Positions 1 through 64,000 are shown, numbered from the stretch's first letter. The stretch is DNA of 64,000 bases from Phycisphaerae bacterium (GCA_030601745.1 JAUWBI010000003.1:1-64000), one strand, 5' to 3'. Program-made: numbers and translations. Notes: generated by a model not told the origin, from the sequence alone.

Positions 1-81
1 GGAAAAAACGGAATGAAAAGACAGCAGGTTTCAATTTTCCGGCTGCTGTTAGAGGGTTTGTTAAGAAAGGACAGCAAGTAA
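1..81 (+). CDS. 3' end of an upstream gene, possibly a TetR-type regulator (partial)
   Basis: Frame 1 is open from the window edge and ends with TAA at 79-81, giving 26 C-terminal residues that finish in an amphipathic stretch (IFRLLLEGLLRK). Such a helix is typical of the C-terminus of TetR-family repressors, and a TetR gene just upstream of an RND efflux operon is a common arrangement. That identity is inference from 26 residues and position. The stop lies 22 nt before the preferred start of the outer membrane factor gene, so the two may be co-transcribed. Confidence 0.35.
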   Translation, partial: GKNGMKRQQVSIFRLLLEGLLRKDSK

Positions 82-103
82 AGTGTTTAACGAGGTGAAA
101 AAC

Positions 104-1639
104 GTGAAAGTATTGTGGCAGAAATCAGAAGTCAGAAGACGGAAATCAGAAATCAGAGTTTGTCTTCTGTTCTCTGTCCTCTGTCCTCTGTTTTTGGTTG
201 GGTGTGTCGGCAGTGAGCAATTTTATGAAGAGGTTGGTTTGTCGAGGGATGCTGCGTACCGGCAGTGGAAGAGCCGCAAAGAGCGTCAGAAGCAGTCTCA
301 AACGTATATAAGCGGCAAGTTAAGTATCGAGGATTGTTTAAAGCTGGCTTTAGGCAACAATAAGGTTTTACAGCGTATCGTTCAAGAAAAGGAAATTGCC
401 CGCGGAGAAGAGGTGAAATCGTATTCGGCGATTTTGCCCGGTGTGGGTCTTTCAGGTGAGTACATTCGACTCGACAAAGTTGGGTCTTTAGGGCCAATAA
501 CATTTGGTGACGTAGATAACTATTCATTAGGTCTCAGGGTTACTCAGCCGGTTTTTGCCGGCGGAGCAATAATAGCGAAGATAAACGCCGGGAAATTGTT
601 TTCCCTGCTCGCTGACGAGACGGTCCGAGCGGCGGTCCAGGACTTAACTTATACAGCGGGTCATTCTTATTATGATGTGCTGCTTAATCAGCACCTGTGT
701 CAAATCAGTGCCGATACTGTTCGGTCTGCTCAGGCCCATCTTGATAGTGTTAAAAAAAGACAGGAGGGCGGTGTTGCTTCTGAATTTGACGTTTTGCGGG
801 CTGAAGTGGAACTATCGAATTTCCAGGCTGAATTGATACAGAACAGAAATGCCATCAATGTCGCAAAAGCCAGGCTGCTTAAGGTGATGGGTGTTTCGCA
901 GGATAGTGACTTTACGCTTTCGACTGAGCTGACTTATGTTCATTTGAAAATGACAATGGAGCAGGCAGTTGAAGCTGCTTATCGCAATCGCCCCGATTTA
1001 TTCGGGCGTCAGTTTGATATAAAGTTGCAGAAGGAATTACTTAACATTGCCCGGAGTCGATATTGGCCGATTATCAGCGGCTATTATAGCAATATCTGGT
1101 CGAAGCCTGACCCACATAGGAGTACGAAGATTGAATGGGGCAAGGCCTGGCAGGCCGGGTTTGCTGCGACGTTTCCCATATTTGACGGTTTTGCGCGTGA
1201 GGGCGAGATTATCACGCAGAAAGCGCGGGTTAAACAGGCGCAGATAGATTTAATTGATGCAGAAGAGACCGCTTTGTTTGAATTGACAAAGGCGTTGTTG
1301 AGTATCGAGGATGCCGAGGAGTTTGTCGAATCTCAGCGGCTAAATCTCACCAGAGCAGAGGAAGGAAGCCGACTTGCCGATGTTGGTTATAGAGAAGGGA
1401 TAAATACACAGGTTGAGATAATCGATGCTCAGGCAGCCCTGACAAAGGCACGGGTGTTTTATTACCAGGCCGTTTATTCTCACATAGTTGCGAAATTGGA
1501 TTTACAAAAAGCGATGGGAACTCTGACGACGTTTGAAGCCGCCGGACCCGAAGGCGAAACCAAGAATCGCAAATCAGGAACCGCAAAAGAAGAGACTTCA
1601 GCAAGTTTTGTTAAGGCAAAACAGGAGCAGCAAAAATGA
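104..1639 (+). CDS. TolC-family outer membrane efflux lipoprotein
   Basis: Outer membrane factor of a tripartite RND efflux system, about 511 residues. The N-terminus carries a lipoprotein signal (hydrophobic LLFSVLCPLFLVGC with the lipidated Cys). The body shows the two long alpha-helical OEP repeats typical of TolC/OprM proteins, for example the segment around AQAHLDSVKKRQEGGVASEFDV and its second-half counterpart (SRLADVGYREGINTQVEIID). GTG at 104 is preferred over GTG at 83 or 95 because GAGG at 92-95 sits 8 nt upstream. The stop overlaps the adaptor start (ATGA), so the genes are translationally coupled. Oddity: codons for about the first 30 residues consist of the same purine/pyrimidine-rich simple words (TCTGTCCTCTG and AGAAATCAGA) that occur in the intergenic repeats near 48.4 and 48.8 kb. 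Confidence 0.9.
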   Translation: MKVLWQKSEVRRRKSEIRVCLLFSVLCPLFLVGCVGSEQFYEEVGLSRDAAYRQWKSRKERQKQSQTYISGKLSIEDCLKLALGNNKVLQRIVQEKEIARGEEVKSYSAILPGVGLSGEYIRLDKVGSLGPITFGDVDNYSLGLRVTQPVFAGGAIIAKINAGKLFSLLADETVRAAVQDLTYTAGHSYYDVLLNQHLCQISADTVRSAQAHLDSVKKRQEGGVASEFDVLRAEVELSNFQAELIQNRNAINVAKARLLKVMGVSQDSDFTLSTELTYVHLKMTMEQAVEAAYRNRPDLFGRQFDIKLQKELLNIARSRYWPIISGYYSNIWSKPDPHRSTKIEWGKAWQAGFAATFPIFDGFAREGEIITQKARVKQAQIDLIDAEETALFELTKALLSIEDAEEFVESQRLNLTRAEEGSRLADVGYREGINTQVEIIDAQAALTKARVFYYQAVYSHIVAKLDLQKAMGTLTTFEAAGPEGETKNRKSGTAKEETSASFVKAKQEQQK

Positions 1640-2775
1640 AAATAAGTAGAAGGGTTATATATTGGATAACAGCTTTCGTATTGGTGTTTATTACCTTTTG
1701 GTTTGGGTATGTTCACAAATCCGCCAAGGAGATACCGCCTGAGAAACCGGTTCCTGTTGAGGTTGAGGTCGTAAGCACCGGCTCGATAGAAGAGACGATA
1801 GAATTGACCGGCTGGATAAAAGCGAACAAAGTTGTAGATGTGAAATCCAAGGTGCAGGGAAGAATTGAATCCTTGCAGGTTATTTTAGATGGCGGTGGTT
1901 CAGTTGACCTTGAAGAGGGTTTGGCAGTCAAAAAGGGACAACAGCTTGCAATTATCGACCACGATGTTTATTTGGCGCAAGTAGCTGCAGCCCAAGCCAG
2001 TGTGAAAACCAGTGAGGTTGAACTTGCCGACGCCGAGCGCGAAAAGAAGCGCATCGTTGCCCTATATGAAGGCGGCTCAGCCACTGAGCAGAGCAGGGAC
2101 AAAGCCGTAACTGCCGCGGAATTGGCGAAGGCAAGGTTGACCTTGGCCGAGTCTAATTTGGAACTTGCGCAAATAAATTTGCGGGAATCAACGATTATCT
2201 CCCCTATTGATGGGATAGTAACCGCAAAGCATATTGACGAGGGTAATCTGATCAGGGCAGGAGACCGCATTGCTACGGTGGCCGATATGAAGACCGTGAA
2301 AGTAATTGTTGCTGTTGCGGAAAAATACGGTATGGATATTGCCGTTGGAACGCCTGCAAAAATCAAGGTTGATGCATTCGCGGAAAGGGTATTTACAACG
2401 AAAGTATATTCAATCTATCCGTCTCTTGATGCCGAAACCCACATGATGCAGGTCGAGATACGCCTGAAGAATGACGAGTTGCTGCTGAAACCCGGTACGT
2501 TTGCAAGGGTAACTTTAATTACAAAACGCAAAGATGATGTGGTGGTAATCCCTCGTGATGTTGTTCTTGGCGGCAGGATAGATGATAAGCCCTATGTATA
2601 TGTTGTGGAGGATGAAATTGGCCGTAAGCGTTTTGTGAAGTTGGGCATAAACCAGGCTGATAAGTTTGAGATAGCCGAGGGTTTGAGGGCAGGGGAAAGA
2701 CTCGTGGTTAACGGAATGAATTATCTCGCCGACGGGATGAGTGTCGAGGTTGTGCGAATAGAGGATATAAAATGA
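1636..2775 (+). CDS. RND efflux periplasmic adaptor (membrane fusion protein)
   Basis: 379 residues. It links the inner-membrane pump to the outer membrane factor. One N-terminal membrane segment (about residues 7-25) is followed by a biotinyl-lipoyl-like half domain, an alpha hairpin rich in A/E/K/L (about 110-175), the second lipoyl half (STIISPIDGIVTAKHIDEGNLI), and beta-barrel and membrane-proximal domains. This is the HlyD/AcrA order. The start ATG overlaps the stop of the outer membrane factor, and the stop overlaps the pump start, both as ATGA. Substrate cannot be told from sequence. Confidence 0.92.
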   Translation: MKISRRVIYWITAFVLVFITFWFGYVHKSAKEIPPEKPVPVEVEVVSTGSIEETIELTGWIKANKVVDVKSKVQGRIESLQVILDGGGSVDLEEGLAVKKGQQLAIIDHDVYLAQVAAAQASVKTSEVELADAEREKKRIVALYEGGSATEQSRDKAVTAAELAKARLTLAESNLELAQINLRESTIISPIDGIVTAKHIDEGNLIRAGDRIATVADMKTVKVIVAVAEKYGMDIAVGTPAKIKVDAFAERVFTTKVYSIYPSLDAETHMMQVEIRLKNDELLLKPGTFARVTLITKRKDDVVVIPRDVVLGGRIDDKPYVYVVEDEIGRKRFVKLGINQADKFEIAEGLRAGERLVVNGMNYLADGMSVEVVRIEDIK

Positions 2776-5700
2776 AGCTTGCTCAATTATCCGTAAACAG
2801 GCCGGTAACCACCTTAATGATATTTGTCGCGATGGTGGTTTTGGGCCTGGTCTCGATGTCAAAGCTGGGATTAGACTTGATGCCGGAGCTGGAAATACCC
2901 GCTGTTTCAGTTATAACAGCGTATCAGGGGGCAGGGCCCGAAGAAGTGGAGACGCTGATAACCGAGCCGATGGAGGATACTCTGAGCACTATTTCCGGAG
3001 TTGACGAGGTGATTTCGGTCTCCAAAGAGGGAGTGTCAGCGGTAACGTTGAGGTTTGATTGGGGCGAGAAAATAGATGAAAGTATCAACGATGTGCGCGA
3101 AAAGATTGACCTGATTAGGGACCGACTGCCGGAGGAAGCGGAAAATCCGGTTATTTTTAAGTTTGACCTTTCAATGATACCGATCGCAATTATTGCGATT
3201 ACCGCTGAGGACAGCTATGCGGACTTGCAGGATATTGTTGATGACGAGATAGTTGACCCCATCAAGCGTGTCAAAGGGGTTGCTTCAGCGACAGTGGGCG
3301 GCGGTTTGCAGCGACAGATTCGGATTGATATTGACCGTGACAGACTGTCAGCTTTGAATTTATCAGTTACTCAGGTGAACTTAGCTCTTGCCGCTCAGAA
3401 CATCAGCACTCCCGGCGGCAACATAAAGACCGGCTACAAGGACTATCTGTTACGCACACCCGAGGAGTTTTCGAGTCCGGAAGAGGTTGCTGAAGTTGTG
3501 ATTGCTAACCGTAACGGTATAGCGATAAAGCTAAAAGACATTGCCGACGTAAGGGATTTCTTCAAAGAGCGAACGTATGAGGTCTGCATGAACGGCCGAA
3601 AGGCGATGGCCGTATTTATTCAAAAGCAGAGCGGCGAAAATACGGTAGAAGTGGCACTGGCGGTCAGGGAAAAACTTGAGGAGATAAAGAAGAATTTGCC
3701 GCCCGATGTTGAGCCCAGGATTGTGATGGATAATTCCGAGTTTATCCTTGCCTCAGTGGGCAATTTGCGCAATACGGTTTTATGGGCCGTGTTTTTTGTT
3801 TTTATGGTACTTCTTTTTTTCCTCAGAGACCTCCGGGCGGCCATTATAGTTGCTGTTGCAATTCCGACATCACTAATCATTACATTTTTTGGGATGTACT
3901 TGCTGCATTATACGATTAATACCGATTCATTGGCCAGCTTAGCTGTTGCTGTTGGTCTTGTAGTTGATAATGCTATCGTTGTTGTTGACAACATCAATCG
4001 TCATCGTCATAAAGGAGAGCGGCCAAAAGAAGGCGCCGTTTTCGGAGCAAATGAAGTAGGGCCGGCTGTTGTCGCCTCGACCCTGACGACAGTTTGTATC
4101 TTCCTGCCTATTATATTTGTCCCTGGAATAGCGGCAGTCATATTCGGGCCGTTTGCGGTTATTGTTACGATGGCCCTGGTGGCTTCGCTGTTTACTGCTC
4201 TTATGCTCGTGCCAATGCTGTCTTCAAAACTGCTAAAAGTTCGTAATCCGAACTCATCAAGGTCAATATTAGACTTCTTTTATCATCAGGGTGAAAAATT
4301 TTTGACCAGAATAGAGCAACTGTATGTCAGGTTCCTGAACTGGTCGCTGGAAAATCGCAAAACGGTCTTTCTTTCCTGTGTTGTTTTATTTGCCTGGAGC
4401 ATTGGGATTGTCGGGTTTATCGGCACCGAATTTTTCCCCGAACAGGACCAAAATCGGTTATCAGCGAATTATGAACTGCCCATCGGTACTCGTTATGAGC
4501 GTACCGGTGTCGTAGCGCAGCAGCTACAAACAATAACAGAAAATAATGTTCCTGAAAGGCGGAACAGTTTTATACGCTGGGGTGTTTATGGTGGGGGCGG
4601 ACACTATGCTGCGGAGGAAGAAAGCTATAAGGGTATTCTGTTTATCAGCTTGAAACCTAAGAGGCAGCGCGACGCTTCGCCGAATGACCTGATAAAGAGA
4701 CTTCGCAAAATCACGGATAAGATACCGGGAGCAACTATCCGCTTCAGTGCCGAGGACCCACTTGAGGCAATGATGTTTGGAGGCGCCGGGAAACTGGCTG
4801 TTGAACTTTACGGCCATGATATGGACGAAGCGAGGGTGTACGCCGAGGCCGTTAAGTCGGCAATGGCCGCTGTTGAAGGGGTGGACGATGTGCAAATCAG
4901 CCGAAAAGAGGAAAAGCCGGAGCTTAGAGTTATTATTGACCGCGAGAAGGCATCAAGTCTGGGACTTGATGTCAAGACCATCGGCAAGACGATTGAGACA
5001 TTCTTCGCAGGCAGTACCGCGACGAGATACCGAGAACGCGGAAACGAATATGATGTGGAAGTTCGGCTGCGACCTAAAGACCGAGACAGGATTGAAGATT
5101 TGCGAGATGTGTCTATCAGTATGCCCAATGGTGGCCAGGTCAGCCTCGTAAATATTGCTAAAATCGAGGAAGGGCTGGGCCCGACAAAGATAGAACGAAA
5201 AGACCAGGCACGTTATATTACCGTTACCGGTCAAGTCAGCGGCAGGGACCTTGGTTCGGTGGCAAGCGATGTAAGAAAAGCGCTGGAAAAGATTCCTGCG
5301 CCGCCGGGTTTCAGTTTTAAATTTGCCGGAGCTGAAAAAGAAAAGAAGGAAGCATTCCGGCTGTTGGTGATAGCTGTGGGATTGGGAATGGTATTGGTAT
5401 ATATGGTGATGGCTTCGCAATTTGAGTCGTTCCGTGACCCGTTTATTATATTTCTTTCGATACCTTTTGGTATTGTCGGCGTAATTATTGCATTGGCCTT
5501 GACCGGTCAGGCAATGAGTGTCGTCAGTTTTCTTGCGCTGATTATGCTTGTCGGCATTGTAGTCAATGACGGAATTGTTCTTATCAGTTATGTTAACATA
5601 CTACGGCGGCGAGGCCACGATGTCTATTCGGCTATCATTGAGGGAGGACGCAGCAGATTACGACCTGTGATATGTACCAGCTGCACTACAATGCTGGCGA

Positions 5701-5864
5701 TGTCACCCCTTGCCTTCTCACGAGGCGAAGGGGCCGAAATTTGGGTGCCGTTTGCCGTAACGGTAATCGGCGGCCTGTTTGTCGGCACCATCATTACCCT
5801 GGTTCTAATGCCGACCCTTTACAGTGTGTTTGAAGGTTTTAAGGCTTCTGCTGTAAGAGGATAA
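2772..5864 (+). CDS. RND efflux pump, AcrB/MdtC-like inner membrane transporter
   Basis: 1030 residues, the usual length for hydrophobe/amphiphile-efflux RND pumps. It begins with MKLAQLSVNRPVTTLM, the classic cytoplasmic helix and TM1. A large periplasmic loop follows, then TM2-6 including VAVGLVVDNAIVVVDN with the paired acidic residues of the proton relay in TM4. A second periplasmic loop and TM8-12 follow (ALIMLVGIVVNDGIVLISYV). The pump exchanges protons for drugs or lipophilic compounds across the inner membrane and works with the two preceding gene products. A 2-nt gap separates it from the small downstream gene. Confidence 0.95.
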   Translation: MKLAQLSVNRPVTTLMIFVAMVVLGLVSMSKLGLDLMPELEIPAVSVITAYQGAGPEEVETLITEPMEDTLSTISGVDEVISVSKEGVSAVTLRFDWGEKIDESINDVREKIDLIRDRLPEEAENPVIFKFDLSMIPIAIIAITAEDSYADLQDIVDDEIVDPIKRVKGVASATVGGGLQRQIRIDIDRDRLSALNLSVTQVNLALAAQNISTPGGNIKTGYKDYLLRTPEEFSSPEEVAEVVIANRNGIAIKLKDIADVRDFFKERTYEVCMNGRKAMAVFIQKQSGENTVEVALAVREKLEEIKKNLPPDVEPRIVMDNSEFILASVGNLRNTVLWAVFFVFMVLLFFLRDLRAAIIVAVAIPTSLIITFFGMYLLHYTINTDSLASLAVAVGLVVDNAIVVVDNINRHRHKGERPKEGAVFGANEVGPAVVASTLTTVCIFLPIIFVPGIAAVIFGPFAVIVTMALVASLFTALMLVPMLSSKLLKVRNPNSSRSILDFFYHQGEKFLTRIEQLYVRFLNWSLENRKTVFLSCVVLFAWSIGIVGFIGTEFFPEQDQNRLSANYELPIGTRYERTGVVAQQLQTITENNVPERRNSFIRWGVYGGGGHYAAEEESYKGILFISLKPKRQRDASPNDLIKRLRKITDKIPGATIRFSAEDPLEAMMFGGAGKLAVELYGHDMDEARVYAEAVKSAMAAVEGVDDVQISRKEEKPELRVIIDREKASSLGLDVKTIGKTIETFFAGSTATRYRERGNEYDVEVRLRPKDRDRIEDLRDVSISMPNGGQVSLVNIAKIEEGLGPTKIERKDQARYITVTGQVSGRDLGSVASDVRKALEKIPAPPGFSFKFAGAEKEKKEAFRLLVIAVGLGMVLVYMVMASQFESFRDPFIIFLSIPFGIVGVIIALALTGQAMSVVSFLALIMLVGIVVNDGIVLISYVNILRRRGHDVYSAIIEGGRSRLRPVICTSCTTMLAMSPLAFSRGEGAEIWVPFAVTVIGGLFVGTIITLVLMPTLYSVFEGFKASAVRG

Positions 5865-5866
5865 TT

Positions 5867-6157
5867 ATGAAAGCTGTTTTGATTGTGCACAATGCCGCGA
5901 TAGATGAGGAAGTAAACGAAGCTCTGGCCTCTGTCGGCACTAATTGCTATACCAAATTCACAAATACCTTAGGCAGGGGCGAGATAAGTGAGCCGCATTT
6001 GAATACCGACGTTTGGCCGGGGATAAATTACGGCACCTTTGTCGTTACCGACCAGCCCAGGGCCGAAGAAATAATGCAGAAAGTTCGCCTGATGCGAGAG
6101 AAACTGGGCTCCGAAGGCATAAAGGCGTTTATGTGGGAGATTGATGATATTACCTGA
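5867..6157 (+). CDS. PG0541-like transporter-associated small protein
   Basis: 96 residues, soluble, no signal peptide. The fold suggested by the sequence is a ferredoxin-like/P-II-like alpha-beta protein: strand MKAVLIVHNAA, helix DEEVNEALASVG, a loop with GRGEISEPHLNTDVWPGINYGTFVV, and the C-terminal helix AEEIMQKVRLMREKLGSEGIKAFMWEI. Small proteins of this kind (the PG0541 family, named from memory) are encoded directly after RND pumps in several phyla. It starts 2 nt after the pump stop, so it is the fourth gene of the operon. A regulatory or accessory role is inference. Confidence 0.7.
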   Translation: MKAVLIVHNAAIDEEVNEALASVGTNCYTKFTNTLGRGEISEPHLNTDVWPGINYGTFVVTDQPRAEEIMQKVRLMREKLGSEGIKAFMWEIDDIT

Positions 6158-6326
6158 GGCCGACACTTGAATGTCTGATTTTTTGCTCTGTAAGTCGTGT
6201 TGGGGCTGAGAGTTAACAAACAAATAGTAGAAATTTTTTTATTTTTTGAAAATTTTTCTGGCCAAACCACCGCTGAAAGTAGATAATAGTTTCAGTTTGC
6301 GTTTATGCAGTGAAAGGGGTGGGAAT

Positions 6327-7082
6327 ATGGAAACCGCTGCAAATTATAAACCGAATGTTGAAGTTGCTTCTGACCCCGAGAATCTTGCACGTAAAAGCGT
6401 TGAGTTTTTTGTCGCTCATGCAGAAAAGGCGATAAAGGCGAAAAACGCTTTTCACGTCGCAATATCCGGGGGACACACGCCTAAGCGTTTTTTTGAACTG
6501 TTAGGCGAAGTGCCGAACGCAAAAGCTCTGCCCTGGAACAAGATACACTTATTCTGGGTTGACGAGCGGTACGTTCCGCCCGATTCGCAGTGGAGCAATT
6601 ACAAGCTGGCCGCCGACACTTTCCTACCTAAAGTCGGCACTCCTGAGCAGAACATCCATCGCATTCCAACGGAGTACAGCGACTTTAAGGTTGCAGCTCA
6701 GCGTTATGAAGAGACCATTCGAGAGGTTTTCGGCCTCAAAGAAAATCAACTTCCTGAATTTGATTTAATTGTGCTTGGTATGGGGGCTGAGGGACATACC
6801 GGCTCGCTGTTTCCCAATTGCTATGCGGCCTTTGATACGGAAAATCTGGCGTGTGTTGTTTATGTCCTGGATGAGAAGCTAAACCGCATAACATTGACAC
6901 ATCCCGTTTTACGTGCCGCATCTCATCTGGCTGTACTGGTCTCCGGAGAAGAAAAGGCCGACATTTTGAAAGAGGTTTTGACCAGCGAGCCGGATGAAGT
7001 CCGCTATCCCATTCACGTCCTCTGGCCCATTCTTGACAAGGTCACCTGGCTCGTTGACAGCGACGCCGCAAAAGCCCTGTAA
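6327..7082 (+). CDS. pgl: 6-phosphogluconolactonase
   Basis: Hydrolyses 6-phosphogluconolactone in the oxidative pentose phosphate pathway; cytosolic; 251 residues, normal for the family. Visible motifs are ISGGHTPKRFFELL (phosphosugar binding), WVDERYVPP, and LGMGAEGHTGSLFP near the active site. ATG at 6327 is chosen over a possible TTG at 6246 because AAGGGG lies about 8 nt upstream and homology to the family begins after it. No zwf or gnd gene is adjacent. The gene faces the LysM gene convergently. Confidence 0.9.
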   Translation: METAANYKPNVEVASDPENLARKSVEFFVAHAEKAIKAKNAFHVAISGGHTPKRFFELLGEVPNAKALPWNKIHLFWVDERYVPPDSQWSNYKLAADTFLPKVGTPEQNIHRIPTEYSDFKVAAQRYEETIREVFGLKENQLPEFDLIVLGMGAEGHTGSLFPNCYAAFDTENLACVVYVLDEKLNRITLTHPVLRAASHLAVLVSGEEKADILKEVLTSEPDEVRYPIHVLWPILDKVTWLVDSDAAKAL

Positions 7083-7109
7083 TTGTGACAATTCGGGTTA
7101 GGAGGGCAC

Positions 7110-7123
7110 AAGCCGGTCGGCTT
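7110..7123. terminator. bidirectional terminator-like hairpin
   Basis: AAGCCGGTCGGCTT is a perfect 6-bp stem with a tiny loop, followed on the plus strand by a T-rich run (TTCACTTTTTCTTTAGTTTTT). It lies between two convergent genes and could end transcription of pgl and, less strongly, of the secDF/LysM unit. Confidence 0.5.
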
Positions 7124-7148
7124 TTCACTTTTTCTTTAGTTTTTGAGT

Positions 7149-7538
7149 TTATTCAGGGATGATTAGTTTTGTGCCCGGCCTGAGCTTGTTTGCATCTCTT
7201 ATAACATTTCGGTTGGCATTAAGAATCTTTTGCCATTTGTTTTCAGAGCCGTAGTATTCCCGGGAAATGCCGGAGAGGGTTTCACCCTCACGGATGGTAT
7301 GAATCACTTTCTCGACTTCTTTGCGGACTGTGAAGTCCGGTGCGCTGCTTTGTTCGGTTTCAACCTTGGCAATCAGAGGCAGAAGGGGCTGCTCGATAGA
7401 TTCCTCTCGCGACCCGGCATTGTAAGAGTTCAGCATTCTTGCTTTTGTACTCATACTGGGGCGGGTAGAGAGCCAGAGCATAGCGACGATTGTCAGTACC
7501 AGGCCCAGAACCATTCCTATTTTCAAATCTGTTTGCAT
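7149..7538 (-). CDS. Membrane-anchored LysM domain protein
   Basis: 129 residues. One N-terminal membrane segment (about 8-24, IGMVLGLVLTIVAMLWL) is followed by a low-complexity linker and a single C-terminal LysM domain (HTIREGETLSGISREYYGSENKWQKILNAN through LRPGTKLIIP), which binds peptidoglycan glycan chains. It is the last gene of the tgt-yajC-secDF-LysM run, 53 nt after secDF. A cell-wall-binding role in the periplasm is inferred. Confidence 0.85.
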   Translation of the reverse strand: MQTDLKIGMVLGLVLTIVAMLWLSTRPSMSTKARMLNSYNAGSREESIEQPLLPLIAKVETEQSSAPDFTVRKEVEKVIHTIREGETLSGISREYYGSENKWQKILNANRNVIRDANKLRPGTKLIIPE

Positions 7539-7591
7539 TTTTGACGCTCATTGGTAAATCGCATAGCGTATACTATATCGTCCATCAGCCG

Positions 7592-10500
7592 TCATCTATT
7601 TACTTTTTTCATTTTCGATTTTGGCGGGCCCCCAAACGTTCTTTCTTTTTTAGCGCTTGCGGACCCGGCGCCGATCAGCAATACCGGTGCGGCTATCGCA
7701 ATGGAGGAATAGGTGCCTATGATAATGCCGAGACCGATTGCGAAGGTGAAGCCTCTCAGTCCCGGGCCGCCGAAGATATACATTATCAGCACGACTATAA
7801 AGGTTGTGAAGGATGTTAGAATGGTTCGGGAAAGGGTCTGGTTAATGCTGTTGCTAATTATCTGCGGATTCAGGAGGGCCTTGCGGCGATTTTCCCGAAT
7901 GCGGTCGAAAACAACAATGGTATCGTTAAGTGAGTATCCGATGATTGTCAGAAGAGCGGCTATTATTGCCAGGTTGATTTTGAAATCTCCAATCAACAGT
8001 CTTTCACCAATCGGCGTTGCTGCGATATAGGTGCAGGCGGTAATGGCACCGAGTGTGATACATACATCGTGCACCAGTGCTACGATTGCTGCAATGCCAT
8101 AGCGGACATTTCCGAATCGAACCCAGATATAAGTTACAATTGCAAACAATGACAGGATAATAGCAATCAGTGCCCGTGTCTTTGCCTCTTCGCCGACCGA
8201 GGGGGCAAACTGCCTCACTCGGGGCAGGGACCCTTCCAGTTTGGTTGCAGCCAGGACCTTGGTCGTTTCGTTTTCAACAAACCGCGTCCATTCGTCCTCG
8301 CTTAGTTCGCGAAATCCCGCTTCCGGCTCAACACTGATATAGACAAAGGAATTTGCCGGCTGGTTTGGCTCCATCGCGTTTAGGTCTGGGCCGAGGATTT
8401 CATAGTCATACGACCAATTGAGATTTTGCATATCGGGCTTGAATCGCAAATCCGCCAATCTGCTGTTGATTTCTTCGGGGGTGGCGGCCCTTTCGATTTT
8501 ACAGATGATTTTAATACCGCCCATAAAATCAGCAAGTTCGGGGTAAGACTCTATAAGCTCTTCAGTTATTTTTTCCTGCAAGGTGATTTCCGGTTGAAGG
8601 TTTTGCTGGATTTCCAGCTCATCCCCGAAAGCAGTTAGTATTGCATCATTGACTGTTCTCTCAACTTGTGGTTCTGAGATATTGGCATCTGCAAAAGCTG
8701 TTGTCAGCACATTTTTTACCAAGGTTTTGTTCATCTGACTCGTTGTTATTTCAAACCCCGTTGGATTACTAAGCGGCGTTACTTGAAGATTGCTTAGACT
8801 GTCGCTAAATTCACCCTCGGCTTTTTCAATTGCGGAAAGTACAGTTTCAACAGTATGCTGCTCGCCCAGCCCCTCGGAGGGGCGGGGCTCGGCTCCCGGG
8901 AAAGTAACGGTAACGGTGGTTTTGTTTGTCTCTGTGGTGTTAATTTCATATTGCTTACCTGAGTTTCCGATGCTGTAGACATTCGCAGCTGCAAGGGCGG
9001 GGTTGGGATTGTTCGGGTCGTCTCCGATTTCACGGATTTTATCTTCCACGTACTGCCTGGTGCGGGGTTCTTTCAGATTGACCTGGACGCTTGTTCCGCC
9101 GGTAAATTCGATATCATATTTATCGTCTCTTGTGAAGAAAACGAATAAGCCTGCTGCAATAAGCGCAGTCGAGATACAGAAGAAAATCGGCCGGGAAGCC
9201 ATCCAGTTTATGTTTGGTTTGCGTATCAAGCGGAGCATAAATAAATGGTCTTTGATAATCCGCCGCCCCAGGAGAAAATCGAAAAGCACCCGGGTTACAA
9301 ACAGTGCGGTGAACATACTCGAGGCGATACCGAGCATAAGCACAATGGCAAAGCCCTTTACTTCTTCCGACGCCCGCCAGAGAAGGATCGCAGCGGTGAT
9401 GAATGTAGTGAGGTTGGCATCTAAAATAGTTCTAAACGCCCTTTGGTAGCCGTTTTTTATGGCGATTCTCAGGGATGAGCCTTTCTGCTGCTCTTCCCGG
9501 ATTCTCTCAAAAATAAGGACGTTGGCGTCAACACTCATACCGATAGTTAGTATGATGCCCGCGATGCCGGGCAATGTGAAGGTTGCTCTGATACCTGCCA
9601 TTATTGCCAGCACAAACAAAATGTTCATCAGCAAAGCCACATCGGCGATTGAGCCGGCCTTCATATAGTAAATCAGCATACACAGCACTACCAGACATAG
9701 GCCGATTAAACCGGCTTTGATACCTTTGTCCCGATTGTCAGCGCCGATGGATGGGCCGATTGTTTTTGTCGAGATGGGCTGCTCTATCAGACGTGCGGGC
9801 AAAGAGCCGGCGTTTAGTTTGTTGACCATATCTTCAACTTTTGTTTTTGTGAAGCTGCCTGTTATTATGCCCTGTGTGCGTATCCTCGCTTGAATGGTCG
9901 GTGCCGATATGGCGATTCCGTCAAGGAGAACACAAAGCGGTCGGTCAAGATTCTTCCCGGTAACGGTAAAGAATACTTTTCCACCTCTTTCATCCAGTGT
10001 GAACCCGATAGCTCTTCGGCCTATCCTGTCACTTGTCGGATTGGCTTTTAATGTCCAATCCTCTTCGCCGGCGCCGTGCAGTATAGTCTCATCTCGTTTG
10101 TTGCTTGCCAGGACGTAATGTTTGTTGCCAAATGATGCAATGACCGAAGGATTGTCTTGTCCATCTAATACCGTAACGAAAACACGTCCTTGTTCGTCCC
10201 GTCCCATCCATTCACTAATATTTTCTATTTCACACCATACATGTTTATTGTCTGAGGCGTATTTCGGCCCTTTTTCTCTAAGGGATTCAACGTAGCCGGT
10301 CATCTCGTCTGGGTCCACTTCGGGATGTCCAAGTGTTGGCAGTATTCTAAATTCCAGTATGCCGGCGCCTTTTAGCATTCGCTGAAGGTCTCTCGGGTCG
10401 TCCAGTCTTCCTTTGAATGGGTGATACTCGTCGTAGGCAGCGACTACGTTGTCAATTTTATCTGCTCGGTCTGCGAACTCGATTTTGAGTCTTTCGATTT

Positions 10501-11359
10501 CCCGGTGTCTATCGGCTGACTTGGGCGACATTTCGAGACAGATGTTTATCTGCTCTTCGGTGAGGTTTAACTTATCGAGGTCTTTTTTTGCATTTTGGTA
10601 TTGGTCGTTCTTGCCTGTTTCCGGCTCGGTTAGCTGCTCAACAACTTCGGCCCATTCGGCCCACATTTTTACATACCTGGTCAGCAGGTCCAGGTTATCC
10701 TCTGAGCCCAGGTACTCTTTCAGGGTTTCTGTCAGTTGCTGCTCATCCAGCTTAATCCAGTCGCCGAGGCGAAGTTTTATATCGTCGAGGTTAAGTCCGG
10801 TTAATGGTATTATACTTTCCGGGGTTTTGAGTTTTGAATAGAGCTTGTCTCTTTCATTTTGCAGGGCCTTGCGTTCGTCATAGACTGTAGCGAGGGTATC
10901 GAGAATTGTCAGTCTATTAGGGTCGCCCTGGGTGAAATCGTTGAAATCTTCAGTTCGCTCTTCTACCGGTTTCTGGAGGGAGCGCATGATTCTTGCGCGG
11001 TTTATATTTTTGGCCAGCAGCTCGTCGAGGGCTTTTTTGTAGTTTTTCTGTTTCACGCGTACTTCTGCACTTGCCAGCGGCATTTGTATTTCGAAGCGCG
11101 TGTTGCCCAGAGGCCGCCATATAAGGTTCTGGATGTTGGCGGGGTCTATTCGCCTTCGCAGAACCGTTATCATTCTCTGGGCCAAATCTTTCTTTTCGCG
11201 CTCTTTCAGGCCCTGCGTGTCAATTTCATAGATAAGACTTGTTCCCCCTCCCAGGTCCGGTCCGGGCTTTAAGGTTTTGCTTGGCGGATATAAAGTCCAG
11301 GCCGCAACGACCACCAGGACAATAATTAAAACGAGTTTCGGCATAACATTCTTGCCCAT
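7592..11359 (-). CDS. secDF: Fused protein-export protein SecDF, enlarged
   Basis: Proton-driven accessory of the Sec translocon; SecD and SecF are fused. 1255 residues, against roughly 750 for ordinary SecDF. The SecD half starts with one TM and LGGGTSLIYEID, ends with SecD TM2-6 (GMSVDANVLIFERIREE), then the SecF half follows with the FTGGT motif and GYSLNDTIVVFDRIREN. The extra length is two insertions: one of about 230 residues, charged and probably helical, between the first P1 strand region (about residue 100) and LKGAGILEFRI; another within the SecF periplasmic domain (about 800-1000). Start ATG has GAGG 7 nt upstream. Lies after yajC, the classical order. Confidence 0.95.
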   Translation of the reverse strand: MGKNVMPKLVLIIVLVVVAAWTLYPPSKTLKPGPDLGGGTSLIYEIDTQGLKEREKKDLAQRMITVLRRRIDPANIQNLIWRPLGNTRFEIQMPLASAEVRVKQKNYKKALDELLAKNINRARIMRSLQKPVEERTEDFNDFTQGDPNRLTILDTLATVYDERKALQNERDKLYSKLKTPESIIPLTGLNLDDIKLRLGDWIKLDEQQLTETLKEYLGSEDNLDLLTRYVKMWAEWAEVVEQLTEPETGKNDQYQNAKKDLDKLNLTEEQINICLEMSPKSADRHREIERLKIEFADRADKIDNVVAAYDEYHPFKGRLDDPRDLQRMLKGAGILEFRILPTLGHPEVDPDEMTGYVESLREKGPKYASDNKHVWCEIENISEWMGRDEQGRVFVTVLDGQDNPSVIASFGNKHYVLASNKRDETILHGAGEEDWTLKANPTSDRIGRRAIGFTLDERGGKVFFTVTGKNLDRPLCVLLDGIAISAPTIQARIRTQGIITGSFTKTKVEDMVNKLNAGSLPARLIEQPISTKTIGPSIGADNRDKGIKAGLIGLCLVVLCMLIYYMKAGSIADVALLMNILFVLAIMAGIRATFTLPGIAGIILTIGMSVDANVLIFERIREEQQKGSSLRIAIKNGYQRAFRTILDANLTTFITAAILLWRASEEVKGFAIVLMLGIASSMFTALFVTRVLFDFLLGRRIIKDHLFMLRLIRKPNINWMASRPIFFCISTALIAAGLFVFFTRDDKYDIEFTGGTSVQVNLKEPRTRQYVEDKIREIGDDPNNPNPALAAANVYSIGNSGKQYEINTTETNKTTVTVTFPGAEPRPSEGLGEQHTVETVLSAIEKAEGEFSDSLSNLQVTPLSNPTGFEITTSQMNKTLVKNVLTTAFADANISEPQVERTVNDAILTAFGDELEIQQNLQPEITLQEKITEELIESYPELADFMGGIKIICKIERAATPEEINSRLADLRFKPDMQNLNWSYDYEILGPDLNAMEPNQPANSFVYISVEPEAGFRELSEDEWTRFVENETTKVLAATKLEGSLPRVRQFAPSVGEEAKTRALIAIILSLFAIVTYIWVRFGNVRYGIAAIVALVHDVCITLGAITACTYIAATPIGERLLIGDFKINLAIIAALLTIIGYSLNDTIVVFDRIRENRRKALLNPQIISNSINQTLSRTILTSFTTFIVVLIMYIFGGPGLRGFTFAIGLGIIIGTYSSIAIAAPVLLIGAGSASAKKERTFGGPPKSKMKKVNR

Positions 11360-11376
11360 AACTTTCCTCGCATGGG

Positions 11377-11477
11377 TGCTTAAATGGTAATTGGTTAAAT
11401 GGTTAAATTGTCAGATGATTTTGGTTACCAGTTACCACTCACCAGTTACCACTCACCAGTTACCAATTAACCACTTT
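11377..11477. repeat. Short-word tandem repeat, ACCAGTTACCACTC family
   Basis: Gap between yajC and secDF made of near-tandem words: TGGTAATTGGTTAAATGG, then ACCAGTTACCACTC repeated about three times. The same family occurs near 35.63, 37.55, 41.45 and 48.9 kb. The distal end of the element supplies the yajC stop codon (TTA at 11467-11469 on the plus strand). Confidence 0.8.
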
Positions 11478-11883
11478 TATCTTTCGACAAATTCTTCCCA
11501 ATTGCTGAAGAAGCAACTTTTATTTTTGTGTTAGTCGACTCGTCGACTTTCAACGTAATCTCGTCATCCTTGATGTCAACGACGGTCCCGATAATTCCGC
11601 CGATTGTTCTGACTCTGTCATTTTTTCCCAGTGTTTGCACCATTTGTTTATGTTGCTGCTGTTTTTTCCGAGGGCCTCTAAAAAGCAGAAAGTACATCAT
11701 TACAAACATCAAAAGAACCCAAATCCACATACTACCTCCGAAGGGGCTTCGTCGCGGAGTTACAGGCGGAGCATTGGGGTCGGCTGCAACCGTCGTTGCT
11801 TCGCCTTCTTCCTCATCGATTCGTGTTGCTTCAACACGTCCTTCGTTAGTTTCGGCTTGCGCTAATATCCATATATTCTTCAT
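11467..11883 (-). CDS. yajC: Preprotein translocase subunit YajC
   Basis: 138 residues from ATG at 11883, chosen over the 11937 and 11910 starts because AAAGGGA precedes it at good spacing. The N-terminus is an acidic/proline-rich stretch, longer than in E. coli YajC. Then one TM (MWIWVLLMFVMMYFLLF), the basic RGPRKKQQQHKQM and the conserved GGIIGTVVDIKDDEITLKV core. It binds SecDF at the inner membrane. The last two codons and the stop lie in the adjacent intergenic repeat. Confidence 0.92.
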   Translation of the reverse strand: MKNIWILAQAETNEGRVEATRIDEEEGEATTVAADPNAPPVTPRRSPFGGSMWIWVLLMFVMMYFLLFRGPRKKQQQHKQMVQTLGKNDRVRTIGGIIGTVVDIKDDEITLKVDESTNTKIKVASSAIGKNLSKDKSG

Positions 11884-11970
11884 TTTTATTTTCCCTTTAT
11901 AATCGCTCATTGATAGTTCATTACTGATTATTGGCAAGATGTTAAATTATCATCTACCAATAATCAATAA

Positions 11971-13068
11971 TCATTTTTTTAATTGTTCGACTGCCCAGTC
12001 GGTAAATTCGTCTTTTTTCAGGGCCTGCCTTATTTTGGCCATTAGTCTCTGGTAAAACCTCAGGTTATGCAGCGACACTAAGATTGGGCCGAGCATTTCT
12101 CCGACATTAAAGAAATGTCTGATGGTGCCCCTGCTAAAATTAGTGCAGCAGTAACAGTCGCAGCCGGCCTCGATTGGTCTGCTGTCTCCTATATGAGCGT
12201 TGTTCCTCAGTCGGAGGTATCCATCTTCGGTAAAAGCGCAGGCGTTTCGTCCGTTTCGGGTTGGCAGGACGCAGTCGAACATATCGACACCGGCCTTGAC
12301 GGCGGCAATGATATCGGCTGGTGTGCCGACGCCCATCAGATAGCGAGGCCTGTCCTGCGGCAAAAACTTCGCTGTGTGAGCGACTGTTTTTATCATATTG
12401 TCGTGTCCTTCACCTACACTTAATCCGCCGATAGCATACCCGTCGAAATCCAATTTGACAAGTTCTGAGGCACAGTACGTTCGCAGGCCGGGGTTTATTC
12501 CGCCCTGGACGACGGCGAACAGCATCTGGCCATCATTGGCGTGAGCCTGTTTGGCGCGCTTCGCCCAGCGGATAGTTCTTTCTACGGCTTCTTTTAGCTG
12601 CACGTCATCACAGGGAAAGTGTGTGCATTGGTCGAAGCACATTATTATGTCGGCGCCAAGCCGATTTTGCATCCTGGTGGCAATTTTGGCATTCAGGTAT
12701 ATTTTTGCCCCGTCTACGTGGCTGGCAAATTCAACGCCGTCATCATCGACCTTGGTCAGAGGGCTTAGAGAAAAGATTTGATATCCGCCGCTGTCGGTCA
12801 GTATCGGTTTGTTCCAGCCCATAAGTTTGTGCACTCCGCCGAGTTTTTCCACCACATCGACTCCGGGCCGCAGCAGCAAATGGTAGGTATTGGCCAGAAT
12901 AAGTACGGAACCGGTTTCTTTGAGCTGCTGTGGTGTTATTCCCTTTACCGCGCCGGCGGTGCCGATTGGCATGAACACAGGGGTCTCGACCTCGCCGTGG
13001 CCCGTGGTTAATAACCCGTGCCGCGCTGCGGAGTTAGAGTCGCGATAAAGAATTTCGAACTTACTCAT
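11971..13068 (-). CDS. tgt: Queuine tRNA-ribosyltransferase
   Basis: Exchanges guanine 34 for a queuosine precursor in tRNAs for Asp, Asn, His and Tyr; 365 residues, normal length. Visible: LTDSGGYQIFSL with the first catalytic Asp, the substrate-binding GGLSVGEG, VDMFDCVLPTRNGRN with the nucleophile Asp, and the zinc site CDCYCC followed by HFF near the C-terminus. tgt next to yajC-secDF is a widespread gene order. Confidence 0.96.
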   Translation of the reverse strand: MSKFEILYRDSNSAARHGLLTTGHGEVETPVFMPIGTAGAVKGITPQQLKETGSVLILANTYHLLLRPGVDVVEKLGGVHKLMGWNKPILTDSGGYQIFSLSPLTKVDDDGVEFASHVDGAKIYLNAKIATRMQNRLGADIIMCFDQCTHFPCDDVQLKEAVERTIRWAKRAKQAHANDGQMLFAVVQGGINPGLRTYCASELVKLDFDGYAIGGLSVGEGHDNMIKTVAHTAKFLPQDRPRYLMGVGTPADIIAAVKAGVDMFDCVLPTRNGRNACAFTEDGYLRLRNNAHIGDSRPIEAGCDCYCCTNFSRGTIRHFFNVGEMLGPILVSLHNLRFYQRLMAKIRQALKKDEFTDWAVEQLKK

Positions 13069-13155
13069 TTCAATAGATTAAAAACTATGTACCAACAAAA
13101 TTCGAATTTCGGATTTCATATTACGCTACGGTTTTGCATTTTTTGCTTTACGTTT

Positions 13156-14439
13156 TCAATAGACTCTTACAATCTTAGAGCCGCGGTAGTAATGGAAAAG
13201 AATCTGCTCGGCGGTTTCGCCTTTCCTTGCCATGCCCTGGGCGCCGCACTGGCACATTCCTACGCCGTGCCCGTAACCTATCCCTGCTAAAAATTCCCAT
13301 TTATCGCCCATATTGACTACCTGGCAAACTGTGCTTTGTAATTTACGGCCGCTTGGGTCGATTGTAAGACGGAAGTCCTCCGCTCGCAGGAAATCACTTT
13401 TGCCGTTTGAGCCGACGAGCTTGACCAGGGTCAATCGCGAAAATTTTCCATACTTACTTTGCCTGGCCGGAACTATGTTCGTGATTTCGCCAAGCTGCTT
13501 TAGCTTTGGATACCTCTGTAATAGTCTGGCTGTAACATAGGCCTTATCGAACTGAACCGTAGGCCAGTAGAAAAAGCGATGCTTGGCTACATCTTTGCAA
13601 TAGGGACAGCGACGGGCAACGAGCGCTTCAAAAGAGTCGCCGAATACGTGCTTGCTGTCTTCGGTGTACCCCCCGCAGATTGAGCTGTAGTAAGCGGGGA
13701 AGATATCTTCGGTGCCGTCACGATGCTTACAGACTAAAACGTGCCCGTATGTCCTGTTGACGGCGTCCCAAATCTGGGCCGATTCGGCTCTGACGCCGAG
13801 GTAAACCTGACTTGCCTGGGTTTTCCTGACGTCCCAGGCGCGATTGCCGCCGAAACGCTTTTTGATATACAGGCAGTAAGTTCTTGCGGCGATCGCCTGA
13901 GCCTTCAGTGCCGCCGGTTCCCAGTAATCGGGCATCTCGGCACCTACTACGCCGGCTAAATACGGCTCAAGCGGAACAAGGTTTACTGCGTCAAAAGAGC
14001 TGCCGTCAGGATTGATTACGAGCTTTAATTTGCCGCGGTAATCATCACCGTTTAAGTTAAAGATGTACGGGGCACCGGGGAAGATAATCGCTTCGCTACT
14101 TGTTAAGGGTTGGCCGGCAATGGTAATTGTGCTGGCAGACATCTCTGCCCTCAGCGGCACATTGACCCTATCAAAATAGTTTCGTACCCCTCCTCTGAGT
14201 GGGTCGAAGTTAATAACACTAAAGGGCGAAGCAATCTTTAGCGTGCAGTCCGTGACATCATCGAGCAGCAGGACCCTTACCCAGAACTGCGGTTCAATGT
14301 CCATCTGCGGGGTGGGCCTGGCGAGCTGCCTTGCCTTGCAGCCGGCGAGAATTGTCAGCAAAAGCAGAGGGGCTATCCGAATCAATTGATTATTGATTAT
14401 CTTCGATTGATTATTTTTAATGTTTTTTTTAATGACCAT
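13156..14439 (-). CDS. SpoIID/LytB-domain lipoprotein
   Basis: 427 residues. The N-terminus is a lipoprotein signal (IAPLLLLTILAGC). The C-terminal two thirds is a SpoIID/LytB domain: YLAGVVGAEMPDYWEPAALK, AQAIAARTYCLYI, CGGYTEDS, and GYGHGVGMCQCGAQGMA near the end. In sporulating Firmicutes this domain is a lytic transglycosylase on peptidoglycan; here a wall-remodelling role is inferred and does not imply sporulation. The first 20 codons (NNQSKIINNQLI) come from the AATCAATAATCAAT intergenic repeat, and no clear ribosome site precedes ATG 14439; TTG at about 14382 is an alternative. Confidence 0.85.
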   Translation of the reverse strand: MVIKKNIKNNQSKIINNQLIRIAPLLLLTILAGCKARQLARPTPQMDIEPQFWVRVLLLDDVTDCTLKIASPFSVINFDPLRGGVRNYFDRVNVPLRAEMSASTITIAGQPLTSSEAIIFPGAPYIFNLNGDDYRGKLKLVINPDGSSFDAVNLVPLEPYLAGVVGAEMPDYWEPAALKAQAIAARTYCLYIKKRFGGNRAWDVRKTQASQVYLGVRAESAQIWDAVNRTYGHVLVCKHRDGTEDIFPAYYSSICGGYTEDSKHVFGDSFEALVARRCPYCKDVAKHRFFYWPTVQFDKAYVTARLLQRYPKLKQLGEITNIVPARQSKYGKFSRLTLVKLVGSNGKSDFLRAEDFRLTIDPSGRKLQSTVCQVVNMGDKWEFLAGIGYGHGVGMCQCGAQGMARKGETAEQILFHYYRGSKIVRVY

Positions 14440-14457
14440 TTATCAATAATCAATCGG

Positions 14458-15774
14458 TTAATCCAGTGCTCGCAGCGATAATCCAAGGTTGCCGATGGCC
14501 TTTCTAATCTCATTTAGGCTTGTTACGCCGAAGTTTTTTACCCCGAGCAGTTCGGCATCTGTTTTGTGCGTCAAGTCCCCGAGGGTGCGAATATCAAGTT
14601 TTTGCAGGCACTTTCGAGCACGCACCGACAATTGGAGGTCATCTATAGCTTTGCTTAAGAGTCTTTCATCTTCATCTTCTACCTCAATGAGCTCAGAGGT
14701 TTCTGCTGAAGAGAGCTGCTTTTCCTCCAGGGCCATACCAAGACGCAATGCTTTTGTTTCGAGAATGCTCTTGATTTCTCTAAGAGAGGTTTCACCAAAG
14801 TTTTTATAAGACAGCAGTTCCACCTCGGAGATATTCAAAAGGTCGCTGAGTGTTTCGATTTTCATTTTTTTCAGGCAGTTCCTGCTGCGCACCGACAGCT
14901 CAAAGTCAGAGATTGGCGTTTCAAGGATTTGGTTTTTGCGGGTTTTTTTCTTTTCTTTTTCTTCGTCGTAGAACATTGTTTCTGAGCTTTCGATGTCTTT
15001 TTTGAACAGGATTGCTCTTTGATGATTCGGATAAAACTCCAACACCATATCAACACATTGAAGAGCTTTGTTGAACCAGCCCATATCTTCATAGAGTACA
15101 GCTAAATTCAGCAGGGCACTTACGTGAACCGAAGAGCTTGAAGCAATTTGCGTGTAGTAGTCAATGGCTGCGTCCTCATCGCCGGATAAATCGCAGCGAT
15201 AAGCCAGGTGGAAAATGGCTCTTTGATGATTCGGGGATAATTCCAGAGCTGTTTTGTAATTGTCCATTGCTTCTTCGTAAAGCCCCTGTGCTTCCTGAAG
15301 ACGGCCAACCTGGTAGTGATATTCGGCACTTACATTTTCAAAATTTGCGCAGCTTTTCAGCTCCTTAGCTGCGGCGTCAAAGTTTGATGCATGCCGATAT
15401 GTGGCGACTTTTTCCAGAGTTGTGCTTAATGTGTTAGCTTCGTAATCAAGACTCTTTTGCAGGTTTTCGATTGCTTCATCGAATTTGCCCATTCGGCGAA
15501 GTGCAAAGGCCAGGTATATGAATTTTTCTTTGCAGTCCTTTGCTTTTTGCAGTTTCTGGGCTGCTTCGGCGTTTCTGCCGAGAATAAAAAGACCGATTCC
15601 CACCGCCAGACGAGCTTTTGGCGATTGTCTCCCCATATTCGCCTCTACTTGTTCACTGAATGCTATCTGGTTGCTTTCGCTGCAATGGACGACCTCCGAC
15701 AGCGTCTTAATTTCGTCCATTGACGGCAAATCCCTGGCAAATAAGTCGATTCCCAGTTCTGCAATTGATTTCAT
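14458..15774 (-). CDS. TPR protein with two RNA polymerase alpha-CTD-like domains
   Basis: 438 residues from ATG at 15774 (AAGGAG 9 nt upstream; the upstream in-frame start at 15858 would lie before the predicted transcription start). Residues about 40-260 hold tetratricopeptide repeats (for example YEEAMDNYKTALELSPNHQRAIFHLAY). Residues about 286-350 and 377-438 each match the alpha C-terminal helix-hairpin-helix fold: LSVRSRNCLKKMKIETLSDL with NFGETSLREIK, and LSVRARKCLQKLDIRTLGDL with NFGVTSLNEIR. In RNA polymerase this fold binds UP-element DNA and regulators. A role as a transcription or scaffold factor is inferred. A small acidic linker (VEDEDE) separates the two copies. Confidence 0.85.
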   Translation of the reverse strand: MKSIAELGIDLFARDLPSMDEIKTLSEVVHCSESNQIAFSEQVEANMGRQSPKARLAVGIGLFILGRNAEAAQKLQKAKDCKEKFIYLAFALRRMGKFDEAIENLQKSLDYEANTLSTTLEKVATYRHASNFDAAAKELKSCANFENVSAEYHYQVGRLQEAQGLYEEAMDNYKTALELSPNHQRAIFHLAYRCDLSGDEDAAIDYYTQIASSSSVHVSALLNLAVLYEDMGWFNKALQCVDMVLEFYPNHQRAILFKKDIESSETMFYDEEKEKKKTRKNQILETPISDFELSVRSRNCLKKMKIETLSDLLNISEVELLSYKNFGETSLREIKSILETKALRLGMALEEKQLSSAETSELIEVEDEDERLLSKAIDDLQLSVRARKCLQKLDIRTLGDLTHKTDAELLGVKNFGVTSLNEIRKAIGNLGLSLRALD

Positions 15775-15856
15775 AGCAATTTTCTCCTTATTCGTATTTC
15801 GTATATCATTCTTGTTTTGCCCGATACCTCTCACCCACCGCCCACCACGAGGAAGC

Positions 15857-15884
15857 ATTATAAGGCCAGAGCAACGATTTGCAA
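15857..15884 (-). promoter_or_regulatory. Sigma70-type promoter for the TPR/alpha-CTD gene
   Basis: On the minus strand, TTGCAA (15884-15879), a 16-nt spacer, and a consensus TATAAT (15862-15857). The expected transcript start is about 15850, leaving a leader of about 75 nt before ATG 15774. Confidence 0.6.
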
Positions 15885-15923
15885 CAGTTTTTTTGGGCGG
15901 CTCGTCTATTGTGACGGAGGAAT

Positions 15924-17735
15924 TTACTGTTTTAACTTTATCAGGGCGCCCCAGTCTTTATCGGTATCCCGTGGTGGATAGCCGATGGCGACTGGGCCGG
16001 GGCCGGCTATAATGGAGACGGTGCCGGTCTGCAGTGGGCCGCCGGTACGCGGATTGTACCAGCGTACGCCGAAGGTTGCGGAACTGCCGCCGACGTCGAG
16101 CTTCGTAGTGCCGCCCGAGGGCAGGTATATGGCGTAGATTTGGCTGGGTTTGGCGAAACAATAATCACTCTTGACGGAGGTCAGTTCGTCGTGGTGCGCC
16201 ATTTCGCTGAAGGGCAGGTGCTGCTGGAAAAACTCTAAGGCGTATCGGGTCAGGTCCCACATATGCTCTCGGCTGCGCCAATCCTCGCAGTTAAGGTCGT
16301 TGTTTGGGAATTTGTATCCGAAGTACCATTCGACGCCGGCGCCGCCGGCCATTAGATTACCCCACAGGTGTTTCTTGCGGACTTCATCGTGCCGGTAGTC
16401 GTCCTTGTCGGGCTTGACGCCGGTGTGGGCGGGGCCGATTTCGTCCAGGCAAACGAACCACTGACGGCCGGCCGAGGCCGAACGGTCAATCCACTTGACG
16501 GTTTCAGAATGAGTCTTATTCGTCTGCAGCGACGGCCCTTCAAAGTACTTATATCCCAATAGCGGAGTGTAAGCCTGGTCGTACTTGCCGGGGAAGGTAT
16601 GCATAACGACGGGATGGTCGTAAGGGTCGAGGTCTTTAATATAGCGGCAAAACGCCTTTCGCTGCGAGTTGGTGTTGGTGTTTTCCTCGCCGAGGTTCCA
16701 GACCAGCGCGAGGTGATGGGCAAAGCGGGCGATTAGTTCCCGGTAGTAAAGCTTGCGCTGGGGACCAAGTTCGCCGCCGTCGAGGCCCTGGTCATTTTCC
16801 TGCTCCTGGGTAATGATATGGAGCATCAGGCCCAGTTTGTCCATATGCGAGAAAACAATCTCCCACTGGTCGAGTTTACTGCAGTCGAAACGGAATTTTT
16901 CGCCAGGGCCGGTCCAGGGCCAGATGTCCTTGCCGTCGCCGCCGTCGATGTTGTACGGGATAAAATAAACGCTGTTCATACCCTTGCTTGCCAGGTAATT
17001 CAAAGCGCCAATGATGCCCTTTCCTTTACCGTTTTTCCAGGTCGGGTCGCCCGGCGCAAAATCCCGCACGTGTGGGGCGTAAGTATGCAGAAATTTCCCG
17101 CCCGCGGCTTCTCCCTTGCGTTTCAGCTCACCGGTGTCGAAGGTGCCGTCGAAGTCGGCATAGGCGAGGAAGTTTTCCGGGCTGTCGGCGCCGCCCTTGA
17201 GAAAATACTCGCCTGTCTCGGTGAATTGAAGATAGCGTTTGCCGACGTATTTAAGCAGTCCTTTGGCCCGGTGGTCTCGTCCGGTCTTATCGGTTGGCCC
17301 AACGGTGAATCTTCCTTTGGCGCCATCGAAGGCAACAGGCTTGCCTGCTTTTGGGTCGTTGTTGAGAGCAATATCAGGCCCCGTGCGAAAGGAAGCGATG
17401 TAAGACCATCGGCCCTCTTCACTCGGCACAAAGTGCACACGCCATTTGTTGCCCGCGCTGGCACCGGTTTGGCCAGCGTTGCCGTCAGCAGCGTAGTAAC
17501 CGGGAACAACATATCGCTTTTTTCCCTTAGCGAACGTAACGTTCAGACGATAGTCGCGAAAGGGATTGAGCTCGGCCTTTTCACTGCTGTCCGGACCATT
17601 GAAGGTGATGGTGACCTTGTGCCACTTTTTCAACTCGCCGGAAATGATAGGCCCTTTGGTCGCACCGCAAACGCCGCGTGCTGCGACAAGAATGAAGCAA
17701 ATTGCACATAACAAAACCAATTTATGATGGTTCAT
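15924..17735 (-). CDS. Secreted DUF5060/TIM-barrel glycoside hydrolase-like protein
   Basis: 603 residues from ATG at 17735 (AAGGAGCGG just upstream). Signal peptide about 1-25. Residues about 30-150 look like the beta-sandwich DUF5060 domain (FNGPDSSEKAELNPFRDYRLNVTF, WSYIASF). Then a TIM-barrel glycosidase region follows: NYLASKGMNSVYFIPYN, and LALVWNLGEENTN with a probable acid/base Glu, then FVCLDEIGPA with a probable nucleophile Glu. A C-terminal small beta domain resembles the putative collagen-binding domain of this architecture (YLPSGGTTKLDVGG). Substrate unknown; relatives act on plant or algal polysaccharides. It sits in a run with DUF4838, sulfatase and PQQ-propeller genes. Confidence 0.85.
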   Translation of the reverse strand: MNHHKLVLLCAICFILVAARGVCGATKGPIISGELKKWHKVTITFNGPDSSEKAELNPFRDYRLNVTFAKGKKRYVVPGYYAADGNAGQTGASAGNKWRVHFVPSEEGRWSYIASFRTGPDIALNNDPKAGKPVAFDGAKGRFTVGPTDKTGRDHRAKGLLKYVGKRYLQFTETGEYFLKGGADSPENFLAYADFDGTFDTGELKRKGEAAGGKFLHTYAPHVRDFAPGDPTWKNGKGKGIIGALNYLASKGMNSVYFIPYNIDGGDGKDIWPWTGPGEKFRFDCSKLDQWEIVFSHMDKLGLMLHIITQEQENDQGLDGGELGPQRKLYYRELIARFAHHLALVWNLGEENTNTNSQRKAFCRYIKDLDPYDHPVVMHTFPGKYDQAYTPLLGYKYFEGPSLQTNKTHSETVKWIDRSASAGRQWFVCLDEIGPAHTGVKPDKDDYRHDEVRKKHLWGNLMAGGAGVEWYFGYKFPNNDLNCEDWRSREHMWDLTRYALEFFQQHLPFSEMAHHDELTSVKSDYCFAKPSQIYAIYLPSGGTTKLDVGGSSATFGVRWYNPRTGGPLQTGTVSIIAGPGPVAIGYPPRDTDKDWGALIKLKQ

Positions 17736-17775
17736 TTTCCGCTCCTTAAAGATACACAACTGAACTGTAGGAGGT

Positions 17776-17803
17776 ATCTTAAGGTTTATATGGATCTTTG
17801 CAA
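17776..17803 (-). promoter_or_regulatory. Probable sigma70-type promoter for the DUF5060 gene
   Basis: Minus strand TTGCAA (17803-17798), 16-nt spacer, TAAGAT (17781-17776). It has the same -35 word and spacer as the promoter at 15857-15884. The ribosome site AAGGAG lies about 30 nt downstream. Confidence 0.45.
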
Positions 17804-17839
17804 CGGTTTTTTTGAAACCACCCGTTACTCATATTTACC

Positions 17840-18375
17840 CCCCCCAATTTATTTGGGCGTCGTTTACCCGCCGCCGGCACGCCGACGCTTTATTGTCATT
17901 CCTGCGCAAGCAGCAATCCAGAGTACTTACCCCCGCAATTTATTGCGGGGTCGTTTAGCTATCGCCGGCACGGCGACGCTATTTGCAATACGCACGACCC
18001 AATACCAATGTGTCATTGCGAGCGAGGCGCAGCCGAGCGCGGCAATCTCAAAATACCCCCTTACCATTTACCAACATACACCCGACAACTTCATTATTCG
18101 GTATTCCTTGTTCGATGTTGGATATTCTTTGCCGTCATTGCGAGGAGCGAAGCGACGTGGCAATCTCTTTCACCGTCATTCCGAGCGCAGCCGAGGAATC
18201 TAATAGTTTGTCATTCTGAGCGCAGCGAAGAATCTCTCCTACAATTTTTACTTTTTCATTTTCAATTTTTCATTTAGTTTGCCACCCTGCCCTTCTCACT
18301 TCGGCGTTCCTTCTTCGACATTGGATATTTCCCTCCGCTCCTCCACCAAAATATTTACCCCCGACGTTTGCTTGC
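17840..18375. repeat. Cluster of REP-like palindromic repeats
   Basis: A gene-free stretch of about 750 nt upstream of the DUF5060 gene, holding many imperfect palindromes. These include CCCCGCAATTTATTGCGGGG (17934-17953) with GCCGGCACGGCGAC after it; GTCATTGCGAGCGAGGCGCA (from 18012, to about 18049); GTCATTGCGAGGAGCGAAGC (from 18134); GTCATTCCGAGCGCAGCCGA (from 18175); and GTCATTCTGAGCGCAGCGAA (from 18210). Relatives recur singly at 28.6, 31.1, 37.5, 42.0, 45.2 and 58.0 kb. Frames open across the cluster are not genes. Confidence 0.85.
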
Positions 18376-18513
18376 GGGTTGTTTTTTGATTCGGCTATGC
18401 GACCTGCCGTAAACAGATTGCTGCAACAGACGCCTACTGAAAAATCCAAGAATGCTCGGCTTCAGCCGCGCAGTTTTATGCTCCCGATGCACCGGCTTGT
18501 TAGGCGAAGGAAA

Positions 18514-18846
18514 TCAACCACATTGAAACACAGTTTTAACCTGGCAACAACTGAAACAGAAGAAAATGTAGATTATCCCAACGTCGCCAAACATGAATTG
18601 CTGCTCACTGGATAGACAATCGATACGATTAGGATTGTCTTTTGAGTCATGTTCAATTGAATCAATCTGGCCAACGAAACTCATTGCTTCTTCGCATAAT
18701 GGGCATTTTGGGGTCTCATCGAATTGATCCCAGGTGGGTTCGCCACCTAATTTACTACGCAGACCCAGAGCGTCCGGATCGACAGCCTGTTCGCCCTGTG
18801 GAACGCGCTCAAATTTAATACGGTACTCTCTTAGTTTTTCTGACAT
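18514..18846 (-). CDS. Small YwqG/DUF1963-like zinc-motif protein
   Basis: 110 residues. The pattern LGGEPTWDQFDETPKCPLCEEAM, VGQID, MFGDVGIIYIFFCFSC resembles the C-terminal half of YwqG (DUF1963) proteins: a G-G-x-P-x-W motif, a paired-Cys knuckle, and a F-G-D-x-G motif with a second Cys pair. Function is unknown. It stands alone between repeats, with a half-site like the integron R'' core (GCCTAAC) 10 nt after its stop on the coding strand. Family assignment is by eye and moderately sure. Confidence 0.6.
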   Translation of the reverse strand: MSEKLREYRIKFERVPQGEQAVDPDALGLRSKLGGEPTWDQFDETPKCPLCEEAMSFVGQIDSIEHDSKDNPNRIDCLSSEQQFMFGDVGIIYIFFCFSCCQVKTVFQCG

Positions 18847-18917
18847 ATTCTGTCCACTTCGTATTCTCTGCTACCTGTGTTGCATATCACTCCAAATCCT
18901 GACGTGACAAGTGTTGT

Positions 18918-20723
18918 TCATTTCTTGACGCGTTCCAGCGCTTTTTCCAGCGCGCCGTAACCTACGTTCCATTCGTTCAGGCGCGTGATGTTCTTTTTCT
19001 TAGCGATTTTCACAAAGTGGTCGTAGGCGTCCTGGATTGAGTTGGGCATAGGCCAATCGGCGCCGGCAGCTAACGCCTTTTCGCGCATCTCGTCCCAGCG
19101 CATCATCAAGGCGTACATCACCGGCAGTTGCGCAACCTGAACGCGAAAACGCAGGTCAGAATCGTTCTGGACGGCTGCCTCCGCCGCCTTAAGATGTCCC
19201 CACCCCTTGCTCAGTGTCTCGAACGAAAGGAATTTGGCGGTGTTCTGCGAGAAGCAGCCGAGCCGGTCGCCGCTCGCTTCCACCGCATCGTGCGTCACCT
19301 TCAGGTATGCCTTGATATGCGGGCCGGCGAGGCCATAATTGCCATAGATGAACTCATCAATCAGTTTTTCTCCGTTGCGCGTGGGGTCCCACAGCAGCTT
19401 CGCCAGCACCCACGCCCGCAGTTCAGCCATCTCCGCACCATTCGTGGTGTAGGCACCCTGTTCAAAAAGACCTTTGACGTTGTGGTCCACAAAGAACTTG
19501 ACGTTCGGCCCCAGCACGCGCAGGTTCGGATGCGGCATTATGTGATGCCTGAAGTTGGTGGTGTAATCCCAGATGTAAAGCCGATTGCAAATCTTCGACC
19601 AGCCGACGATGTCATCGCGGAATTTTTTGTTTCGCTCGTCGGCCAGCGGCTTACTAAAAGAGCATTCGATACTGCAGAGGCGAACAATAACGTTGTGCCG
19701 CGGCTTCACGTATTTGGGTGGCTTGCGGGTGTATTGATAGGCCAGGGTGCTGATAGCCACGTGCGGGAATTCCTTTTCGATGTCGGCCGCGACCGCGTTG
19801 ACAAAACGCAAGAGAGACCCTGCAGGGCTGCCTTCTTCTTTATCGATAGCAGCGCATTTGCTGCATTGACAGTTACCGCGCCAATCGTTCTGCGAAACCG
19901 AAGCAATGGTGGCCTTCGGGTTACTACGTAGCCGGGCTTTAAGGTTCTTGACCAGTTCCTTGCGCATTTCCTCGTTGGTCAGGCACAGTTGGGCACGCTC
20001 ATATTTACGTTTTCCATTGATTTCGCTAAACCACTCAGGATGGGCTTTGAAGTACTTTTCAGGCGGAATCAACCTATAGAAGGTGTGCACGTGTCCCTCG
20101 TAAATGTGCTTGCCGCCGCGTTTGGCGTCCAGCCGATGAGCATGTCCATTACACTTGTTGCGCACCGCCCAGTCACCATCAAAAGCGTCAAACCAGAACG
20201 GCGACCGATATTCTAATGCCGGCACATAGCGGACATTGAGCCTACCCACTTTAAGCGTCGGCTTTTTGGGTATCGTGCTGACTTTAGACGACCACCAATG
20301 ACACCCGACATAATCTTCGAGGAAGGTATAAACCGCATACAGTGTCCCTCGCGGATGTCCCCCAGCCAGAATCAAGTCGTTTCCCACCGTCCGGATGACT
20401 ATACCATCGGCACCGAGTCCATCGGTGGAGAAGTTGGGGACAGCTAATTTAGCGGCTTTGGGCCCAACGAGCAGACGGGACCTGCCGGCGGCAGGGGGGG
20501 GTACGATTTCAAATCTTGCACCTGTGATTTGTTGGAGAAAACTGGCCAGTTCCACAGCGGCGTGCTGCTCAGGTTCGGCAGCGTCATCGGCAGCAACTAT
20601 GACCGCTTTCGCCACCCCGTTTGCTGCAATCGTCGCTCCAGCTTCTTTGACTGCTTCCCCGCATCCAATGACAAATAAAAGAGCAGCAAGCACTAACGCG
20701 ATTTTATCTTTTTGCAGAATCAT
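18918..20723 (-). CDS. DUF4838-domain secreted lipoprotein
   Basis: 601 residues. Lipoprotein signal LALVLAALLFVIGC-type at the N-terminus (Cys 21). The N-terminal region (about 35-140: EQHAAVELASFLQQITGARF, VGPKA, GTLYAVYTFLEDYVGCHWW) matches the alpha-glucuronidase/GH20-like N-terminal domain. The middle carries the DUF4838 signature SVSQNDWRGNCQCSKCAAID followed by SPAGSLLRFVNAVA. In Planctomycetota and Bacteroidota such proteins are encoded among carbohydrate-degrading genes; the reaction is not established. It is in a minus-strand group with a sulfatase and a DUF5060-type glycosidase. Confidence 0.85.
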   Translation of the reverse strand: MILQKDKIALVLAALLFVIGCGEAVKEAGATIAANGVAKAVIVAADDAAEPEQHAAVELASFLQQITGARFEIVPPPAAGRSRLLVGPKAAKLAVPNFSTDGLGADGIVIRTVGNDLILAGGHPRGTLYAVYTFLEDYVGCHWWSSKVSTIPKKPTLKVGRLNVRYVPALEYRSPFWFDAFDGDWAVRNKCNGHAHRLDAKRGGKHIYEGHVHTFYRLIPPEKYFKAHPEWFSEINGKRKYERAQLCLTNEEMRKELVKNLKARLRSNPKATIASVSQNDWRGNCQCSKCAAIDKEEGSPAGSLLRFVNAVAADIEKEFPHVAISTLAYQYTRKPPKYVKPRHNVIVRLCSIECSFSKPLADERNKKFRDDIVGWSKICNRLYIWDYTTNFRHHIMPHPNLRVLGPNVKFFVDHNVKGLFEQGAYTTNGAEMAELRAWVLAKLLWDPTRNGEKLIDEFIYGNYGLAGPHIKAYLKVTHDAVEASGDRLGCFSQNTAKFLSFETLSKGWGHLKAAEAAVQNDSDLRFRVQVAQLPVMYALMMRWDEMREKALAAGADWPMPNSIQDAYDHFVKIAKKKNITRLNEWNVGYGALEKALERVKK

Positions 20724-20775
20724 GATAGTCTCCTATGAATAGTGATACGAATATTTGTAATTCTCGGCAGTTGCC

Positions 20776-22278
20776 TTAAGTGCTCTGGTCCCATTCCTCA
20801 GCCAGACCTTCGAGATGCTTTATTATATGTCTGTATTGCCGTTTAGCATAGAGATTTTCTTTTTCGTCGCCGTCTGTTTTCAAATTATACAAAGCGCCGT
20901 CTTTGTCCGGGACGCGCTCATCCATAAAATACACGAGCTTCCATTCCTTCGTTCGCACCATAACACGTCGGCCGGTTCCTTTCCGAAGTTCTTCATACAT
21001 AGACATACTGTGGTCGATTTCGCAAAAGCAGGCCGGCCTCCATTGCTTAATGTCACCTCGTATTAGTGGCATAAGACTCCGCCCGCTGATTGAATCTGGC
21101 ACAGCTAATCCGCAAAGCTCCATTAGTGTCGGCAGAAAATCCACCATTTCGACCGACTCATCGATAACCTTACCTGAGGGAAGAAGCTCCGGGCAGCTAA
21201 TAATCAGAGGCACACATACGTTTTGCTCATAAAAAACCCGCTTCTTCCAGAGTCCGTGTTCACCCAATTGAAAACCCTGGTCCGAATTGATGGCAATGAT
21301 GGTATTATTTATCAAGCCGGCTTTTTTGAGACATTCCACTAATCTGCCGACCTGAGTATCGACAAGTGACACCATCCCGTAGTATGTCCCCCGGCAAATC
21401 TCAATCTGTTCTTTAGTCAGGTCAAGCCCCCCGGCATAAATATGCAGGTTCTCCCTTTCAAATCGTGGCTTGGTTTTTAATTCCTCTTCAGTCGGCAGAG
21501 GCAAAGTGATTTTGTCAGGGTCAATAAAATACGACTCCGGCACACGGCAGGGAACGTGTGGTGCGTGAAAGGAAACACGCAGGAAAAAGGGCTCTTCGCT
21601 TACTGCCAGTTTTCTTAAGGTGTCCACCGCAAGGTCGCCCAGCCGCCACGTCTGCGTTTCTTCCGGAGCAAACGGCACCACCCCTCCTATCATCCACCGG
21701 TGCGTCTTGATATTAACTCGCCGATACCTGTTCGGTTGTGTAATCTTCTCGAATTTCTCTTTGGCCTCAGGACCCCTCGGGTTACCGAAGAAATCTATCA
21801 AGGCGCCCCTGTCACCCTTGCTTATCCAGTCCTTTTGATAGACGTGGCGTTTCCCGACATTGACCGGGTTAATCCCCACTCGCTTCCAGGAATTCACCAG
21901 GTTGGAAACATTCGGCCTGGCTTTTTTCATATAGGCACCAGGGACACCGGCCGGCTTTCCCATAGCTGTAAGCCCGAAGGTATGGGGATAGAGGCCCGAT
22001 TTCATAGACTTTCTCGATGGCACACAGACCGGGTTCTGCACAATCGCACTTGCAAAGCGCACACCTTGATTTGCAATGCCATCCATATTCGGTGTTTGTG
22101 CCCACGCTCTGCCGTAGCATCCAACCGCATCGGCCCGGCCGTCGTCCATCATAATCCACAGTATATTAGGCCGCTTCGATTTTCTCTTTCCGACTGCATA
22201 AAGGTTGCTCACGATGAGTCCCGTGCCGGCCATTAGACTTGCGCTTATGCCTGTTTTGATAAACTCTCTTCGATTCAT
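20776..22278 (-). CDS. Sulfatase (type I, formylglycine-dependent), Tat-exported
   Basis: 500 residues from ATG at 22278; the upstream in-frame extension lacks homology and the Tat signal begins here (MNRREFIKTGISASLMAG). Metal-binding Asp pair at 45-46 in IMMDDGRADAVGCYG. The catalytic motif C85-V-P-S-R89 would have Cys85 converted to formylglycine by a maturase (none is in the window). Later NSDQGFQLGEHGLWKK holds metal and sulfate ligands. It resembles iduronate-2-sulfatase-like members and would remove sulfate esters from polysaccharides. It follows the DUF4838 gene region in the same orientation. Confidence 0.93.
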   Translation of the reverse strand: MNRREFIKTGISASLMAGTGLIVSNLYAVGKRKSKRPNILWIMMDDGRADAVGCYGRAWAQTPNMDGIANQGVRFASAIVQNPVCVPSRKSMKSGLYPHTFGLTAMGKPAGVPGAYMKKARPNVSNLVNSWKRVGINPVNVGKRHVYQKDWISKGDRGALIDFFGNPRGPEAKEKFEKITQPNRYRRVNIKTHRWMIGGVVPFAPEETQTWRLGDLAVDTLRKLAVSEEPFFLRVSFHAPHVPCRVPESYFIDPDKITLPLPTEEELKTKPRFERENLHIYAGGLDLTKEQIEICRGTYYGMVSLVDTQVGRLVECLKKAGLINNTIIAINSDQGFQLGEHGLWKKRVFYEQNVCVPLIISCPELLPSGKVIDESVEMVDFLPTLMELCGLAVPDSISGRSLMPLIRGDIKQWRPACFCEIDHSMSMYEELRKGTGRRVMVRTKEWKLVYFMDERVPDKDGALYNLKTDGDEKENLYAKRQYRHIIKHLEGLAEEWDQST

Positions 22279-22396
22279 GTCATGATAGTATACCTGTTTT
22301 CCTGAGCAAGGTTTAGAGATTGTTAAATTTTTTTCTCCACCAGTATTGTTACTATTGACCAATTACTAATGAAGCCTGGGTAGCACCCTCATGTGT

Positions 22397-22426
22397 GTGG
22401 CAGCCTCAAGCGCAGCTTGGGGATGG
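22397..22426. repeat. 30-bp repeat, copy 1
   Basis: The word beginning GTGGCAGCCTCAAGCGCAGC and ending TTGGGGATGG is identical at 28656-28685. Its core CAAGCGCAGCTTG is a short palindrome. It lies in the 380-nt gap between the sulfatase and PQQ genes. Confidence 0.8.
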
Positions 22427-22490
22427 TCTGGCCGGGGCTTTTCGGGTTGGTGGCGTTGAAATTGGAAACTAAAACGGCGAAAAAGATTGG

Positions 22491-22530
22491 ATATCACGTT
22501 GCATAGCTCTTCAATCCTGAGAACGGCTCG
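22491..22530 (-). pseudogene. Remnant resembling the ccsA 3' end, copy 3
   Basis: Minus strand reads F-S-G-L-K-S-Y-A-T-stop, then GATAT. The true CcsA ends F-S-G-L-H-S-Y-A-T-stop followed by the same GATAT. At DNA level GCAACGTGATAT is identical in all three copies (here, 24181 and 26615). Outside this segment nothing else of ccsA is recognisable. It lies 168 nt after the PQQ-propeller stop. Confidence 0.55.
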
Positions 22531-22658
22531 GCGTGGTATTTACGTATAACGGAACTTTACCGTGAAAGCGCGTTCAATTGTCGCTGCTCCCTATTCTGAC
22601 TTCCGCGCACGAGTTTGTGCACAGTACGCGCACTTCTCATCGGCTAAATCTATCCCAA

Positions 22659-23891
22659 TCATTCAATCGTCCACATCGTCACCGTCTCCTTGTCCTTGAT
22701 GAAGATGCGATTGCCCGCAATCACCGGGTGTGCGTAGATTGGCGTTTCGGCAACCTTGATCTTGGCCAACTCCGAATATTCCTTGTTGCTGGGCTTAAAG
22801 GCTATCAGTTCGGAATTGCTCGGCAGGGCCAGGATTACCGAGCCGGCGTCGACAATGGCCCCGAAACCACCGCGACCGCGCGTGGTTGTGTCGGTCCAGG
22901 CCGTCTGGCCGGTCTTAGCGTTGATGCAGAACAGATTGCTGCGGTCGGAGAGGCCGAAGAGCAGGCCGTCCTTGAGCACCGGCGTGTTGAACTGCGTGGC
23001 GACATCCGGGTTGCTCCAAAGCTCTTTGGCGGTAAAGCCATCACCTTTTTTCTCGATCTTAACGGCCTTGGCGCCCCGACCCTTCCCGGTATAGATCACC
23101 GTTTGTCCGTCGACGATCGGAGTGGCGGCGTTGTACGCCATCCTCACAGGCACGAACGGAAGTTGCCACAGTAGCTTTCCATCGGCCACGCCGACTCCCA
23201 CGATGCTTTTCTCCGACAGCGTCACTATCTGCTTCGTGCCTCCCACCGTCAAAAGTACGGGCGAGGCATACTCCGGGCCTTCGTCGGCCCACCGCCACTT
23301 CTCGTTACCGCTGGCCAGGTTATATGCAATGATTGCCCCATTGCCCTTTCCGCCAAGATGTGCAATGGCCATCCCGTCAACGATGATTGGCGACATGGCC
23401 GTGAAAAACTTGGGCACGACCTTGGGGAACGGGTCCTTGCGCCACACGACCTTGCCGGTGGCGGCGTCCAGGCAGGAGAGGACCCCGCCCACGCCTAACG
23501 TGACGACCTTTCCATTCGCCACCGTGGGTGAGCTTCTGGGTCCCGGGTGTCGGCTGGCCGCTCCGGTCACGGCCTGCGCCGCGTACTTGTCCCGCCAGAC
23601 TTCCTTTCCGTTGCCGGCCTTCAGGCACAGGGTAACCTCTTCCGCTCCTTGCCGCGTGAACACATAGAGCTTGTCGCCCACCAGGGCGGGCGTCGCATCG
23701 CCCGAACCCACCGTCACTTTCCACTTCTGCGTCAGCTCCTTCGGCCATTTCTTCGGCGCGGTGAATCCGCTCACCTTACCATCCCGATTGGGTCCTCGCC
23801 ACTGTGGCCAATCCTGCGCCACGGCGCAGCTCGCGATCATCACGACCACACAAACCGCAAGCGCGACCATTGTTCGATTCGTGTCTTTCAT
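22659..23891 (-). CDS. Secreted PQQ-like beta-propeller repeat protein
   Basis: 410 residues. Signal peptide about 1-25 (VALAVCVVVMIASCAVAQ), then the planctomycetal opening DWPQWRGPNRDGKVSG. Propeller repeats follow of the form A-x-x-G-K-x-x-W (LKAGNGKEVWRDKY, LDAATGKVVWRKDP, YNLASGNEKWRWAD, INAKTGQTAWTD). This resembles BamB/PQQ-dehydrogenase folds but has no dehydrogenase catalytic set, so it is probably a structural or binding protein outside the inner membrane. GGAGG lies 10 nt before the start. Encoded next to the sulfatase; regions of its coding sequence are more GC-rich than its surroundings. Confidence 0.88.
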   Translation of the reverse strand: MKDTNRTMVALAVCVVVMIASCAVAQDWPQWRGPNRDGKVSGFTAPKKWPKELTQKWKVTVGSGDATPALVGDKLYVFTRQGAEEVTLCLKAGNGKEVWRDKYAAQAVTGAASRHPGPRSSPTVANGKVVTLGVGGVLSCLDAATGKVVWRKDPFPKVVPKFFTAMSPIIVDGMAIAHLGGKGNGAIIAYNLASGNEKWRWADEGPEYASPVLLTVGGTKQIVTLSEKSIVGVGVADGKLLWQLPFVPVRMAYNAATPIVDGQTVIYTGKGRGAKAVKIEKKGDGFTAKELWSNPDVATQFNTPVLKDGLLFGLSDRSNLFCINAKTGQTAWTDTTTRGRGGFGAIVDAGSVILALPSNSELIAFKPSNKEYSELAKIKVAETPIYAHPVIAGNRIFIKDKETVTMWTIE

Positions 23892-24120
23892 GGTACCTAC
23901 CTCCAGCTTAATTAATAATCCGAGATTTCACATTTATACTTGGCTTAGCTAAACTGCTGTATTTGTCTGCGACAATTTTACCTGTTACCTCACCGTAATG
24001 CAACTCACTTGCGTTAAATTTTTGTGTTTGAAAACAATGAGAAAGGCTATAATCAACAAATTTGTCTATCTTTTGCCTTCCTGAGCCACTCAAACCTGGA
24101 TTACTTGGATCACGCAGAAA

Positions 24121-24222
24121 AAATAAAAAACCGGAATCCGTGAAATCCGTGAAATCCGCGAAATCCGCGGTGAAAAAAACATATCACGTTGCGCAGCTGT
24201 GCAGACCTGAAAACGCAGAAAT
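24121..24222. repeat. Direct-repeat module downstream of ccsA, copy 2 (contains ccsA-tail remnant)
   Basis: Part of a gene-free stretch of about 560 nt (23892-24451). A 21-bp word starting AAATAAAAAACCGGAATCCG (24121-24141) is identical at 26505-26525. It is followed by tandem GTGAAATCC/GCGAAATCC words. Then, on the minus strand at about 24210-24181, F-S-G-L-H-S-C-A-T-stop and GATATG appear as in the true ccsA end. The two modules bracket the RCC1-repeat gene. Confidence 0.75.
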
Positions 24223-24247
24223 CCTGCTGTTTTTTGGGAGTTTTTTC

Positions 24248-24275
24248 TTGCTAAGAGGGTCATAAGTCATATAAT
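24248..24275 (+). promoter_or_regulatory. Promoter for the RCC1-repeat gene
   Basis: TTGCTA (24248-24253), 16-nt spacer, TATAAT (24270-24275). The predicted start near 24282 gives a leader of about 170 nt before ATG 24452, with AGAGGAG just before the start codon. Confidence 0.55.
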
Positions 24276-24451
24276 GTGTATTAGACATATCTGGAGATTT
24301 TTTATGTTGTTAGCGAGGCCGGGGAACTCTTGCGATTGATTATTGTTAAGCAGAAGTCTCTTGCCTTCAAATTCACTCAGGGATAAAGGTTCTGTTTGCG
24401 TCCTGAGGAAGAAAAGAATCGATAAGCTCCACTTTCTGAGAGGAGAAAAAA

Positions 24452-26527
24452 ATGATTAACAGAGAATCAAAGAAAAGAAGATTGACTTTGGGCTGGCTGG
24501 CGGTAGCGGCCCTCTGCTGCCTTTGTATCGCCCAATCTGCCTTCGCAGGCTCTATCGTCGGCTGGGGCTCTCAGGTTGTAGATAGCAGCGACCCTGGTAA
24601 GCTGACAGCGATAGCCGCAGGCGGGGGGTACAGTCTGGGCCTAAAGTCGGATGGCTCTATTGTCGGCTGGGGGAGCAACAGTTACGGTAAGGCCACGCCG
24701 CCTGATGGTAACAACTTTGTTGCGATAGCCGCTGGCGGGTGGCACAGTCTGGCTCTAAAGTCCGACGGCTCTATCGTCGGCTGGGGTGACAACTATTATG
24801 GTCAGACCACGCCGCCTGACGGAAACGACTTTGTGGCCATCGCCACAGGATTGTGGCACAGTCTGGCTCTAAAGTCCGACGGCTCCATCGTAGGCTGGGG
24901 TATAAGCGGCGGAAGCTTTTTTGACCGTGGGCAAATAACCGATGCTCCAGATGGCAACGATTTTTTGGCGATAGCCGCTGGCAGGCTTCACAGCTTAGCT
25001 CTAAAGTCCGACGGCTCTATCGTTGGCTGGGGCTCCAACATTTATGGTCAGTCCACGCCGCCTGTCGGCAACGACTTTGTGGCGATAGCCGCTGGTGCGC
25101 GTCACGGTCTGGCCCTAAAGTCCAACGGCTCTATCGTTTGCTGGGGCTGGTACAGTTATGGTCTGCTCACGCCGCCTGACGGCAACGATTTTGTGGCGAT
25201 AGCCGCTAGCATGTTTCACTCGCTGGCTCTGAGGTCTGACGGATCTATTGTCGGCTGGGGCGACAACTATTATGGTCAAACCACGCCGCCTGATGGCAAC
25301 GACTTTGTGGCGATAGCCACTGGCGGGGGAGGAATTGGCTCGGGAGGGAATGGTCATAGTCTTGGCTTAAAATCCGACGGCTCTATCGTCGGCTGGGGTG
25401 ACAACTATTATGGTCAGGCCAGGCCGCCTGCAGGCAGCGACTTTGCGGCGATAGCAGCAGGCGGGTCTCACAGTCTGGCTCTAAAGTCCGACGGCTCTAT
25501 CGTCGGCTGGGGCGACAACTATTCAGGTAAGGCTGACCCACCTGACGGCAGCGACTTTGTGGCGATAGCCGCGGGCGGGCTTCATAGTCTGGCTCTAAAG
25601 TCCGACGGCTCTATCGTCGGCTGGGGCTGGGACTACTTTGGTCAGGCCACGCCGCCTAGGGGGCACAATTTTGTCGCGATAGCTGCTGGCTCTGATTATA
25701 GTTTTGCCTTAAAGTCCAACGGCTCTATAGTCGGCTGGGGCTGGGACTACTTTGGTCAGGCTACGCCGCCTAGGGGGCACAATTTTGTCGCGATAGCCGC
25801 GGACGGTGCTCACAGTCTTGCTCTAAAGTCCGACGGCTCTATTGTCGGCTGGGGCAACAACGATTATGGTCAGGCCGCGCCGCCTGACGGTAACGACTTT
25901 GTGGCGATATCAGCAGGTAACGTTCACAGTCTTGCTCTAAAGTCCGATGGCTCTATCGTCGGCTGGGGCGACAACTGGCGTGGTCAGGCCACGCCGCCTG
26001 AAGGCAGCGACTTTGTGGCGATAGCCGCCGGCGGGGAACACAGTCTGGCCCTAAAGTCCGACGGCTCTATCGTCGGCTGGGGAGTTAACTATAGTGGTCA
26101 GGCCACGCCGCCTGATGGCAACGACTTTATGGCCATAGCTGCTGGCTATCATCACAGTCTGGCCATCAGGCGTGAGGTTCCCGTGTCAATAGAAGTGGCA
26201 ATGAAATTGACGCCACAGGCATTGAATCGCAAAGGCAGAGGGAAGTGGATCAAGGCGCACTTTATCCTACCTGAGGATTTGGCGTTTGACGACGTTGATT
26301 CTAATATTTTAGGCCGGATTGAGTCGCTCGGCATCGAAGCAGACTATATGGATGTCTTTGTTGATGAGGATGGCCTAATCAGGGTTGAGATGGCTTTTGA
26401 CCGTACTGCCTTCTGTGATGCTCTGACTGACTCTGGCTCGATTGAGATAACCGTTATTGGCTTTCTTACCAATGGCCAATACTTTTACGGCACAGACACA
26501 ATTAAAATAAAAAACCGGAATCCGTAA
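24452..26527 (+). CDS. Secreted RCC1-type repeat protein, probably two seven-bladed propellers
   Basis: 691 residues. Signal peptide about 1-33 (LAVAALCCLCIAQSAFAG). From residue about 35 to 570 there are about 14 copies of a 40-residue unit of the pattern S-I-V-G-W-G-x-N-x-x-G-Q-x-T-P-P-x-G-x-x-F-V-A-I-A-A-G, then H-S-L-A-L-K-S-D-G. This is the RCC1 blade signature. Fourteen blades fit two seven-bladed propellers. The last 115 residues form a separate beta-rich domain (VSIEVAMKLTPQALNRKGRG through YFYGTDTIKI). Start has GAGAGGAG upstream. The final codons (KNRNP) lie in the 21-bp direct repeat also present before the gene. Role unknown; surface or matrix binding is inferred. Confidence 0.85.
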   Translation: MINRESKKRRLTLGWLAVAALCCLCIAQSAFAGSIVGWGSQVVDSSDPGKLTAIAAGGGYSLGLKSDGSIVGWGSNSYGKATPPDGNNFVAIAAGGWHSLALKSDGSIVGWGDNYYGQTTPPDGNDFVAIATGLWHSLALKSDGSIVGWGISGGSFFDRGQITDAPDGNDFLAIAAGRLHSLALKSDGSIVGWGSNIYGQSTPPVGNDFVAIAAGARHGLALKSNGSIVCWGWYSYGLLTPPDGNDFVAIAASMFHSLALRSDGSIVGWGDNYYGQTTPPDGNDFVAIATGGGGIGSGGNGHSLGLKSDGSIVGWGDNYYGQARPPAGSDFAAIAAGGSHSLALKSDGSIVGWGDNYSGKADPPDGSDFVAIAAGGLHSLALKSDGSIVGWGWDYFGQATPPRGHNFVAIAAGSDYSFALKSNGSIVGWGWDYFGQATPPRGHNFVAIAADGAHSLALKSDGSIVGWGNNDYGQAAPPDGNDFVAISAGNVHSLALKSDGSIVGWGDNWRGQATPPEGSDFVAIAAGGEHSLALKSDGSIVGWGVNYSGQATPPDGNDFMAIAAGYHHSLAIRREVPVSIEVAMKLTPQALNRKGRGKWIKAHFILPEDLAFDDVDSNILGRIESLGIEADYMDVFVDEDGLIRVEMAFDRTAFCDALTDSGSIEITVIGFLTNGQYFYGTDTIKIKNRNP
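24560..26165 (+). repeat. Coding tandem repeat of about 110-130 nt units
   Basis: The RCC1 blades are highly similar at DNA level (CTCTAAAGTCCGACGGCTCT and GCGATAGCCGC recur in most units). The two units around 25610 and 25730 are nearly identical, pointing to recent unit duplication. Copy number is probably unstable. Confidence 0.85.
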
Positions 26528-26650
26528 ACCCCGCCCCTATTAGGGGTGAAATCTGTGGGCCCCCACTTTGCGGGAACCCAAATCCATGGTTGGCTCTGCC
26601 ACAAGTGAAAAACCATATCACGTTGCGTAGCTGTGCAGGCCGGAGAAAAG
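26505..26650. repeat. Direct-repeat module at the ccsA 3' end, copy 1
   Basis: Contains the 21-bp word (26505-26525, overlapping the RCC1 stop), and TTTTTCAC followed upstream by the true ccsA stop and last codons (26615-26650). Its copy lies at 24121-24222. Between the two words this copy has extra GC-rich palindromic DNA (CCCCTATTAGGGG and GGGCCCCCACTTTGCGGG). Confidence 0.75.
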
Positions 26651-27412
26651 CCTGGAGAGGTTTGCCCACAGAAGAGTTATCAAAATCGCCGCCATCCCCG
26701 CAATGACCCACGTGCTGTTAATACGGGCGTGCTTTTTGCCGAACATATATCGGAAATGGAAGTATCCGACATAGACAAGCCACGATGCCAGCGACCAGAG
26801 TTCTTTCGGGTCCCAACCCCAGTAATCGCCCCAGGCCAGCTTACCCCACCAGCTGCCGAGGACAAGGCCGAGGGTCAGTAAAGGAAAGCCGGCACAAATC
26901 GTCCGGTACGTTGCCTCTTCAGGGGGCAGCAGCTTTTCGTCGCCGTCATACGATTTACCGGCGAACTGGGTAAGGGCCTGGAAAGTGGCTTTTGCCATAA
27001 AGATATATGATAACATATAGACCGCAACGTGCGGCACAAACAGCCAGCTTTGCAGGGCGGGCGGCAGTTGTTGTGGCTCGGCGCTGAAGATAAAGCCGGC
27101 AGGGAACAGCACTATCGCCCCTATAAGCATATCCGCGCACCGGCCGCCTACCTGCAGAATCCGCCGGCAAAAAAATGAAACCGGATAACAAATCATACCT
27201 AAGCACAGGAATACCTCGAACAGATTTTGCAGCGGCGTATGACGAACATCATACCAGCGATAACCAAAAGCCAGAACTGCAATTATGAACCCGAAGAGGT
27301 ACAGGACGTGCCCGACTTTTCGACGCCGCAGCAAGCTCATCACGAACGCCAGAAGGTACACGGACATAGCAGCGTAAATTAGTAAACCCTGAACTGTGTA
27401 CTTAATTTCCAT
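26618..27412 (-). CDS. ccsA: Cytochrome c biogenesis protein CcsA/ResC
   Basis: 264 residues, multi-spanning. Carries the WWD-type signature of haem handling: SWWGKLAWGDYWGWDPKELWSLASW, with conserved His residues in flanking TMs (FVPHVAVYMLSY, and GLHSYAT at the end). With ResB it exports haem and attaches it to apocytochromes outside the inner membrane (System II). It abuts resB with no gap (27412/27413). The final 12 codons and following 20 nt exist in two further degraded copies at 24.2 and 22.5 kb. Confidence 0.93.
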   Translation of the reverse strand: MEIKYTVQGLLIYAAMSVYLLAFVMSLLRRRKVGHVLYLFGFIIAVLAFGYRWYDVRHTPLQNLFEVFLCLGMICYPVSFFCRRILQVGGRCADMLIGAIVLFPAGFIFSAEPQQLPPALQSWLFVPHVAVYMLSYIFMAKATFQALTQFAGKSYDGDEKLLPPEEATYRTICAGFPLLTLGLVLGSWWGKLAWGDYWGWDPKELWSLASWLVYVGYFHFRYMFGKKHARINSTWVIAGMAAILITLLWANLSRLFSGLHSYAT

Positions 27413-28447
27413 CTATTCGCTTTTTAATTTTATTCCTGTAAATATGTGTCTTAGCCACAGATGCCAGAAAACGCCGACGCACAGCATCAGGTACCCGGCA
27501 TAGACGAGGTTCAGACCCGAGTCGGAAACAACTTCGAGAATAGTATATTGGCCGGCTTCGGCATCGTAAGAGTGCTGATAAAAGTGGTACCCGCCGAAGT
27601 GAAGAGGGTGATTCACTTCGATGTTCTTTTTTGCCACAACTTTGTTGTTTTTAATAACTTCCAGTTCACTTATGTAATCGCTGATGATTCTCTGGTACCG
27701 CAGCACAAATTTGTCTTCAGGGTGGATGTGGCCGGGGGAACGCTCGAAAGCATACTGCGTCCTTACAGCACCATCCGCGTGCTTAATTTGCACTTCAAGA
27801 GCCGGGTTATAGCCAGGTTCGGGGTCGTCATATACTATTCCACCCTCAATTGTTATCTTGAAGTTCTCGAATGCCCTTATGATTGTCACTGTGCCGAAAT
27901 CGGGACCCAAGGAGAAGTCGCTGCCAATTTCGACAGGGATTTTCCAGCTCCGCCCCTCGCGAGTTTGGACACGAAGGTACACCGGCTTATAATATTCTAT
28001 TCGGAAGTCCGTCAGTTTTACGGAGAAAGGCAATTTGGCTTGTTGGTTGTTTTCCAGAGCGACAAGATTTTTGGACTGTCCCTCGTAAATCGCCATACGC
28101 CCTGTGCGAATTTTGTCTATTCCAAGGAGTTGTTCCTGGAGTTTATGTCCGGCGTCCGAGCCCCACATAGACCCTGCGAGAATAAAGACACAGCCGCCGT
28201 GCATCAGCAGCAGCCTGGGCACGCGAGCCAGTCGACGAAATGCTGCAAGCGCTGTTATCAGCACAAGCGCCCAGGCCAACCAGTAAACGCTCAACGGCAG
28301 AGAGTTGACGAGATTTCTTGTCTGCTCGGCGCCGATAAACGCCCCGTAGATGGACAGGAAAATCAACAATATGATCAGCGTCAGAGCAGACCACATCACG
28401 GCACGTCTGAACTTCTTTTTAGAGCTTTCCTTTACGCCCATCGGCAA
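27413..28447 (-). CDS. resB: Cytochrome c biogenesis protein ResB/Ccs1
   Basis: 344 residues. N-terminal TMs (ALTLIILLIFLSIYGAFIGA; LPLSVYWLAWALVLITALAAF), a further TM (LLLMHGGCVFILAGSMWG), a long periplasmic beta-rich domain, and a last TM (NLVYAGYLMLCVGVFWHLWL). The motif HFGGYHFYQHSYD with conserved His is typical of ResB. Partner of CcsA in System II. Divergent from hemA, so haem synthesis and cytochrome c assembly share a locus. Start at 28447 or 28441 cannot be decided. Confidence 0.9.
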   Translation of the reverse strand: MPMGVKESSKKKFRRAVMWSALTLIILLIFLSIYGAFIGAEQTRNLVNSLPLSVYWLAWALVLITALAAFRRLARVPRLLLMHGGCVFILAGSMWGSDAGHKLQEQLLGIDKIRTGRMAIYEGQSKNLVALENNQQAKLPFSVKLTDFRIEYYKPVYLRVQTREGRSWKIPVEIGSDFSLGPDFGTVTIIRAFENFKITIEGGIVYDDPEPGYNPALEVQIKHADGAVRTQYAFERSPGHIHPEDKFVLRYQRIISDYISELEVIKNNKVVAKKNIEVNHPLHFGGYHFYQHSYDAEAGQYTILEVVSDSGLNLVYAGYLMLCVGVFWHLWLRHIFTGIKLKSE

Positions 28448-28613
28448 ATCAAACCAGTTGTTTTTATATTTAACCCATCGCCGGCACGGCGACGACTCAC
28501 TGCAACAGTGATTATTCCAAAAACAGGGCTATTTGCAAGGATATTCGTGTGTAGGTAGATTTTTTGGACCTTTACTAGATATTTCTCAGCTAAATAATGC
28601 CTGCTATAGCGCT

Positions 28614-28640
28614 GTCATTCCCGCGAAAGCGGGAATCCAG
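28614..28640. repeat. REP palindrome (GTCATTCCCGCGAAAGCGGG)
   Basis: GTCATTCCCGCGAAAGCGGG plus AATCCAG; the stem CCCGC/GCGGG has loop GAAA. Same family at 41971, 57959 and, in variant form, 37478. Confidence 0.8.
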
Positions 28641-28655
28641 TCTCTCGGCGGCCGG

Positions 28656-28685
28656 GTGGCAGCCTCAAGCGCAGCTTGGGGATGG
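28656..28685. repeat. 30-bp repeat, copy 2
   Basis: Identical to 22397-22426. Adjacent to a REP palindrome in the resB-hemA divergent gap (363 nt), which otherwise holds only the hemA promoter. Confidence 0.8.
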
Positions 28686-28740
28686 CTCCGCCAGGCAAAG
28701 ATTCTGCAGGTTGCAGATTGTCTGTGTTGTAGGTTTGGGG

Positions 28741-28769
28741 TTGATATTTATAATTACTTTGCTTACAAT
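28741..28769 (+). promoter_or_regulatory. Promoter for hemA-hemC
   Basis: TTGATA (28741-28746), 17-nt spacer, TACAAT (28764-28769). Predicted start about 28776, leader about 35 nt. Confidence 0.55.
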
Positions 28770-28810
28770 CTATTACAATCGAATGATAAAAACGGTTAAA
28801 GGCGGAACGA

Positions 28811-30082
28811 ATGAAGCTTGTTGCCAATATACTAACTTATCACGATTGCCCCGTAGAGGTACGCGAAAAAGTTACTTTTACCGATGAGCAGCGGCGTTTC
28901 ATGCTGAAAAAAATGTACACCGAAGAGGCGATTAGCGAGGCCGCAATTCTTGAGACCTGCAATCGGATTGAATTCTATATTTACGTAAAAAAAAGTTTCG
29001 ATTGTAACACGTTTCTAACAGAGCTTATTGGGCAGCTGCGTCCTGCTGCTGTCGATACCTGGGGCAAATATAGCCGGACAAAAACCGGGATTAATGTTGT
29101 TCGGCATCTTTTCGAAGTGGCTGCCGGTCTTGATTCGCAAACCGTTGGTGAAAATCAGATTTTGTCGCAGGTAAAATCCGCTTACACGATGTCACTTGAT
29201 TGCAGGATGAGTAAATTGATATTTCACCGGCTCTTTCACAATGCCTTTCGAGTGGGAAAAGCCGTCCGCACCGACACGAACATCAATTGCGGTGCTGTTT
29301 CGATTAGTTTGGCTGCCGTAGAATTGGCTAAGAAAAAAATCGATTTGTCCACCGCTGCAGCGATGGTGATAGGTGCCGGTGAAAACGCTGAGCTTGCTGC
29401 CAGACATCTGCTCAAAGCGCAACTACCGCGTTTGATTATAGCAAATCGCAATACGAAAAAAGCAGAAGCTATGGCTGCACGCCTTGGGACAGAGGAAATA
29501 ATTGCCCTGGCCGATATACCCACAAAATTGGCTGAGGTCGATTTGCTGATTAGCTCGACAGCCGCTGACGAGCCGGTAGTTACATACGAGATGCTTAAGA
29601 ATGACCTGGCGCGCAGAGAGAAAACGCTGCTGATAATAGATATTGCTGTGCCGAGGGACATAGCTCCGGATATCGGTCGATTTGAATGTGTTTCCCTGCA
29701 CAACATCGATGATTTGAGTGAGCAAATAAACTCTAATAAGGAAAAACGCAGTAGTGAAGTTCCCAGGGCCCGCGCGATTGTTGCCGAATTTACCGATAAT
29801 TTCGCAAGGTGGTATGACTCGTTAAATCTTGTGCCGGTAATTTCACGATTGACGCAGAAAGGTCTTAAACTGGCTCGCAGCGAAGCCAGGCGGTATGCGA
29901 AGGATTTTGGCGAAGGTAACAGTGACAAGCTGGAGCTTTTCGCCGAATCGCTCGTTAAGAAAATACTCCACGGGCCAATCAGCTTTATTAAAGATGGCGG
30001 AGACGAGGAGTTGAGTACGGAGCAGCTTCAGGCCGTTGACTTGATAAACAAAATGTTCCTTTCGCAGGATGAAGACGACTGA
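28811..30082 (+). CDS. hemA: Glutamyl-tRNA reductase
   Basis: 423 residues. First step of C5-pathway tetrapyrrole synthesis: reduces Glu-tRNA to glutamate-1-semialdehyde with NADPH. Catalytic Cys50 in AAILETCNRIEFY, QTVGENQILSQVK, and the Rossmann segment AAAMVIGAGENAELAARHLL are all present. A C-terminal dimerisation helix follows. The stop overlaps the hemC start by one base (TGATG), indicating coupled translation. Confidence 0.97.
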   Translation: MKLVANILTYHDCPVEVREKVTFTDEQRRFMLKKMYTEEAISEAAILETCNRIEFYIYVKKSFDCNTFLTELIGQLRPAAVDTWGKYSRTKTGINVVRHLFEVAAGLDSQTVGENQILSQVKSAYTMSLDCRMSKLIFHRLFHNAFRVGKAVRTDTNINCGAVSISLAAVELAKKKIDLSTAAAMVIGAGENAELAARHLLKAQLPRLIIANRNTKKAEAMAARLGTEEIIALADIPTKLAEVDLLISSTAADEPVVTYEMLKNDLARREKTLLIIDIAVPRDIAPDIGRFECVSLHNIDDLSEQINSNKEKRSSEVPRARAIVAEFTDNFARWYDSLNLVPVISRLTQKGLKLARSEARRYAKDFGEGNSDKLELFAESLVKKILHGPISFIKDGGDEELSTEQLQAVDLINKMFLSQDEDD

Positions 30083-31017
30083 TGAGGAAACTTCTTACCG
30101 TCGCAACTCGTGGCGGCCGGCTCGCCATCGCTCAAACCGAAATTGTCATCTCTGCCCTAAAAAAAATCTATCCGGCCCTACAAATCGAAACTAAAAAGAT
30201 AACTACCAGAGGCGACCGGGACAGGCGTACAGCTTTATGGAATCTCAAGGACAGCGGTTTTTTCACCTCCCAGGTGGAGGATGCCCTGCTGGCTGGAAAG
30301 GCCGACTTTGCTGTTCACAGCTTCAAGGACTTACCTACGCGCCAACGAGAGGGACTCACTATCGCAGCGGTATGTGAAAGGCAATTTGCCGAAGATTGTT
30401 TGATAGCGGCCGCCCCTGCCGGCAACAAGCAGGGGTCAATCGAGCAGCTTCCCCAATTCGCAAAGATAGGCACTTCAAGTTTAAGGCGGGCGGCTCAGCT
30501 CAGGCGCTTAAGAGCAGACCTCAGGCCGACCCCTGTTCGCGGCAATGTTCAAACGAGAATAAAACTGCTCGATACGGGCGAAATTGACGCAGTTATTTTA
30601 GCACGCGCTGGGATAGAACGGCTCGGTTTGGGGCAGAAAGTCTCTTTCTGTTTCGACCCGGAGCAATTCATTCCCGCCCCGGCCCAGGGTGCACTCGCTG
30701 TTCAGACAAGAAGTGATGATACAGCGACAACTAAGCTCGTCGCTGCCCTAAATGACAGGAAAGCTTCGACCGTTACTTTTGCGGAAAGGCAGGTTCTGAC
30801 GACGATGCAATGCGGATGTCACGCCCCGGTAGGGGCCTTTGCTGAAATTGATGGAGATGATATAGAAATCACCGCATTTATATCGGATTTACAAGGCAAA
30901 AATTTTATCAGACACCAGATTAAAGGCCCCGTTGCCCAGGCCGGCAAACTCGCCGAACAACTCGCTAACCAGCTCCTCAACGCCGGCGGCAAAAAAATCC
31001 TCGCATCCCTCGAATAA
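30082..31017 (+). CDS. hemC: Hydroxymethylbilane synthase (porphobilinogen deaminase)
   Basis: 311 residues. Polymerises four porphobilinogens into hydroxymethylbilane. Motifs: ATRGGRLAIAQTE, HSFKDLPT, GTSSLRRAAQLRR, FIPAPAQGALAVQ, and the dipyrromethane-cofactor Cys in MQCGCHAPVGAF (Cys246, with a second Cys at 244). Co-transcribed with hemA. Downstream haem genes are absent here. Confidence 0.97.
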   Translation: MRKLLTVATRGGRLAIAQTEIVISALKKIYPALQIETKKITTRGDRDRRTALWNLKDSGFFTSQVEDALLAGKADFAVHSFKDLPTRQREGLTIAAVCERQFAEDCLIAAAPAGNKQGSIEQLPQFAKIGTSSLRRAAQLRRLRADLRPTPVRGNVQTRIKLLDTGEIDAVILARAGIERLGLGQKVSFCFDPEQFIPAPAQGALAVQTRSDDTATTKLVAALNDRKASTVTFAERQVLTTMQCGCHAPVGAFAEIDGDDIEITAFISDLQGKNFIRHQIKGPVAQAGKLAEQLANQLLNAGGKKILASLE

Positions 31018-31069
31018 TAACTTTACTTCGTCATTCGATATTTCTTGTTCGATATTCGATATTCTCCCC

Positions 31070-31107
31070 GTCATTCCGAGCGCAGCGAAGCGGAGACGAG
31101 GAGTCTA
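31070..31107. repeat. REP-like element
   Basis: GTCATTCCGAGCGCAGCGAA followed by GCGGAGACGAGGAGTC. It lies in the 326-nt gap after hemC together with TTCGATATTCGATATTC and ACTACGAACTATGAAC simple words. Confidence 0.75.
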
Positions 31108-31194
31108 CCTCCAGCAGACTAAAAACTACGAACTATGAACTACGAACAGTAAACTTGACTTATACGTTCGTTTCGTTTTTCGCCACATCCATAA

Positions 31195-31232
31195 AAACAA
31201 AGCCTTACAGAAGACCCGTAAGGCCTTGTTAC
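31195..31232. terminator. Terminator-like hairpin after hemC
   Basis: AACAAAGCCTTAC pairs with GTAAGGCCTTGTT around a short loop (AGAAGACCC), followed by ACTTTGATTG. It lies about 180 nt after the hemC stop, and may serve both flanking convergent units. A second hairpin (CCCTGCGGAAGCAGGG) follows at 31264-31279. Confidence 0.45.
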
Positions 31233-31343
31233 TTTGATTGTCGTTCCTGTCCAAGGTTGTCACCCCTGCGGAAGCAGGGGCAGGAATCTATTTTCTATTT
31301 ATCTTTTCAATAATCAATAGTAAATAATAAATAAAAAATTACC

Positions 31344-32225
31344 TCAGTCCCACTTCACCCCTTTAGTTCGGCCTATCAATTCTCCGACTCGTGCCTTTAC
31401 GTTCTCGTTTTTAAATTTAACGTCCATCAACTTATCAACCTCAGCTTGACTTTCCTCGACGCGTTTTTTCAGCTCCTCAAGCCTCTTACGCAGCTGCTCG
31501 TACGCTATTTGCTTTTCTCTTACCATTAAGTCAAACCTGTTGCTGACGACTTCTTCCAACTGTCTGGTTAGTTCTTTCTTTTCCTTGTCATTACGTGCAG
31601 CCCTGATTTTCCTGAGCAGCCTATCTCGCTTTTCCTTAAGTTCCGACTTTTCTTTAAGAACTCGACCCAATTCAGGATTTTGCTGCCACGCTCTGTAAAT
31701 GTATCCATATTTTTTCACCGCACGGTCAAACGCCTTTATATAAAGTTCCGGGTCTTGCTCCTTTAGTTTAGCCAGTTTTTCTGCTGCCGGAGGGTAATTT
31801 TTTCCCAGCCATTCAAGAAAGCCGGCACGCCACTTGCGCCTCCTCTCATCCATATGTTTCCTGATTCTCTCGCCGAATTGCTTACGCATAACTTCTCTAA
31901 GCTCGTCTTTGAACTTATCCGGCTCTTTCTCACGCAGCTTCGCCAGCTCTTTTGCTTTTTCCGGCTCACTCTTTGCCAGTTCTTTCATTATGCGCTCAAT
32001 TATCTCATCTGTTAATTCGAACCGCCTCGGTCCCCATCTTGGTCCTCCTCTTGGGTCTCCTCTTGGTCCTCCTCTTGGGTCTCCTCTTGGGCCCGTTGGT
32101 TCGTCCTCACGCCAGATGTCTTCTTTTTTTTCTTCACCCGTCCTTTGGGCAGAGCAGGGCAGGATAGACAGCACTATGACTGCTGCCATCGCCAGAACTA
32201 AAATGACTCCGTAACTTGCTTTCAT
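31344..32225 (-). CDS. Exported highly charged helical protein
   Basis: 293 residues from ATG at 32225 (AGGGG 9 nt upstream; the start at 32243 would overlap the previous gene). Signal peptide about 1-27 (VILVLAMAAVIVLSILPCSAQ). Residues about 45-65 are a GPRGDPRGGPR tandem repeat. The rest is K/E/R-rich, predicted all-helical with a coiled coil near the C-terminus (KEKKELTRQLEEVV, LRKRLEELKKRVEESQAEVD). No family recognised. As third gene of a sigma/anti-sigma operon it may be an envelope-stress sensor or periplasmic chaperone of CpxP type; that is inference. Confidence 0.75.
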   Translation of the reverse strand: MKASYGVILVLAMAAVIVLSILPCSAQRTGEEKKEDIWREDEPTGPRGDPRGGPRGDPRGGPRWGPRRFELTDEIIERIMKELAKSEPEKAKELAKLREKEPDKFKDELREVMRKQFGERIRKHMDERRRKWRAGFLEWLGKNYPPAAEKLAKLKEQDPELYIKAFDRAVKKYGYIYRAWQQNPELGRVLKEKSELKEKRDRLLRKIRAARNDKEKKELTRQLEEVVSNRFDLMVREKQIAYEQLRKRLEELKKRVEESQAEVDKLMDVKFKNENVKARVGELIGRTKGVKWD

Positions 32226-32230
32226 TCCTT

Positions 32231-32749
32231 TTACCCCTTCCAAAAATCACTCTCAATTTCTATCAGTTCCATCTCCAGTTCCGCAACGTCCGCCTGGCCG
32301 TTACCGCCGTTTTCGCCCAATTCCAGAGCCAGCACTTCGCCTTCAATTTGTTCAATCTCAGCGGTTAAAATCACCAGCTCCACATCGTCGGCGGAGATAT
32401 CGTCGCTTTCCCAGAGCGCTTCGGGTATCATTGAGGCGGTAGCTCTTCCAGGCCCGCCACCGCCTTTGTCAAGCAATCTTACGCTTATAACTGCTATGAC
32501 GATAACTGCTGCCGCAACGACAGCCGTCTTGTAAGCTATTCTTCTAAAAACATTTACCTGCCTGGGCGACACGGCTTCCGCAATTTCGGACTTTATTTCA
32601 GCTATCAGCCTATCATCAGGCCCAGGCGCAGGATGCTCGCGAAAGATTAGCTCGGCCGTGCGAAAATCCTCAACGGCCTTTTCCGTCTGTTCGGCATTAA
32701 GGAATTTCTCGAACAGCTCCTTCAGATTTTCCTCGTTTCGACCATTCAT
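32231..32749 (-). CDS. Putative anti-sigma factor, single membrane segment
   Basis: 172 residues. The acidic N-terminal cytoplasmic part (1-70) has no zinc-binding HxxxCxxC, so it is not a standard ZAS domain. One TM at about 72-92 (AYKTAVVAAAVIVIAVISVRLL), then an acidic external part with SADDVELVILTAEIEQIEGEV. It starts 4 nt after the sigma gene stop and ends 5 nt before the next start, so an anti-sigma role is inferred from topology and position. Confidence 0.65.
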   Translation of the reverse strand: MNGRNEENLKELFEKFLNAEQTEKAVEDFRTAELIFREHPAPGPDDRLIAEIKSEIAEAVSPRQVNVFRRIAYKTAVVAAAVIVIAVISVRLLDKGGGGPGRATASMIPEALWESDDISADDVELVILTAEIEQIEGEVLALELGENGGNGQADVAELEMELIEIESDFWKG

Positions 32750-32753
32750 AACA

Positions 32754-33287
32754 TTATCGCTCCATTAGCTCTCGCAGTCTCTTCAGTCCCCGATGCAGTC
32801 TTGACAACGTTGTTCCTATCGGCTCAGACCGCATTTCTGCTATTTCCTTCAGCTTCAACTGCGAATAAAAACGCAGCATTATCAATTCTCTCATATCTGC
32901 ATCCAGCTTCTCAAGCTGTATCTGTAATTTATCGACTCTCTCGCTATCGGACTTTTTTGCCTCTGTTATTCTCGATTCAAGCTGTCTTTTTCGGACCTCC
33001 AGCAATTTTCTCCGTCGCTGCTTGCCCCTTAAGTAATCGTGAAAAATATTAGATGCTATTTTGAACAACCAGCTTTCAAAAGAGCCGCCCTTATAGGAAC
33101 TGATTTTCTCCACCAACTTGACAAATAGTTCGCTAAGCAGGTCGTCGCTGACCACCTTATCGCCCGTTAATCGGTAAAAATAACCATAAAACCGGCTTGC
33201 GTAAATATCAACCAATTGCGAAAAACTTTCAGCCGAACCGGCCTTACATCCCATTATTATCCGGGCTAAGTTGTCGCTCTTTGCCAT
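32754..33287 (-). CDS. ECF-type RNA polymerase sigma factor
   Basis: 177 residues. Region 2: FSQLVDIYASRFYGYFYRLTG, DLLSELFVKLVEKISSYKG, FESWLFKIASNIFHDYLR. Region 4: ELIMLRFYSQLKLKEIAEMR and GTTLSRLHRGLKRLREL, a helix-turn-helix. Between them lies a basic coiled linker. First gene of a tight three-gene operon. Class within ECF not assigned. Confidence 0.93.
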   Translation of the reverse strand: MAKSDNLARIIMGCKAGSAESFSQLVDIYASRFYGYFYRLTGDKVVSDDLLSELFVKLVEKISSYKGGSFESWLFKIASNIFHDYLRGKQRRRKLLEVRKRQLESRITEAKKSDSERVDKLQIQLEKLDADMRELIMLRFYSQLKLKEIAEMRSEPIGTTLSRLHRGLKRLRELMER

Positions 33288-33409
33288 ATTTAAGCGCTTT
33301 TTACATAAATAAAGACGGTATCCGGAATCGATTTATTGCATATTTATTGCATAAATGAGGAAAAATCTGATGGATTTTTCGCCCGCCAGGTCCGATTTGC
33401 CCCGGCCCC

Positions 33410-33703
33410 TCAGCCGTCTTCTTCTTCCTCCTCCTCCTCCTCGTCCTCAACCTTCCAGCGCTCAGCTTCGTCAATATCCTCGATTTCTCGTTGCATATAC
33501 TTGAAAATCTTATCCTGCAGTGGTGCTAACTTCCCATACCACTTGAGCATCCTCTGATAGCTGGCTACCAGCATATCAAGGCGGATTAGCTGCCATTTGG
33601 CTATGCACTCCGGCTCCTTGATATTGGTAAACGGGTCGCATTTGAAAGTCCTTTGGTTGTCGGGACCAATCTCGCAAAATTCGCAATCTTTGCACTCAAT
33701 CAT
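33410..33703 (-). CDS. Small Cys-rich hypothetical protein with poly-Glu tail
   Basis: 97 residues from ATG at 33703 (GGGG about 7 nt upstream). N-terminal Cys cluster MIECKDCEFC, then C at FKCDPFTN and EPEC, compatible with one metal site. A helical middle (LDMLVASYQRMLKWYGKLA) and an acidic end of eight Glu residues coded by a CTC/CTT trinucleotide run. Not recognised. Trinucleotide slippage could vary tail length. Confidence 0.65.
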   Translation of the reverse strand: MIECKDCEFCEIGPDNQRTFKCDPFTNIKEPECIAKWQLIRLDMLVASYQRMLKWYGKLAPLQDKIFKYMQREIEDIDEAERWKVEDEEEEEEEEDG

Positions 33704-33852
33704 TTCGCACCCCAATCTAAATCGGCAAAAAACTAAACAAAAAAATCTGCCCTTTTAACTTTTTACTTTTACATTTCGTTATAATACCATATATTCCAAA
33801 TGCTTAAAAGTATTTTGCAACAAAGATTCTTAGGTATTTTGTGGAGAAATAA

Positions 33853-33933
33853 ATGGCAAAATCGAGACGCAGACGTAAAGTGGGCAGCAAGAAAAGGCGT
33901 GCCCGCTGGAAAATACGGCATAAAATCCGCTGA
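33853..33933 (+). CDS. 26-residue very basic protein
   Basis: ATG with GGAG 6 nt upstream codes 26 residues, of which more than half are Lys/Arg (MAKSRRRRKVGSKKRRARW, ending IRHKIR). The KKRRxRxKxRHKxR pattern recalls the tiny COX24/bL38-type ribosome-associated proteins and ribosomal protein THX. The good ribosome site and clean stop argue that it is real; the resemblance is by eye only. Confidence 0.5.
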   Translation: MAKSRRRRKVGSKKRRARWKIRHKIR

Positions 33934-33944
33934 TTATTAGCTGT

Positions 33945-34022
33945 ACATCCTGCGTATTGAGTATTGCATAAAATATACGCGATACGATATACGCAATACC
34001 TGTGGCAGAGCTACGCAATACG
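33945..34022. repeat. Short-word repeat, TACGCAATACGATA family
   Basis: Near-tandem words ATATACGCGATACGATATAC and GCAATACC, with GCAATACGATAA up to the next start codon. Same family near 44.35 and 46.2 kb. Confidence 0.75.
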
Positions 34023-34026
34023 ATAA

Positions 34027-35613
34027 ATGAAACATTTCAATATCATTTTCAAGTCCGATGATAAGCAAATTTCGATTCACGCAGGTGCGACACTTTTAGA
34101 GGCCGCGGGCCAGGCAGGCATAATCTTAAATACGGTCTGCGGCGGTAAGGGCATCTGCGAAAAATGTTCGGTAAACGTTGAGCCGGGCGAAGAGCAGGTT
34201 CTGGCCTGTCAGTACCGTATTCAAAGCGACCTTACGGTAACAATTCCGGCCGGCTCCAGGTTTTTCGAGCAGAAAATCCTTGCTGAAGGTATTGATACAA
34301 AAGACAAAATCCAGCCCGATATATACAAGAAATATTTGAAGGGCGATTCGGCCGACCCAATATTCGGCGTGGCGGTCGATATCGGCACAACGACAGTCGT
34401 TGCCAGGCTAATTGATATGACAAACGGCCGATGCCCGGCAACTGAGGCGGAATTAAATCCGCAAAGCCGATACGGCGATGATGTCATCAGCAGAATCAGC
34501 TATGCAGAGACCGATGCAAAATTGGCTGAGCTGCACGAGACAATAATTAACTGCGTAAATGAATTGATTGCCCGGCTCTGCAAACAGGCCGGCGTAGATG
34601 CAAAGTTCATATATGAAATAGCGGTCGTCGGCAATACGACTATGAACCACATATTTCTTAAATTGCCTGTCAAGCAGCTCGGCCAGGCACCGTATAAGGC
34701 GTTCTCTCTCGATGCCAAGGACACACCTGCCTGCAAACTGGTTTTGCAAATAAACCCAGCCGGCAATATCCATAGCGCCCCCAATATAGCCGGCTTTGTC
34801 GGCTCGGATACTACCGCTGTCGCGCTTGCGGTCGATATTAATTCGGCCGAGGAAATGACATTAGCGGTCGATATCGGCACAAACGGCGAGCTTGTACTCG
34901 GCACCGGCGATAAACTCTATGCGGCAAGCTGCGCGGCCGGGCCTGCTTTAGAAGGAGCGCGTATAAGCTGCGGCAGCAGGGCGGTGGAAGGGGCGATAGA
35001 AGCGGTCGTCGCAGACGAAGATGACATAGTTCTGGATGTGATAGGCGACTCGCCGGCTCGGTCAATATGCGGCAGTGGGCTGATTGATGCCGTGGCTGTG
35101 CTGCTGGAATTGGGTATTGTTGACGCAAGTGGACGGTTCGTCAGGGCAAGCACGCTGGCAGGCAGCGTGCCTGTGGCTATTGCCTCTCGCATACGCACCG
35201 AACTCGGCGAGCCGGTCTTTATCCTGACAGCGAGCGGCGTCGCTGAAACGGTGTTTCTGACTCAAAAGGATATCCGTCAGGTTCAGCTTGCCAAGGCGGC
35301 CATCCGGGCGGGGATTAAACTTTTGCAGAAAAAACTTGGCCTCGAAGATTCTGACATAAAACAGATTTTTTTAGCCGGTGCCTTTGGCAATTACATCCGA
35401 CGGGAAAGTGCGCTGCGAATAGGGCTGCTGCCTGATGTGCCGGTGGAGAGGATTCATTTTGTCGGCAATGCCGCAAGTGCCGGCGCACAGATGATACTTC
35501 TTTCTCAGCGGTGCCGAGATAAAGCCTGTGAACTGGCCCGCAAAATAGAATACGTTGAAATCGCCCACGAGCCGGAGTTTCAGGCCGTCTTTGCAGATTC
35601 GATGCGGTTCTAA
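34027..35613 (+). CDS. Ferredoxin-ASKHA protein, corrinoid-activation type (DUF4445)
   Basis: 528 residues. The N-terminal plant-type 2Fe-2S domain has Cys 38, 44, 47 and 61 (VCGGKGICEKC and ACQ). The remainder is the DUF4445 ASKHA ATPase fold with two DIGT phosphate loops (VDIGTTTVVARL; VDIGTNGELVLG), as in RACo, the reductive activator of corrinoid iron-sulfur proteins and methyltransferase systems. No corrinoid protein gene is adjacent. The end IAHEPEFQAVFADSMRF is duplicated in degraded form at 36.25 kb, beyond the methyltransferase gene. Upstream is a TACGCAATACG repeat and no clear ribosome site. Confidence 0.88.
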   Translation: MKHFNIIFKSDDKQISIHAGATLLEAAGQAGIILNTVCGGKGICEKCSVNVEPGEEQVLACQYRIQSDLTVTIPAGSRFFEQKILAEGIDTKDKIQPDIYKKYLKGDSADPIFGVAVDIGTTTVVARLIDMTNGRCPATEAELNPQSRYGDDVISRISYAETDAKLAELHETIINCVNELIARLCKQAGVDAKFIYEIAVVGNTTMNHIFLKLPVKQLGQAPYKAFSLDAKDTPACKLVLQINPAGNIHSAPNIAGFVGSDTTAVALAVDINSAEEMTLAVDIGTNGELVLGTGDKLYAASCAAGPALEGARISCGSRAVEGAIEAVVADEDDIVLDVIGDSPARSICGSGLIDAVAVLLELGIVDASGRFVRASTLAGSVPVAIASRIRTELGEPVFILTASGVAETVFLTQKDIRQVQLAKAAIRAGIKLLQKKLGLEDSDIKQIFLAGAFGNYIRRESALRIGLLPDVPVERIHFVGNAASAGAQMILLSQRCRDKACELARKIEYVEIAHEPEFQAVFADSMRF

Positions 35614-35664
35614 CGAACGGTAGCTGGTGATTGGTAACTGGCGAGTGGTTAAGTGGAGGCACTT

Positions 35665-36237
35665 ATGTCCTTTATTAAGAACATGGTGCAAAAAAGGAAA
35701 AGCGAGAGGATGCCGGACTGGCACTTCAAGTTTATGAACCTGCTCTTTCATCTCATAGACTTCATATACCCATACATAGACAAACGCGTCAAAAAGTTCG
35801 GAATAAAGCCGGGTATGACGGTCGTGGATTACGGCTGCGGGCCGGGCAGGTACTCCACGAGATTCGCACGACTCGTAGGCCGGCACGGAAAAGTCTTTGC
35901 GGTCGATATTCATGAACTGGCTGTCGAAGCCGTGAAGGAAAAGATTGACAAATATGGATTAACAAACATCGAAGCCGTATTGGCAAGCGGATATGACAGC
36001 AGTCTGCCCGACACAATAGCGGACGTAGTATGTGCTATTGATATGTTCTTTATGGTCAAAAAGCCCGCAGAATTCTTAGCTGAGCTAAAAAGGATAACTA
36101 AAAACTCCGGCTGCCTGGTAATTGATGATGGCCATCAACCACGCAGCGTCACTAAGGCCAACATCCTGCAATCCGGCCATTGGGACATCATCGAGGAAAC
36201 GCGCGACCACCTGAAATGCAAGCCGAACTATACGTAA
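35665..36237 (+). CDS. Class I SAM-dependent methyltransferase
   Basis: 190 residues from ATG at 35665; GTGGAGG just upstream, itself the end of an ACTGG/GATTGG-type repeat. SAM-binding motif I VVDYGCGPGRYSTRFA, acidic motif II VFAVDIHE, motif IV VVCAIDMFFMV, and later LAELKRITKNSGCLVIDDG. Substrate unknown. It starts 51 nt after the DUF4445 gene, and lies between that gene's true 3' end and a second, degraded copy of it. Confidence 0.88.
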   Translation: MSFIKNMVQKRKSERMPDWHFKFMNLLFHLIDFIYPYIDKRVKKFGIKPGMTVVDYGCGPGRYSTRFARLVGRHGKVFAVDIHELAVEAVKEKIDKYGLTNIEAVLASGYDSSLPDTIADVVCAIDMFFMVKKPAEFLAELKRITKNSGCLVIDDGHQPRSVTKANILQSGHWDIIEETRDHLKCKPNYT

Positions 36238-36248
36238 AGCGGCATTGC

Positions 36249-36284
36249 ACACATCAATATCGCCCACGAGCCGGACTTTCAGGC
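36249..36284 (+). pseudogene. Remnant of a DUF4445-gene 3' end
   Basis: Reads N-I-A-H-E-P-D-F-Q-A-V on the plus strand; the intact gene ends with E-I-A-H-E-P-E-F-Q-A-V. DNA is nearly identical over the core (ATCGCCCACGAGCCGGA then TTTCAGGC). The remnant is followed at once by the 3' end of a convergent membrane-protein gene. Confidence 0.7.
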
Positions 36285-36803
36285 TGTGTCAGCAAACACA
36301 ATCATTGACCAGCCAACTATATTTATTGCTCCGTGAAATGCGGTTGTATACATGAGCGCGGAACCGAAATTACGGGCGGCGAAATGGGCATAGCAATAGG
36401 CCAGGAACAGGCCGGTAACGAATGACGGCACAACTGCCGCCAGCATAGGGTGTAATAGCATCATCAGCATCGCAGATATAATAACAAACAACCACGGTCG
36501 GGCAGGAAGTTTCCCTTTCTTTCTGTGAATGAGAGAAAGAGCGAAAAATGGCAGTGAACACTCGAGGAGGGTTTCAAGTAACGGGGCAATGATTACGATA
36601 TTGGCGAATAACATGACCGGATTCATTCCTGAAAGCTCCTCCGGCAGACTTGCTTCCGAAATCCGGGCATCGGTAAAAAGGAATTTCGCAGCTATCATAT
36701 AGGGGACAATGAAGCACCATCGTACAATGTAGAGAATGACTACGAACTGCCAGGCAGCTCTTGAGTCCAGCCAGTCCAGCCATTTTGTCATCCGAAGCGC
36801 CAT
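36279..36803 (-). CDS. CPBP-like intramembrane protein
   Basis: 174 residues, about five TMs. Three weak motifs of CPBP (Abi/CAAX-protease-like) proteins are visible in order: ETLLE in PLLETLLECSLPF for motif 1, LLHP for motif 2, and FHGAIN for motif 3. Catalytic competence is doubtful because motif 1 lacks the usual adjacent Glu pair and Arg. Its last codons run into the DUF4445 remnant on the other strand. Confidence 0.55.
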   Translation of the reverse strand: MALRMTKWLDWLDSRAAWQFVVILYIVRWCFIVPYMIAAKFLFTDARISEASLPEELSGMNPVMLFANIVIIAPLLETLLECSLPFFALSLIHRKKGKLPARPWLFVIISAMLMMLLHPMLAAVVPSFVTGLFLAYCYAHFAARNFGSALMYTTAFHGAINIVGWSMIVFADTA

Positions 36804-36929
36804 TTTAGGCCAGCTATTGCCTCTTTTACTTTGCCCGACTATTGCTGAGTCGCATCACGTAATTTCAAGTAACTGTCGCTTGTTAAGAATCTGCTTTATT
36901 GCAACTTTACAGGGGATTTATCTTGCTTG

Positions 36930-36969
36930 CCCCGCACAAAATAGGCCCTTGCCGTAATTTGGTGCGGGG
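36930..36969. terminator. Long hairpin, possible terminator or REP
   Basis: CCCCGCACAAA pairs with TTTGGTGCGGGG around about 17 nt. It lies in the 195-nt gap between two minus-strand membrane-protein genes; no strong T-run follows, so a REP-type origin is as likely. Confidence 0.35.
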
Positions 36970-36998
36970 GTCCATCCCGCCGGGCCGTCCTGATTTAC

Positions 36999-37343
36999 TT
37001 ATTGTTTTTGCTGGTCTTTTGGCTTACTGGTTAATTCTTTTTTCTTACTGGTTATTTCTTTTTTCAGTTTCCTGTAAGACCAAAACCATCCCGCCCCTGC
37101 TACAAAAATCATTAAACAAATTGTAACCAATATGGCAGTTTTTTCATTCATTCCCATCGCCCACATTGCAAGCCCACACAAAAAACAGGGGATAACAAGC
37201 ACTCTCCCTTTAATATTTCCTGGGACACGTTTCCACGCTTCTTTTTCCTCATTTACATCTGGCCTCCAACCACTGGCGAGCATTATTAGGATAATAGCGA
37301 CTGTCACTATGCCTAATATCACAAAATACGGAACGATTTCCAT
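36999..37343 (-). CDS. Small membrane protein
   Basis: 114 residues; TM1 about 5-23 (YFVILGIVTVAIILIMLASG), then a TM pair at 49-62 and 67-88. C-terminal tail basic and repetitive (KKEITSKKKELTSKPKDQQKQ in two parts), coded by near-tandem words TTACTGGTTA and TTCTTTTTTC. AAAGGGG lies before the start. Function unknown. Confidence 0.6.
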   Translation of the reverse strand: MEIVPYFVILGIVTVAIILIMLASGWRPDVNEEKEAWKRVPGNIKGRVLVIPCFLCGLAMWAMGMNEKTAILVTICLMIFVAGAGWFWSYRKLKKEITSKKKELTSKPKDQQKQ

Positions 37344-37414
37344 AGTTTCCCCTTTTAGAAAATTTTCTACCGCACCATTCTAACAATTGCGTGTCTTAAA
37401 TCAAGTGATAAGTT

Positions 37415-37575
37415 TAGTGACTGGTGATTAGTGATTATTTGAGATTCTTCGCTGGCGCTCAGAATGACAGTGAGGTGGATTCCTGCCTTCGCAGGAATGA
37501 CAATATTAATAATAATCGATTATTTCTCTGTGTCCTCGGTGACAACAATTACCAATTACCATTTAACCAATCTCC
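37415..37575. repeat. Mixed repeat patch
   Basis: The 265-nt gap holds GTGATTAGTGATTATT words, a REP variant (GATTCTTCGCTGGCGCTCAG), GGATTCCTGCCTTCGCAGGA at 37478, then CTCTGTGTCCTCGGTG and ACCAATTACCATTTAACC words. No gene seen. Confidence 0.75.
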
Positions 37576-37608
37576 TCCCGTAAAGCGACGATTTTGAGCG
37601 GCTACATT

Positions 37609-39075
37609 TCAACTTTCAAAATACACGCCGTCGTTTTCAAGGGCCTTTCTTAAATAGGTATATCGAAGCTGGCGTGTTCCACAGTTTTTGGCTGCGCAGA
37701 GGGCCGCTGCTGTGCCTGTGGCCTGTCCCTGTCCCATGCAGCTTACTGTGTTTCTGGTGGACATGTGCGCCCTACGGTCGGAGGTTATCATCATACCCGC
37801 CACCAAAAGATTATCTATTCGCGCTACACGCAGCGCCCTATACGGGATTCCGTATGTGCCGCCATTTTTGATTTGGTAGCGAGGTGCGCTGTCGTGAAAA
37901 CCGTAAACCATAATTTCGTCATCAAAATGTCTGCCTTCAATTACATCTTCATGTGAAATGTCATAGTCGCAGGTGATTAGTCTGCCTCGCCTGATGTTAA
38001 GTCGTGGGCTCGTCCTGGCGATAAATGCCTTTTCACAGCCGGGGACATATTTTCTAAACAGCTCGACGGCCTTTAGCTGACGCTTTCTGAGCTCTAATTC
38101 GGCTTTGGTCACGGCGTCCCTGTTGGTGGGGCTGACAGGCATTTTGAGATTCAGCTTAATGAACATAAAGTAGTTGTCGTGCACGGTAGTAGTGACCGTT
38201 GACATACCGATTTTCCCGGCCCCGGCCCTGAAGCCGGCGGGAAGATTGACGCTCCTGCCTTGCAGTCGCACTATTTGCCCGTCCTTGCCACTGCGCCGGC
38301 CTTCGGCCTGTTGAAAAATGGCGTCGTGCGATTTGAGGAACTCGTAGTATTTCTCGACGCTCACATTCCCGATGCCAATACTATTGCATACCGCGTAGTC
38401 GTTGGGTTCGCTGTATCTCGCGCCGGCGTAAGCGGCAAGGTCGCCGTAGGCCGTGCAGTCCACGAATGATTTTGCGTAAACCGCCTCCCTTCCGGAGCGG
38501 CTCTCTGTTATCACCCCCTTAATCCGGGAGCCGTCCATAATCGCTCCGGCCAAAAGGGTATTGACGCATACGAAAACGCCCGACTCGACAAGCATCTCGA
38601 ATGTTACAAGTTTATAGATTTCCGTGTCAATAGCGGTGCATATTGAATCGAAATCGTAACCTTGGGACATCTCGGCGTGTCCCGATGTGCCGCCGACTTT
38701 TTCAAGGCGGTCGATAATCTCCTGAGGAATCCCTCGAACAACCTGACGTTTTTTGACGCCGGGGAAGGCCTTCCACAGGTTATAGAAGCTGTGAAGAGCG
38801 GTGCCGCCTTCTGTGACGGTTCCGCCCGGATAACCTTTTACCTCTATCAATGCTGTTTTCGCGCCCTGACGCGCCGCGGCGAGAGCTGCCACGACGCCCG
38901 CCGTGCCGCCACCGGCTATTACGACATCGAATTTCCTTACAGGCAATTTTTTCGCAGGTTCGGCGTAATAATTCGCAGGTTGATTCCTGGTCCTTCGCTG
39001 ATTGCCTTTTGTGCAGCCGGCGCCAGCGCCAATTCCAAGCATTAGAATGTGTTTAGAAAAATCTCGACGATTCAT
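37609..39075 (-). CDS. FAD-dependent oxidoreductase, Tat lipoprotein
   Basis: 488 residues. N-terminus NRRDFSKHILMLGIGAGAGC combines a twin-Arg signal with a lipobox, so it should be exported folded with FAD and then lipid-anchored. FAD site FDVVIAGGGTAGVVAALAAARQGAKTALIE (GxGxxG type, split here at residues about 50-80). The C-terminus has NLLVAGMMITSDRRAHMSTR and a second glycine-rich FAD stretch (MGQGQATGTAAALCA). This is the FAD_oxidored architecture common in Planctomycetota, with unknown substrate. Confidence 0.85.
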   Translation of the reverse strand: MNRRDFSKHILMLGIGAGAGCTKGNQRRTRNQPANYYAEPAKKLPVRKFDVVIAGGGTAGVVAALAAARQGAKTALIEVKGYPGGTVTEGGTALHSFYNLWKAFPGVKKRQVVRGIPQEIIDRLEKVGGTSGHAEMSQGYDFDSICTAIDTEIYKLVTFEMLVESGVFVCVNTLLAGAIMDGSRIKGVITESRSGREAVYAKSFVDCTAYGDLAAYAGARYSEPNDYAVCNSIGIGNVSVEKYYEFLKSHDAIFQQAEGRRSGKDGQIVRLQGRSVNLPAGFRAGAGKIGMSTVTTTVHDNYFMFIKLNLKMPVSPTNRDAVTKAELELRKRQLKAVELFRKYVPGCEKAFIARTSPRLNIRRGRLITCDYDISHEDVIEGRHFDDEIMVYGFHDSAPRYQIKNGGTYGIPYRALRVARIDNLLVAGMMITSDRRAHMSTRNTVSCMGQGQATGTAAALCAAKNCGTRQLRYTYLRKALENDGVYFES

Positions 39076-39110
39076 TTTTACCTCCTGTGATAACTTGATT
39101 CAGTCAAAAA

Positions 39111-39668
39111 CTATTCGCTGAGCTTGACGGCTGTGCCGTAAGCAAAAAGTTCAGCCGCACTGCCCACAACACTTGTAGTCATATAGCGAACATTGATTAT
39201 TGCATCCGCACCCATCTCTGCCGCCTGCGCGCTCATCCTGTTAGTAGCCGTTGACCGGGCCCTTCCCATCATCTCTGTGTATTCAGTCAATTCGCCGCCA
39301 AGGATTAACCTGATTAGGGCGGACAGGTCTTTGCCGAGCCAGATAGCAAATACCGTATGGCCCTGGACGAGACCGAGAATCTCCGTTATCTCTCGGCCGG
39401 GTAGCTCTGTGGAATTCATCAGCAAAACCGTGCGCTCCGGCTCACCAAGCACTGGCCCCTCTACTAATGTCTTGAATTTCCTTTGTTCGAGGGCCACTGT
39501 CACCAGGACCACAAGGATACCGCCCAGAAGGCAGAAAACCGCTATCCTCAGCCACCAGGGCACGACCGGGTCATCAGCAGTGAGCACGTGCCACGGCACC
39601 CCGGCAAATACCACAGTGAAAAGCCCCACCACGAAGGCCAGCGAGCCAATTTGTCGAACTATTTTCAT
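39111..39668 (-). CDS. YbjQ-like protein with two membrane segments
   Basis: 185 residues. TMs at about 9-25 and 40-62. C-terminal half resembles YbjQ/DUF74 (heavy-metal-binding-like): MMGRARSTATNRMSAQAAEMGADAIINVRYMTTSV, with AYGTAVKL at the end. AGAAAGGAG precedes the start. Role unknown. Followed by a GCGACGCCCCGCGTCGC hairpin at about 39752-39768. Confidence 0.75.
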   Translation of the reverse strand: MKIVRQIGSLAFVVGLFTVVFAGVPWHVLTADDPVVPWWLRIAVFCLLGGILVVLVTVALEQRKFKTLVEGPVLGEPERTVLLMNSTELPGREITEILGLVQGHTVFAIWLGKDLSALIRLILGGELTEYTEMMGRARSTATNRMSAQAAEMGADAIINVRYMTTSVVGSAAELFAYGTAVKLSE

Positions 39669-39809
39669 AGCTTACTCCTTTCTTTTGACCACTAAAACTT
39701 GTCCTGAGCAACGTCGAAGGATCCAAAATCTCAGCTAACGCTACTCATCAACCGCGACGCCCCGCGTCGCTTCCATCTCGGTTAGCCCCTCCTATTTCGA
39801 TTCGTTCTT

Positions 39810-40796
39810 CTACTTCCGTGGTTTCCATTCCTTATAAGCCAACGACACTTGCTTCACGAAAAACGGCTTATTCTTGGGTAGACAGTAGGTTACTACGCCG
39901 TCGGCCAGCCCTTCTTGGGTAGCCATCAGTCCGATGTCCAGGCACTTCTTGACATAAGCAGCTGTGGGGTGTTCTGGTGATGCCGAATGCTTTGTGGCGT
40001 ACACCATAACGACAAGCGGCATCTTCCCCAATAGACCACCGTTCTTTGTCCTCCTGTCCAGCCATTCGCGGTAGCTCTTGATTTGCGGCAACAGTTTCGT
40101 CGTGTCCGAATGGTTCTTATGCGGGTAGAAATAGGGGAAAATCACTCCATCGATAGCCCCTGCCTCGACATGCTGCGAGATAGCTTTCTCGTATCCAAAA
40201 TAGCACACCACCAGCAGTGACAAATGGGGGGCAATCTTATGGGCCTCATTCATCATATTCTTGCAGTACGAGGGCGTAAACATCCGGACGTTCCCATTGA
40301 AGTCGTCAATGCACATCCCTGTCACAATCGGACACCGCTGGGCTATCTTCGCGCATTCGACGGCCCAGCGGACGTAGTCGCCGCCGAAGGGATCGGGGAC
40401 GCCTTCGGACGGCGGTGTGAGATATAACCACAATCGAATACCTGCCTTCTGGAACTCAGGGGCCATCAACTGGAAATCGTGCCACGCAAACGGATATCGC
40501 TTTTCTTTCCATACCAAATGCATATAATCCTTCGCGTTCATCTTCTTTAACACACCGAGTAGCCGGGGAATATCCGTTCGTCCCTGAGAGGTACGCGTGC
40601 CGAGGTTGACGTAGTCACCTAACAGAGGGGCAAGGGAGGGAACGACTGGGCCGGTGAAACCGCCACGACGTCCAGAGTCCTTTAAAGCCCTTCTCTCTTT
40701 TGCAACCTGAATGAGGTCTTCCCCTTCAGAATGCAAGACCAGGCCGGCCAGCAGCGCCGAGGCAACCACAACTAAGTGGAGCCATTTTGCTCTCAC
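39810..40796 (-). CDS. Secreted TIM-barrel-like protein, unassigned
   Basis: 328 residues. Signal peptide about 1-25 (LVVVASALLAGLVLHSEG). Alternating strands and helices in barrel style: MHLVWKEKRYPFAWHDF, IRLWLYLTPPSE, IVTGMCIDDFNGN with an acidic pair as possible catalytic site, LLVVCYFGYE, IDGVIFPYFYPH, PLVVMVYAT. A glycosidase-like function is plausible but the family is not recognised. Confidence 0.65.
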   Translation of the reverse strand: MRAKWLHLVVVASALLAGLVLHSEGEDLIQVAKERRALKDSGRRGGFTGPVVPSLAPLLGDYVNLGTRTSQGRTDIPRLLGVLKKMNAKDYMHLVWKEKRYPFAWHDFQLMAPEFQKAGIRLWLYLTPPSEGVPDPFGGDYVRWAVECAKIAQRCPIVTGMCIDDFNGNVRMFTPSYCKNMMNEAHKIAPHLSLLVVCYFGYEKAISQHVEAGAIDGVIFPYFYPHKNHSDTTKLLPQIKSYREWLDRRTKNGGLLGKMPLVVMVYATKHSASPEHPTAAYVKKCLDIGLMATQEGLADGVVTYCLPKNKPFFVKQVSLAYKEWKPRK

Positions 40797-40856
40797 GATT
40801 CTTCTCCTTCCGTCTGGGGCTAACGTTCGTGCTCAGCCGCGCGTTCGGTACTCAGG

Positions 40857-40914
40857 ATTGGTGGGCTGAAGCCCACCCTACCTTGATTTTGGTGGGCACG
40901 GCCCCACCCTACAA
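40857..40914. repeat. Paired palindromes, GGTGGGCTGAAGCCCACC family
   Basis: GGTGGGCTGAAGCCCACC (about 40859-40876) and GGTGGGCACGGCCCCACC (about 40890-40907), each with flanking CCTAC, form two hairpins. The second lies inside the 3' end of the nucleotidyltransferase gene. Confidence 0.8.
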
Positions 40915-41225
40915 TCTGATGGTGAGACATAAATTTGCCTCCGGGTTTGATTGACTTGGCGGATGAAATAGGGGTTACGCAGCCCGCCCGGCTCGACCAG
41001 ATCAATCCGACGAGCAAACAACTGCTCCAGAGCACGATGCAAGTCAAAATAATTATCGAATCTCCAAGGGTTTATTTTACTGTCAAATTCGACAAGAAAA
41101 TCGATATCGCTGGACTTGTCAAAATCGCCTGTCGCTGCAGACCCGAACACGTCCAGCCGTCTGACATGATGCTTCTGGCATAAATCGATCAATGCTTTAC
41201 GATATTTGTCAATTAACGAGACCAT
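40878..41225 (-). CDS. MNT-type nucleotidyltransferase (MntA-like antitoxin), no HepT partner
   Basis: 115 residues. Nucleotidyltransferase motif GSAATGDFDKSSDIDFLVEF with the metal-binding D-x-D. Such minimal enzymes act as MntA antitoxins that AMPylate HepT toxins; no HepT gene is adjacent in this window. The last about 15 residues (SPSDCRVGPCPPKSR) are coded by a palindromic repeat and are probably a read-through extension, the natural end lying near QIYV. Confidence 0.8.
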   Translation of the reverse strand: MVSLIDKYRKALIDLCQKHHVRRLDVFGSAATGDFDKSSDIDFLVEFDSKINPWRFDNYFDLHRALEQLFARRIDLVEPGGLRNPYFIRQVNQTRRQIYVSPSDCRVGPCPPKSR

Positions 41226-41294
41226 TGAATCCCTTTTATTTCTGCATTCGTTATTGTTCTATTATCTGCAATTGGTATTTTTAAGCTTACAGTC

Positions 41295-41471
41295 TTATGA
41301 TACATTTTGCAAGTAATCTGCATACCGAAAATTCAGTTCGTCAAGGTAAGCGGTTCCATCCATACCATAATCAATGAGCGGCCAAGAATCAATCATTTCC
41401 GCAGATAGCCTTCCAATTGATTCTGCCGTTCGTGTGACGGAACCAATCACCAATAACCGGTTACCACTCAC
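41295..41471 (-). pseudogene. Small ORF or remnant of a larger gene
   Basis: 58 codons from GTG at 41471. The downstream 45 (RTAESIGRLSAEMIDSWPLI, then DYGMDGTAYLDELN and FRYADYLQNVS) look like real protein; the first ten are coded by the TGGTGATTGGTGAGTGG intergenic repeat. Best read as the 3' end of a lost gene joined to a repeat. Family not recognised. Confidence 0.4.
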
Positions 41472-41499
41472 CAATCACCATTTTGGTGTTGACTATCTG

Positions 41500-42492
41500 C
41501 TACAGGCAAAACAGATACACCATATAGCCGAGGTAGCTGCAGAGCAGAATAATACCGGCTGCTCGGCCGATAACGCGTCTGCCGACAATGGCCAGAACTG
41601 CGAAGCCGGCGCTGACGGCAATCATAATCCAGTAATAAGCCCCTGCGGCGAGGCCTGGCTCCTCCATAGTAAAAGGGCAAATCACTCCTGCTGTGCCGGT
41701 AACGAGCAGTGTGTTGAAGATGTTGGAGCCCACTAGATTGCCAATGGAAATATCGTGATGTCCCTTAATGGCGGCCACGATGCAGGTTGCAAGCTCCGGA
41801 AGAGAAGTGCCGATTGCGATAATAGTCAGGCCAATAACAGCGTCGCTCAAACCGATTCGCCCACCGATAAACACAGCTCCCTCGACGGCCATCTCTGCGC
41901 CAAGCGCTAATCCTGCCAATCCAACAACGACAAAGAACACGCTCTTTTTTATGTCATTTCCGCTCCTTATGTCATTCCCGCGCAAGCGGGAATCCATTTC
42001 GTCATTCTTCTCTGTGTTCTCTGCGGTTAATCTTTTATCTTTTCGCGCTATATACACAGTTAAGAGTATCAGCCCCGCAAATACGCTTAACAGCACAGCG
42101 CCTTCCGGGCGTGATAGGTTCTTATCGAAGAGAACAGGCCAGAGTAACAGCGCCACTAATAACATCACAGGTATCTCACGGCGCAGCGTTCGCAATTGAA
42201 TCCTGAGCGGCCGAATAAGGGCGACCAGGCCGCCGACAAGAGCTAAATTGGCAATGTTGGAGCCGAAAACATTGCCGATGGCGATGTCCCCGTTGTCTCC
42301 GATGGCAGCCGCAATGCTGGCGGCTACCTCAGGCGCCGAAGTACCCATAGCCACGATGGTCAGGCCGATGATAAGTGGACTGACGCCGAACCGTTCTGCC
42401 AGTGCAACCGCTCCCCCCACCAGCAGGTCGGCGGATTTCCATAATATCACCAGCCCACCAGCCAGGAGTATAATAGCCCAGACTATGTTCAT
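41500..42492 (-). CDS. Calcium/sodium antiporter (CaCA, YrbG-like)
   Basis: 330 residues from ATG at 42492 (a TTG at 42510 is less likely). Two inverted alpha-repeats carry the ion-site motifs: GLTIVAMGTSAPEVAASIAAA with NVFGSNIAN, and GLTIIAIGTSLPELATCIVAA with NLVGSNIFN. About ten TMs. Residues about 150-180 between the halves (AENTEKNDEMDSRLRGND) are not conserved loop but translated repeat: a CTCTGTG word and the REP palindrome GTCATTCCCGCGCAAGCGGG on the other strand. Confidence 0.92.
   Translation of the reverse strand: MNIVWAIILLAGGLVILWKSADLLVGGAVALAERFGVSPLIIGLTIVAMGTSAPEVAASIAAAIGDNGDIAIGNVFGSNIANLALVGGLVALIRPLRIQLRTLRREIPVMLLVALLLWPVLFDKNLSRPEGAVLLSVFAGLILLTVYIARKDKRLTAENTEKNDEMDSRLRGNDIRSGNDIKKSVFFVVVGLAGLALGAEMAVEGAVFIGGRIGLSDAVIGLTIIAIGTSLPELATCIVAAIKGHHDISIGNLVGSNIFNTLLVTGTAGVICPFTMEEPGLAAGAYYWIMIAVSAGFAVLAIVGRRVIGRAAGIILLCSYLGYMVYLFCL
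41956..42020. repeat. REP palindrome inside the antiporter gene
   Basis: GTCATTCCCGCGCAAGCGGG plus AATCCA (41971-41996), flanked by further GTCATT words. It is in frame and adds about 20 residues to the cytoplasmic loop. Confidence 0.85.
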
Positions 42493-42601
42493 CTCAAAAA
42501 TTATAACCAAGGTGGCTACTGTTTCAAGCTATTTAGTCTAAACGGATGTGTTTGTTCTGCGTGATTCATCGTGCACATAATACTGTGCGGGGTGAGATGT
42601 G

Positions 42602-43846
42602 CTAAATTTTTCCGACAACCAGGCAGGCGTTATGGCCCCCGAAGCCGAATGAGTTGCTCATCGCAATATTGACCTTTGTTTGGCGAGCTTCCAGCGGCAC
42701 AAAATCCATCTTAAGGTCGCAGCGCTCGTCCTGATTATCTAAGTTGATAGTGGGGGGGATAGCCGACTCTTTAATGGCTTTCACACATACTATAAGCTCA
42801 ACGGCACCGCTTGCCCCAAGCAGATGGCCGAGACTGCTTTTGGTCGAGTTGACAGGCAATTTGTATGCGTGCTCACCAAAAACAGTTCTGATAGCCAAAC
42901 TTTCGGTGATGTCATTTAGCTCGGTACCTGTCCCGTGTGCATTGATATAGTCAACTTTCTCTGTTTCGACGCGTCCATCCATTAGTGCCAGCTTCATTGC
43001 TGTCGTAGCACCTTTACCGTCCGGCATTGGGGCGGTAATGTGATAACCATCATCGGTTGCACTGTAGCCAAGAAGCTCAGCGTATATATTTGCGCCGCGT
43101 TTCTTAGCACGTTCATATTCTTCCAAAACCACGATACCGGCGCCCTCAGAAAGGACAAATCCGTCTCTGTCCTTATCAAACGGTCTGGAAGCTGCCGGCG
43201 GGTCATTATTTCGAGTGCTCAGTGACCTGGCGGCGCAGAAGGAGGCCAGTCCTACCGGGGTAAGGGCCGCCTCCGACCCGCCGGTTATCATAACGTCACT
43301 TCGCCCGACAAGAATATTGCAGAAGGCTTCTCCGATTGCGTGACTGCCCGAAGCACAGGCGCTGACGGCACAAAAATTGGGACCTCGCAGGCCGTAACGA
43401 ATGGCAATATTGCCGCCGGCGGCATTAGCCATAAGTCTCGGGACAGTGAAAGGCGAGACTTTCCTTACGCCTTTATTCAGAAGCTTTATGTGCTGGTCTT
43501 CGATTTCCTTGATGCCGCCTATACCTGTCCCCACGATGACACCGGCACGAAAAACATCTTCTTTCGAGAAATCAAGCCCGCTGTCATTTATCGCCTGGAT
43601 TGCTGCAGCGATTGCGAACTGCGAGAAGCGGTCCATTCGTTTGCCTTCGCGGTGTTCAACATATTTTTTTACGTCGAAACCTTTTATCTCGCCGCCGAAC
43701 CTTACCGGATATCCACTGGTGTCAAAGGATTCTACGGTGGAGACGCCGCTTTTACCTTCGCACAGCGCAGCAAAAAGGCCTTCAACGGACTCGGCTAAGG
43801 CGGTAACACAGCCTAAGCCTGTAATAACGACTCGCCGTTTACTCAT
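42602..43846 (-). CDS. fabF: 3-oxoacyl-ACP synthase II
   Basis: 414 residues. Condensing enzyme of fatty acid elongation. Catalytic Cys in VSACASGSHAIGEAF, His in NAHGTGTELND, Lys/His in STKSSLGHLLGASGAVE, and the glycine-rich end NSFGFGGHNACLV. Last gene of the rpmF-plsX-fab operon, 14 nt after acpP. Confidence 0.97.
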   Translation of the reverse strand: MSKRRVVITGLGCVTALAESVEGLFAALCEGKSGVSTVESFDTSGYPVRFGGEIKGFDVKKYVEHREGKRMDRFSQFAIAAAIQAINDSGLDFSKEDVFRAGVIVGTGIGGIKEIEDQHIKLLNKGVRKVSPFTVPRLMANAAGGNIAIRYGLRGPNFCAVSACASGSHAIGEAFCNILVGRSDVMITGGSEAALTPVGLASFCAARSLSTRNNDPPAASRPFDKDRDGFVLSEGAGIVVLEEYERAKKRGANIYAELLGYSATDDGYHITAPMPDGKGATTAMKLALMDGRVETEKVDYINAHGTGTELNDITESLAIRTVFGEHAYKLPVNSTKSSLGHLLGASGAVELIVCVKAIKESAIPPTINLDNQDERCDLKMDFVPLEARQTKVNIAMSNSFGFGGHNACLVVGKI

Positions 43847-43860
43847 ACTAAACTTGTTCG

Positions 43861-44133
43861 CTACTCTTGGCTTTTGGAATGTACAATGTTGACGATGTAA
43901 TCAACCGCGGCACCGACCGTCTGGATTTTCTCGGCCTCTTCGTCGGGAATACTCATATCAAACTCGTCTTCAAACTCCATAACCAGTTCAACCGTATCCA
44001 ACGAGTCAGCGTTCAAATCGTTAATAAATGAGGTCTCACGTGTTATTTCAGACTTGTCTGTGCCCATTTGCTCACTTATTATGTCGATCACTTTGTTTTC
44101 AATTGCCTGAACATCTACGTCATCAACACTCAC
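43861..44133 (-). CDS. acpP: Acyl carrier protein
   Basis: 90 residues, slightly longer than E. coli AcpP because of an N-terminal extension ([15 protein letters not shown]). Phosphopantetheine Ser in [19 protein letters not shown]. Carries growing acyl chains. Lies between fabG and fabF as usual; the 254-nt gap to fabG holds TTATTTTTTT and a TACGCAATACG repeat. Confidence 0.97.
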
Positions 44134-44387
44134 TTGTTTTTCCTCCCTGGTCTAATAGGAATTTATTCCGTAACCTCACAACCAAACCAGTCGCCGGTAA
44201 CAGTAACTAATACTAATCACTGGTAGCGTCATTTTTTATCTTGGCGGGTATAATACCTGCTAAAGCAGTTGTCAACAAATATTTTTTTTATTTTTTTTTG
44301 GGTGCCCACTAACAACTAAATATCGATAGATACGCTTCCGACAGGCGTATTAACGACTATTCACAAGACGTTATACGCAATACGAGA

Positions 44388-45125
44388 CTACATTGCCATA
44401 CCGCCGTCGATGCAGAGGACCTGGCCGGTGATATAGCCGGCCTGGTCGCTTGCAAGAAATGCAACGGCCTTGGCCACGTCATCAACGCTGCCGAATCTTC
44501 GCAATGGTATCATCTGCTTTGCAGCATCTTTGACCGGCTGCGGCAATTTGTCCGTCATCTCGGTAACAATAAACCCCGGTGCGATACAATTAGCCGTTAC
44601 ATTCTTTTTCGCTACCTCACGCGCCACTGACTTGCTCAGGCCAATCAGGCCTGCTTTGCTGGCCGCATAATTACTTTGACCGGCATTGCCCATCACACCG
44701 GAAACCGAGCTGAGACTGATAATCCGGCCGAATTTGTTGCGAACCATAGACCTTACCGCGGTCCGAGTCGCAACAAAGGCTGCTCGAAGATTAACGTCAA
44801 TGACCTTATCAAAATCCTCATCGCTCATTCGCATAATCAGCCCGTCACGCGTAATGCCGGCGTTGTTCACAAGAATACCTATCCCGCCGTATTCGGAAGC
44901 CAGAGCTTCAAGTATCTCGGTGAATTTGGTGGTATCGGTTATATCCACACATTTTGTTACAACCGTAAAGCCGGCTTCTTTTACAACATCTTCAAGTTCG
45001 CCAAGCTGCTCGGCATTTATATCCAGCCCGGCCACGATGCGACCCTGCTTGAGCAGTTCAAGAACAATTGCCCGGCCTATCCCTCTGGCGGCACCGGTTA
45101 CAACAGCCAGCCTTTTTTCCGACAT
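44388..45125 (-). CDS. fabG: 3-oxoacyl-ACP reductase
   Basis: 245 residues from ATG at 45125 (GGAG 8 nt upstream; a TTG at 45140 is less likely). SDR fold: TGAARGIGRAIVLEL for NADPH, NNAGITRDGLIMRM, catalytic Ser/Tyr/Lys in SLSSVSGVMGNAGQSNYAASK. Typical FabG C-terminus ITGQVLCIDGGMAM. Confidence 0.97.
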   Translation of the reverse strand: MSEKRLAVVTGAARGIGRAIVLELLKQGRIVAGLDINAEQLGELEDVVKEAGFTVVTKCVDITDTTKFTEILEALASEYGGIGILVNNAGITRDGLIMRMSDEDFDKVIDVNLRAAFVATRTAVRSMVRNKFGRIISLSSVSGVMGNAGQSNYAASKAGLIGLSKSVAREVAKKNVTANCIAPGFIVTEMTDKLPQPVKDAAKQMIPLRRFGSVDDVAKAVAFLASDQAGYITGQVLCIDGGMAM

Positions 45126-45173
45126 CTTGCTAATCTCCAAATCAAATTCCCAAATTACCCACCGACATTCCCC

Positions 45174-45214
45174 CTGTCATTGCGAGCGAGGCGTAGCCGA
45201 GCGCGGCAATCTCG
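45174..45214. repeat. REP-like element between fabG and fabD
   Basis: GTCATTGCGAGCGAGGCGTA followed by GCCGAGCGCGGCAATCTCG, nearly identical to the copy at 18012. It sits in the 101-nt gap between two co-directional fab genes. Confidence 0.8.
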
Positions 45215-45226
45215 ATTCTCATTAGC

Positions 45227-46165
45227 TCAAGACCCTGATAAATCCTTTATAGTATCCAAGCTGCTTACATTGACAACTTTTGTTTTTCTGCTGATTCTTC
45301 GCATAAGTCCTGTCAGGACCCTCCCTGGTCCTATCTCGTAAAACCTTTCAACTCCATCAGCCAGAAGTCGTTCCATACATTTTTGCCAGAGAATCGGGCA
45401 AGTCAATTGCTTTATCAGGCCTTCTGCGATTTTTTTAGCGTTTTGATAATACTCAGCGTTAATATTGGCAATAATCCTGGTTTCCGACGGCTCCGAAATC
45501 CGGCTTTTTTGTAATGCCTCTTTAAGGGCATCTGCCGCACTTGACATCATTTCAGTATGAAAAGCGCCCGCCACTTCTAACGGCACTGCTTTTATAGCAC
45601 CGTACTTTGCCGCCAATTCTTCAGCTCGTTTGCAAGCTGCCTTACTGCCGCTTACCACGATTTGCCCCGGGCAGTTAAAATTAACAGCCGACAGGAGTTC
45701 GTCCTCGCCGGCTTCGGCACAAAGCTCACTAACTTTTTCTTCGTCAAGGCCGATGATACAAACCATCGCACCTTCAGTAGCATCGGCGGCAGCCTGCATT
45801 GCCCGGCCGCGCTTGGTGCAGAGGATAAGTGCATCCTCAAAACTAATCACGCCTGCGGCATAGAGGGCGGTATATTCGCCCAGACTAAGACCCGCTGTTA
45901 CATCCGGGTTTACCTTGCTGGTGGCAGGATTCGTCTTGAGAACCTCTAATATGGCGGCGGAAGTTACAAAAATCGCAGGCTGCGAAATCGCCGTGGTATT
46001 TAATTGTTCCGCAGGGCCTTCGAAGCAGATTCGGCTCAAATCAAAACCAACGATATTGTTTGCCTTCTCAAAAATCTCTGCCGCTGCGGGTAAAGACCGG
46101 GCAATTTCGGTGCCCATTCCTACAACCTGGGCACCCTGTCCAGGAAATAAAAAAGCGGTCTTCAT
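45227..46165 (-). CDS. fabD: Malonyl-CoA:ACP transacylase
   Basis: 312 residues. Loads malonate onto ACP. FPGQGAQVVGMG at the N-terminus, nucleophile Ser in VTAGLSLGEYTAL, His in VAGAFHTEMM, and a PILWQKCMERL segment. Third enzyme gene of the fab operon. Confidence 0.96.
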   Translation of the reverse strand: MKTAFLFPGQGAQVVGMGTEIARSLPAAAEIFEKANNIVGFDLSRICFEGPAEQLNTTAISQPAIFVTSAAILEVLKTNPATSKVNPDVTAGLSLGEYTALYAAGVISFEDALILCTKRGRAMQAAADATEGAMVCIIGLDEEKVSELCAEAGEDELLSAVNFNCPGQIVVSGSKAACKRAEELAAKYGAIKAVPLEVAGAFHTEMMSSAADALKEALQKSRISEPSETRIIANINAEYYQNAKKIAEGLIKQLTCPILWQKCMERLLADGVERFYEIGPGRVLTGLMRRISRKTKVVNVSSLDTIKDLSGS

Positions 46166-46284
46166 ATCTCGTATATCGTATTGCGTGTATCGTATTGCGT
46201 ATATCGTATCGAGTATTCAGGCAGCCGAGATGGCGTTGGTTTTCTTACGCAATGCGAGATACGCACTACGCAATACGAATCATT
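46163..46284. repeat. Short-word repeat, GTATATCGTATTGCG family
   Basis: The fabH-fabD gap is made of ATCTCGTATATCGTATTGCG and GTGTATCGTATTGCGTATAT words, a non-repeat core (AGGCAGCCGAGATGGCG), then ACGCACTACGCAATACG. Same family at 33.95 and 44.35 kb. Confidence 0.8.
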
Positions 46285-47290
46285 AAAATTGAATTACGTT
46301 TGCTCCCCAGGCCAATCCTGCGCCAAAGGCCACGAAAATAACAATATCGCCTCGTTTGATTTTACTCTGCCTGAAACACTCATCAAAGGCAATAGGCACC
46401 GAGGCCGCTGACGTATTGCCGTATTCGGCGATATTCAAAAACACCTTTTCATCAGGCAGCTTCAACCGTTTCGCTGCAGACTCGATAATCCTTGCGTTCA
46501 TCTGGTGTGAAATGACCATCGCAATATCGTCAATGCTCAATCCGCAATGATTCATACAGTCGGTAACGGCTTCAACGATGCGTCGAACGGCCTGTTGATA
46601 GACTTCTCTGCCCTTGATTTCCATATAGATTTTTTTCGGGTCGTCTAACTCTTTGGCCGCTGGATAACGGGAACCGTAGGCCTGGCAATTCAATGCTTCC
46701 CAGCGGTCCCCGTCTGCAGACATAGTGCTGTATAAAATACCGCGTCCATCATTGTGCCGCTCAAGTACGACGGCTCCTGCGCCGTCCCCGAAAAGAATGC
46801 AGCTCGTCCGGTTGCTCCAGTCGGTAATCTTGGTCAAGGTTTCAGCGCCTATTACAAGGGCGTTTTTAAATCGGCCGCTCTCTAAGAATTGCTGGACAAT
46901 AGACAAACCATACACAAAACCGCTGCAAGCAGCGGCCAAATCAAATACCCACGCCTTCTTTGCCTGCAGAGCGCGCTGCACAAACGACGCCGTCGAAGGG
47001 AAAACCATTTCCGGGGTAATGGTTGCGACAATAATAAGCTCAAGGTCGGCGGCATCGAGATTTGCATCGGCCAGGGCCCTTTTGGCTGCTTGCGTCGCTA
47101 AGAATGCGGTGGTTTCGTTGTCGGTAGTAATGTGTCGAACCTTGACACCGGTCCGCGTGGTAATCCATTCGTCTGAGGTGTCCACCATCTTTGCGAGGTC
47201 ATCATTCGTTAGTGTTTTGGCCGGCACGAAAGAGCCGTGACCGGTGATAACTGCGCGATAAGTGGGGCCATCGTTAATCGGCTTGTTCAT
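46283..47290 (-). CDS. fabH: 3-oxoacyl-ACP synthase III
   Basis: 335 residues. Starts fatty-acid synthesis from an acyl-CoA and malonyl-ACP. Catalytic Cys in DLAAACSGFVYGL, His in ISHQMNARII, Asn in AEYGNTSAASVP. Its start overlaps the plsX end by 17 nt. Primer specificity (straight or branched) cannot be read reliably. Confidence 0.96.
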   Translation of the reverse strand: MNKPINDGPTYRAVITGHGSFVPAKTLTNDDLAKMVDTSDEWITTRTGVKVRHITTDNETTAFLATQAAKRALADANLDAADLELIIVATITPEMVFPSTASFVQRALQAKKAWVFDLAAACSGFVYGLSIVQQFLESGRFKNALVIGAETLTKITDWSNRTSCILFGDGAGAVVLERHNDGRGILYSTMSADGDRWEALNCQAYGSRYPAAKELDDPKKIYMEIKGREVYQQAVRRIVEAVTDCMNHCGLSIDDIAMVISHQMNARIIESAAKRLKLPDEKVFLNIAEYGNTSAASVPIAFDECFRQSKIKRGDIVIFVAFGAGLAWGANVIQF

Positions 47291-48296
47291 CAGATGTCCT
47301 TACACAGGTTCCTGACAGATATTCAATGATCTTTTCGTTTATTTTTTCCGTGTGGTATTTTTTGGAAGCCAGAATGGCATTTTTTATCGTTCTGCTCCGG
47401 CTTGCCCCGTGACAGATTAGTGCTGTGCCGTTAACTCCCAACAACAGCGCACCGCCGTATGTGTTATAGTCATATTTCGTGTAAATTCTTTTCATCACAG
47501 GCCTGAACTTCGTAGCAAGTCGCAGCTTCTCTGCCATAAGCTCGTGTTTTATCGCCTTAAACAGGCCGTCAACAACTCCTTCGGTCAGCTTCAAAATCAC
47601 ATTGCCGACGAAACCCTCGCAAACCGCAACGTCACAAACACCCTTGAAAATATCTCTGCCCTCAATATTCCCGACGAAATTCATATTGGAATCCGATTTC
47701 AACAGCTCACGCGCCTTTTTAACGACCTCATTACCCTTTGCGTCTTCCTGGCCAATGCTCATAAGCCCGACCCTTGGGTTTTTAATCCCGAGCAAATGCC
47801 TTGAATACATTCTGGCCATTGCGCCATATTGATAAAGATTTATCGGCTTACAAGCGATGTTCGCCCCCACATCGCATATTGTCACCGGCCCTTCAAACGT
47901 GGGAAAGACCACGGCTATTCCCGGTCGATTGACACCGGCCAGATTTCTCATCCTCATCTGGAAGGCAGCGACACAGGCGCCGGTATTACCTGCGGAAATG
48001 ACCGCGTCAGTCTCGTGCCTTTTGGCCATTTTGGCCATAACTGCAATTGAACTCTTGCGCTTTTTTCGCAGACTCTCTATCGGCGGTTCATCCATACCGA
48101 TAATTTCGGGAGCGTCAACCACATTGATAATATCTTTATGAGACTCCGGAGAAGGCAATTGGGCTTCTATTCTCTCTTTTGGGCCGACAAGTATCAGCTC
48201 GTCATGCTCGTTGAGCAGCTCAATCGATTCCAGTGCCCCGGAGATAATCTCATCCGGTGCGTTGTCGCCTCCCATTGCATCAATTGCGATTCGCAT
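47274..48296 (-). CDS. plsX: Phosphate acyltransferase
   Basis: 340 residues. Makes acyl-phosphate from acyl-ACP for phospholipid synthesis. MRIAIDAMGGDNAPDEII, VISAGNTGACVAAFQMRM, ANIACKPINLYQYGAMA and EGFVGNVILKLTEGV are family signatures. Second gene of the operon, overlapping fabH. Confidence 0.97.
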   Translation of the reverse strand: MRIAIDAMGGDNAPDEIISGALESIELLNEHDELILVGPKERIEAQLPSPESHKDIINVVDAPEIIGMDEPPIESLRKKRKSSIAVMAKMAKRHETDAVISAGNTGACVAAFQMRMRNLAGVNRPGIAVVFPTFEGPVTICDVGANIACKPINLYQYGAMARMYSRHLLGIKNPRVGLMSIGQEDAKGNEVVKKARELLKSDSNMNFVGNIEGRDIFKGVCDVAVCEGFVGNVILKLTEGVVDGLFKAIKHELMAEKLRLATKFRPVMKRIYTKYDYNTYGGALLLGVNGTALICHGASRSRTIKNAILASKKYHTEKINEKIIEYLSGTCVRTSDEQAD

Positions 48297-48382
48297 TCTC
48301 TACCTCATAGTGTTCAGCGTATAGATGCCCTCATACCCTGACACCCTCCTCTGTCTTCTGTCCTCTGTCTTCTGTCCTCTTT

Positions 48383-48571
48383 TTAACTGCTCTTTTCCTT
48401 GCCGAGCTTCAATGTGATTTTCGGATTGACGTAACCGCAATTTTCACACGCTGCGTGCGGCAGCTTGGCGTGGTCGCATTTCGGGCAGACCGAATAGTTT
48501 ACCGCGCCCAATCGGTGATGGCTCCGGCGAGTATGCGTTCTGTTCTTACTGGTCTTCTTCTTGGGTAACAC
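48383..48571 (-). CDS. rpmF: Ribosomal protein bL32
   Basis: 62 residues from GTG at 48571 (GGAG 9 nt upstream; TTG at 48577 is a weaker alternative). LPKKKTSKNRTHTRRSHH is the conserved N-terminus, and CPKC with CENC forms the zinc ribbon, so this is the Cys-containing version. First gene of the rpmF-plsX-fab operon. Confidence 0.95.
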   Translation of the reverse strand: MLPKKKTSKNRTHTRRSHHRLGAVNYSVCPKCDHAKLPHAACENCGYVNPKITLKLGKEKSS

Positions 48572-48621
48572 TGTCAACTACTCCACTATGACTTATGCAC
48601 TTAATTGGTTTCAAAACTGTC

Positions 48622-48650
48622 TAAATAGTTAACCGCCGGCGTTTTGTCAA
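48622..48650 (-). promoter_or_regulatory. Promoter for the rpmF-plsX-fab operon
   Basis: Minus strand: consensus TTGACA (48650-48645), 17-nt spacer, TATTTA (48627-48622). Predicted start about 48615, leader about 44 nt. The spacer and -10 flank contain AACCGCCGGCGTT/TTAAC symmetry. Confidence 0.65.
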
Positions 48651-48689
48651 GCGAAATTTAACTATATTTAACCCCGCCTGCCCCCCAAC

Positions 48690-49050
48690 TTTAGTTCACT
48701 TTAGCTCACTACTCACTAACGCGCATCTGCACTTCGACATTGGACATTCGGATTCGATATTCGATATTCGCCCTCTGTCCTCTGTCATCCGTCCTCTGTC
48801 GTCCGTCCTCTGTCTTCTGCCCCCCAACTTTAGCTCACTTTAGGCACTTTAGTTCACTTTAGGCACTTTAGTTCACTTTAGTTCACTTTAGTTCACTTTA
48901 GTTCACTACTCACCAATCACCAATCACTATCGAAGATCCGGCGCCGTTTGACGGAATTAACCAATTAACTAATTCTCTAATTCACTATAATCCTGATATC
49001 CTGATTCCTGGTATCCTACATCCTGATTTCCTGATCACCTGATAACCTGA
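48690..49050. repeat. Composite field of four short-word tandem repeat families
   Basis: Most of the 572-nt gap between rpmF and the restriction gene. In order: TTTAGTTCACTTTAGCTCAC; TTCGATATTCGATATTCG (about 48750); CCTCTGTCCTCTGTCATCCG and GTCCTCTGTCTTCTG (48772-48818); six or so units of TTTAGTTCAC/TTTAGGCAC (48828-48906); ACTCACCAATCACCAATCAC (48906-48927); TTAACCAATTAACTAATTC (48958-48984); and CCTGATATCCTGATTCCTGG and kin (48992-49050). Each family recurs elsewhere in the window. No gene is seen. Confidence 0.9.
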
Positions 49051-49076
49051 GCAACCAATCCACCAACAAAAAACAC

Positions 49077-49105
49077 TTGCCCTTTCCCACTCTTGATGCT
49101 AATAT
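49077..49105 (+). promoter_or_regulatory. Promoter for the restriction-modification gene
   Basis: TTGCCC (49077-49082), 17-nt spacer, TAATAT (49100-49105), immediately after the repeat field. Predicted start about 49112, leader about 38 nt. Confidence 0.55.
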
Positions 49106-49149
49106 TGTCCTGAATCTGGCTATAACAAGGACTATGGGGAAACAACAAA

Positions 49150-52032
49150 ATGGCTAACGTACCGCCCAGAGTTGCAGAACTTATCGAGACGTTTGACCGC
49201 AACATCGACGCCTACCGCTCGCAGCAATATAATGAAACCCAGCTTCGCAGAGAATTCATCGACCCGTTCTTCGAAGAATTAGGCTGGGACGTAACGAACA
49301 TAGCTGGCAACGCCCAGGCCTACAAGGACGTCATACACGAAGATGCAATAAAAATCGGCAGTGCAACCAAGGCGCCGGATTACAGCTTCCGCATCGGCGG
49401 AACTCGAAAATTCTTCCTCGAAGCAAAGAAACCCTCCATCGACATAAAAGGCGACCCACATCCTGCTTACCAACTCCGCCGTTATGCCTGGAGCAAAAAT
49501 CTGCCCCTCTCAATCCTCACCGACTTCGAAGAATTTGCCGTCTATGACTGCCGTATTCGGCCAAATCAGACGGATAAAGCTGGCACTGCACGGATTATAT
49601 ATTTGAAGTATAAAGATTACATTAATCATTGGGATGAAATTGCAAACATCTTTTCCAAAGACGCAATTCTCAAGGGCTCTTTCGATAAATTCGCCGTCTC
49701 CGCAAAAGGCAAACGCGGCACAACCACCGTTGATAAAGCATTACTCGCCGAACTCGAAAAATGGCGGGATGAGCTTGCAAGAATATTCGCACTGAGAAAC
49801 AGAAAACTTTCGGCACACGAGATTAACTTTGCCGTCCAGAGAACCATCGACAGAATCCTGTTTCTCCGCATGTGCGAAGATAGAGGTATTGAGGATTATG
49901 GACAGCTATTAAAAATAAGCAGTGGCGACCGAACATATCCCAGACTTTGCGAGTTATTTGAAAAAGCAGACAAAAAATATAATTCCGGCTTGTTCTATTT
50001 TCAAATCGAGCCTGGCCGTCCCGAAGGCCCGGACGTGCTTACTCTAAATCTCGTCGTTCCTGACAACCCGCTCAAGTACATCTTGCATAGTCTTTATTAT
50101 CCCCAGTGCCCCTATGAATTCTCCGTCCTGCCCCCCGAAATCCTCGGAAACGTCTACGAACAATTCCTCGGCAGGTTAATTCGCCTCACACCCGCCCATC
50201 AAGCCAAAATCGAAGAAAAACCCGAAGTCAAAAAAGCAGGCGGCATCTATTACACCCCAAACTACATCGTTGACTACATCGTCAAAAACACCGTCGCCAA
50301 ACTCTGCGAAAACAAAACACCCAAAGATATTTCAAAACTGAAAATCCTCGACCCCGCCTGCGGCTCTGGCTCATTCCTGCTCAGTGCCTACACTTACTTG
50401 CTAAACTACCATCGAGACTGGTACATCGAAAACAACCCCGAAAAACACACAAAGAAAATCTATCAGGGCAAAGGCGGCCAATGGTTACTCACCATCGCAA
50501 AGAAAAAAAGAATCCTCCTCCGTAACATCTTCGGCGTAGACATCGACTCCCAGGCCGTCGAAGTTACAAAACTCTCGCTCCTGCTGAAAGTCCTTGAGAA
50601 CGAAAGCCAGGAAACGCTGCGCTTATTTCCCGAACGCGCTCTGCCCGACCTCGGCAATAATATAAAATGTGGTAACTCCCTCATCGGCCCGGACTTCTAC
50701 GAAGACAAAGACCCCGATTCAATCGACCCTGAAGAACACCGCCGAATAAACCCTTTCGACTACAAAGCCGAATTCCCCCACATCTTCAAAACCAAAAACC
50801 CCGGCTTCGACGCAGTTATCGGAAATCCACCTTATATATTCACCCGCGAGTTAATTACCAAAGACGAAAAGGCTTATTACTACCAGAAATATCAATGCAC
50901 CCAGTTTAAGATAAATACTTATTTCCTGTTTGTGGAGAATTCCTTCCATTTGCTGAATAGAAGTGGAGCATTGGGTTACATTGTTCCTAACAACTGGCTT
51001 TCTCTAGAATATTCGTCTGAATTTAGACGCTTTCTCCTAACTAAGACGTTCAACATAAGCATCACGAACATTCTTCACAAGGTATTTCAAAACGCAAGTG
51101 TGGATACTTGCATCCTTATATTTGGCAAAACAGGTGAAAACCAAGTTGTCGTCCACGAGATGGAAAATCTTAATGTTAAGAAAATATCTGACTGTGCAAG
51201 TGATACATTTCTTAATACTACCAACTGCGTCATTGCTTATGGTGTTGATACCACCAATAAAATCAAACTTTGTAAAAGAATAGCAACCAATGGGATTCAG
51301 CTGCACGAGCTTTGCGAGGTTAGGAATGGGGTTCAGGCTTACACCGTTAGGGAAGGCACTCCAAAGCAAACAAAGGAGATGAAGGATAAACGGGTGTACC
51401 ACAGTTTAACCAAGCTTGATGGTAGTTGGATCAAATATGTAGATGGTGTTGACGTTAAGCGGTATTTCATTGGTTGGAGTAAGCAATTCATAAAATACGG
51501 CAGGAATTTAAGCCGCCCGAGAAAACCATATTTGTTCAATGGAGAAAGACTCTTAGTTAGGCAAATTCCTTCTAAACCCCCTTATTGTATATTAGCATGT
51601 TACGTTACCGAAAACCTAATAAATGATAATAACAGCATGATTATAAAGAAGCATCCGGAAGATGAGCATAATATCAAATACATAATGGGGATAGTGAACT
51701 CACAATTAATCTCATTTTGGTTTATAAATACTTTTGGCAAACTACAAAGAAAAGTCTTCCCACAATTCAAAATAAAAGAATTGTCTCAATTTCCAATACA
51801 TAGGATAAACTTCGACAATCCCCTTGATAAAACCCTCCATCACAAGATGGTAAAACTTGTCGATCGGACGCTGGATTTACACAAACGGCTGACAAAAGCA
51901 AAAGTCCCAGCCGAAAAAACCCGAATCCAACGCCAGATAAACACCACCGACAAACAAATCGACAAACTTGTTTATGAACTCTACAATCTTACCGAAGAAG
52001 AAACAAAAATTATTGAAAGGTCAAATCAGTGA
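49150..52032 (+). CDS. Type IIG restriction-modification enzyme (Eco57I-like)
   Basis: 960 residues, cutting and methylating in one chain. N-terminal PD-(D/E)xK nuclease: P76-D77 and E91-A-K93 (FFLEAKK). Helical linker to about 370. Adenine methyltransferase: motif I LDPACGSGSFL at about 400-410, motif IV N559-P-P-Y562, then a TaqI-type specificity domain (about 570-880) and a C-terminal helical spacer (KRLTKAKVPAEKTRIQRQI). Base composition changes: C-rich codons up to about 50.85 kb, AT-rich through the specificity domain, C-rich again near the end, so the recognition domain has probably been exchanged. The C-terminus LVYELYNLTEEETKIIE has a degraded second copy at 52.47 kb. Likely anti-phage defence. 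Confidence 0.92.
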   Translation: MANVPPRVAELIETFDRNIDAYRSQQYNETQLRREFIDPFFEELGWDVTNIAGNAQAYKDVIHEDAIKIGSATKAPDYSFRIGGTRKFFLEAKKPSIDIKGDPHPAYQLRRYAWSKNLPLSILTDFEEFAVYDCRIRPNQTDKAGTARIIYLKYKDYINHWDEIANIFSKDAILKGSFDKFAVSAKGKRGTTTVDKALLAELEKWRDELARIFALRNRKLSAHEINFAVQRTIDRILFLRMCEDRGIEDYGQLLKISSGDRTYPRLCELFEKADKKYNSGLFYFQIEPGRPEGPDVLTLNLVVPDNPLKYILHSLYYPQCPYEFSVLPPEILGNVYEQFLGRLIRLTPAHQAKIEEKPEVKKAGGIYYTPNYIVDYIVKNTVAKLCENKTPKDISKLKILDPACGSGSFLLSAYTYLLNYHRDWYIENNPEKHTKKIYQGKGGQWLLTIAKKKRILLRNIFGVDIDSQAVEVTKLSLLLKVLENESQETLRLFPERALPDLGNNIKCGNSLIGPDFYEDKDPDSIDPEEHRRINPFDYKAEFPHIFKTKNPGFDAVIGNPPYIFTRELITKDEKAYYYQKYQCTQFKINTYFLFVENSFHLLNRSGALGYIVPNNWLSLEYSSEFRRFLLTKTFNISITNILHKVFQNASVDTCILIFGKTGENQVVVHEMENLNVKKISDCASDTFLNTTNCVIAYGVDTTNKIKLCKRIATNGIQLHELCEVRNGVQAYTVREGTPKQTKEMKDKRVYHSLTKLDGSWIKYVDGVDVKRYFIGWSKQFIKYGRNLSRPRKPYLFNGERLLVRQIPSKPPYCILACYVTENLINDNNSMIIKKHPEDEHNIKYIMGIVNSQLISFWFINTFGKLQRKVFPQFKIKELSQFPIHRINFDNPLDKTLHHKMVKLVDRTLDLHKRLTKAKVPAEKTRIQRQINTTDKQIDKLVYELYNLTEEETKIIERSNQ

Positions 52033-52457
52033 TATTAAATGAAGAAGAACAAAACTGTATACGGTTTTTAGCAAAGTGCTTTAGCGACAATAAGGTTTTC
52101 ATTCAACGTGATTGGGCAATTGAACAGATGAGGGTGGATGTCAACAAGTATGTCACTCTTATAAGAACAATGGAGGGACTTGGTGCTGTTTATAATGTTA
52201 GCAATACTTCTAAAGGGCATGCAAGTTCGTTTGAAATATCACCGAAAGTCTTACAATTGGCACGGCAACTTGATGTGGAAGAGCAAAAAGCAAAAGCTCC
52301 GCCGGACGTTGTTGAACAGTTGCAGGCGCGAGCTCGGCAGAATCCTTGCCTTGCAAGGCTAATCATAATTTTTCTGATACTTGCCCTGCTTATTCCATTG
52401 CTAAATTCTTTATGGGAATTATTGGAAAAAATTGCGACCCTTTCTTCTGGTAAGTGA
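52029..52457 (+). CDS. Winged-helix-like protein with C-terminal membrane anchor
   Basis: 142 residues from GTG at 52029, overlapping the restriction gene stop by 4 nt (GTGA). Residues 1-85 have the look of a winged helix (EEEQNCIRFLAKCFSDNKVF, MRVDVNKYVTLIRTMEGLGA, then a beta wing FEISPK). Residues about 114-134 form one TM (LARLIIIFLILALLIPLL). Not recognised. AT-richer than its neighbours. Position between the real and the remnant ends of the restriction gene suggests acquisition together with the new specificity segment. Confidence 0.65.
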   Translation: MILNEEEQNCIRFLAKCFSDNKVFIQRDWAIEQMRVDVNKYVTLIRTMEGLGAVYNVSNTSKGHASSFEISPKVLQLARQLDVEEQKAKAPPDVVEQLQARARQNPCLARLIIIFLILALLIPLLNSLWELLEKIATLSSGK

Positions 52458-52465
52458 ACGTTCAT

Positions 52466-52535
52466 CCATGAACTCTACAACCTCACCGACGAATAAATCG
52501 CCCTCGTAGAAAAACAAGAAGGAAAAAGTAGATGA
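52466..52535 (+). pseudogene. Remnant of a type IIG enzyme gene 3' end
   Basis: Reads H-E-L-Y-N-L-T-D-E-stop-I-A-L-V-E-K-Q-E-G-K-S-R-stop. This is a typical Eco57I-like C-terminus with one nonsense change (GAA to TAA at about 52494), and parallels YELYNLTEEETKIIE of the intact gene. Its final TGA overlaps the ATG of the next gene (ATGA), and its AAGAAGG serves as that gene's ribosome site. Confidence 0.75.
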
Positions 52536-53587
52536 CTGATTTGGGTAAAGTTGACGCTGACACTTTAGACCTGACAAAACCGGAAAATCGACAAGTTTAT
52601 CTTTGCTGTGTAGTTAATTTGCCCTTTCGACTTCGTCTCGGAGATAGTTACGCTTTTCCAAAGTCTGACAATGAAGATTTCAAATTACATTTTAAGAATC
52701 CATATAAAATTCCTCCAGGAGGTATAGACACAGAGATATTGGTGAAACAAGCATCGAAACACGGAACGTATAATTTCTTTTGGACTAAAGTGCTCATCGT
52801 GCTAAAAAAGCAACAAAACCAATCTTGGGCACTGGCGGTCCTGAACGACTTTATCATCGCATATGCCACTGTGTGTAAATCTACTCATGGGTTTCTGGGG
52901 CAAGTGAAAACTCTGACCGACATGGAGTTCTCGGAAGCCGCGGAATCAGAAATCGAGTATCATTGCCCCAAGGACTACGTCCTCACAGATTTGGACATAG
53001 AGAAACTCATTAATTGGAAGCCGCCTTTTCTTGGGCAGGTCTCAGGCTTTCCGCTATTCAAATTCAAAGACTTGCCAACCCAAGCGATAGATAAAATACC
53101 TGTCGCTTTTGATCGCCACCGTAATTATGTTTTCTACGAGTTCGCCTTTTATGCAAAGTTTCGTATGCAGTCATTGGACTACATCGGTGCCCTACTTATG
53201 GCCTGTGTAGCTCTGGAAGGAGCTCATGGTGCGTTTCTCAGGCATGTTCGAGAAAATGGCTTGTCCACATGTGAGAGGAAGAAAGAGAGGAACTTTAAGA
53301 GGGAGTTAAAGAAAGTTCCACGTGGATCTCAATTTTACGAACGTATCAAAACTACGGTTTTCATATTTATAAAAGGCGAAGAAAAACCGCCAGATGAGCT
53401 TTTGGCAAAATGCGGGGAAGCGATAGAGATAAGAGATGACATAATGCATGCCATATATAGTGAAGGCGCATACAAGTTACGTGAGCATGAAACATCAAAA
53501 CTTGTGAGTGCATGCAGAGCCATCATGGATACATATAAGTATTTCCTAAAAGCTTTGGAAAAACGCCAAGAACAGAATTACTCGTAG
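52532..53587 (+). CDS. HEPN-like protein, putative defence effector
   Basis: 351 residues, soluble. N-terminal 200 residues unrecognised, alpha-beta, with WALAVLNDFIIAYATVC and PIAFDRHRNY-type segments. C-terminal part helical: YIGALLMACVALEGAHGAFL, a basic stretch RKKERNFKRELKKV, then R301-D-D-I-M-H306, the R-x4-H spacing of HEPN RNase motifs, within EIRDDIMHAIYSEG. HEPN domains are common in toxin and abortive-infection proteins, so an RNase effector beside a restriction enzyme is plausible; not proven. A hairpin terminator covers its stop. Confidence 0.6.
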   Translation: MTDLGKVDADTLDLTKPENRQVYLCCVVNLPFRLRLGDSYAFPKSDNEDFKLHFKNPYKIPPGGIDTEILVKQASKHGTYNFFWTKVLIVLKKQQNQSWALAVLNDFIIAYATVCKSTHGFLGQVKTLTDMEFSEAAESEIEYHCPKDYVLTDLDIEKLINWKPPFLGQVSGFPLFKFKDLPTQAIDKIPVAFDRHRNYVFYEFAFYAKFRMQSLDYIGALLMACVALEGAHGAFLRHVRENGLSTCERKKERNFKRELKKVPRGSQFYERIKTTVFIFIKGEEKPPDELLAKCGEAIEIRDDIMHAIYSEGAYKLREHETSKLVSACRAIMDTYKYFLKALEKRQEQNYS

Positions 53588-53620
53588 GGCAAGCTTTTGC
53601 CCCACGCGATTTTTTACATA
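53584..53620 (+). terminator. Rho-independent terminator after the HEPN-like gene
   Basis: GTAGGGCAAGCTTTTGCCCC plus AC forms a 9-bp stem with one mismatch and loop GCTT, then GCGATTTTTTAC. It overlaps the TAG stop of the preceding gene. Confidence 0.65.
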
Positions 53621-53636
53621 ATAGTTAATATATTTT

Positions 53637-53935
53637 TTCTCCGTGAAATCCGCGAAATCCGTGGTTGCTATATATTTCATGTTTATTCGTGTTAATTCGT
53701 GGCTAATAAAACACCGTTTTAGCCGGCTTCACAAATGGGGCATTGCAAAATGGCCCGGCGACTGCGGACGAAGCTTTCGCAGAAGCTCGCTTCGAGGAAA
53801 TGTTCGGACAAAGACGCCAAAGCCGGCTAAAAACAAATCAGCGCTAATCAGCGTCAATCTGCGTCTAATTTTTCTTTGTGACTTCGTGTCAATTCGTGGC
53901 AATTCGCGGCTAAAAAATCAGTGTAATCTGTGGCC
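53637..53935. repeat. Short-word repeats of the AATCCGCGAAATCCGTGG kind
   Basis: CGTGAAATCCGCGAAATCCG, TTCGTGTTAATTCGTGGC, AATCAGCGCTAATCAGCG, and TGTCAATTCGTGGCAATTCG plus variants, separated by a unique core (53715-53825). Part of a 1.1-kb stretch (53588-54680) with no gene. A related word set is at 24140-24172. Confidence 0.8.
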
Positions 53936-54167
53936 AATTTTCTTCTTGACTTTTGTTTGTATTTCTGTTAGAATACCCGCCAGTAGGCGAAAGATATAGC
54001 GGAGAACCGCACGTTTTCGTATCAGCAGATACACGTCAAATTTAATCGTCAGTGAACTGGAGCGAAGCGCAAGTCCTGAGCGACATGTGGTGAGCCTGTC
54101 GAACCATGTCGAAGGATCTAAATAACAAATTACCCAATTTACCACTCATGAGAATCGAGAATCCAAC

Positions 54168-54480
54168 TTTAGTTCACTTTAGGCACTTTAGCTCACTCTT
54201 AACTAACTTGCCCTCTACAACTGTAGAGAGGCCTCTACAAATCAGCCCTTTTATGCAAAACAAACCCAATTTCCGAAAAAGTCAAGTGAATGTAACTATC
54301 TTTTCACAAAAGGCTTATGAAAATAAATCCAATTGGACACTTGGTGAACGCGGGAAAAACAAACCCAATTCAAACCCAATCAAACCCAATACAAAGCCAA
54401 TAAAAGCCAATAAAATGCCAAAACAAACCCAATACAAACCCAATCAAACCCAATTTTTCTCTTACCCAAACCCCCTAAAT
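54168..54480. repeat. TTTAGTTCAC words followed by AAACCCAATC tandem repeat
   Basis: TTTAGTTCACTTTAGGCACT recurs here (54168-54200). A unique part follows (ATGCAAAACAAACCCAATTT to about 54345), then at least ten AAACCCAAT-type units (54358-54465). The open frame over it (rich in N, P, K) is low-complexity and I do not count it as a gene. From memory, similar N/P/K-rich translations are common in Phycisphaerae predictions; unverified. Confidence 0.8.
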
Positions 54481-54605
54481 TAACTGACCTATCAACCTAT
54501 CGCCGTCGTCCGGGAAATTTTTCCCGTATGAATATGGTAGTTTCCTGTTGAAATCCAAATTAAAATATTGTAAAAAATTAGATAATTTCTTAATTGATTG
54601 CTGGC

Positions 54606-54633
54606 TTGTTAATTAGATTCACGCCGATAGAAT
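54606..54633 (+). promoter_or_regulatory. Possible promoter for the SPOR-like gene
   Basis: TTGTTA (54606-54611), 16-nt spacer, TAGAAT (54628-54633), repeated at once as AGAATAG. About 48 nt before ATG 54681. Confidence 0.35.
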
Positions 54634-54680
54634 AGAATAGCTACCTGCTAAATATTTTGTAAAATTGAGTTGATTTAGCT

Positions 54681-55439
54681 ATGGCACGTAACCGTAAAAA
54701 AAATATTGGACATAGTCGCAGAAAAAAGTCTCTGTACGAGGTGATTGGCAAGACTCAGCTTAAGTCGAGCTACGGCAAGACGTTAGAGCAACCGCATCCG
54801 GAAAAAACCGACAGAGATAAGCCAACCACAGAACCTTCTATGGCAGTGCCTGAAAGGGCGGCGCAATGGCCGAGAAAGCCGAGAATTGTGCAATTTAATG
54901 CCGGCAGGATTGAGATATCAATGCCATATCAGCTTGCAATTGCATTCCTTCTGTTCATTATTCTGCTGGTAGTGGTGGTCTTTCGGCTCGGAATTAACCA
55001 AGGGATGGCCGATTCGGCCGTAAAAGTACAAAAAAATAATCCGGACGCACCGCCAGGCCAGAAAAAGCCGGCAGGGCAGGACCAAACTACTGATACAAAC
55101 GAAAAAATGTTGGTAAATGGCGAAAAAACCGAGTTGGCCGAGTCAAAAGGCAATAATCGAATTGTGATACAAACCTATCGGCTCAGAACTCACTTAGAGC
55201 CGGTGCAGCAGTATTTTGCCCAGTTTGGTATAGAAACAGAAATAATACCGATCGATAATCAGTGGTTCCTGGTTACTAAGGCCAAATATGAAGAAGACCC
55301 TAAAAGGCCAGGGACAGATGGATACGTTGCAAAACAGAACATAATCGAGCTGGGTGCTAAATATAAAGCGCCGCAGGGTTATGAGCCTTTCGGCGCAAAA
55401 TCGTTTGAGACTGCGTACGGTATGTGGTTTGATGATTAG
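54681..55439 (+). CDS. Single-pass membrane protein with SPOR-like C-terminal domain
   Basis: 252 residues. Basic, low-complexity cytoplasmic N-terminus (about 1-80), one TM (about 84-105, LAIAFLLFIILLVVVVFRLG), a Q/K/D/T-rich linker, and a C-terminal alpha-beta domain (RIVIQTYRLRTHLEPVQQYF, IETEIIPIDNQWFLVTKAKY) resembling SPOR domains that bind septal peptidoglycan. Followed after 16 nt by the small basic protein gene. Confidence 0.65.
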   Translation: MARNRKKNIGHSRRKKSLYEVIGKTQLKSSYGKTLEQPHPEKTDRDKPTTEPSMAVPERAAQWPRKPRIVQFNAGRIEISMPYQLAIAFLLFIILLVVVVFRLGINQGMADSAVKVQKNNPDAPPGQKKPAGQDQTTDTNEKMLVNGEKTELAESKGNNRIVIQTYRLRTHLEPVQQYFAQFGIETEIIPIDNQWFLVTKAKYEEDPKRPGTDGYVAKQNIIELGAKYKAPQGYEPFGAKSFETAYGMWFDD

Positions 55440-55455
55440 TTTTTGGGAGAGTTGG

Positions 55456-55713
55456 ATGTCTATTGACCGTTCTCTGAAAATCAAGAGCGCCTTGCGGAGG
55501 CACCGAAATGTTCTCACGCGGGCTGAGCGTATTGAGCAGCTAAAAGAGGAAGAGCAATGGTCAGAGGAAGACTCTCTATTTGGGCTGCCAAAAGTGGCTC
55601 ATCGCAAGAGCCACGTCGGCCGAAAAGCAGCAAAGGAAGAAGTCGCTAAAGAAGAAGCTGCACCTGAAGTAGCCGCTGAAGGCACGGAATCCGAAGAGAC
55701 AAAAGAGGACTAA
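55456..55713 (+). CDS. PVC-type small basic protein
   Basis: 85 residues from ATG at 55456 (GGGAG upstream). The pattern MSIDRSLKIKSALRRHRNVL, TRAERIEQLKEEEQW, FGLPKVAHRK matches the small basic proteins known from Chlamydiae and Verrucomicrobia (described in annotation resources as possibly rRNA-associated; from memory). The C-terminal tail is A/E-rich and acidic. Good phylum marker for the PVC group. Confidence 0.8.
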   Translation: MSIDRSLKIKSALRRHRNVLTRAERIEQLKEEEQWSEEDSLFGLPKVAHRKSHVGRKAAKEEVAKEEAAPEVAAEGTESEETKED

Positions 55714-55809
55714 AAGCTACGCTTTTCTAAAATTGTTCACGATGCCGCTTTCCCGATGTGGCGGGATTGCGGCTCATTCTATGCGCACCATTGGTGTCCC
55801 GCTTTAATA

Positions 55810-55838
55810 TTGACCGGCGAAACAAAGTGAAGTATGAT
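55810..55838 (+). promoter_or_regulatory. Promoter for the beta-lactamase-like gene
   Basis: TTGACC (55810-55815), 17-nt spacer, TATGAT (55833-55838); leader about 50 nt. Confidence 0.55.
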
Positions 55839-55894
55839 TTTATCGTCTTTCGCCAGTTACAAAGTACTGAATCAACAACTTTTGAGGAGAAAAA

Positions 55895-57952
55895 ATGAGA
55901 AGACAAGCTGCTTTTGCGTTAGCAATGATGGTGATAGTGCCGGTGGGTTCGGCGGCGGTAGGGCAGGGCGGCGGCGGTGAAGTTTGGCCGATGCCCACGT
56001 GGAAGCAGGCCAGTCCGGAAGAGAGTGGAATGGATGCGGCCATATTGCGAAAGGCACGCGACTATGCACTCACCGGCGGCGGCTCGGGCTGCGTTATCCG
56101 CCACGGCCGAGTTGTTATGCAGTGGGGCGACCAAAAGCAGCGATACGACCTGAAGTCATCGACTAAAGCGATAGGTGTTACCGCCGTGGGTCTGGCTCTG
56201 AAAGACGGTAAAATCAAGAGCTTAAATGACCCGGCCAGACAATATCACGGCGGATTCGGTATTCCGCCTGAGTCCAACGCCGGCACCGGCTGGCTCGATA
56301 AGATAACCCTGTTTCACCTGGCTATGCAGACCGCTGGCTTCGACAAGCCCGGCGGCTACACTAAACTGCTGTTCGAGCCGGGCACAAAATGGTCGTACAG
56401 CGACGGGGGGCCGAACTGGTTGGCCGAATGCATTACGTTAGTCTATGGGCAAGACCTGAACACACTGATGTTTGAGCGTGTCTTCGGTCCGATTGGCATA
56501 AAGCCATCTGATTTGACCTGGCGGAACAATGCCTATCGGCCGAGAGAGATTAACGGCATCAAACGGCGGGAGTTCGGCTCAGGCATCAGCGCCAACGTCG
56601 ATGCGATGGCCCGGCTCGGCTACCTCTACTTGCGGCGCGGGCGGTGGCGGGATAAGCAAATTATCCCCGCCTCGTTTGTGGATATGGCGCGGACGGTGCC
56701 GCGGGTCGTGCGCGGGCTGCCCGTGGTTAAGCGGGAAAGCTACTTCGACGCCTCAAACCACTATGGCCTATTGTGGTGGAACAACGCCGACGGAACGATG
56801 GCAAAGGTGCCGCGAGACGCTTACTGGTCGTGGGGATTGTATGACAGCTTAATTGTCGTGATACCGAGTCTCGATATTGTTGCCGCTCGCGCCGGCAAAT
56901 CCTTGAAGCGCACCAGTTCTGTGCATTACGACGTGCTGAAGCCGTTTATGGAACCAATCGCGATGGCGGTTAAGGGACAGGGTGAGAAAAGTGGTGCGCC
57001 TTATCCGGCCAGTGCCGTGATAAAGGGGATCGAGTGGGCGCCTGCTGAGGCGATTATCCGTAGGGCATCCGGCAGCGATAACTGGCCGATTACCTGGGCG
57101 GACGACGATAATCAGTACACGGCTTACGGGGACGGCTGGGGATTTGAGCCGAAAACAAAAAAGAAGTTGAGTCTTGGTATTGCAAAAGTCATCGGGGCGC
57201 CGCCTGATTTTCGGGGTGTGAATATCCGTACAAGGAGCGGTGAGTGGGTAGGGCAGGGGGCAAAGGGGGCGAAGGCCGGCGGAATTCTTTGCGTCGATGG
57301 CATGCTCTATATGTTAGTTAGAAATACCGGCAATTCACAGCTTGCCTGGTCCGCGGACCACGGCAAAACGTGGAAATGGTGCGATTGGAAGTTTACGAGA
57401 AGCTTCGGCTGTCCTACATTTCTGAACTTCGGCAGAAATTACGCCGGTGCGCGAGATGAGTTTGTATATATTTATTCGCCGGATAGCGATAGCGCTTATA
57501 AGCCGGCAGATAAGATGGTTATGGCACGTGTGCGGAAAGAGAAGATAAGGGTACGCAGCGCTTATGAATTTTTCAAGGGGCTTGACAGTTCCGGTTCTCC
57601 CATCTGGACGAAAAATATCGGTGAGCGAGGGGCTGTCTTTGTCAATCCCGGTAAATGCTATCGCTCAGGGGTCAGTTATAATGCCGGGCTGAAAAGGTAT
57701 CTGTGGTGTCAGACGATATATGGCGATGATGATATGCGGTTTAAGGGTGGGCTTGGCATTTTTGATGGGCCGGAGCCGTGGGGGCCGTGGACTACCGTGT
57801 ATTATGCGGAGCAGTGGGATGTTGGGCCGGGTGAGACAAGTTCGATGCCGACGAAATGGATGAGCAGAGATGGCAAAACCTGCTATTTGCTTTTTTCAGG
57901 GGACGATTGTTTTTCCGTGCGCAAGGTGACATTGACGGTGGGTAACAAATGA
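55895..57952 (+). CDS. Secreted beta-lactamase-type serine hydrolase fused to a propeller-like domain
   Basis: 685 residues. Signal peptide about 1-22. Residues about 35-360 are a class C beta-lactamase/esterase fold: S88-S-T-K91 nucleophile motif and Y168-S-D-G as the Y-x-N counterpart, plus WWNNADGT. Residues about 380-680 hold beta strands with WPITWADDDNQYTAYGDGWG, SADHGKTWKW, FLNFGRNYAG and YSPDSD, similar to DUF4185/GH43-like five-bladed propellers. The fusion suggests a cell-surface esterase targeting a glycan; drug resistance is unlikely. GAGGAG precedes the start. Confidence 0.8.
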   Translation: MRRQAAFALAMMVIVPVGSAAVGQGGGGEVWPMPTWKQASPEESGMDAAILRKARDYALTGGGSGCVIRHGRVVMQWGDQKQRYDLKSSTKAIGVTAVGLALKDGKIKSLNDPARQYHGGFGIPPESNAGTGWLDKITLFHLAMQTAGFDKPGGYTKLLFEPGTKWSYSDGGPNWLAECITLVYGQDLNTLMFERVFGPIGIKPSDLTWRNNAYRPREINGIKRREFGSGISANVDAMARLGYLYLRRGRWRDKQIIPASFVDMARTVPRVVRGLPVVKRESYFDASNHYGLLWWNNADGTMAKVPRDAYWSWGLYDSLIVVIPSLDIVAARAGKSLKRTSSVHYDVLKPFMEPIAMAVKGQGEKSGAPYPASAVIKGIEWAPAEAIIRRASGSDNWPITWADDDNQYTAYGDGWGFEPKTKKKLSLGIAKVIGAPPDFRGVNIRTRSGEWVGQGAKGAKAGGILCVDGMLYMLVRNTGNSQLAWSADHGKTWKWCDWKFTRSFGCPTFLNFGRNYAGARDEFVYIYSPDSDSAYKPADKMVMARVRKEKIRVRSAYEFFKGLDSSGSPIWTKNIGERGAVFVNPGKCYRSGVSYNAGLKRYLWCQTIYGDDDMRFKGGLGIFDGPEPWGPWTTVYYAEQWDVGPGETSSMPTKWMSRDGKTCYLLFSGDDCFSVRKVTLTVGNK

Positions 57953-57958
57953 AAGCGT

Positions 57959-57983
57959 GGATTCCCGCTTTCGCGGGAATGAC
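57959..57983. repeat. REP palindrome
   Basis: GGATTCCCGCTTTCGCGGGA plus ATGAC, the inverse orientation of the copy at 28614; followed by TCGCTTCGCTCAGGATGACA (58020-58039) and the GCCGTTCCAGCGACGG hairpin (about 58062). Confidence 0.8.
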
Positions 57984-58101
57984 ACATGGGGAGGTTCATT
58001 CAATCCGGTTGCCAGATCCATCGCTTCGCTCAGGATGACATATTCACGTTGTGTGGTGCGTCGCCGTTCCAGCGACGGCTAAACACGGAATGAGTTTTTC
58101 A

Positions 58102-58129
58102 TTGATTATTTTAGGGATGTGATTATTAT
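58102..58129 (+). promoter_or_regulatory. Promoter lying almost at the aminotransferase start codon
   Basis: TTGATT (58102-58107), 16-nt spacer, TATTAT (58124-58129). Transcription would start about 58136, 2-3 nt before ATG 58139, with no ribosome site between. Confidence 0.45.
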
Positions 58130-58138
58130 ACGCGGCAA

Positions 58139-59245
58139 ATGGGAAAGATATTAGCAGATAGGACGAGTAAGATTGATGCAAGTGGGATACGGAAGGTGTT
58201 TGCGCTGGCGGCGGAGCTGAAAGACCCGGTGAATTTTTCGATAGGGCAGCCGGACTTCGACGTGCCGGATGCGCTAAAAGAAGAAGCGATAAAGGCAATC
58301 AAGGACGGCCTAAATAAATATTCACAAACAGCAGGCGATAGCTTACTCAAGGGGAAAATAGCTGAGCAGCTAAAAGGTGAGTTCGGCTGGTCAGAACCGG
58401 CAGTTCTCGTAACCAGCGGCGTCAGCGGGGCGCTGCTATTAGCGTTTATGGCGCTTATCAATCCCGGCGATGAGGTGATTATCCCTGACCCCTACTTTGT
58501 AATGTATAAGCATCTGGTCAATCTGTTGGGTGGAAGGTGCGTTTTTGTTGACAGCTATCCGGATTTCAAGCTGCCTGTGGAGAAAATCTCCGAGGCGCTA
58601 ACGAACAAAACCAAGCTGATTATACTCAATTCGCCGTGCAATCCGACCGGCGTGGTATATTCGGAGCAGCAGATAAAGGCACTTGCTGAGGCGGCGGCGG
58701 AAAAAGATATACTTGTTATGACCGATGAGATATACGAGAGATTCTGCTACGACGGCGATTGTCCGAGCATAGCTCATCACTACGACAGGACACTTTTGCT
58801 GCGTGGCTTCAGCAAAAGTTACGCAATGACCGGCTGGCGGCTGGGCTTCGTAGCGGCCCACGAGTCTTTAAGAGACGTAGTCGAAGAGATGACGAAAATA
58901 CAGCAATATACATTTGTCTGTGCGCCAACGCCTTTGCAAAAAGCGGCTATTGCCGCTCTGGATTATGACGTCAGCGACTTGGTCGATGCATACAGAAAAA
59001 AAAGAGACCTTCTTTATGAGGGACTGAAGGACAAGTTTGAGCTTATTAAGCCCGGCGGAGCGTTTTACGCATTCGTTAAGGCACTAGCCGGCTCAGGAAC
59101 AGAATTTGTGGAAAAGGCAATCGCCAGCAACGTACTTGTTATCCCGGGCAATGTATTCAGCGAAAAAGATACGCATTTCAGGATAAGCTACGCAACCAGC
59201 GACGATAAGATTCGGCAGGGCATAGAGATTTTGCGCAAACTATAG
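58139..59245 (+). CDS. PLP-dependent aminotransferase, class I/II (aspartate aminotransferase-like)
   Basis: 368 residues, fold type I. VNFSIGQPDFDVPDALKEEA, ILNSPCNPTGVVYSEQQ, TDEIYERFCYDG, and the PLP Lys in RGFSKSYAMTGWRLGF; C-terminal RISYATS carries the carboxylate-binding Arg. Substrate amino acid not assignable. The predicted mRNA appears leaderless or nearly so. Confidence 0.93.
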   Translation: MGKILADRTSKIDASGIRKVFALAAELKDPVNFSIGQPDFDVPDALKEEAIKAIKDGLNKYSQTAGDSLLKGKIAEQLKGEFGWSEPAVLVTSGVSGALLLAFMALINPGDEVIIPDPYFVMYKHLVNLLGGRCVFVDSYPDFKLPVEKISEALTNKTKLIILNSPCNPTGVVYSEQQIKALAEAAAEKDILVMTDEIYERFCYDGDCPSIAHHYDRTLLLRGFSKSYAMTGWRLGFVAAHESLRDVVEEMTKIQQYTFVCAPTPLQKAAIAALDYDVSDLVDAYRKKRDLLYEGLKDKFELIKPGGAFYAFVKALAGSGTEFVEKAIASNVLVIPGNVFSEKDTHFRISYATSDDKIRQGIEILRKL

Positions 59246-59299
59246 AAAAATCAAAATTCAAGAGTTTAGATTGCAATTCTGATATTTGCATTTTTTCGC

Positions 59300-59329
59300 T
59301 TGACCTTTGAGACAAAGACGTAGTAGACT
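59300..59329 (+). promoter_or_regulatory. Possible promoter for the NptA-like gene
   Basis: TTGACC (59300-59305), 18-nt spacer, TAGACT (59324-59329); about 50 nt before ATG 59381. Confidence 0.35.
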
Positions 59330-59380
59330 GCCGCACGATTATAAATCTTTCACTTTTCAATGGCCCTGTAAGGAATCAAT

Positions 59381-61099
59381 ATGACCAAAGAGATGATTTT
59401 GGGGACAGTAGGGGGGTTGGCGCTGTTTTTGTATGGTATGATGCAGATGTCGGGCGGCCTTAAAAAAGTCGCGGGCAAAAAACTCAAAAACATCCTCGAA
59501 TCAATGACCAAAAGACGCATCTTTGGTTTTCTGGTTGGTGCCGGCACCACAGCTTTAATCCAGTCGAGCTCTGCTGCAACCGTTATGGTTGTCGGCTTCG
59601 TCAACGCAGGACTGCTTACTCTCAAACAGGCAATATCCGTAATTATCGGCACGAATGTCGGCACAACAGCGACGGCGTGGCTGGTTTCCATATCAGGGTT
59701 TGAGGCATTCAAGGTAACTGATTACGCCTTTCCCGCCGTTGCTATCGGCTTTGCCCTTCAGATATTTGGTAGAACACAAAGGACGAAAAATGTAGGGCAA
59801 ATCCTCGTCGGTTTTGGCGTTTTGTTTATTGGCATATATTTTATGAAAGAGGCCTTCAGCCCGCTGGAAGACAGTGAAGGCGCACATAAAGCACTGATAT
59901 GGTTTAGCCGTAATCCGCTTTTGGCCATTTTGGCCGGAGCCGCCATAACAATGCTTCTGCAGAGCAGCTCGGCTTCGGTTGCGTTGATTCAGATGCTGGC
60001 TTGTCAAGAAGCGTTCGGTAATGACTGGGAACGGGTTTTACTGGTGGTAATACCGTTCATACTTGGTGATAACATCGGCACAACAATTACGGCCCAGCTT
60101 GCGGCCCTTCAGGCAAACCGCAATGCGCGTCGAGCCGCCTGGGCACATACGATGTTCAATGTTATCGGGGCATTTATCTGTTTCTGGTTCATCGGTCAGG
60201 TCGGCAAACTTGTCGGTATAATCACGTACTGGGAACTCAGCGCAACAACGATCGCCGTCTCCATAGCGGTTACTCACACAACCATAAAAATATTCGAGGC
60301 GGTATTCTTCTTACCGCTGACGGGGATGCTGGAAAAAATAGTAGTTAAGCTGGTACCGGAAAAACCCGGCGACCTGGTGGGCCGGCCGGTGGTGCTGGAA
60401 CAGCGCTTGCTGGCGACGCCGGAGCTGGCTGTGGACCAGGCCCGGCGTGAGATGGTGCGGATGGCACGGACAGCTAAAAGGGCAGTCAATCAGGCCGTGG
60501 AGGGTCTTATTGAAAACAACAGGAGAAATCTTGAGACGGCGCGGACGATGGAAGAAGTGACGGATAGTCTCCAATACGAAATCACATCGTATCTTGCGGC
60601 GTTATCAACAAAGGAGCTTTCAGATGAGATGTCGGTGAAATTGCCGGTGTTGCTGCATACGATTAATGACCTCGAGCGTATCGGAGACCACGCGGTCAAT
60701 ATTGTCGAAATCGCTGAACGAAAAATCGAGCAGAAGCTTTCCTTCAGCGACTCGGCGCTGGCGGAGGCTGACCAATTGAAAAAAGAGTCAGAGCAGATGT
60801 TTGATTATATCATAGCGGCCCTGGAAAAGGATGACACTGAGGCAGCCGAATCGGCACTGGTCAACGAGGACAACCTCAACAAAATGCAGATAGATTTTCG
60901 TCGCAGCCATGTACAGCGTATGAGCGAGGGCGTCTGTTCAGCCCAGACGGGCCTGATATTTATCGACCTGGTTGATAATGTTGAAAAAGTGGGCGACCAC
61001 CTGACCAATATCGCACAAGCGGTAATAGGCGGGCTGCAATGGGAGGGAATTGAGCTAAAAAATTCTCGCATTCCCAAATCGGGTATTGACAAAGCTTAA
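59381..61099 (+). CDS. Na/phosphate cotransporter with PhoU-like tail (NptA-like)
   Basis: 572 residues. Two inverted membrane repeats carry the QSSSA signatures (TALIQSSSAATVMVVGF; TMLLQSSSASVALIQML) and GTNVGTTATAW / GDNIGTTITAQ. About nine TMs to residue 310. Residues about 340-555 form a PhoU-like helical domain (LLHTINDLERIGDHAVNIVE; IDLVDNVEKVGDHLTNIAQ). Sodium-driven phosphate uptake or export. First of three phosphate genes. Confidence 0.92.
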   Translation: MTKEMILGTVGGLALFLYGMMQMSGGLKKVAGKKLKNILESMTKRRIFGFLVGAGTTALIQSSSAATVMVVGFVNAGLLTLKQAISVIIGTNVGTTATAWLVSISGFEAFKVTDYAFPAVAIGFALQIFGRTQRTKNVGQILVGFGVLFIGIYFMKEAFSPLEDSEGAHKALIWFSRNPLLAILAGAAITMLLQSSSASVALIQMLACQEAFGNDWERVLLVVIPFILGDNIGTTITAQLAALQANRNARRAAWAHTMFNVIGAFICFWFIGQVGKLVGIITYWELSATTIAVSIAVTHTTIKIFEAVFFLPLTGMLEKIVVKLVPEKPGDLVGRPVVLEQRLLATPELAVDQARREMVRMARTAKRAVNQAVEGLIENNRRNLETARTMEEVTDSLQYEITSYLAALSTKELSDEMSVKLPVLLHTINDLERIGDHAVNIVEIAERKIEQKLSFSDSALAEADQLKKESEQMFDYIIAALEKDDTEAAESALVNEDNLNKMQIDFRRSHVQRMSEGVCSAQTGLIFIDLVDNVEKVGDHLTNIAQAVIGGLQWEGIELKNSRIPKSGIDKA

Positions 61100-61257
61100 A
61101 ATCACATTCTGCAATAATCCTGGAAAAACACGCTTGACCGGTTAAACCGGAACAGGTAAAAGTACGGTGCAAATTCGTATCTGGTGAATCGTGAATCGAA
61201 TTCTCCGGGCGTTCTTGATTCTTAAATATTAACTGTTGTTTGTTAAAGGAGAGAACA

Positions 61258-61932
61258 ATGGGAATTATAGGTAGGTTTTTCGCTCCATCACCATTCGTGA
61301 AACTGCACGAGCACTCGGAAAAGGTGCATGAGTGCGTTAAGCTTCTGTATCCTCTAACGAATGCACTGTTAGAGGAAGACTATGAGAAAATCGAAGAATT
61401 GCACAACCTGATGTCGAAGACCGAACATGAGGCGGACCAGATTAAAACGGCACTGCGCGATGAGATTACGAAGATGTACTTTCTATCGGTAGGGCGGCTG
61501 GAATTAAGCCAGTTTCTGGCGTATCAGGATGATGTGGCGGACGCAGCGGAGGATTTTGCCGTTGTGCTGCTTCTTCGCAAGACCAAACTTCCAGATGAAC
61601 TCAAGGCCGACTTTCTGGCATTTGTCGAGCAGGTCATCAGCGTCAGCGAACAATTATTGAACATAGCCGAGCAGCTTTCCACACTTGCCGGCACTGCTTT
61701 TAGCGGGCAAGAGGCCGAAGATGTCCTCAAAGCAGTCGAAAAAATCGGGGAAGAAGAATGGAAAGCCGATAGGATGGAGAGAAAATTTGCCCGCCGCTTC
61801 TACGAGATGGAAAACAAGCTCGACCCCATCACGATTCTCTTTCTCGATAAGTACTGTGAGACGCTAAGTGCGGTGGCGAATAATTCCGAGAAGACGGCCA
61901 AATACCTTCGGCTTATCATTCGCAAGAAATAG
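61258..61932 (+). CDS. DUF47 PhoU-like phosphate transport regulator
   Basis: 224 residues from ATG at 61258 (AAGGAGAG 8 nt upstream). All-helical: FVKLHEHSEKVHECVKLLYP, DYEKIEELHNLMSKTEHEAD, DDVADAAEDFAVVLLLRKT. DUF47 proteins are encoded beside PiT transporters and are thought to modulate them. 30 nt separate it from the PiT gene. Confidence 0.92.
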   Translation: MGIIGRFFAPSPFVKLHEHSEKVHECVKLLYPLTNALLEEDYEKIEELHNLMSKTEHEADQIKTALRDEITKMYFLSVGRLELSQFLAYQDDVADAAEDFAVVLLLRKTKLPDELKADFLAFVEQVISVSEQLLNIAEQLSTLAGTAFSGQEAEDVLKAVEKIGEEEWKADRMERKFARRFYEMENKLDPITILFLDKYCETLSAVANNSEKTAKYLRLIIRKK

Positions 61933-61962
61933 TCGGCTCTGGAGCGGAGGAGTAGTATCTCA

Positions 61963-63207
61963 ATGGAAGCGCTCGTTGTCATAGCAATTATAGTTGGTTT
62001 CTACATGGCGTGGAATATCGGCGCCAACGATGTGGCCAACTCTATGGCCGATGCGGTCGGGTCTAAGGCCCTTACCATCTTCTGGGCTGTGGTTCTGGCG
62101 GGCATCTGTAATTTTTGCGGGGCCGTGCTTGTCGGCAGCCACGTTACGGATACCGTTCGGCAGGGAATAATAGACACGCAGGCGTTCACGCACGACCCGC
62201 GTATGCTCGCTCACGGTATGGTATGTGCGATGCTGGCTGCGGCACTGTGGCTGAATCTGGCGTCATACTTCGGCATGCCGGTCTCGACCACACATTCCAT
62301 CGTCGGGGCCATTATCGGGTTTGGAATTCTCGAGGCCGGTTTAGAGCATATTCATTGGGGCAAGCTGAGTCAGATTGCAGCCAGTTGGTTCATATCACCA
62401 TTGGCGGGGGGGATAATGGCCTTTGCCATATTCAAACTAATCTCGCGCTACATACTGGCGGTTGAAAAGCCCGTGGTGGCGGCGCGTAAAGGTGTTCCGG
62501 TTTGCGTTTTTTTTACCTTTGCCATACTGATTATAGCGATAATCTATAAGGGTCTGAAGAACATTCACCTGGATTTGAAAGGGTCGGAAGCTATTACCCT
62601 TAGCATTATAGGCGGGCTTATCGCCGCTGGGATTTCGAACCTGTTTATCAGAAGAAATCGCAATTACAATGGCGAATTGCCATTCGAGCAGCAGCTCGCT
62701 GCGGTGGAGAAGATTTTCGCGGCGTTGGTAATTATAACGTCGTGTACGGTAGCGTTTGCGCACGGTGCTAACGATGTGGCCAATGCCGTCGGGCCGCTGG
62801 CCGCAGTAGCGGAAATCGTCAAGAACAATACCGTCCCCGGCAAGGTCCCCGTGAATATATGGTTTTTAGTGCTCGGCGGTCTTGGCATCGCTGTTGGCCT
62901 GGCCATGTTCGGTTATCGGGTGATGCGTCTGGTGGGGACGAAAGTAACTAAGATAACGCCTTCGCGTGGTGTGGCCGCTGACCTGAGCACAATGGTAACA
63001 GTGCTGACGTGCTCGAAGCTGGGTCTGCCTATATCCACCACCCATACACTCATAGGTGCAATAATTGGGGTGGGGCTGGCCCGTGGTATAACCGCGATTA
63101 ACCGCAAAGTCGTAGCGTCAATCTTTACGTCCTGGCTCGTTACTATTCCGGTCGCCGCGGGATTAACCGTACTGTTCTACCTTCTTGGGGAATGGCTGTT
63201 CTGGTGA
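61963..63207 (+). CDS. pit: Inorganic phosphate transporter, PiT family
   Basis: 414 residues, about ten TMs. The duplicated PiT signature is clear: MAWNIGANDVANSMADAVGS near the start and FAHGANDVANAVGPLAAV in the second half, with VSTTHSIVGAIIG and ISTTHTLIGAIIG. Proton- or sodium-coupled uptake of metal phosphate. GGAGGAG precedes the start. Likely co-transcribed with the DUF47 gene. Confidence 0.96.
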   Translation: MEALVVIAIIVGFYMAWNIGANDVANSMADAVGSKALTIFWAVVLAGICNFCGAVLVGSHVTDTVRQGIIDTQAFTHDPRMLAHGMVCAMLAAALWLNLASYFGMPVSTTHSIVGAIIGFGILEAGLEHIHWGKLSQIAASWFISPLAGGIMAFAIFKLISRYILAVEKPVVAARKGVPVCVFFTFAILIIAIIYKGLKNIHLDLKGSEAITLSIIGGLIAAGISNLFIRRNRNYNGELPFEQQLAAVEKIFAALVIITSCTVAFAHGANDVANAVGPLAAVAEIVKNNTVPGKVPVNIWFLVLGGLGIAVGLAMFGYRVMRLVGTKVTKITPSRGVAADLSTMVTVLTCSKLGLPISTTHTLIGAIIGVGLARGITAINRKVVASIFTSWLVTIPVAAGLTVLFYLLGEWLFW

Positions 63208-63250
63208 GCCGGAGAAAATGGATTCGAAAAAGGAACGGATTAAAATATAA

Positions 63251-63279
63251 TTGCCAACCTGGTAATATAAGGGTATAAT
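63251..63279 (+). promoter_or_regulatory. Near-consensus promoter adjoining the protease start codon
   Basis: TTGCCA (63251-63256), 17-nt spacer, TATAAT (63274-63279). Transcription would begin about 63286-63287, exactly at ATG 63287. Confidence 0.6.
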
Positions 63280-63286
63280 ACCACGT

Positions 63287-64000
63287 ATGAACGATTCACT
63301 TCGGAAATTTGCGATTGTTTTGGCGTGCCTGTTGTTGTTTGAGGCCCCGGCTATGGCAGCGGAGCCGAACGAGCCACCCACAGATTCGCCAACCGTGAAA
63401 GCAGCGGTAATCATCTGTAAGGGTATGATTGATGATGGTCTTTTTGAATCTATCAAGCGCAGAACCCAAATCGCCCGCGGTGAGGGGGCGGAATACCTGA
63501 TATATGAAATTCAAACATACGGCGGTCTTGTTGACGCAGCCGATAACATATGTAAGTACCTGATACTTGAAGTGGGCAAAGAAGCCCACACGGTTGCCTA
63601 TATAACCACTGAAGCCATATCGGCCGGCGCAATGATAAGCGTCTCCTGCCGGGACATAATAATGCTTGAGAATACCACCATAGGCGATTGCGCCCCAATG
63701 ATACTTGTGCCCAGTCAAAAACTTGAAGGTGTGGAGCGGGAAAAAGCCGAAAGTTTTATCCGCGGGCTTTTCGACCGGGCCGCTAAAGTAAACGGTTATC
63801 CTCGAGCATTACTCAGGGCAATGGTAACGATGCAAATTGAGGTTTACAGGGTCAAGAACATAAAAACGGGAGAGTACGAGTTTTTTGAAAGCGTGCGGCT
63901 GCCGGATGACCCAAACGAGTATGACCTGGACAACAAAGAAATAATTGTCGAAGGCGATAAGCTGCTGACGCTAATCGCTTCTGATGCTCTCGAATACGAC
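63287..64000 (+). CDS. ClpP/NfeD-class membrane serine protease (partial, runs off the window)
   Basis: 238 codons, open to the window end. Signal peptide MNDSLRKFAIVLACLLLFEA-type with cleavage near AMAAEP. The ClpP-like fold of NfeD/SppA proteins is visible: VKAAVIICKGMIDDGLFESI, YLIYEIQTYGGLVDAADNIC, the nucleophile Ser in TEAISAGAMISVSC, and TTIGDCAPM. Downstream residues REKAESFIRGLF may supply the helix before the catalytic Lys. Periplasmic or membrane-associated proteolysis. No ribosome site precedes the ATG; the promoter abuts it. Confidence 0.85.
   Translation, partial: MNDSLRKFAIVLACLLLFEAPAMAAEPNEPPTDSPTVKAAVIICKGMIDDGLFESIKRRTQIARGEGAEYLIYEIQTYGGLVDAADNICKYLILEVGKEAHTVAYITTEAISAGAMISVSCRDIIMLENTTIGDCAPMILVPSQKLEGVEREKAESFIRGLFDRAAKVNGYPRALLRAMVTMQIEVYRVKNIKTGEYEFFESVRLPDDPNEYDLDNKEIIVEGDKLLTLIASDALEYD

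Follow-up and report, generated by a model that had tools for sequence, protein, structure and literature searches.

The ccsA 3′ end of a Phycisphaerae bacterium is probably a recurrent insertion point with duplication of the gene end

SCC elements integrate at rlmH and are known to stack in tandem. SGI1 integrates at trmE, as outlined in PMC8409611. Another type of event, 'insertion with long target duplication', was reported by Nobusato et al. in 2000 on the basis of comparisons in H. pylori, and the later accounts through which we cite it put the duplications at the 'order of 100 bp' (PMC1643837, PMC3874152). For Vibrio T6SS effector-immunity arrays, serial displacement by homology-facilitated illegitimate recombination has been proposed (PMC5361080). 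In E. coli and others, the repeats bordering variable segments mostly stay below 30 bp (PMC2884548), and relocated ordinary genes in Arabidopsis have target-site sequence directly repeated on both sides, often over more than 30 bp, as set out in PMC2869330. A literature search for ccsA as an integration site returned nothing beyond islands at dusA.

The locus described here lies in a window of 64,000 nt (the whole stretch of DNA analysed), in which ccsA (26618-27412, minus strand) is an intact host gene encoding a cytochrome c assembly protein of 264 aa (Pfam PF01578, 3.4e-33), with orthologues across the order. The initial annotation had pointed to three ccsA 3′-end segments on the minus strand, each with GATAT, and the sequence bears this out: the last ~30 nt of the gene are present three times, the stop codons end at 26618, 24184 and 22494, and TGATAT terminates all three segments. 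Copy 1 (26608-26647, minus strand, delimited by core search and local alignment) is the true 3′ end of ccsA plus 10 nt, and it is the only one that belongs to an intact ccsA gene. Copy 2 (24174-24213, minus strand) is identical to ccsA at 35 of 40 nt, its local alignment beginning 30 nt ahead of the stop and running 10 nt past it, and copy 3 (22491-22523, minus strand), the most decayed, at 27 of 33; neither is accompanied by a ccsA gene. When searched for with up to two mismatches, the 18-nt core AGCTNYGCAACGTGATAT occurred exactly three times in the 3.45-Mb assembly, each time at the ccsA locus (with three mismatches, the chance expectation is 0.21 per window). The segment is not dispersed, and the cassette reading, which the initial annotation had made depend on such a genome search, was upheld. 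Metagenome misassembly or a dispersed repeat would be a very improbable source of this pattern: the compared genomes are mostly fragmented drafts, so that misjoins are possible in principle, but the motif occurs at the ccsA locus only, the copies have diverged to unequal degrees, and the independent assemblies G059, G024 and G026 (see below) have related or analogous arrangements.

Remnants of lost ccsA paralogues had also been proposed, a reading which, together with tandem duplications, gains something from the origin of the copies in ccsA coding DNA and from the true ccsA paralogue of one relative (G012), yet we find it hardly credible and, for the close relatives examined, refuted. In every copy, homology reaches no further than 30-50 nt from the stop, none being found further upstream of copies 2 and 3, and the DNA upstream of the tail copies is only 27-28% identical to ccsA over ~90 nt. 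Moreover, the same gene end is involved in all four events at ccsA considered here, the right flanks consist of DNA that ancestrally lay downstream of ccsA, and close relatives carry one ccsA at the locus. Tandem full ccsA genes, which the initial annotation had set against the cassette reading, are absent from relatives, save for the second match in G012, a genuine divergent CcsA paralogue (32% identity) and not a tail copy. The distal tail copies are better read as silent scars than as gene remnants. By inspection, the ccsA tail contains neither attC box (RYYYAAC/GTTRRRY), a feature of integron cassettes.

Two inserts separate the three copies. The younger, insert 2 (24214-26607), is an RCC1 cassette with flanks, bordered on its right by copy 2 and encoding a secreted RCC1-repeat protein of 691 aa (24452-26527, plus strand; PF13540, 13 stretches). 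The older, insert 1 (22524-24173), is a PQQ cassette bordered on its right by copy 3 and encoding a secreted PQQ/BamB-like beta-propeller protein of 410 aa (22659-23891, minus strand; PF13360, PQQ_2, with a family search). The initial annotation had placed these two genes between copies 1 and 2 and copies 2 and 3, respectively, and in this it was correct, Pfam identifying CcsA, RCC1 and PQQ_2; one correction concerns RCC1, which is encoded on the plus strand and runs toward ccsA, and so does not simply 'follow' it. A 30-nt segment is common to the left ends of both inserts (26504-26533 and 24120-24149, minus strand, 90%), and a whole-genome search returned no further copy of it. No recombinase, transposase or integrase was recognisable among the ORFs and Pfam matches of these and the other ccsA inserts, or of those at the MBL gene treated below. 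To the right of copy 3 lies the ancestral ccsA downstream region (18920-22490, minus strand), with a sulfatase gene (20776-22362) and a DUF4838 gene (18918-20723), which matches G018/L093 at 79-86% in blastn and is syntenic with it.

The order of the insertions emerged from two relatives. In G018, which belongs to another genus and has a single ccsA, ccsA runs straight into DNA homologous to that on the right of copy 3 in the window, with the same sulfatase and DUF4838 genes; G018 is thus an empty site, and 4.1 kb were gained in the window's lineage. In G059, a sister within the window's genus, ccsA is followed by a PQQ block (homologous to window 22574-24048, 90% identical over 1475 nt), and insert 2, missing from G018 as well, is missing between the two. 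The presence in G059 of ccsA and PQQ but not RCC1, together with the stronger decay of copy 3 relative to copy 2, shows that the PQQ insertion preceded that of RCC1. No distal ccsA tail copy was found after PQQ in G059, an observation that counts against our best explanation; the G059 sequence parts from that of the window ~80 nt short of where copy 3 ends, and we read its state as the product of a later rearrangement.

The history of PQQ could be followed further. This gene has a single strong match in the window genome and a strong match (E ≤ 1e-60) in 45 of 89 family genomes. In G015 and G018 a homologue (protein 84% identical) and ccsA lie on different contigs, and the native right flank of this homologue in both genomes aligns with that of the window (22546-22658, minus strand) up to ~25 nt before copy 3, while the left flank of the window's PQQ gave no match to the left flank in either genome. 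The location of PQQ elsewhere in G015 and G018, together with the shared right flank, means that it changed place in the window's genus; PQQ has long resided in the family and was relocated rather than acquired from outside. The nearest relatives of RCC1 are in G016 (79%) and G082 (71%), over the C-terminal part.

The insertions, the duplications, their order, the move of PQQ, and the recurrence at ccsA in two other species and at other genes (see below) are established. We consider it probable that insertion with gene-end duplication strikes the 3′ end of ccsA recurrently, PQQ having arrived there first and RCC1 later. In each event, the last ~30 nt of ccsA (or slightly more) came to lie on both sides of the insert, the proximal copy completing a working ccsA and the distal copy staying behind as a silent scar that decays; insertion so near the stop codon would be tolerated because the duplication keeps the end of the reading frame. 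In the first step, PQQ relocated to the ccsA end with ~110 nt of its own downstream flank, and in the second, the RCC1 segment entered between ccsA and PQQ. As both inserts share the 30-nt left-end segment, RCC1 may have recombined in via leftover sequence of the first insertion.

Recurrence at ccsA was found in two other species. Our survey covered 161 genomes of the order, 115 of them with ccsA, and downstream DNA was testable at 98 loci; tail copies downstream were present at three, those of the window, G024 and G026, with true cases scoring 15-37, as compared to a top score of 13, reached once, in reversed-sequence controls of the 98 loci. The G024 insert (585 bp) holds one 128-aa ORF and is flanked by a sharp repeat of 31 nt, 30 of them identical, and the G026 insert (1327 bp) holds a nucleotidyltransferase/HEPN (MNT/HEPN) pair and a 147-aa ORF, flanked by a sharp repeat of 48 nt, 46 of them identical. 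As the G026 repeat ends within the stop codon, the functional stop TAA is completed from insert sequence. The congeners G025 and G027 (genus g12) are empty, with ccsA followed directly by the same next gene (cluster c5). At the ccsA of G018, G025 and G027 the inserts are missing and the target sequence is single, whereas around the inserts it is a direct repeat, and in the window, G024 and G026 ccsA is intact, the repeat restoring the 3′ end of the target gene. Only an insertion that left the gene end on either side of the insert accounts for these observations. Serial cassette insertion at a 3′ end, as the initial annotation had suggested, is supported by the empty G018 site, the intermediate-like arrangement of G059 and two independent cases with empty congeners.

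Beyond the order, 78 ccsA loci from other bacteria yielded no convincing tail-copy case, and a 392-genome sample of the phylum added no more tail copies, a weak negative, since few ccsA genes were picked up by so stringent a pattern in the first place; a looser tail pattern run over the order was too noisy. The alpha-galactosidase-like gene adjoining ccsA in G015, G031, G041 and G059 (there after PQQ) is not associated with a tail copy. Two matches at L150 were discarded as a low-complexity repeat, and for the 'ccsA fragments' of G088 (C65) no tie to the insertion process was established.

The ccsA 3′ end might instead be the att site of a tyrosine or serine recombinase, with integrase-less satellites mobilised in trans and stacked like composite SCC. 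The repeats restore the gene end, as gene-3′-end att sites do, the same gene was struck independently in two genera, tyrosine recombinases are plentiful in these genomes, and the left edge lies 30-31 nt before the end of the stop in three of the four ccsA events (the right edges differ, and the G026 repeat is longer). The present locus resembles SCC and SGI1 in the direct repetition of a gene 3′ end on both sides with gene function kept, and SCC also in its tandem stacking, but differs in that there is no recombinase in or beside the inserts, the repeat length is variable and several genes are targeted. We consider site-specific integration unlikely, given that the inserts lack an integrase, that none of the PF00589 matches in the eight genomes searched lies beside ccsA, that the sharp repeats are unequal (31 vs 48 nt), that the tail motif is absent from viral contigs, that an internal resident gene (PQQ) is odd cargo for an integrative element, and that the same footprint occurs at other gene ends with unrelated sequences. 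The best two PF00589 families resemble XerC/XerD.

The footprint at other gene ends came from a scan of ~1500 further gene ends for isolated tail copies. In the window itself, a methyltransferase gene lies between tail copies of RACo (34027-35613), in a 29-nt repeat with 27 identical positions. On contig C9, a DUF4258/DUF2283 pair lies between copies of the tail of an MBL-fold gene (73-nt repeat); the sister G060 is empty at MBL, and its downstream DNA matches the window genome right of the distal copy. G015 has a DUF2283 gene at the same MBL gene end, where that genome's MBL tail is likewise present in two copies, one on each side, and the two occurrences may reflect either one old insertion with losses or two insertions. 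In G010, tail copies flank an insert at an epimerase gene, for which no empty site was obtained in G009. A gene-independent repeat search added a 74-nt repeat upstream of rpsP and one of 71 nt around a PIN-like-protein module after another gene; direct and inverted isolated repeats stood at 12:1 in 0.64 Mb of the window genome, some of the 12 being paralogues. Control positions inside genes gave no clear case, and the bias toward gene ends can be due to selection, since insertions inside genes would destroy the gene. Three candidates, a rubredoxin-like C-terminus (L344), a dockerin-like C-terminus (L351) and tandem sulfatases (L348), were rejected as protein homology or tandem duplication. Three of 98 loci at ccsA, set against a handful of ~1500 other gene ends, hint at a site preference.

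The MBL case bears on a further explanation, short-homology single crossover or homology-facilitated illegitimate recombination, by which incoming DNA would bear the tail beside its cargo and pair with the resident tail, the latter being left downstream. The distal MBL tail reads NPHLQ, as in the sister G060, and the functional tail NPFLQ, nearer to that of the g7 species (NQFLQ), as expected if the functional tail had come in with the cargo; the G015 DUF2283 gene between that genome's own tail copies and the left-end segment common to both window inserts fit as well. There is also a precedent in the serial displacement proposed for the Vibrio T6SS arrays (PMC5361080), where, as here, successive insertions past a conserved 5′ part leave host-gene 3′ ends between the inserted genes, although in Vibrio the incoming 3′ end takes the place of the effector's own and is accompanied by its immunity gene, whereas here the ccsA protein is unchanged and the cargo unrelated. 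However, each cargo must be pre-linked to the tail, and PQQ is unlinked to ccsA in G015 and G018. The MBL pattern would follow equally well from a single old insertion that was precisely lost in G060, for which reason we rejected the functional MBL tail as proven donor DNA, and the third-position identity of DUF2283 (67.5%, with 55% for MBL and 61% for ccsA) gives no sign of recent transfer. On balance, we regard this explanation as quite improbable.

We favour target duplication, with general repair or recombination as the enzymology that we infer, on the grounds of unrelated target sequences, variable repeat lengths (31 and 48 nt at the sharp ccsA cases, 71-74 nt at others), no recombinase among the inserted genes and an internal gene as cargo. 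As recounted in the papers cited above, insertion with long target duplication likewise shows one or a few genes inserted with respect to a close relative, a variable direct repeat that is single at the empty site, and no transposase, and it accompanies restriction-modification-type modules, here paralleled by the MNT/HEPN, DUF4258/DUF2283 and PIN-like inserts. In contrast to those accounts, the repeats here are mostly 30-75 nt, not ~100 bp, the insertions are serial at one conserved gene end, a relocated resident gene is among the cargo, and the hosts are planctomycetes, not H. pylori. The moved genes of Arabidopsis differ in belonging to a eukaryote, and serial use of one gene end is not part of their description as far as that account goes. 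Several observations speak against target duplication: the sharp repeats of 31 and 48 nt are below the H. pylori 'order of 100 bp', a process of random repeat length would not predict the left edge shared by three of the four ccsA events, ccsA seems to be hit preferentially, and the two window inserts have the 30-nt left-end segment in common.

The cassette picture of the initial annotation thus survives as far as the insertions are concerned and needs amendment in two respects, as PQQ is a moved resident and the footprint is found at other genes too, not at ccsA alone. The entry and movement of single genes in bacterial chromosomes without transposase or integrase is poorly explained, and at this locus the empty, one-insert and two-insert states can be put in order, a resident gene has relocated, and the event has recurred independently at one and the same gene end. 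Such an ordered and repeated series makes gene-end duplications of ~30-75 nt countable across genomes and their mechanism testable, and it cautions against taking gene-end copies of this kind for gene remnants. More broadly, we put forward as a possible, if doubtful, picture that this planctomycete order has an active, integrase-free movement of genes to the 3′ ends of conserved genes, duplicating 30-75 nt and moving cargo of resident or foreign origin, either single genes or toxin-antitoxin-like modules, with ccsA as a favoured target and with stacking and precise loss via the repeats being possible; such a system would be cassette-like, with ordinary gene ends serving as its attachment sites.

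At the 3' end of an MBL-fold hydrolase gene in the window's own genome, a DUF4258/DUF2283 pair is inserted with 73-nt repeats on either side (L327, G000:C9, 1483-2841). When this segment was compared with L360 and L362, the sister genome G060 was found to carry the same gene end without the pair, that is, an empty site, and the family member G015 to carry a DUF2283 gene at the same site, flanked by copies of G015's own tail.

Elsewhere in the window's genome, two small membrane-protein ORFs upstream of rpsP are bracketed by a 74-nt direct repeat (L348, G000:C26, 12520-13497), and a three-gene module, including ImmA/IrrE-like and PIN-like proteins (named by eye, not by Pfam), by a 71-nt one (98.6%; L347, G000:C25, 2414-5276). 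In G010, the end of an epimerase gene recurs after a gene for a 396-aa membrane protein (L096, G010:C4, 3118-5511), and this distal copy includes what is putatively the ribosome-binding site for the gene that follows.

The ccsA region itself is bracketed by a perfect 30-nt direct repeat (window 22397-22426 and 28656-28685), the latter copy of which appears to lie within a dispersed repeat reading PAKAGIQ. Additional ccsA-like sequences were observed in G012, where a second, divergent gene (32% identity) lies 5.7 kb downstream of ccsA (L073, G012:C15, 8778-9557), and in G088, where separate N-terminal and C-terminal fragments ~160 kb apart on C65 (L099, L100) accompany a complete ccsA.

Within the RACo locus (window 34027-36312), a 29-nt stretch near the RACo 3' end is repeated at ~36259-36287 with 27 nt identical, and a methyltransferase gene (35653-36237) lies between the two copies, together probably constituting a footprint of the same kind as at ccsA, namely a gene end directly repeated on both sides of inserted genes.
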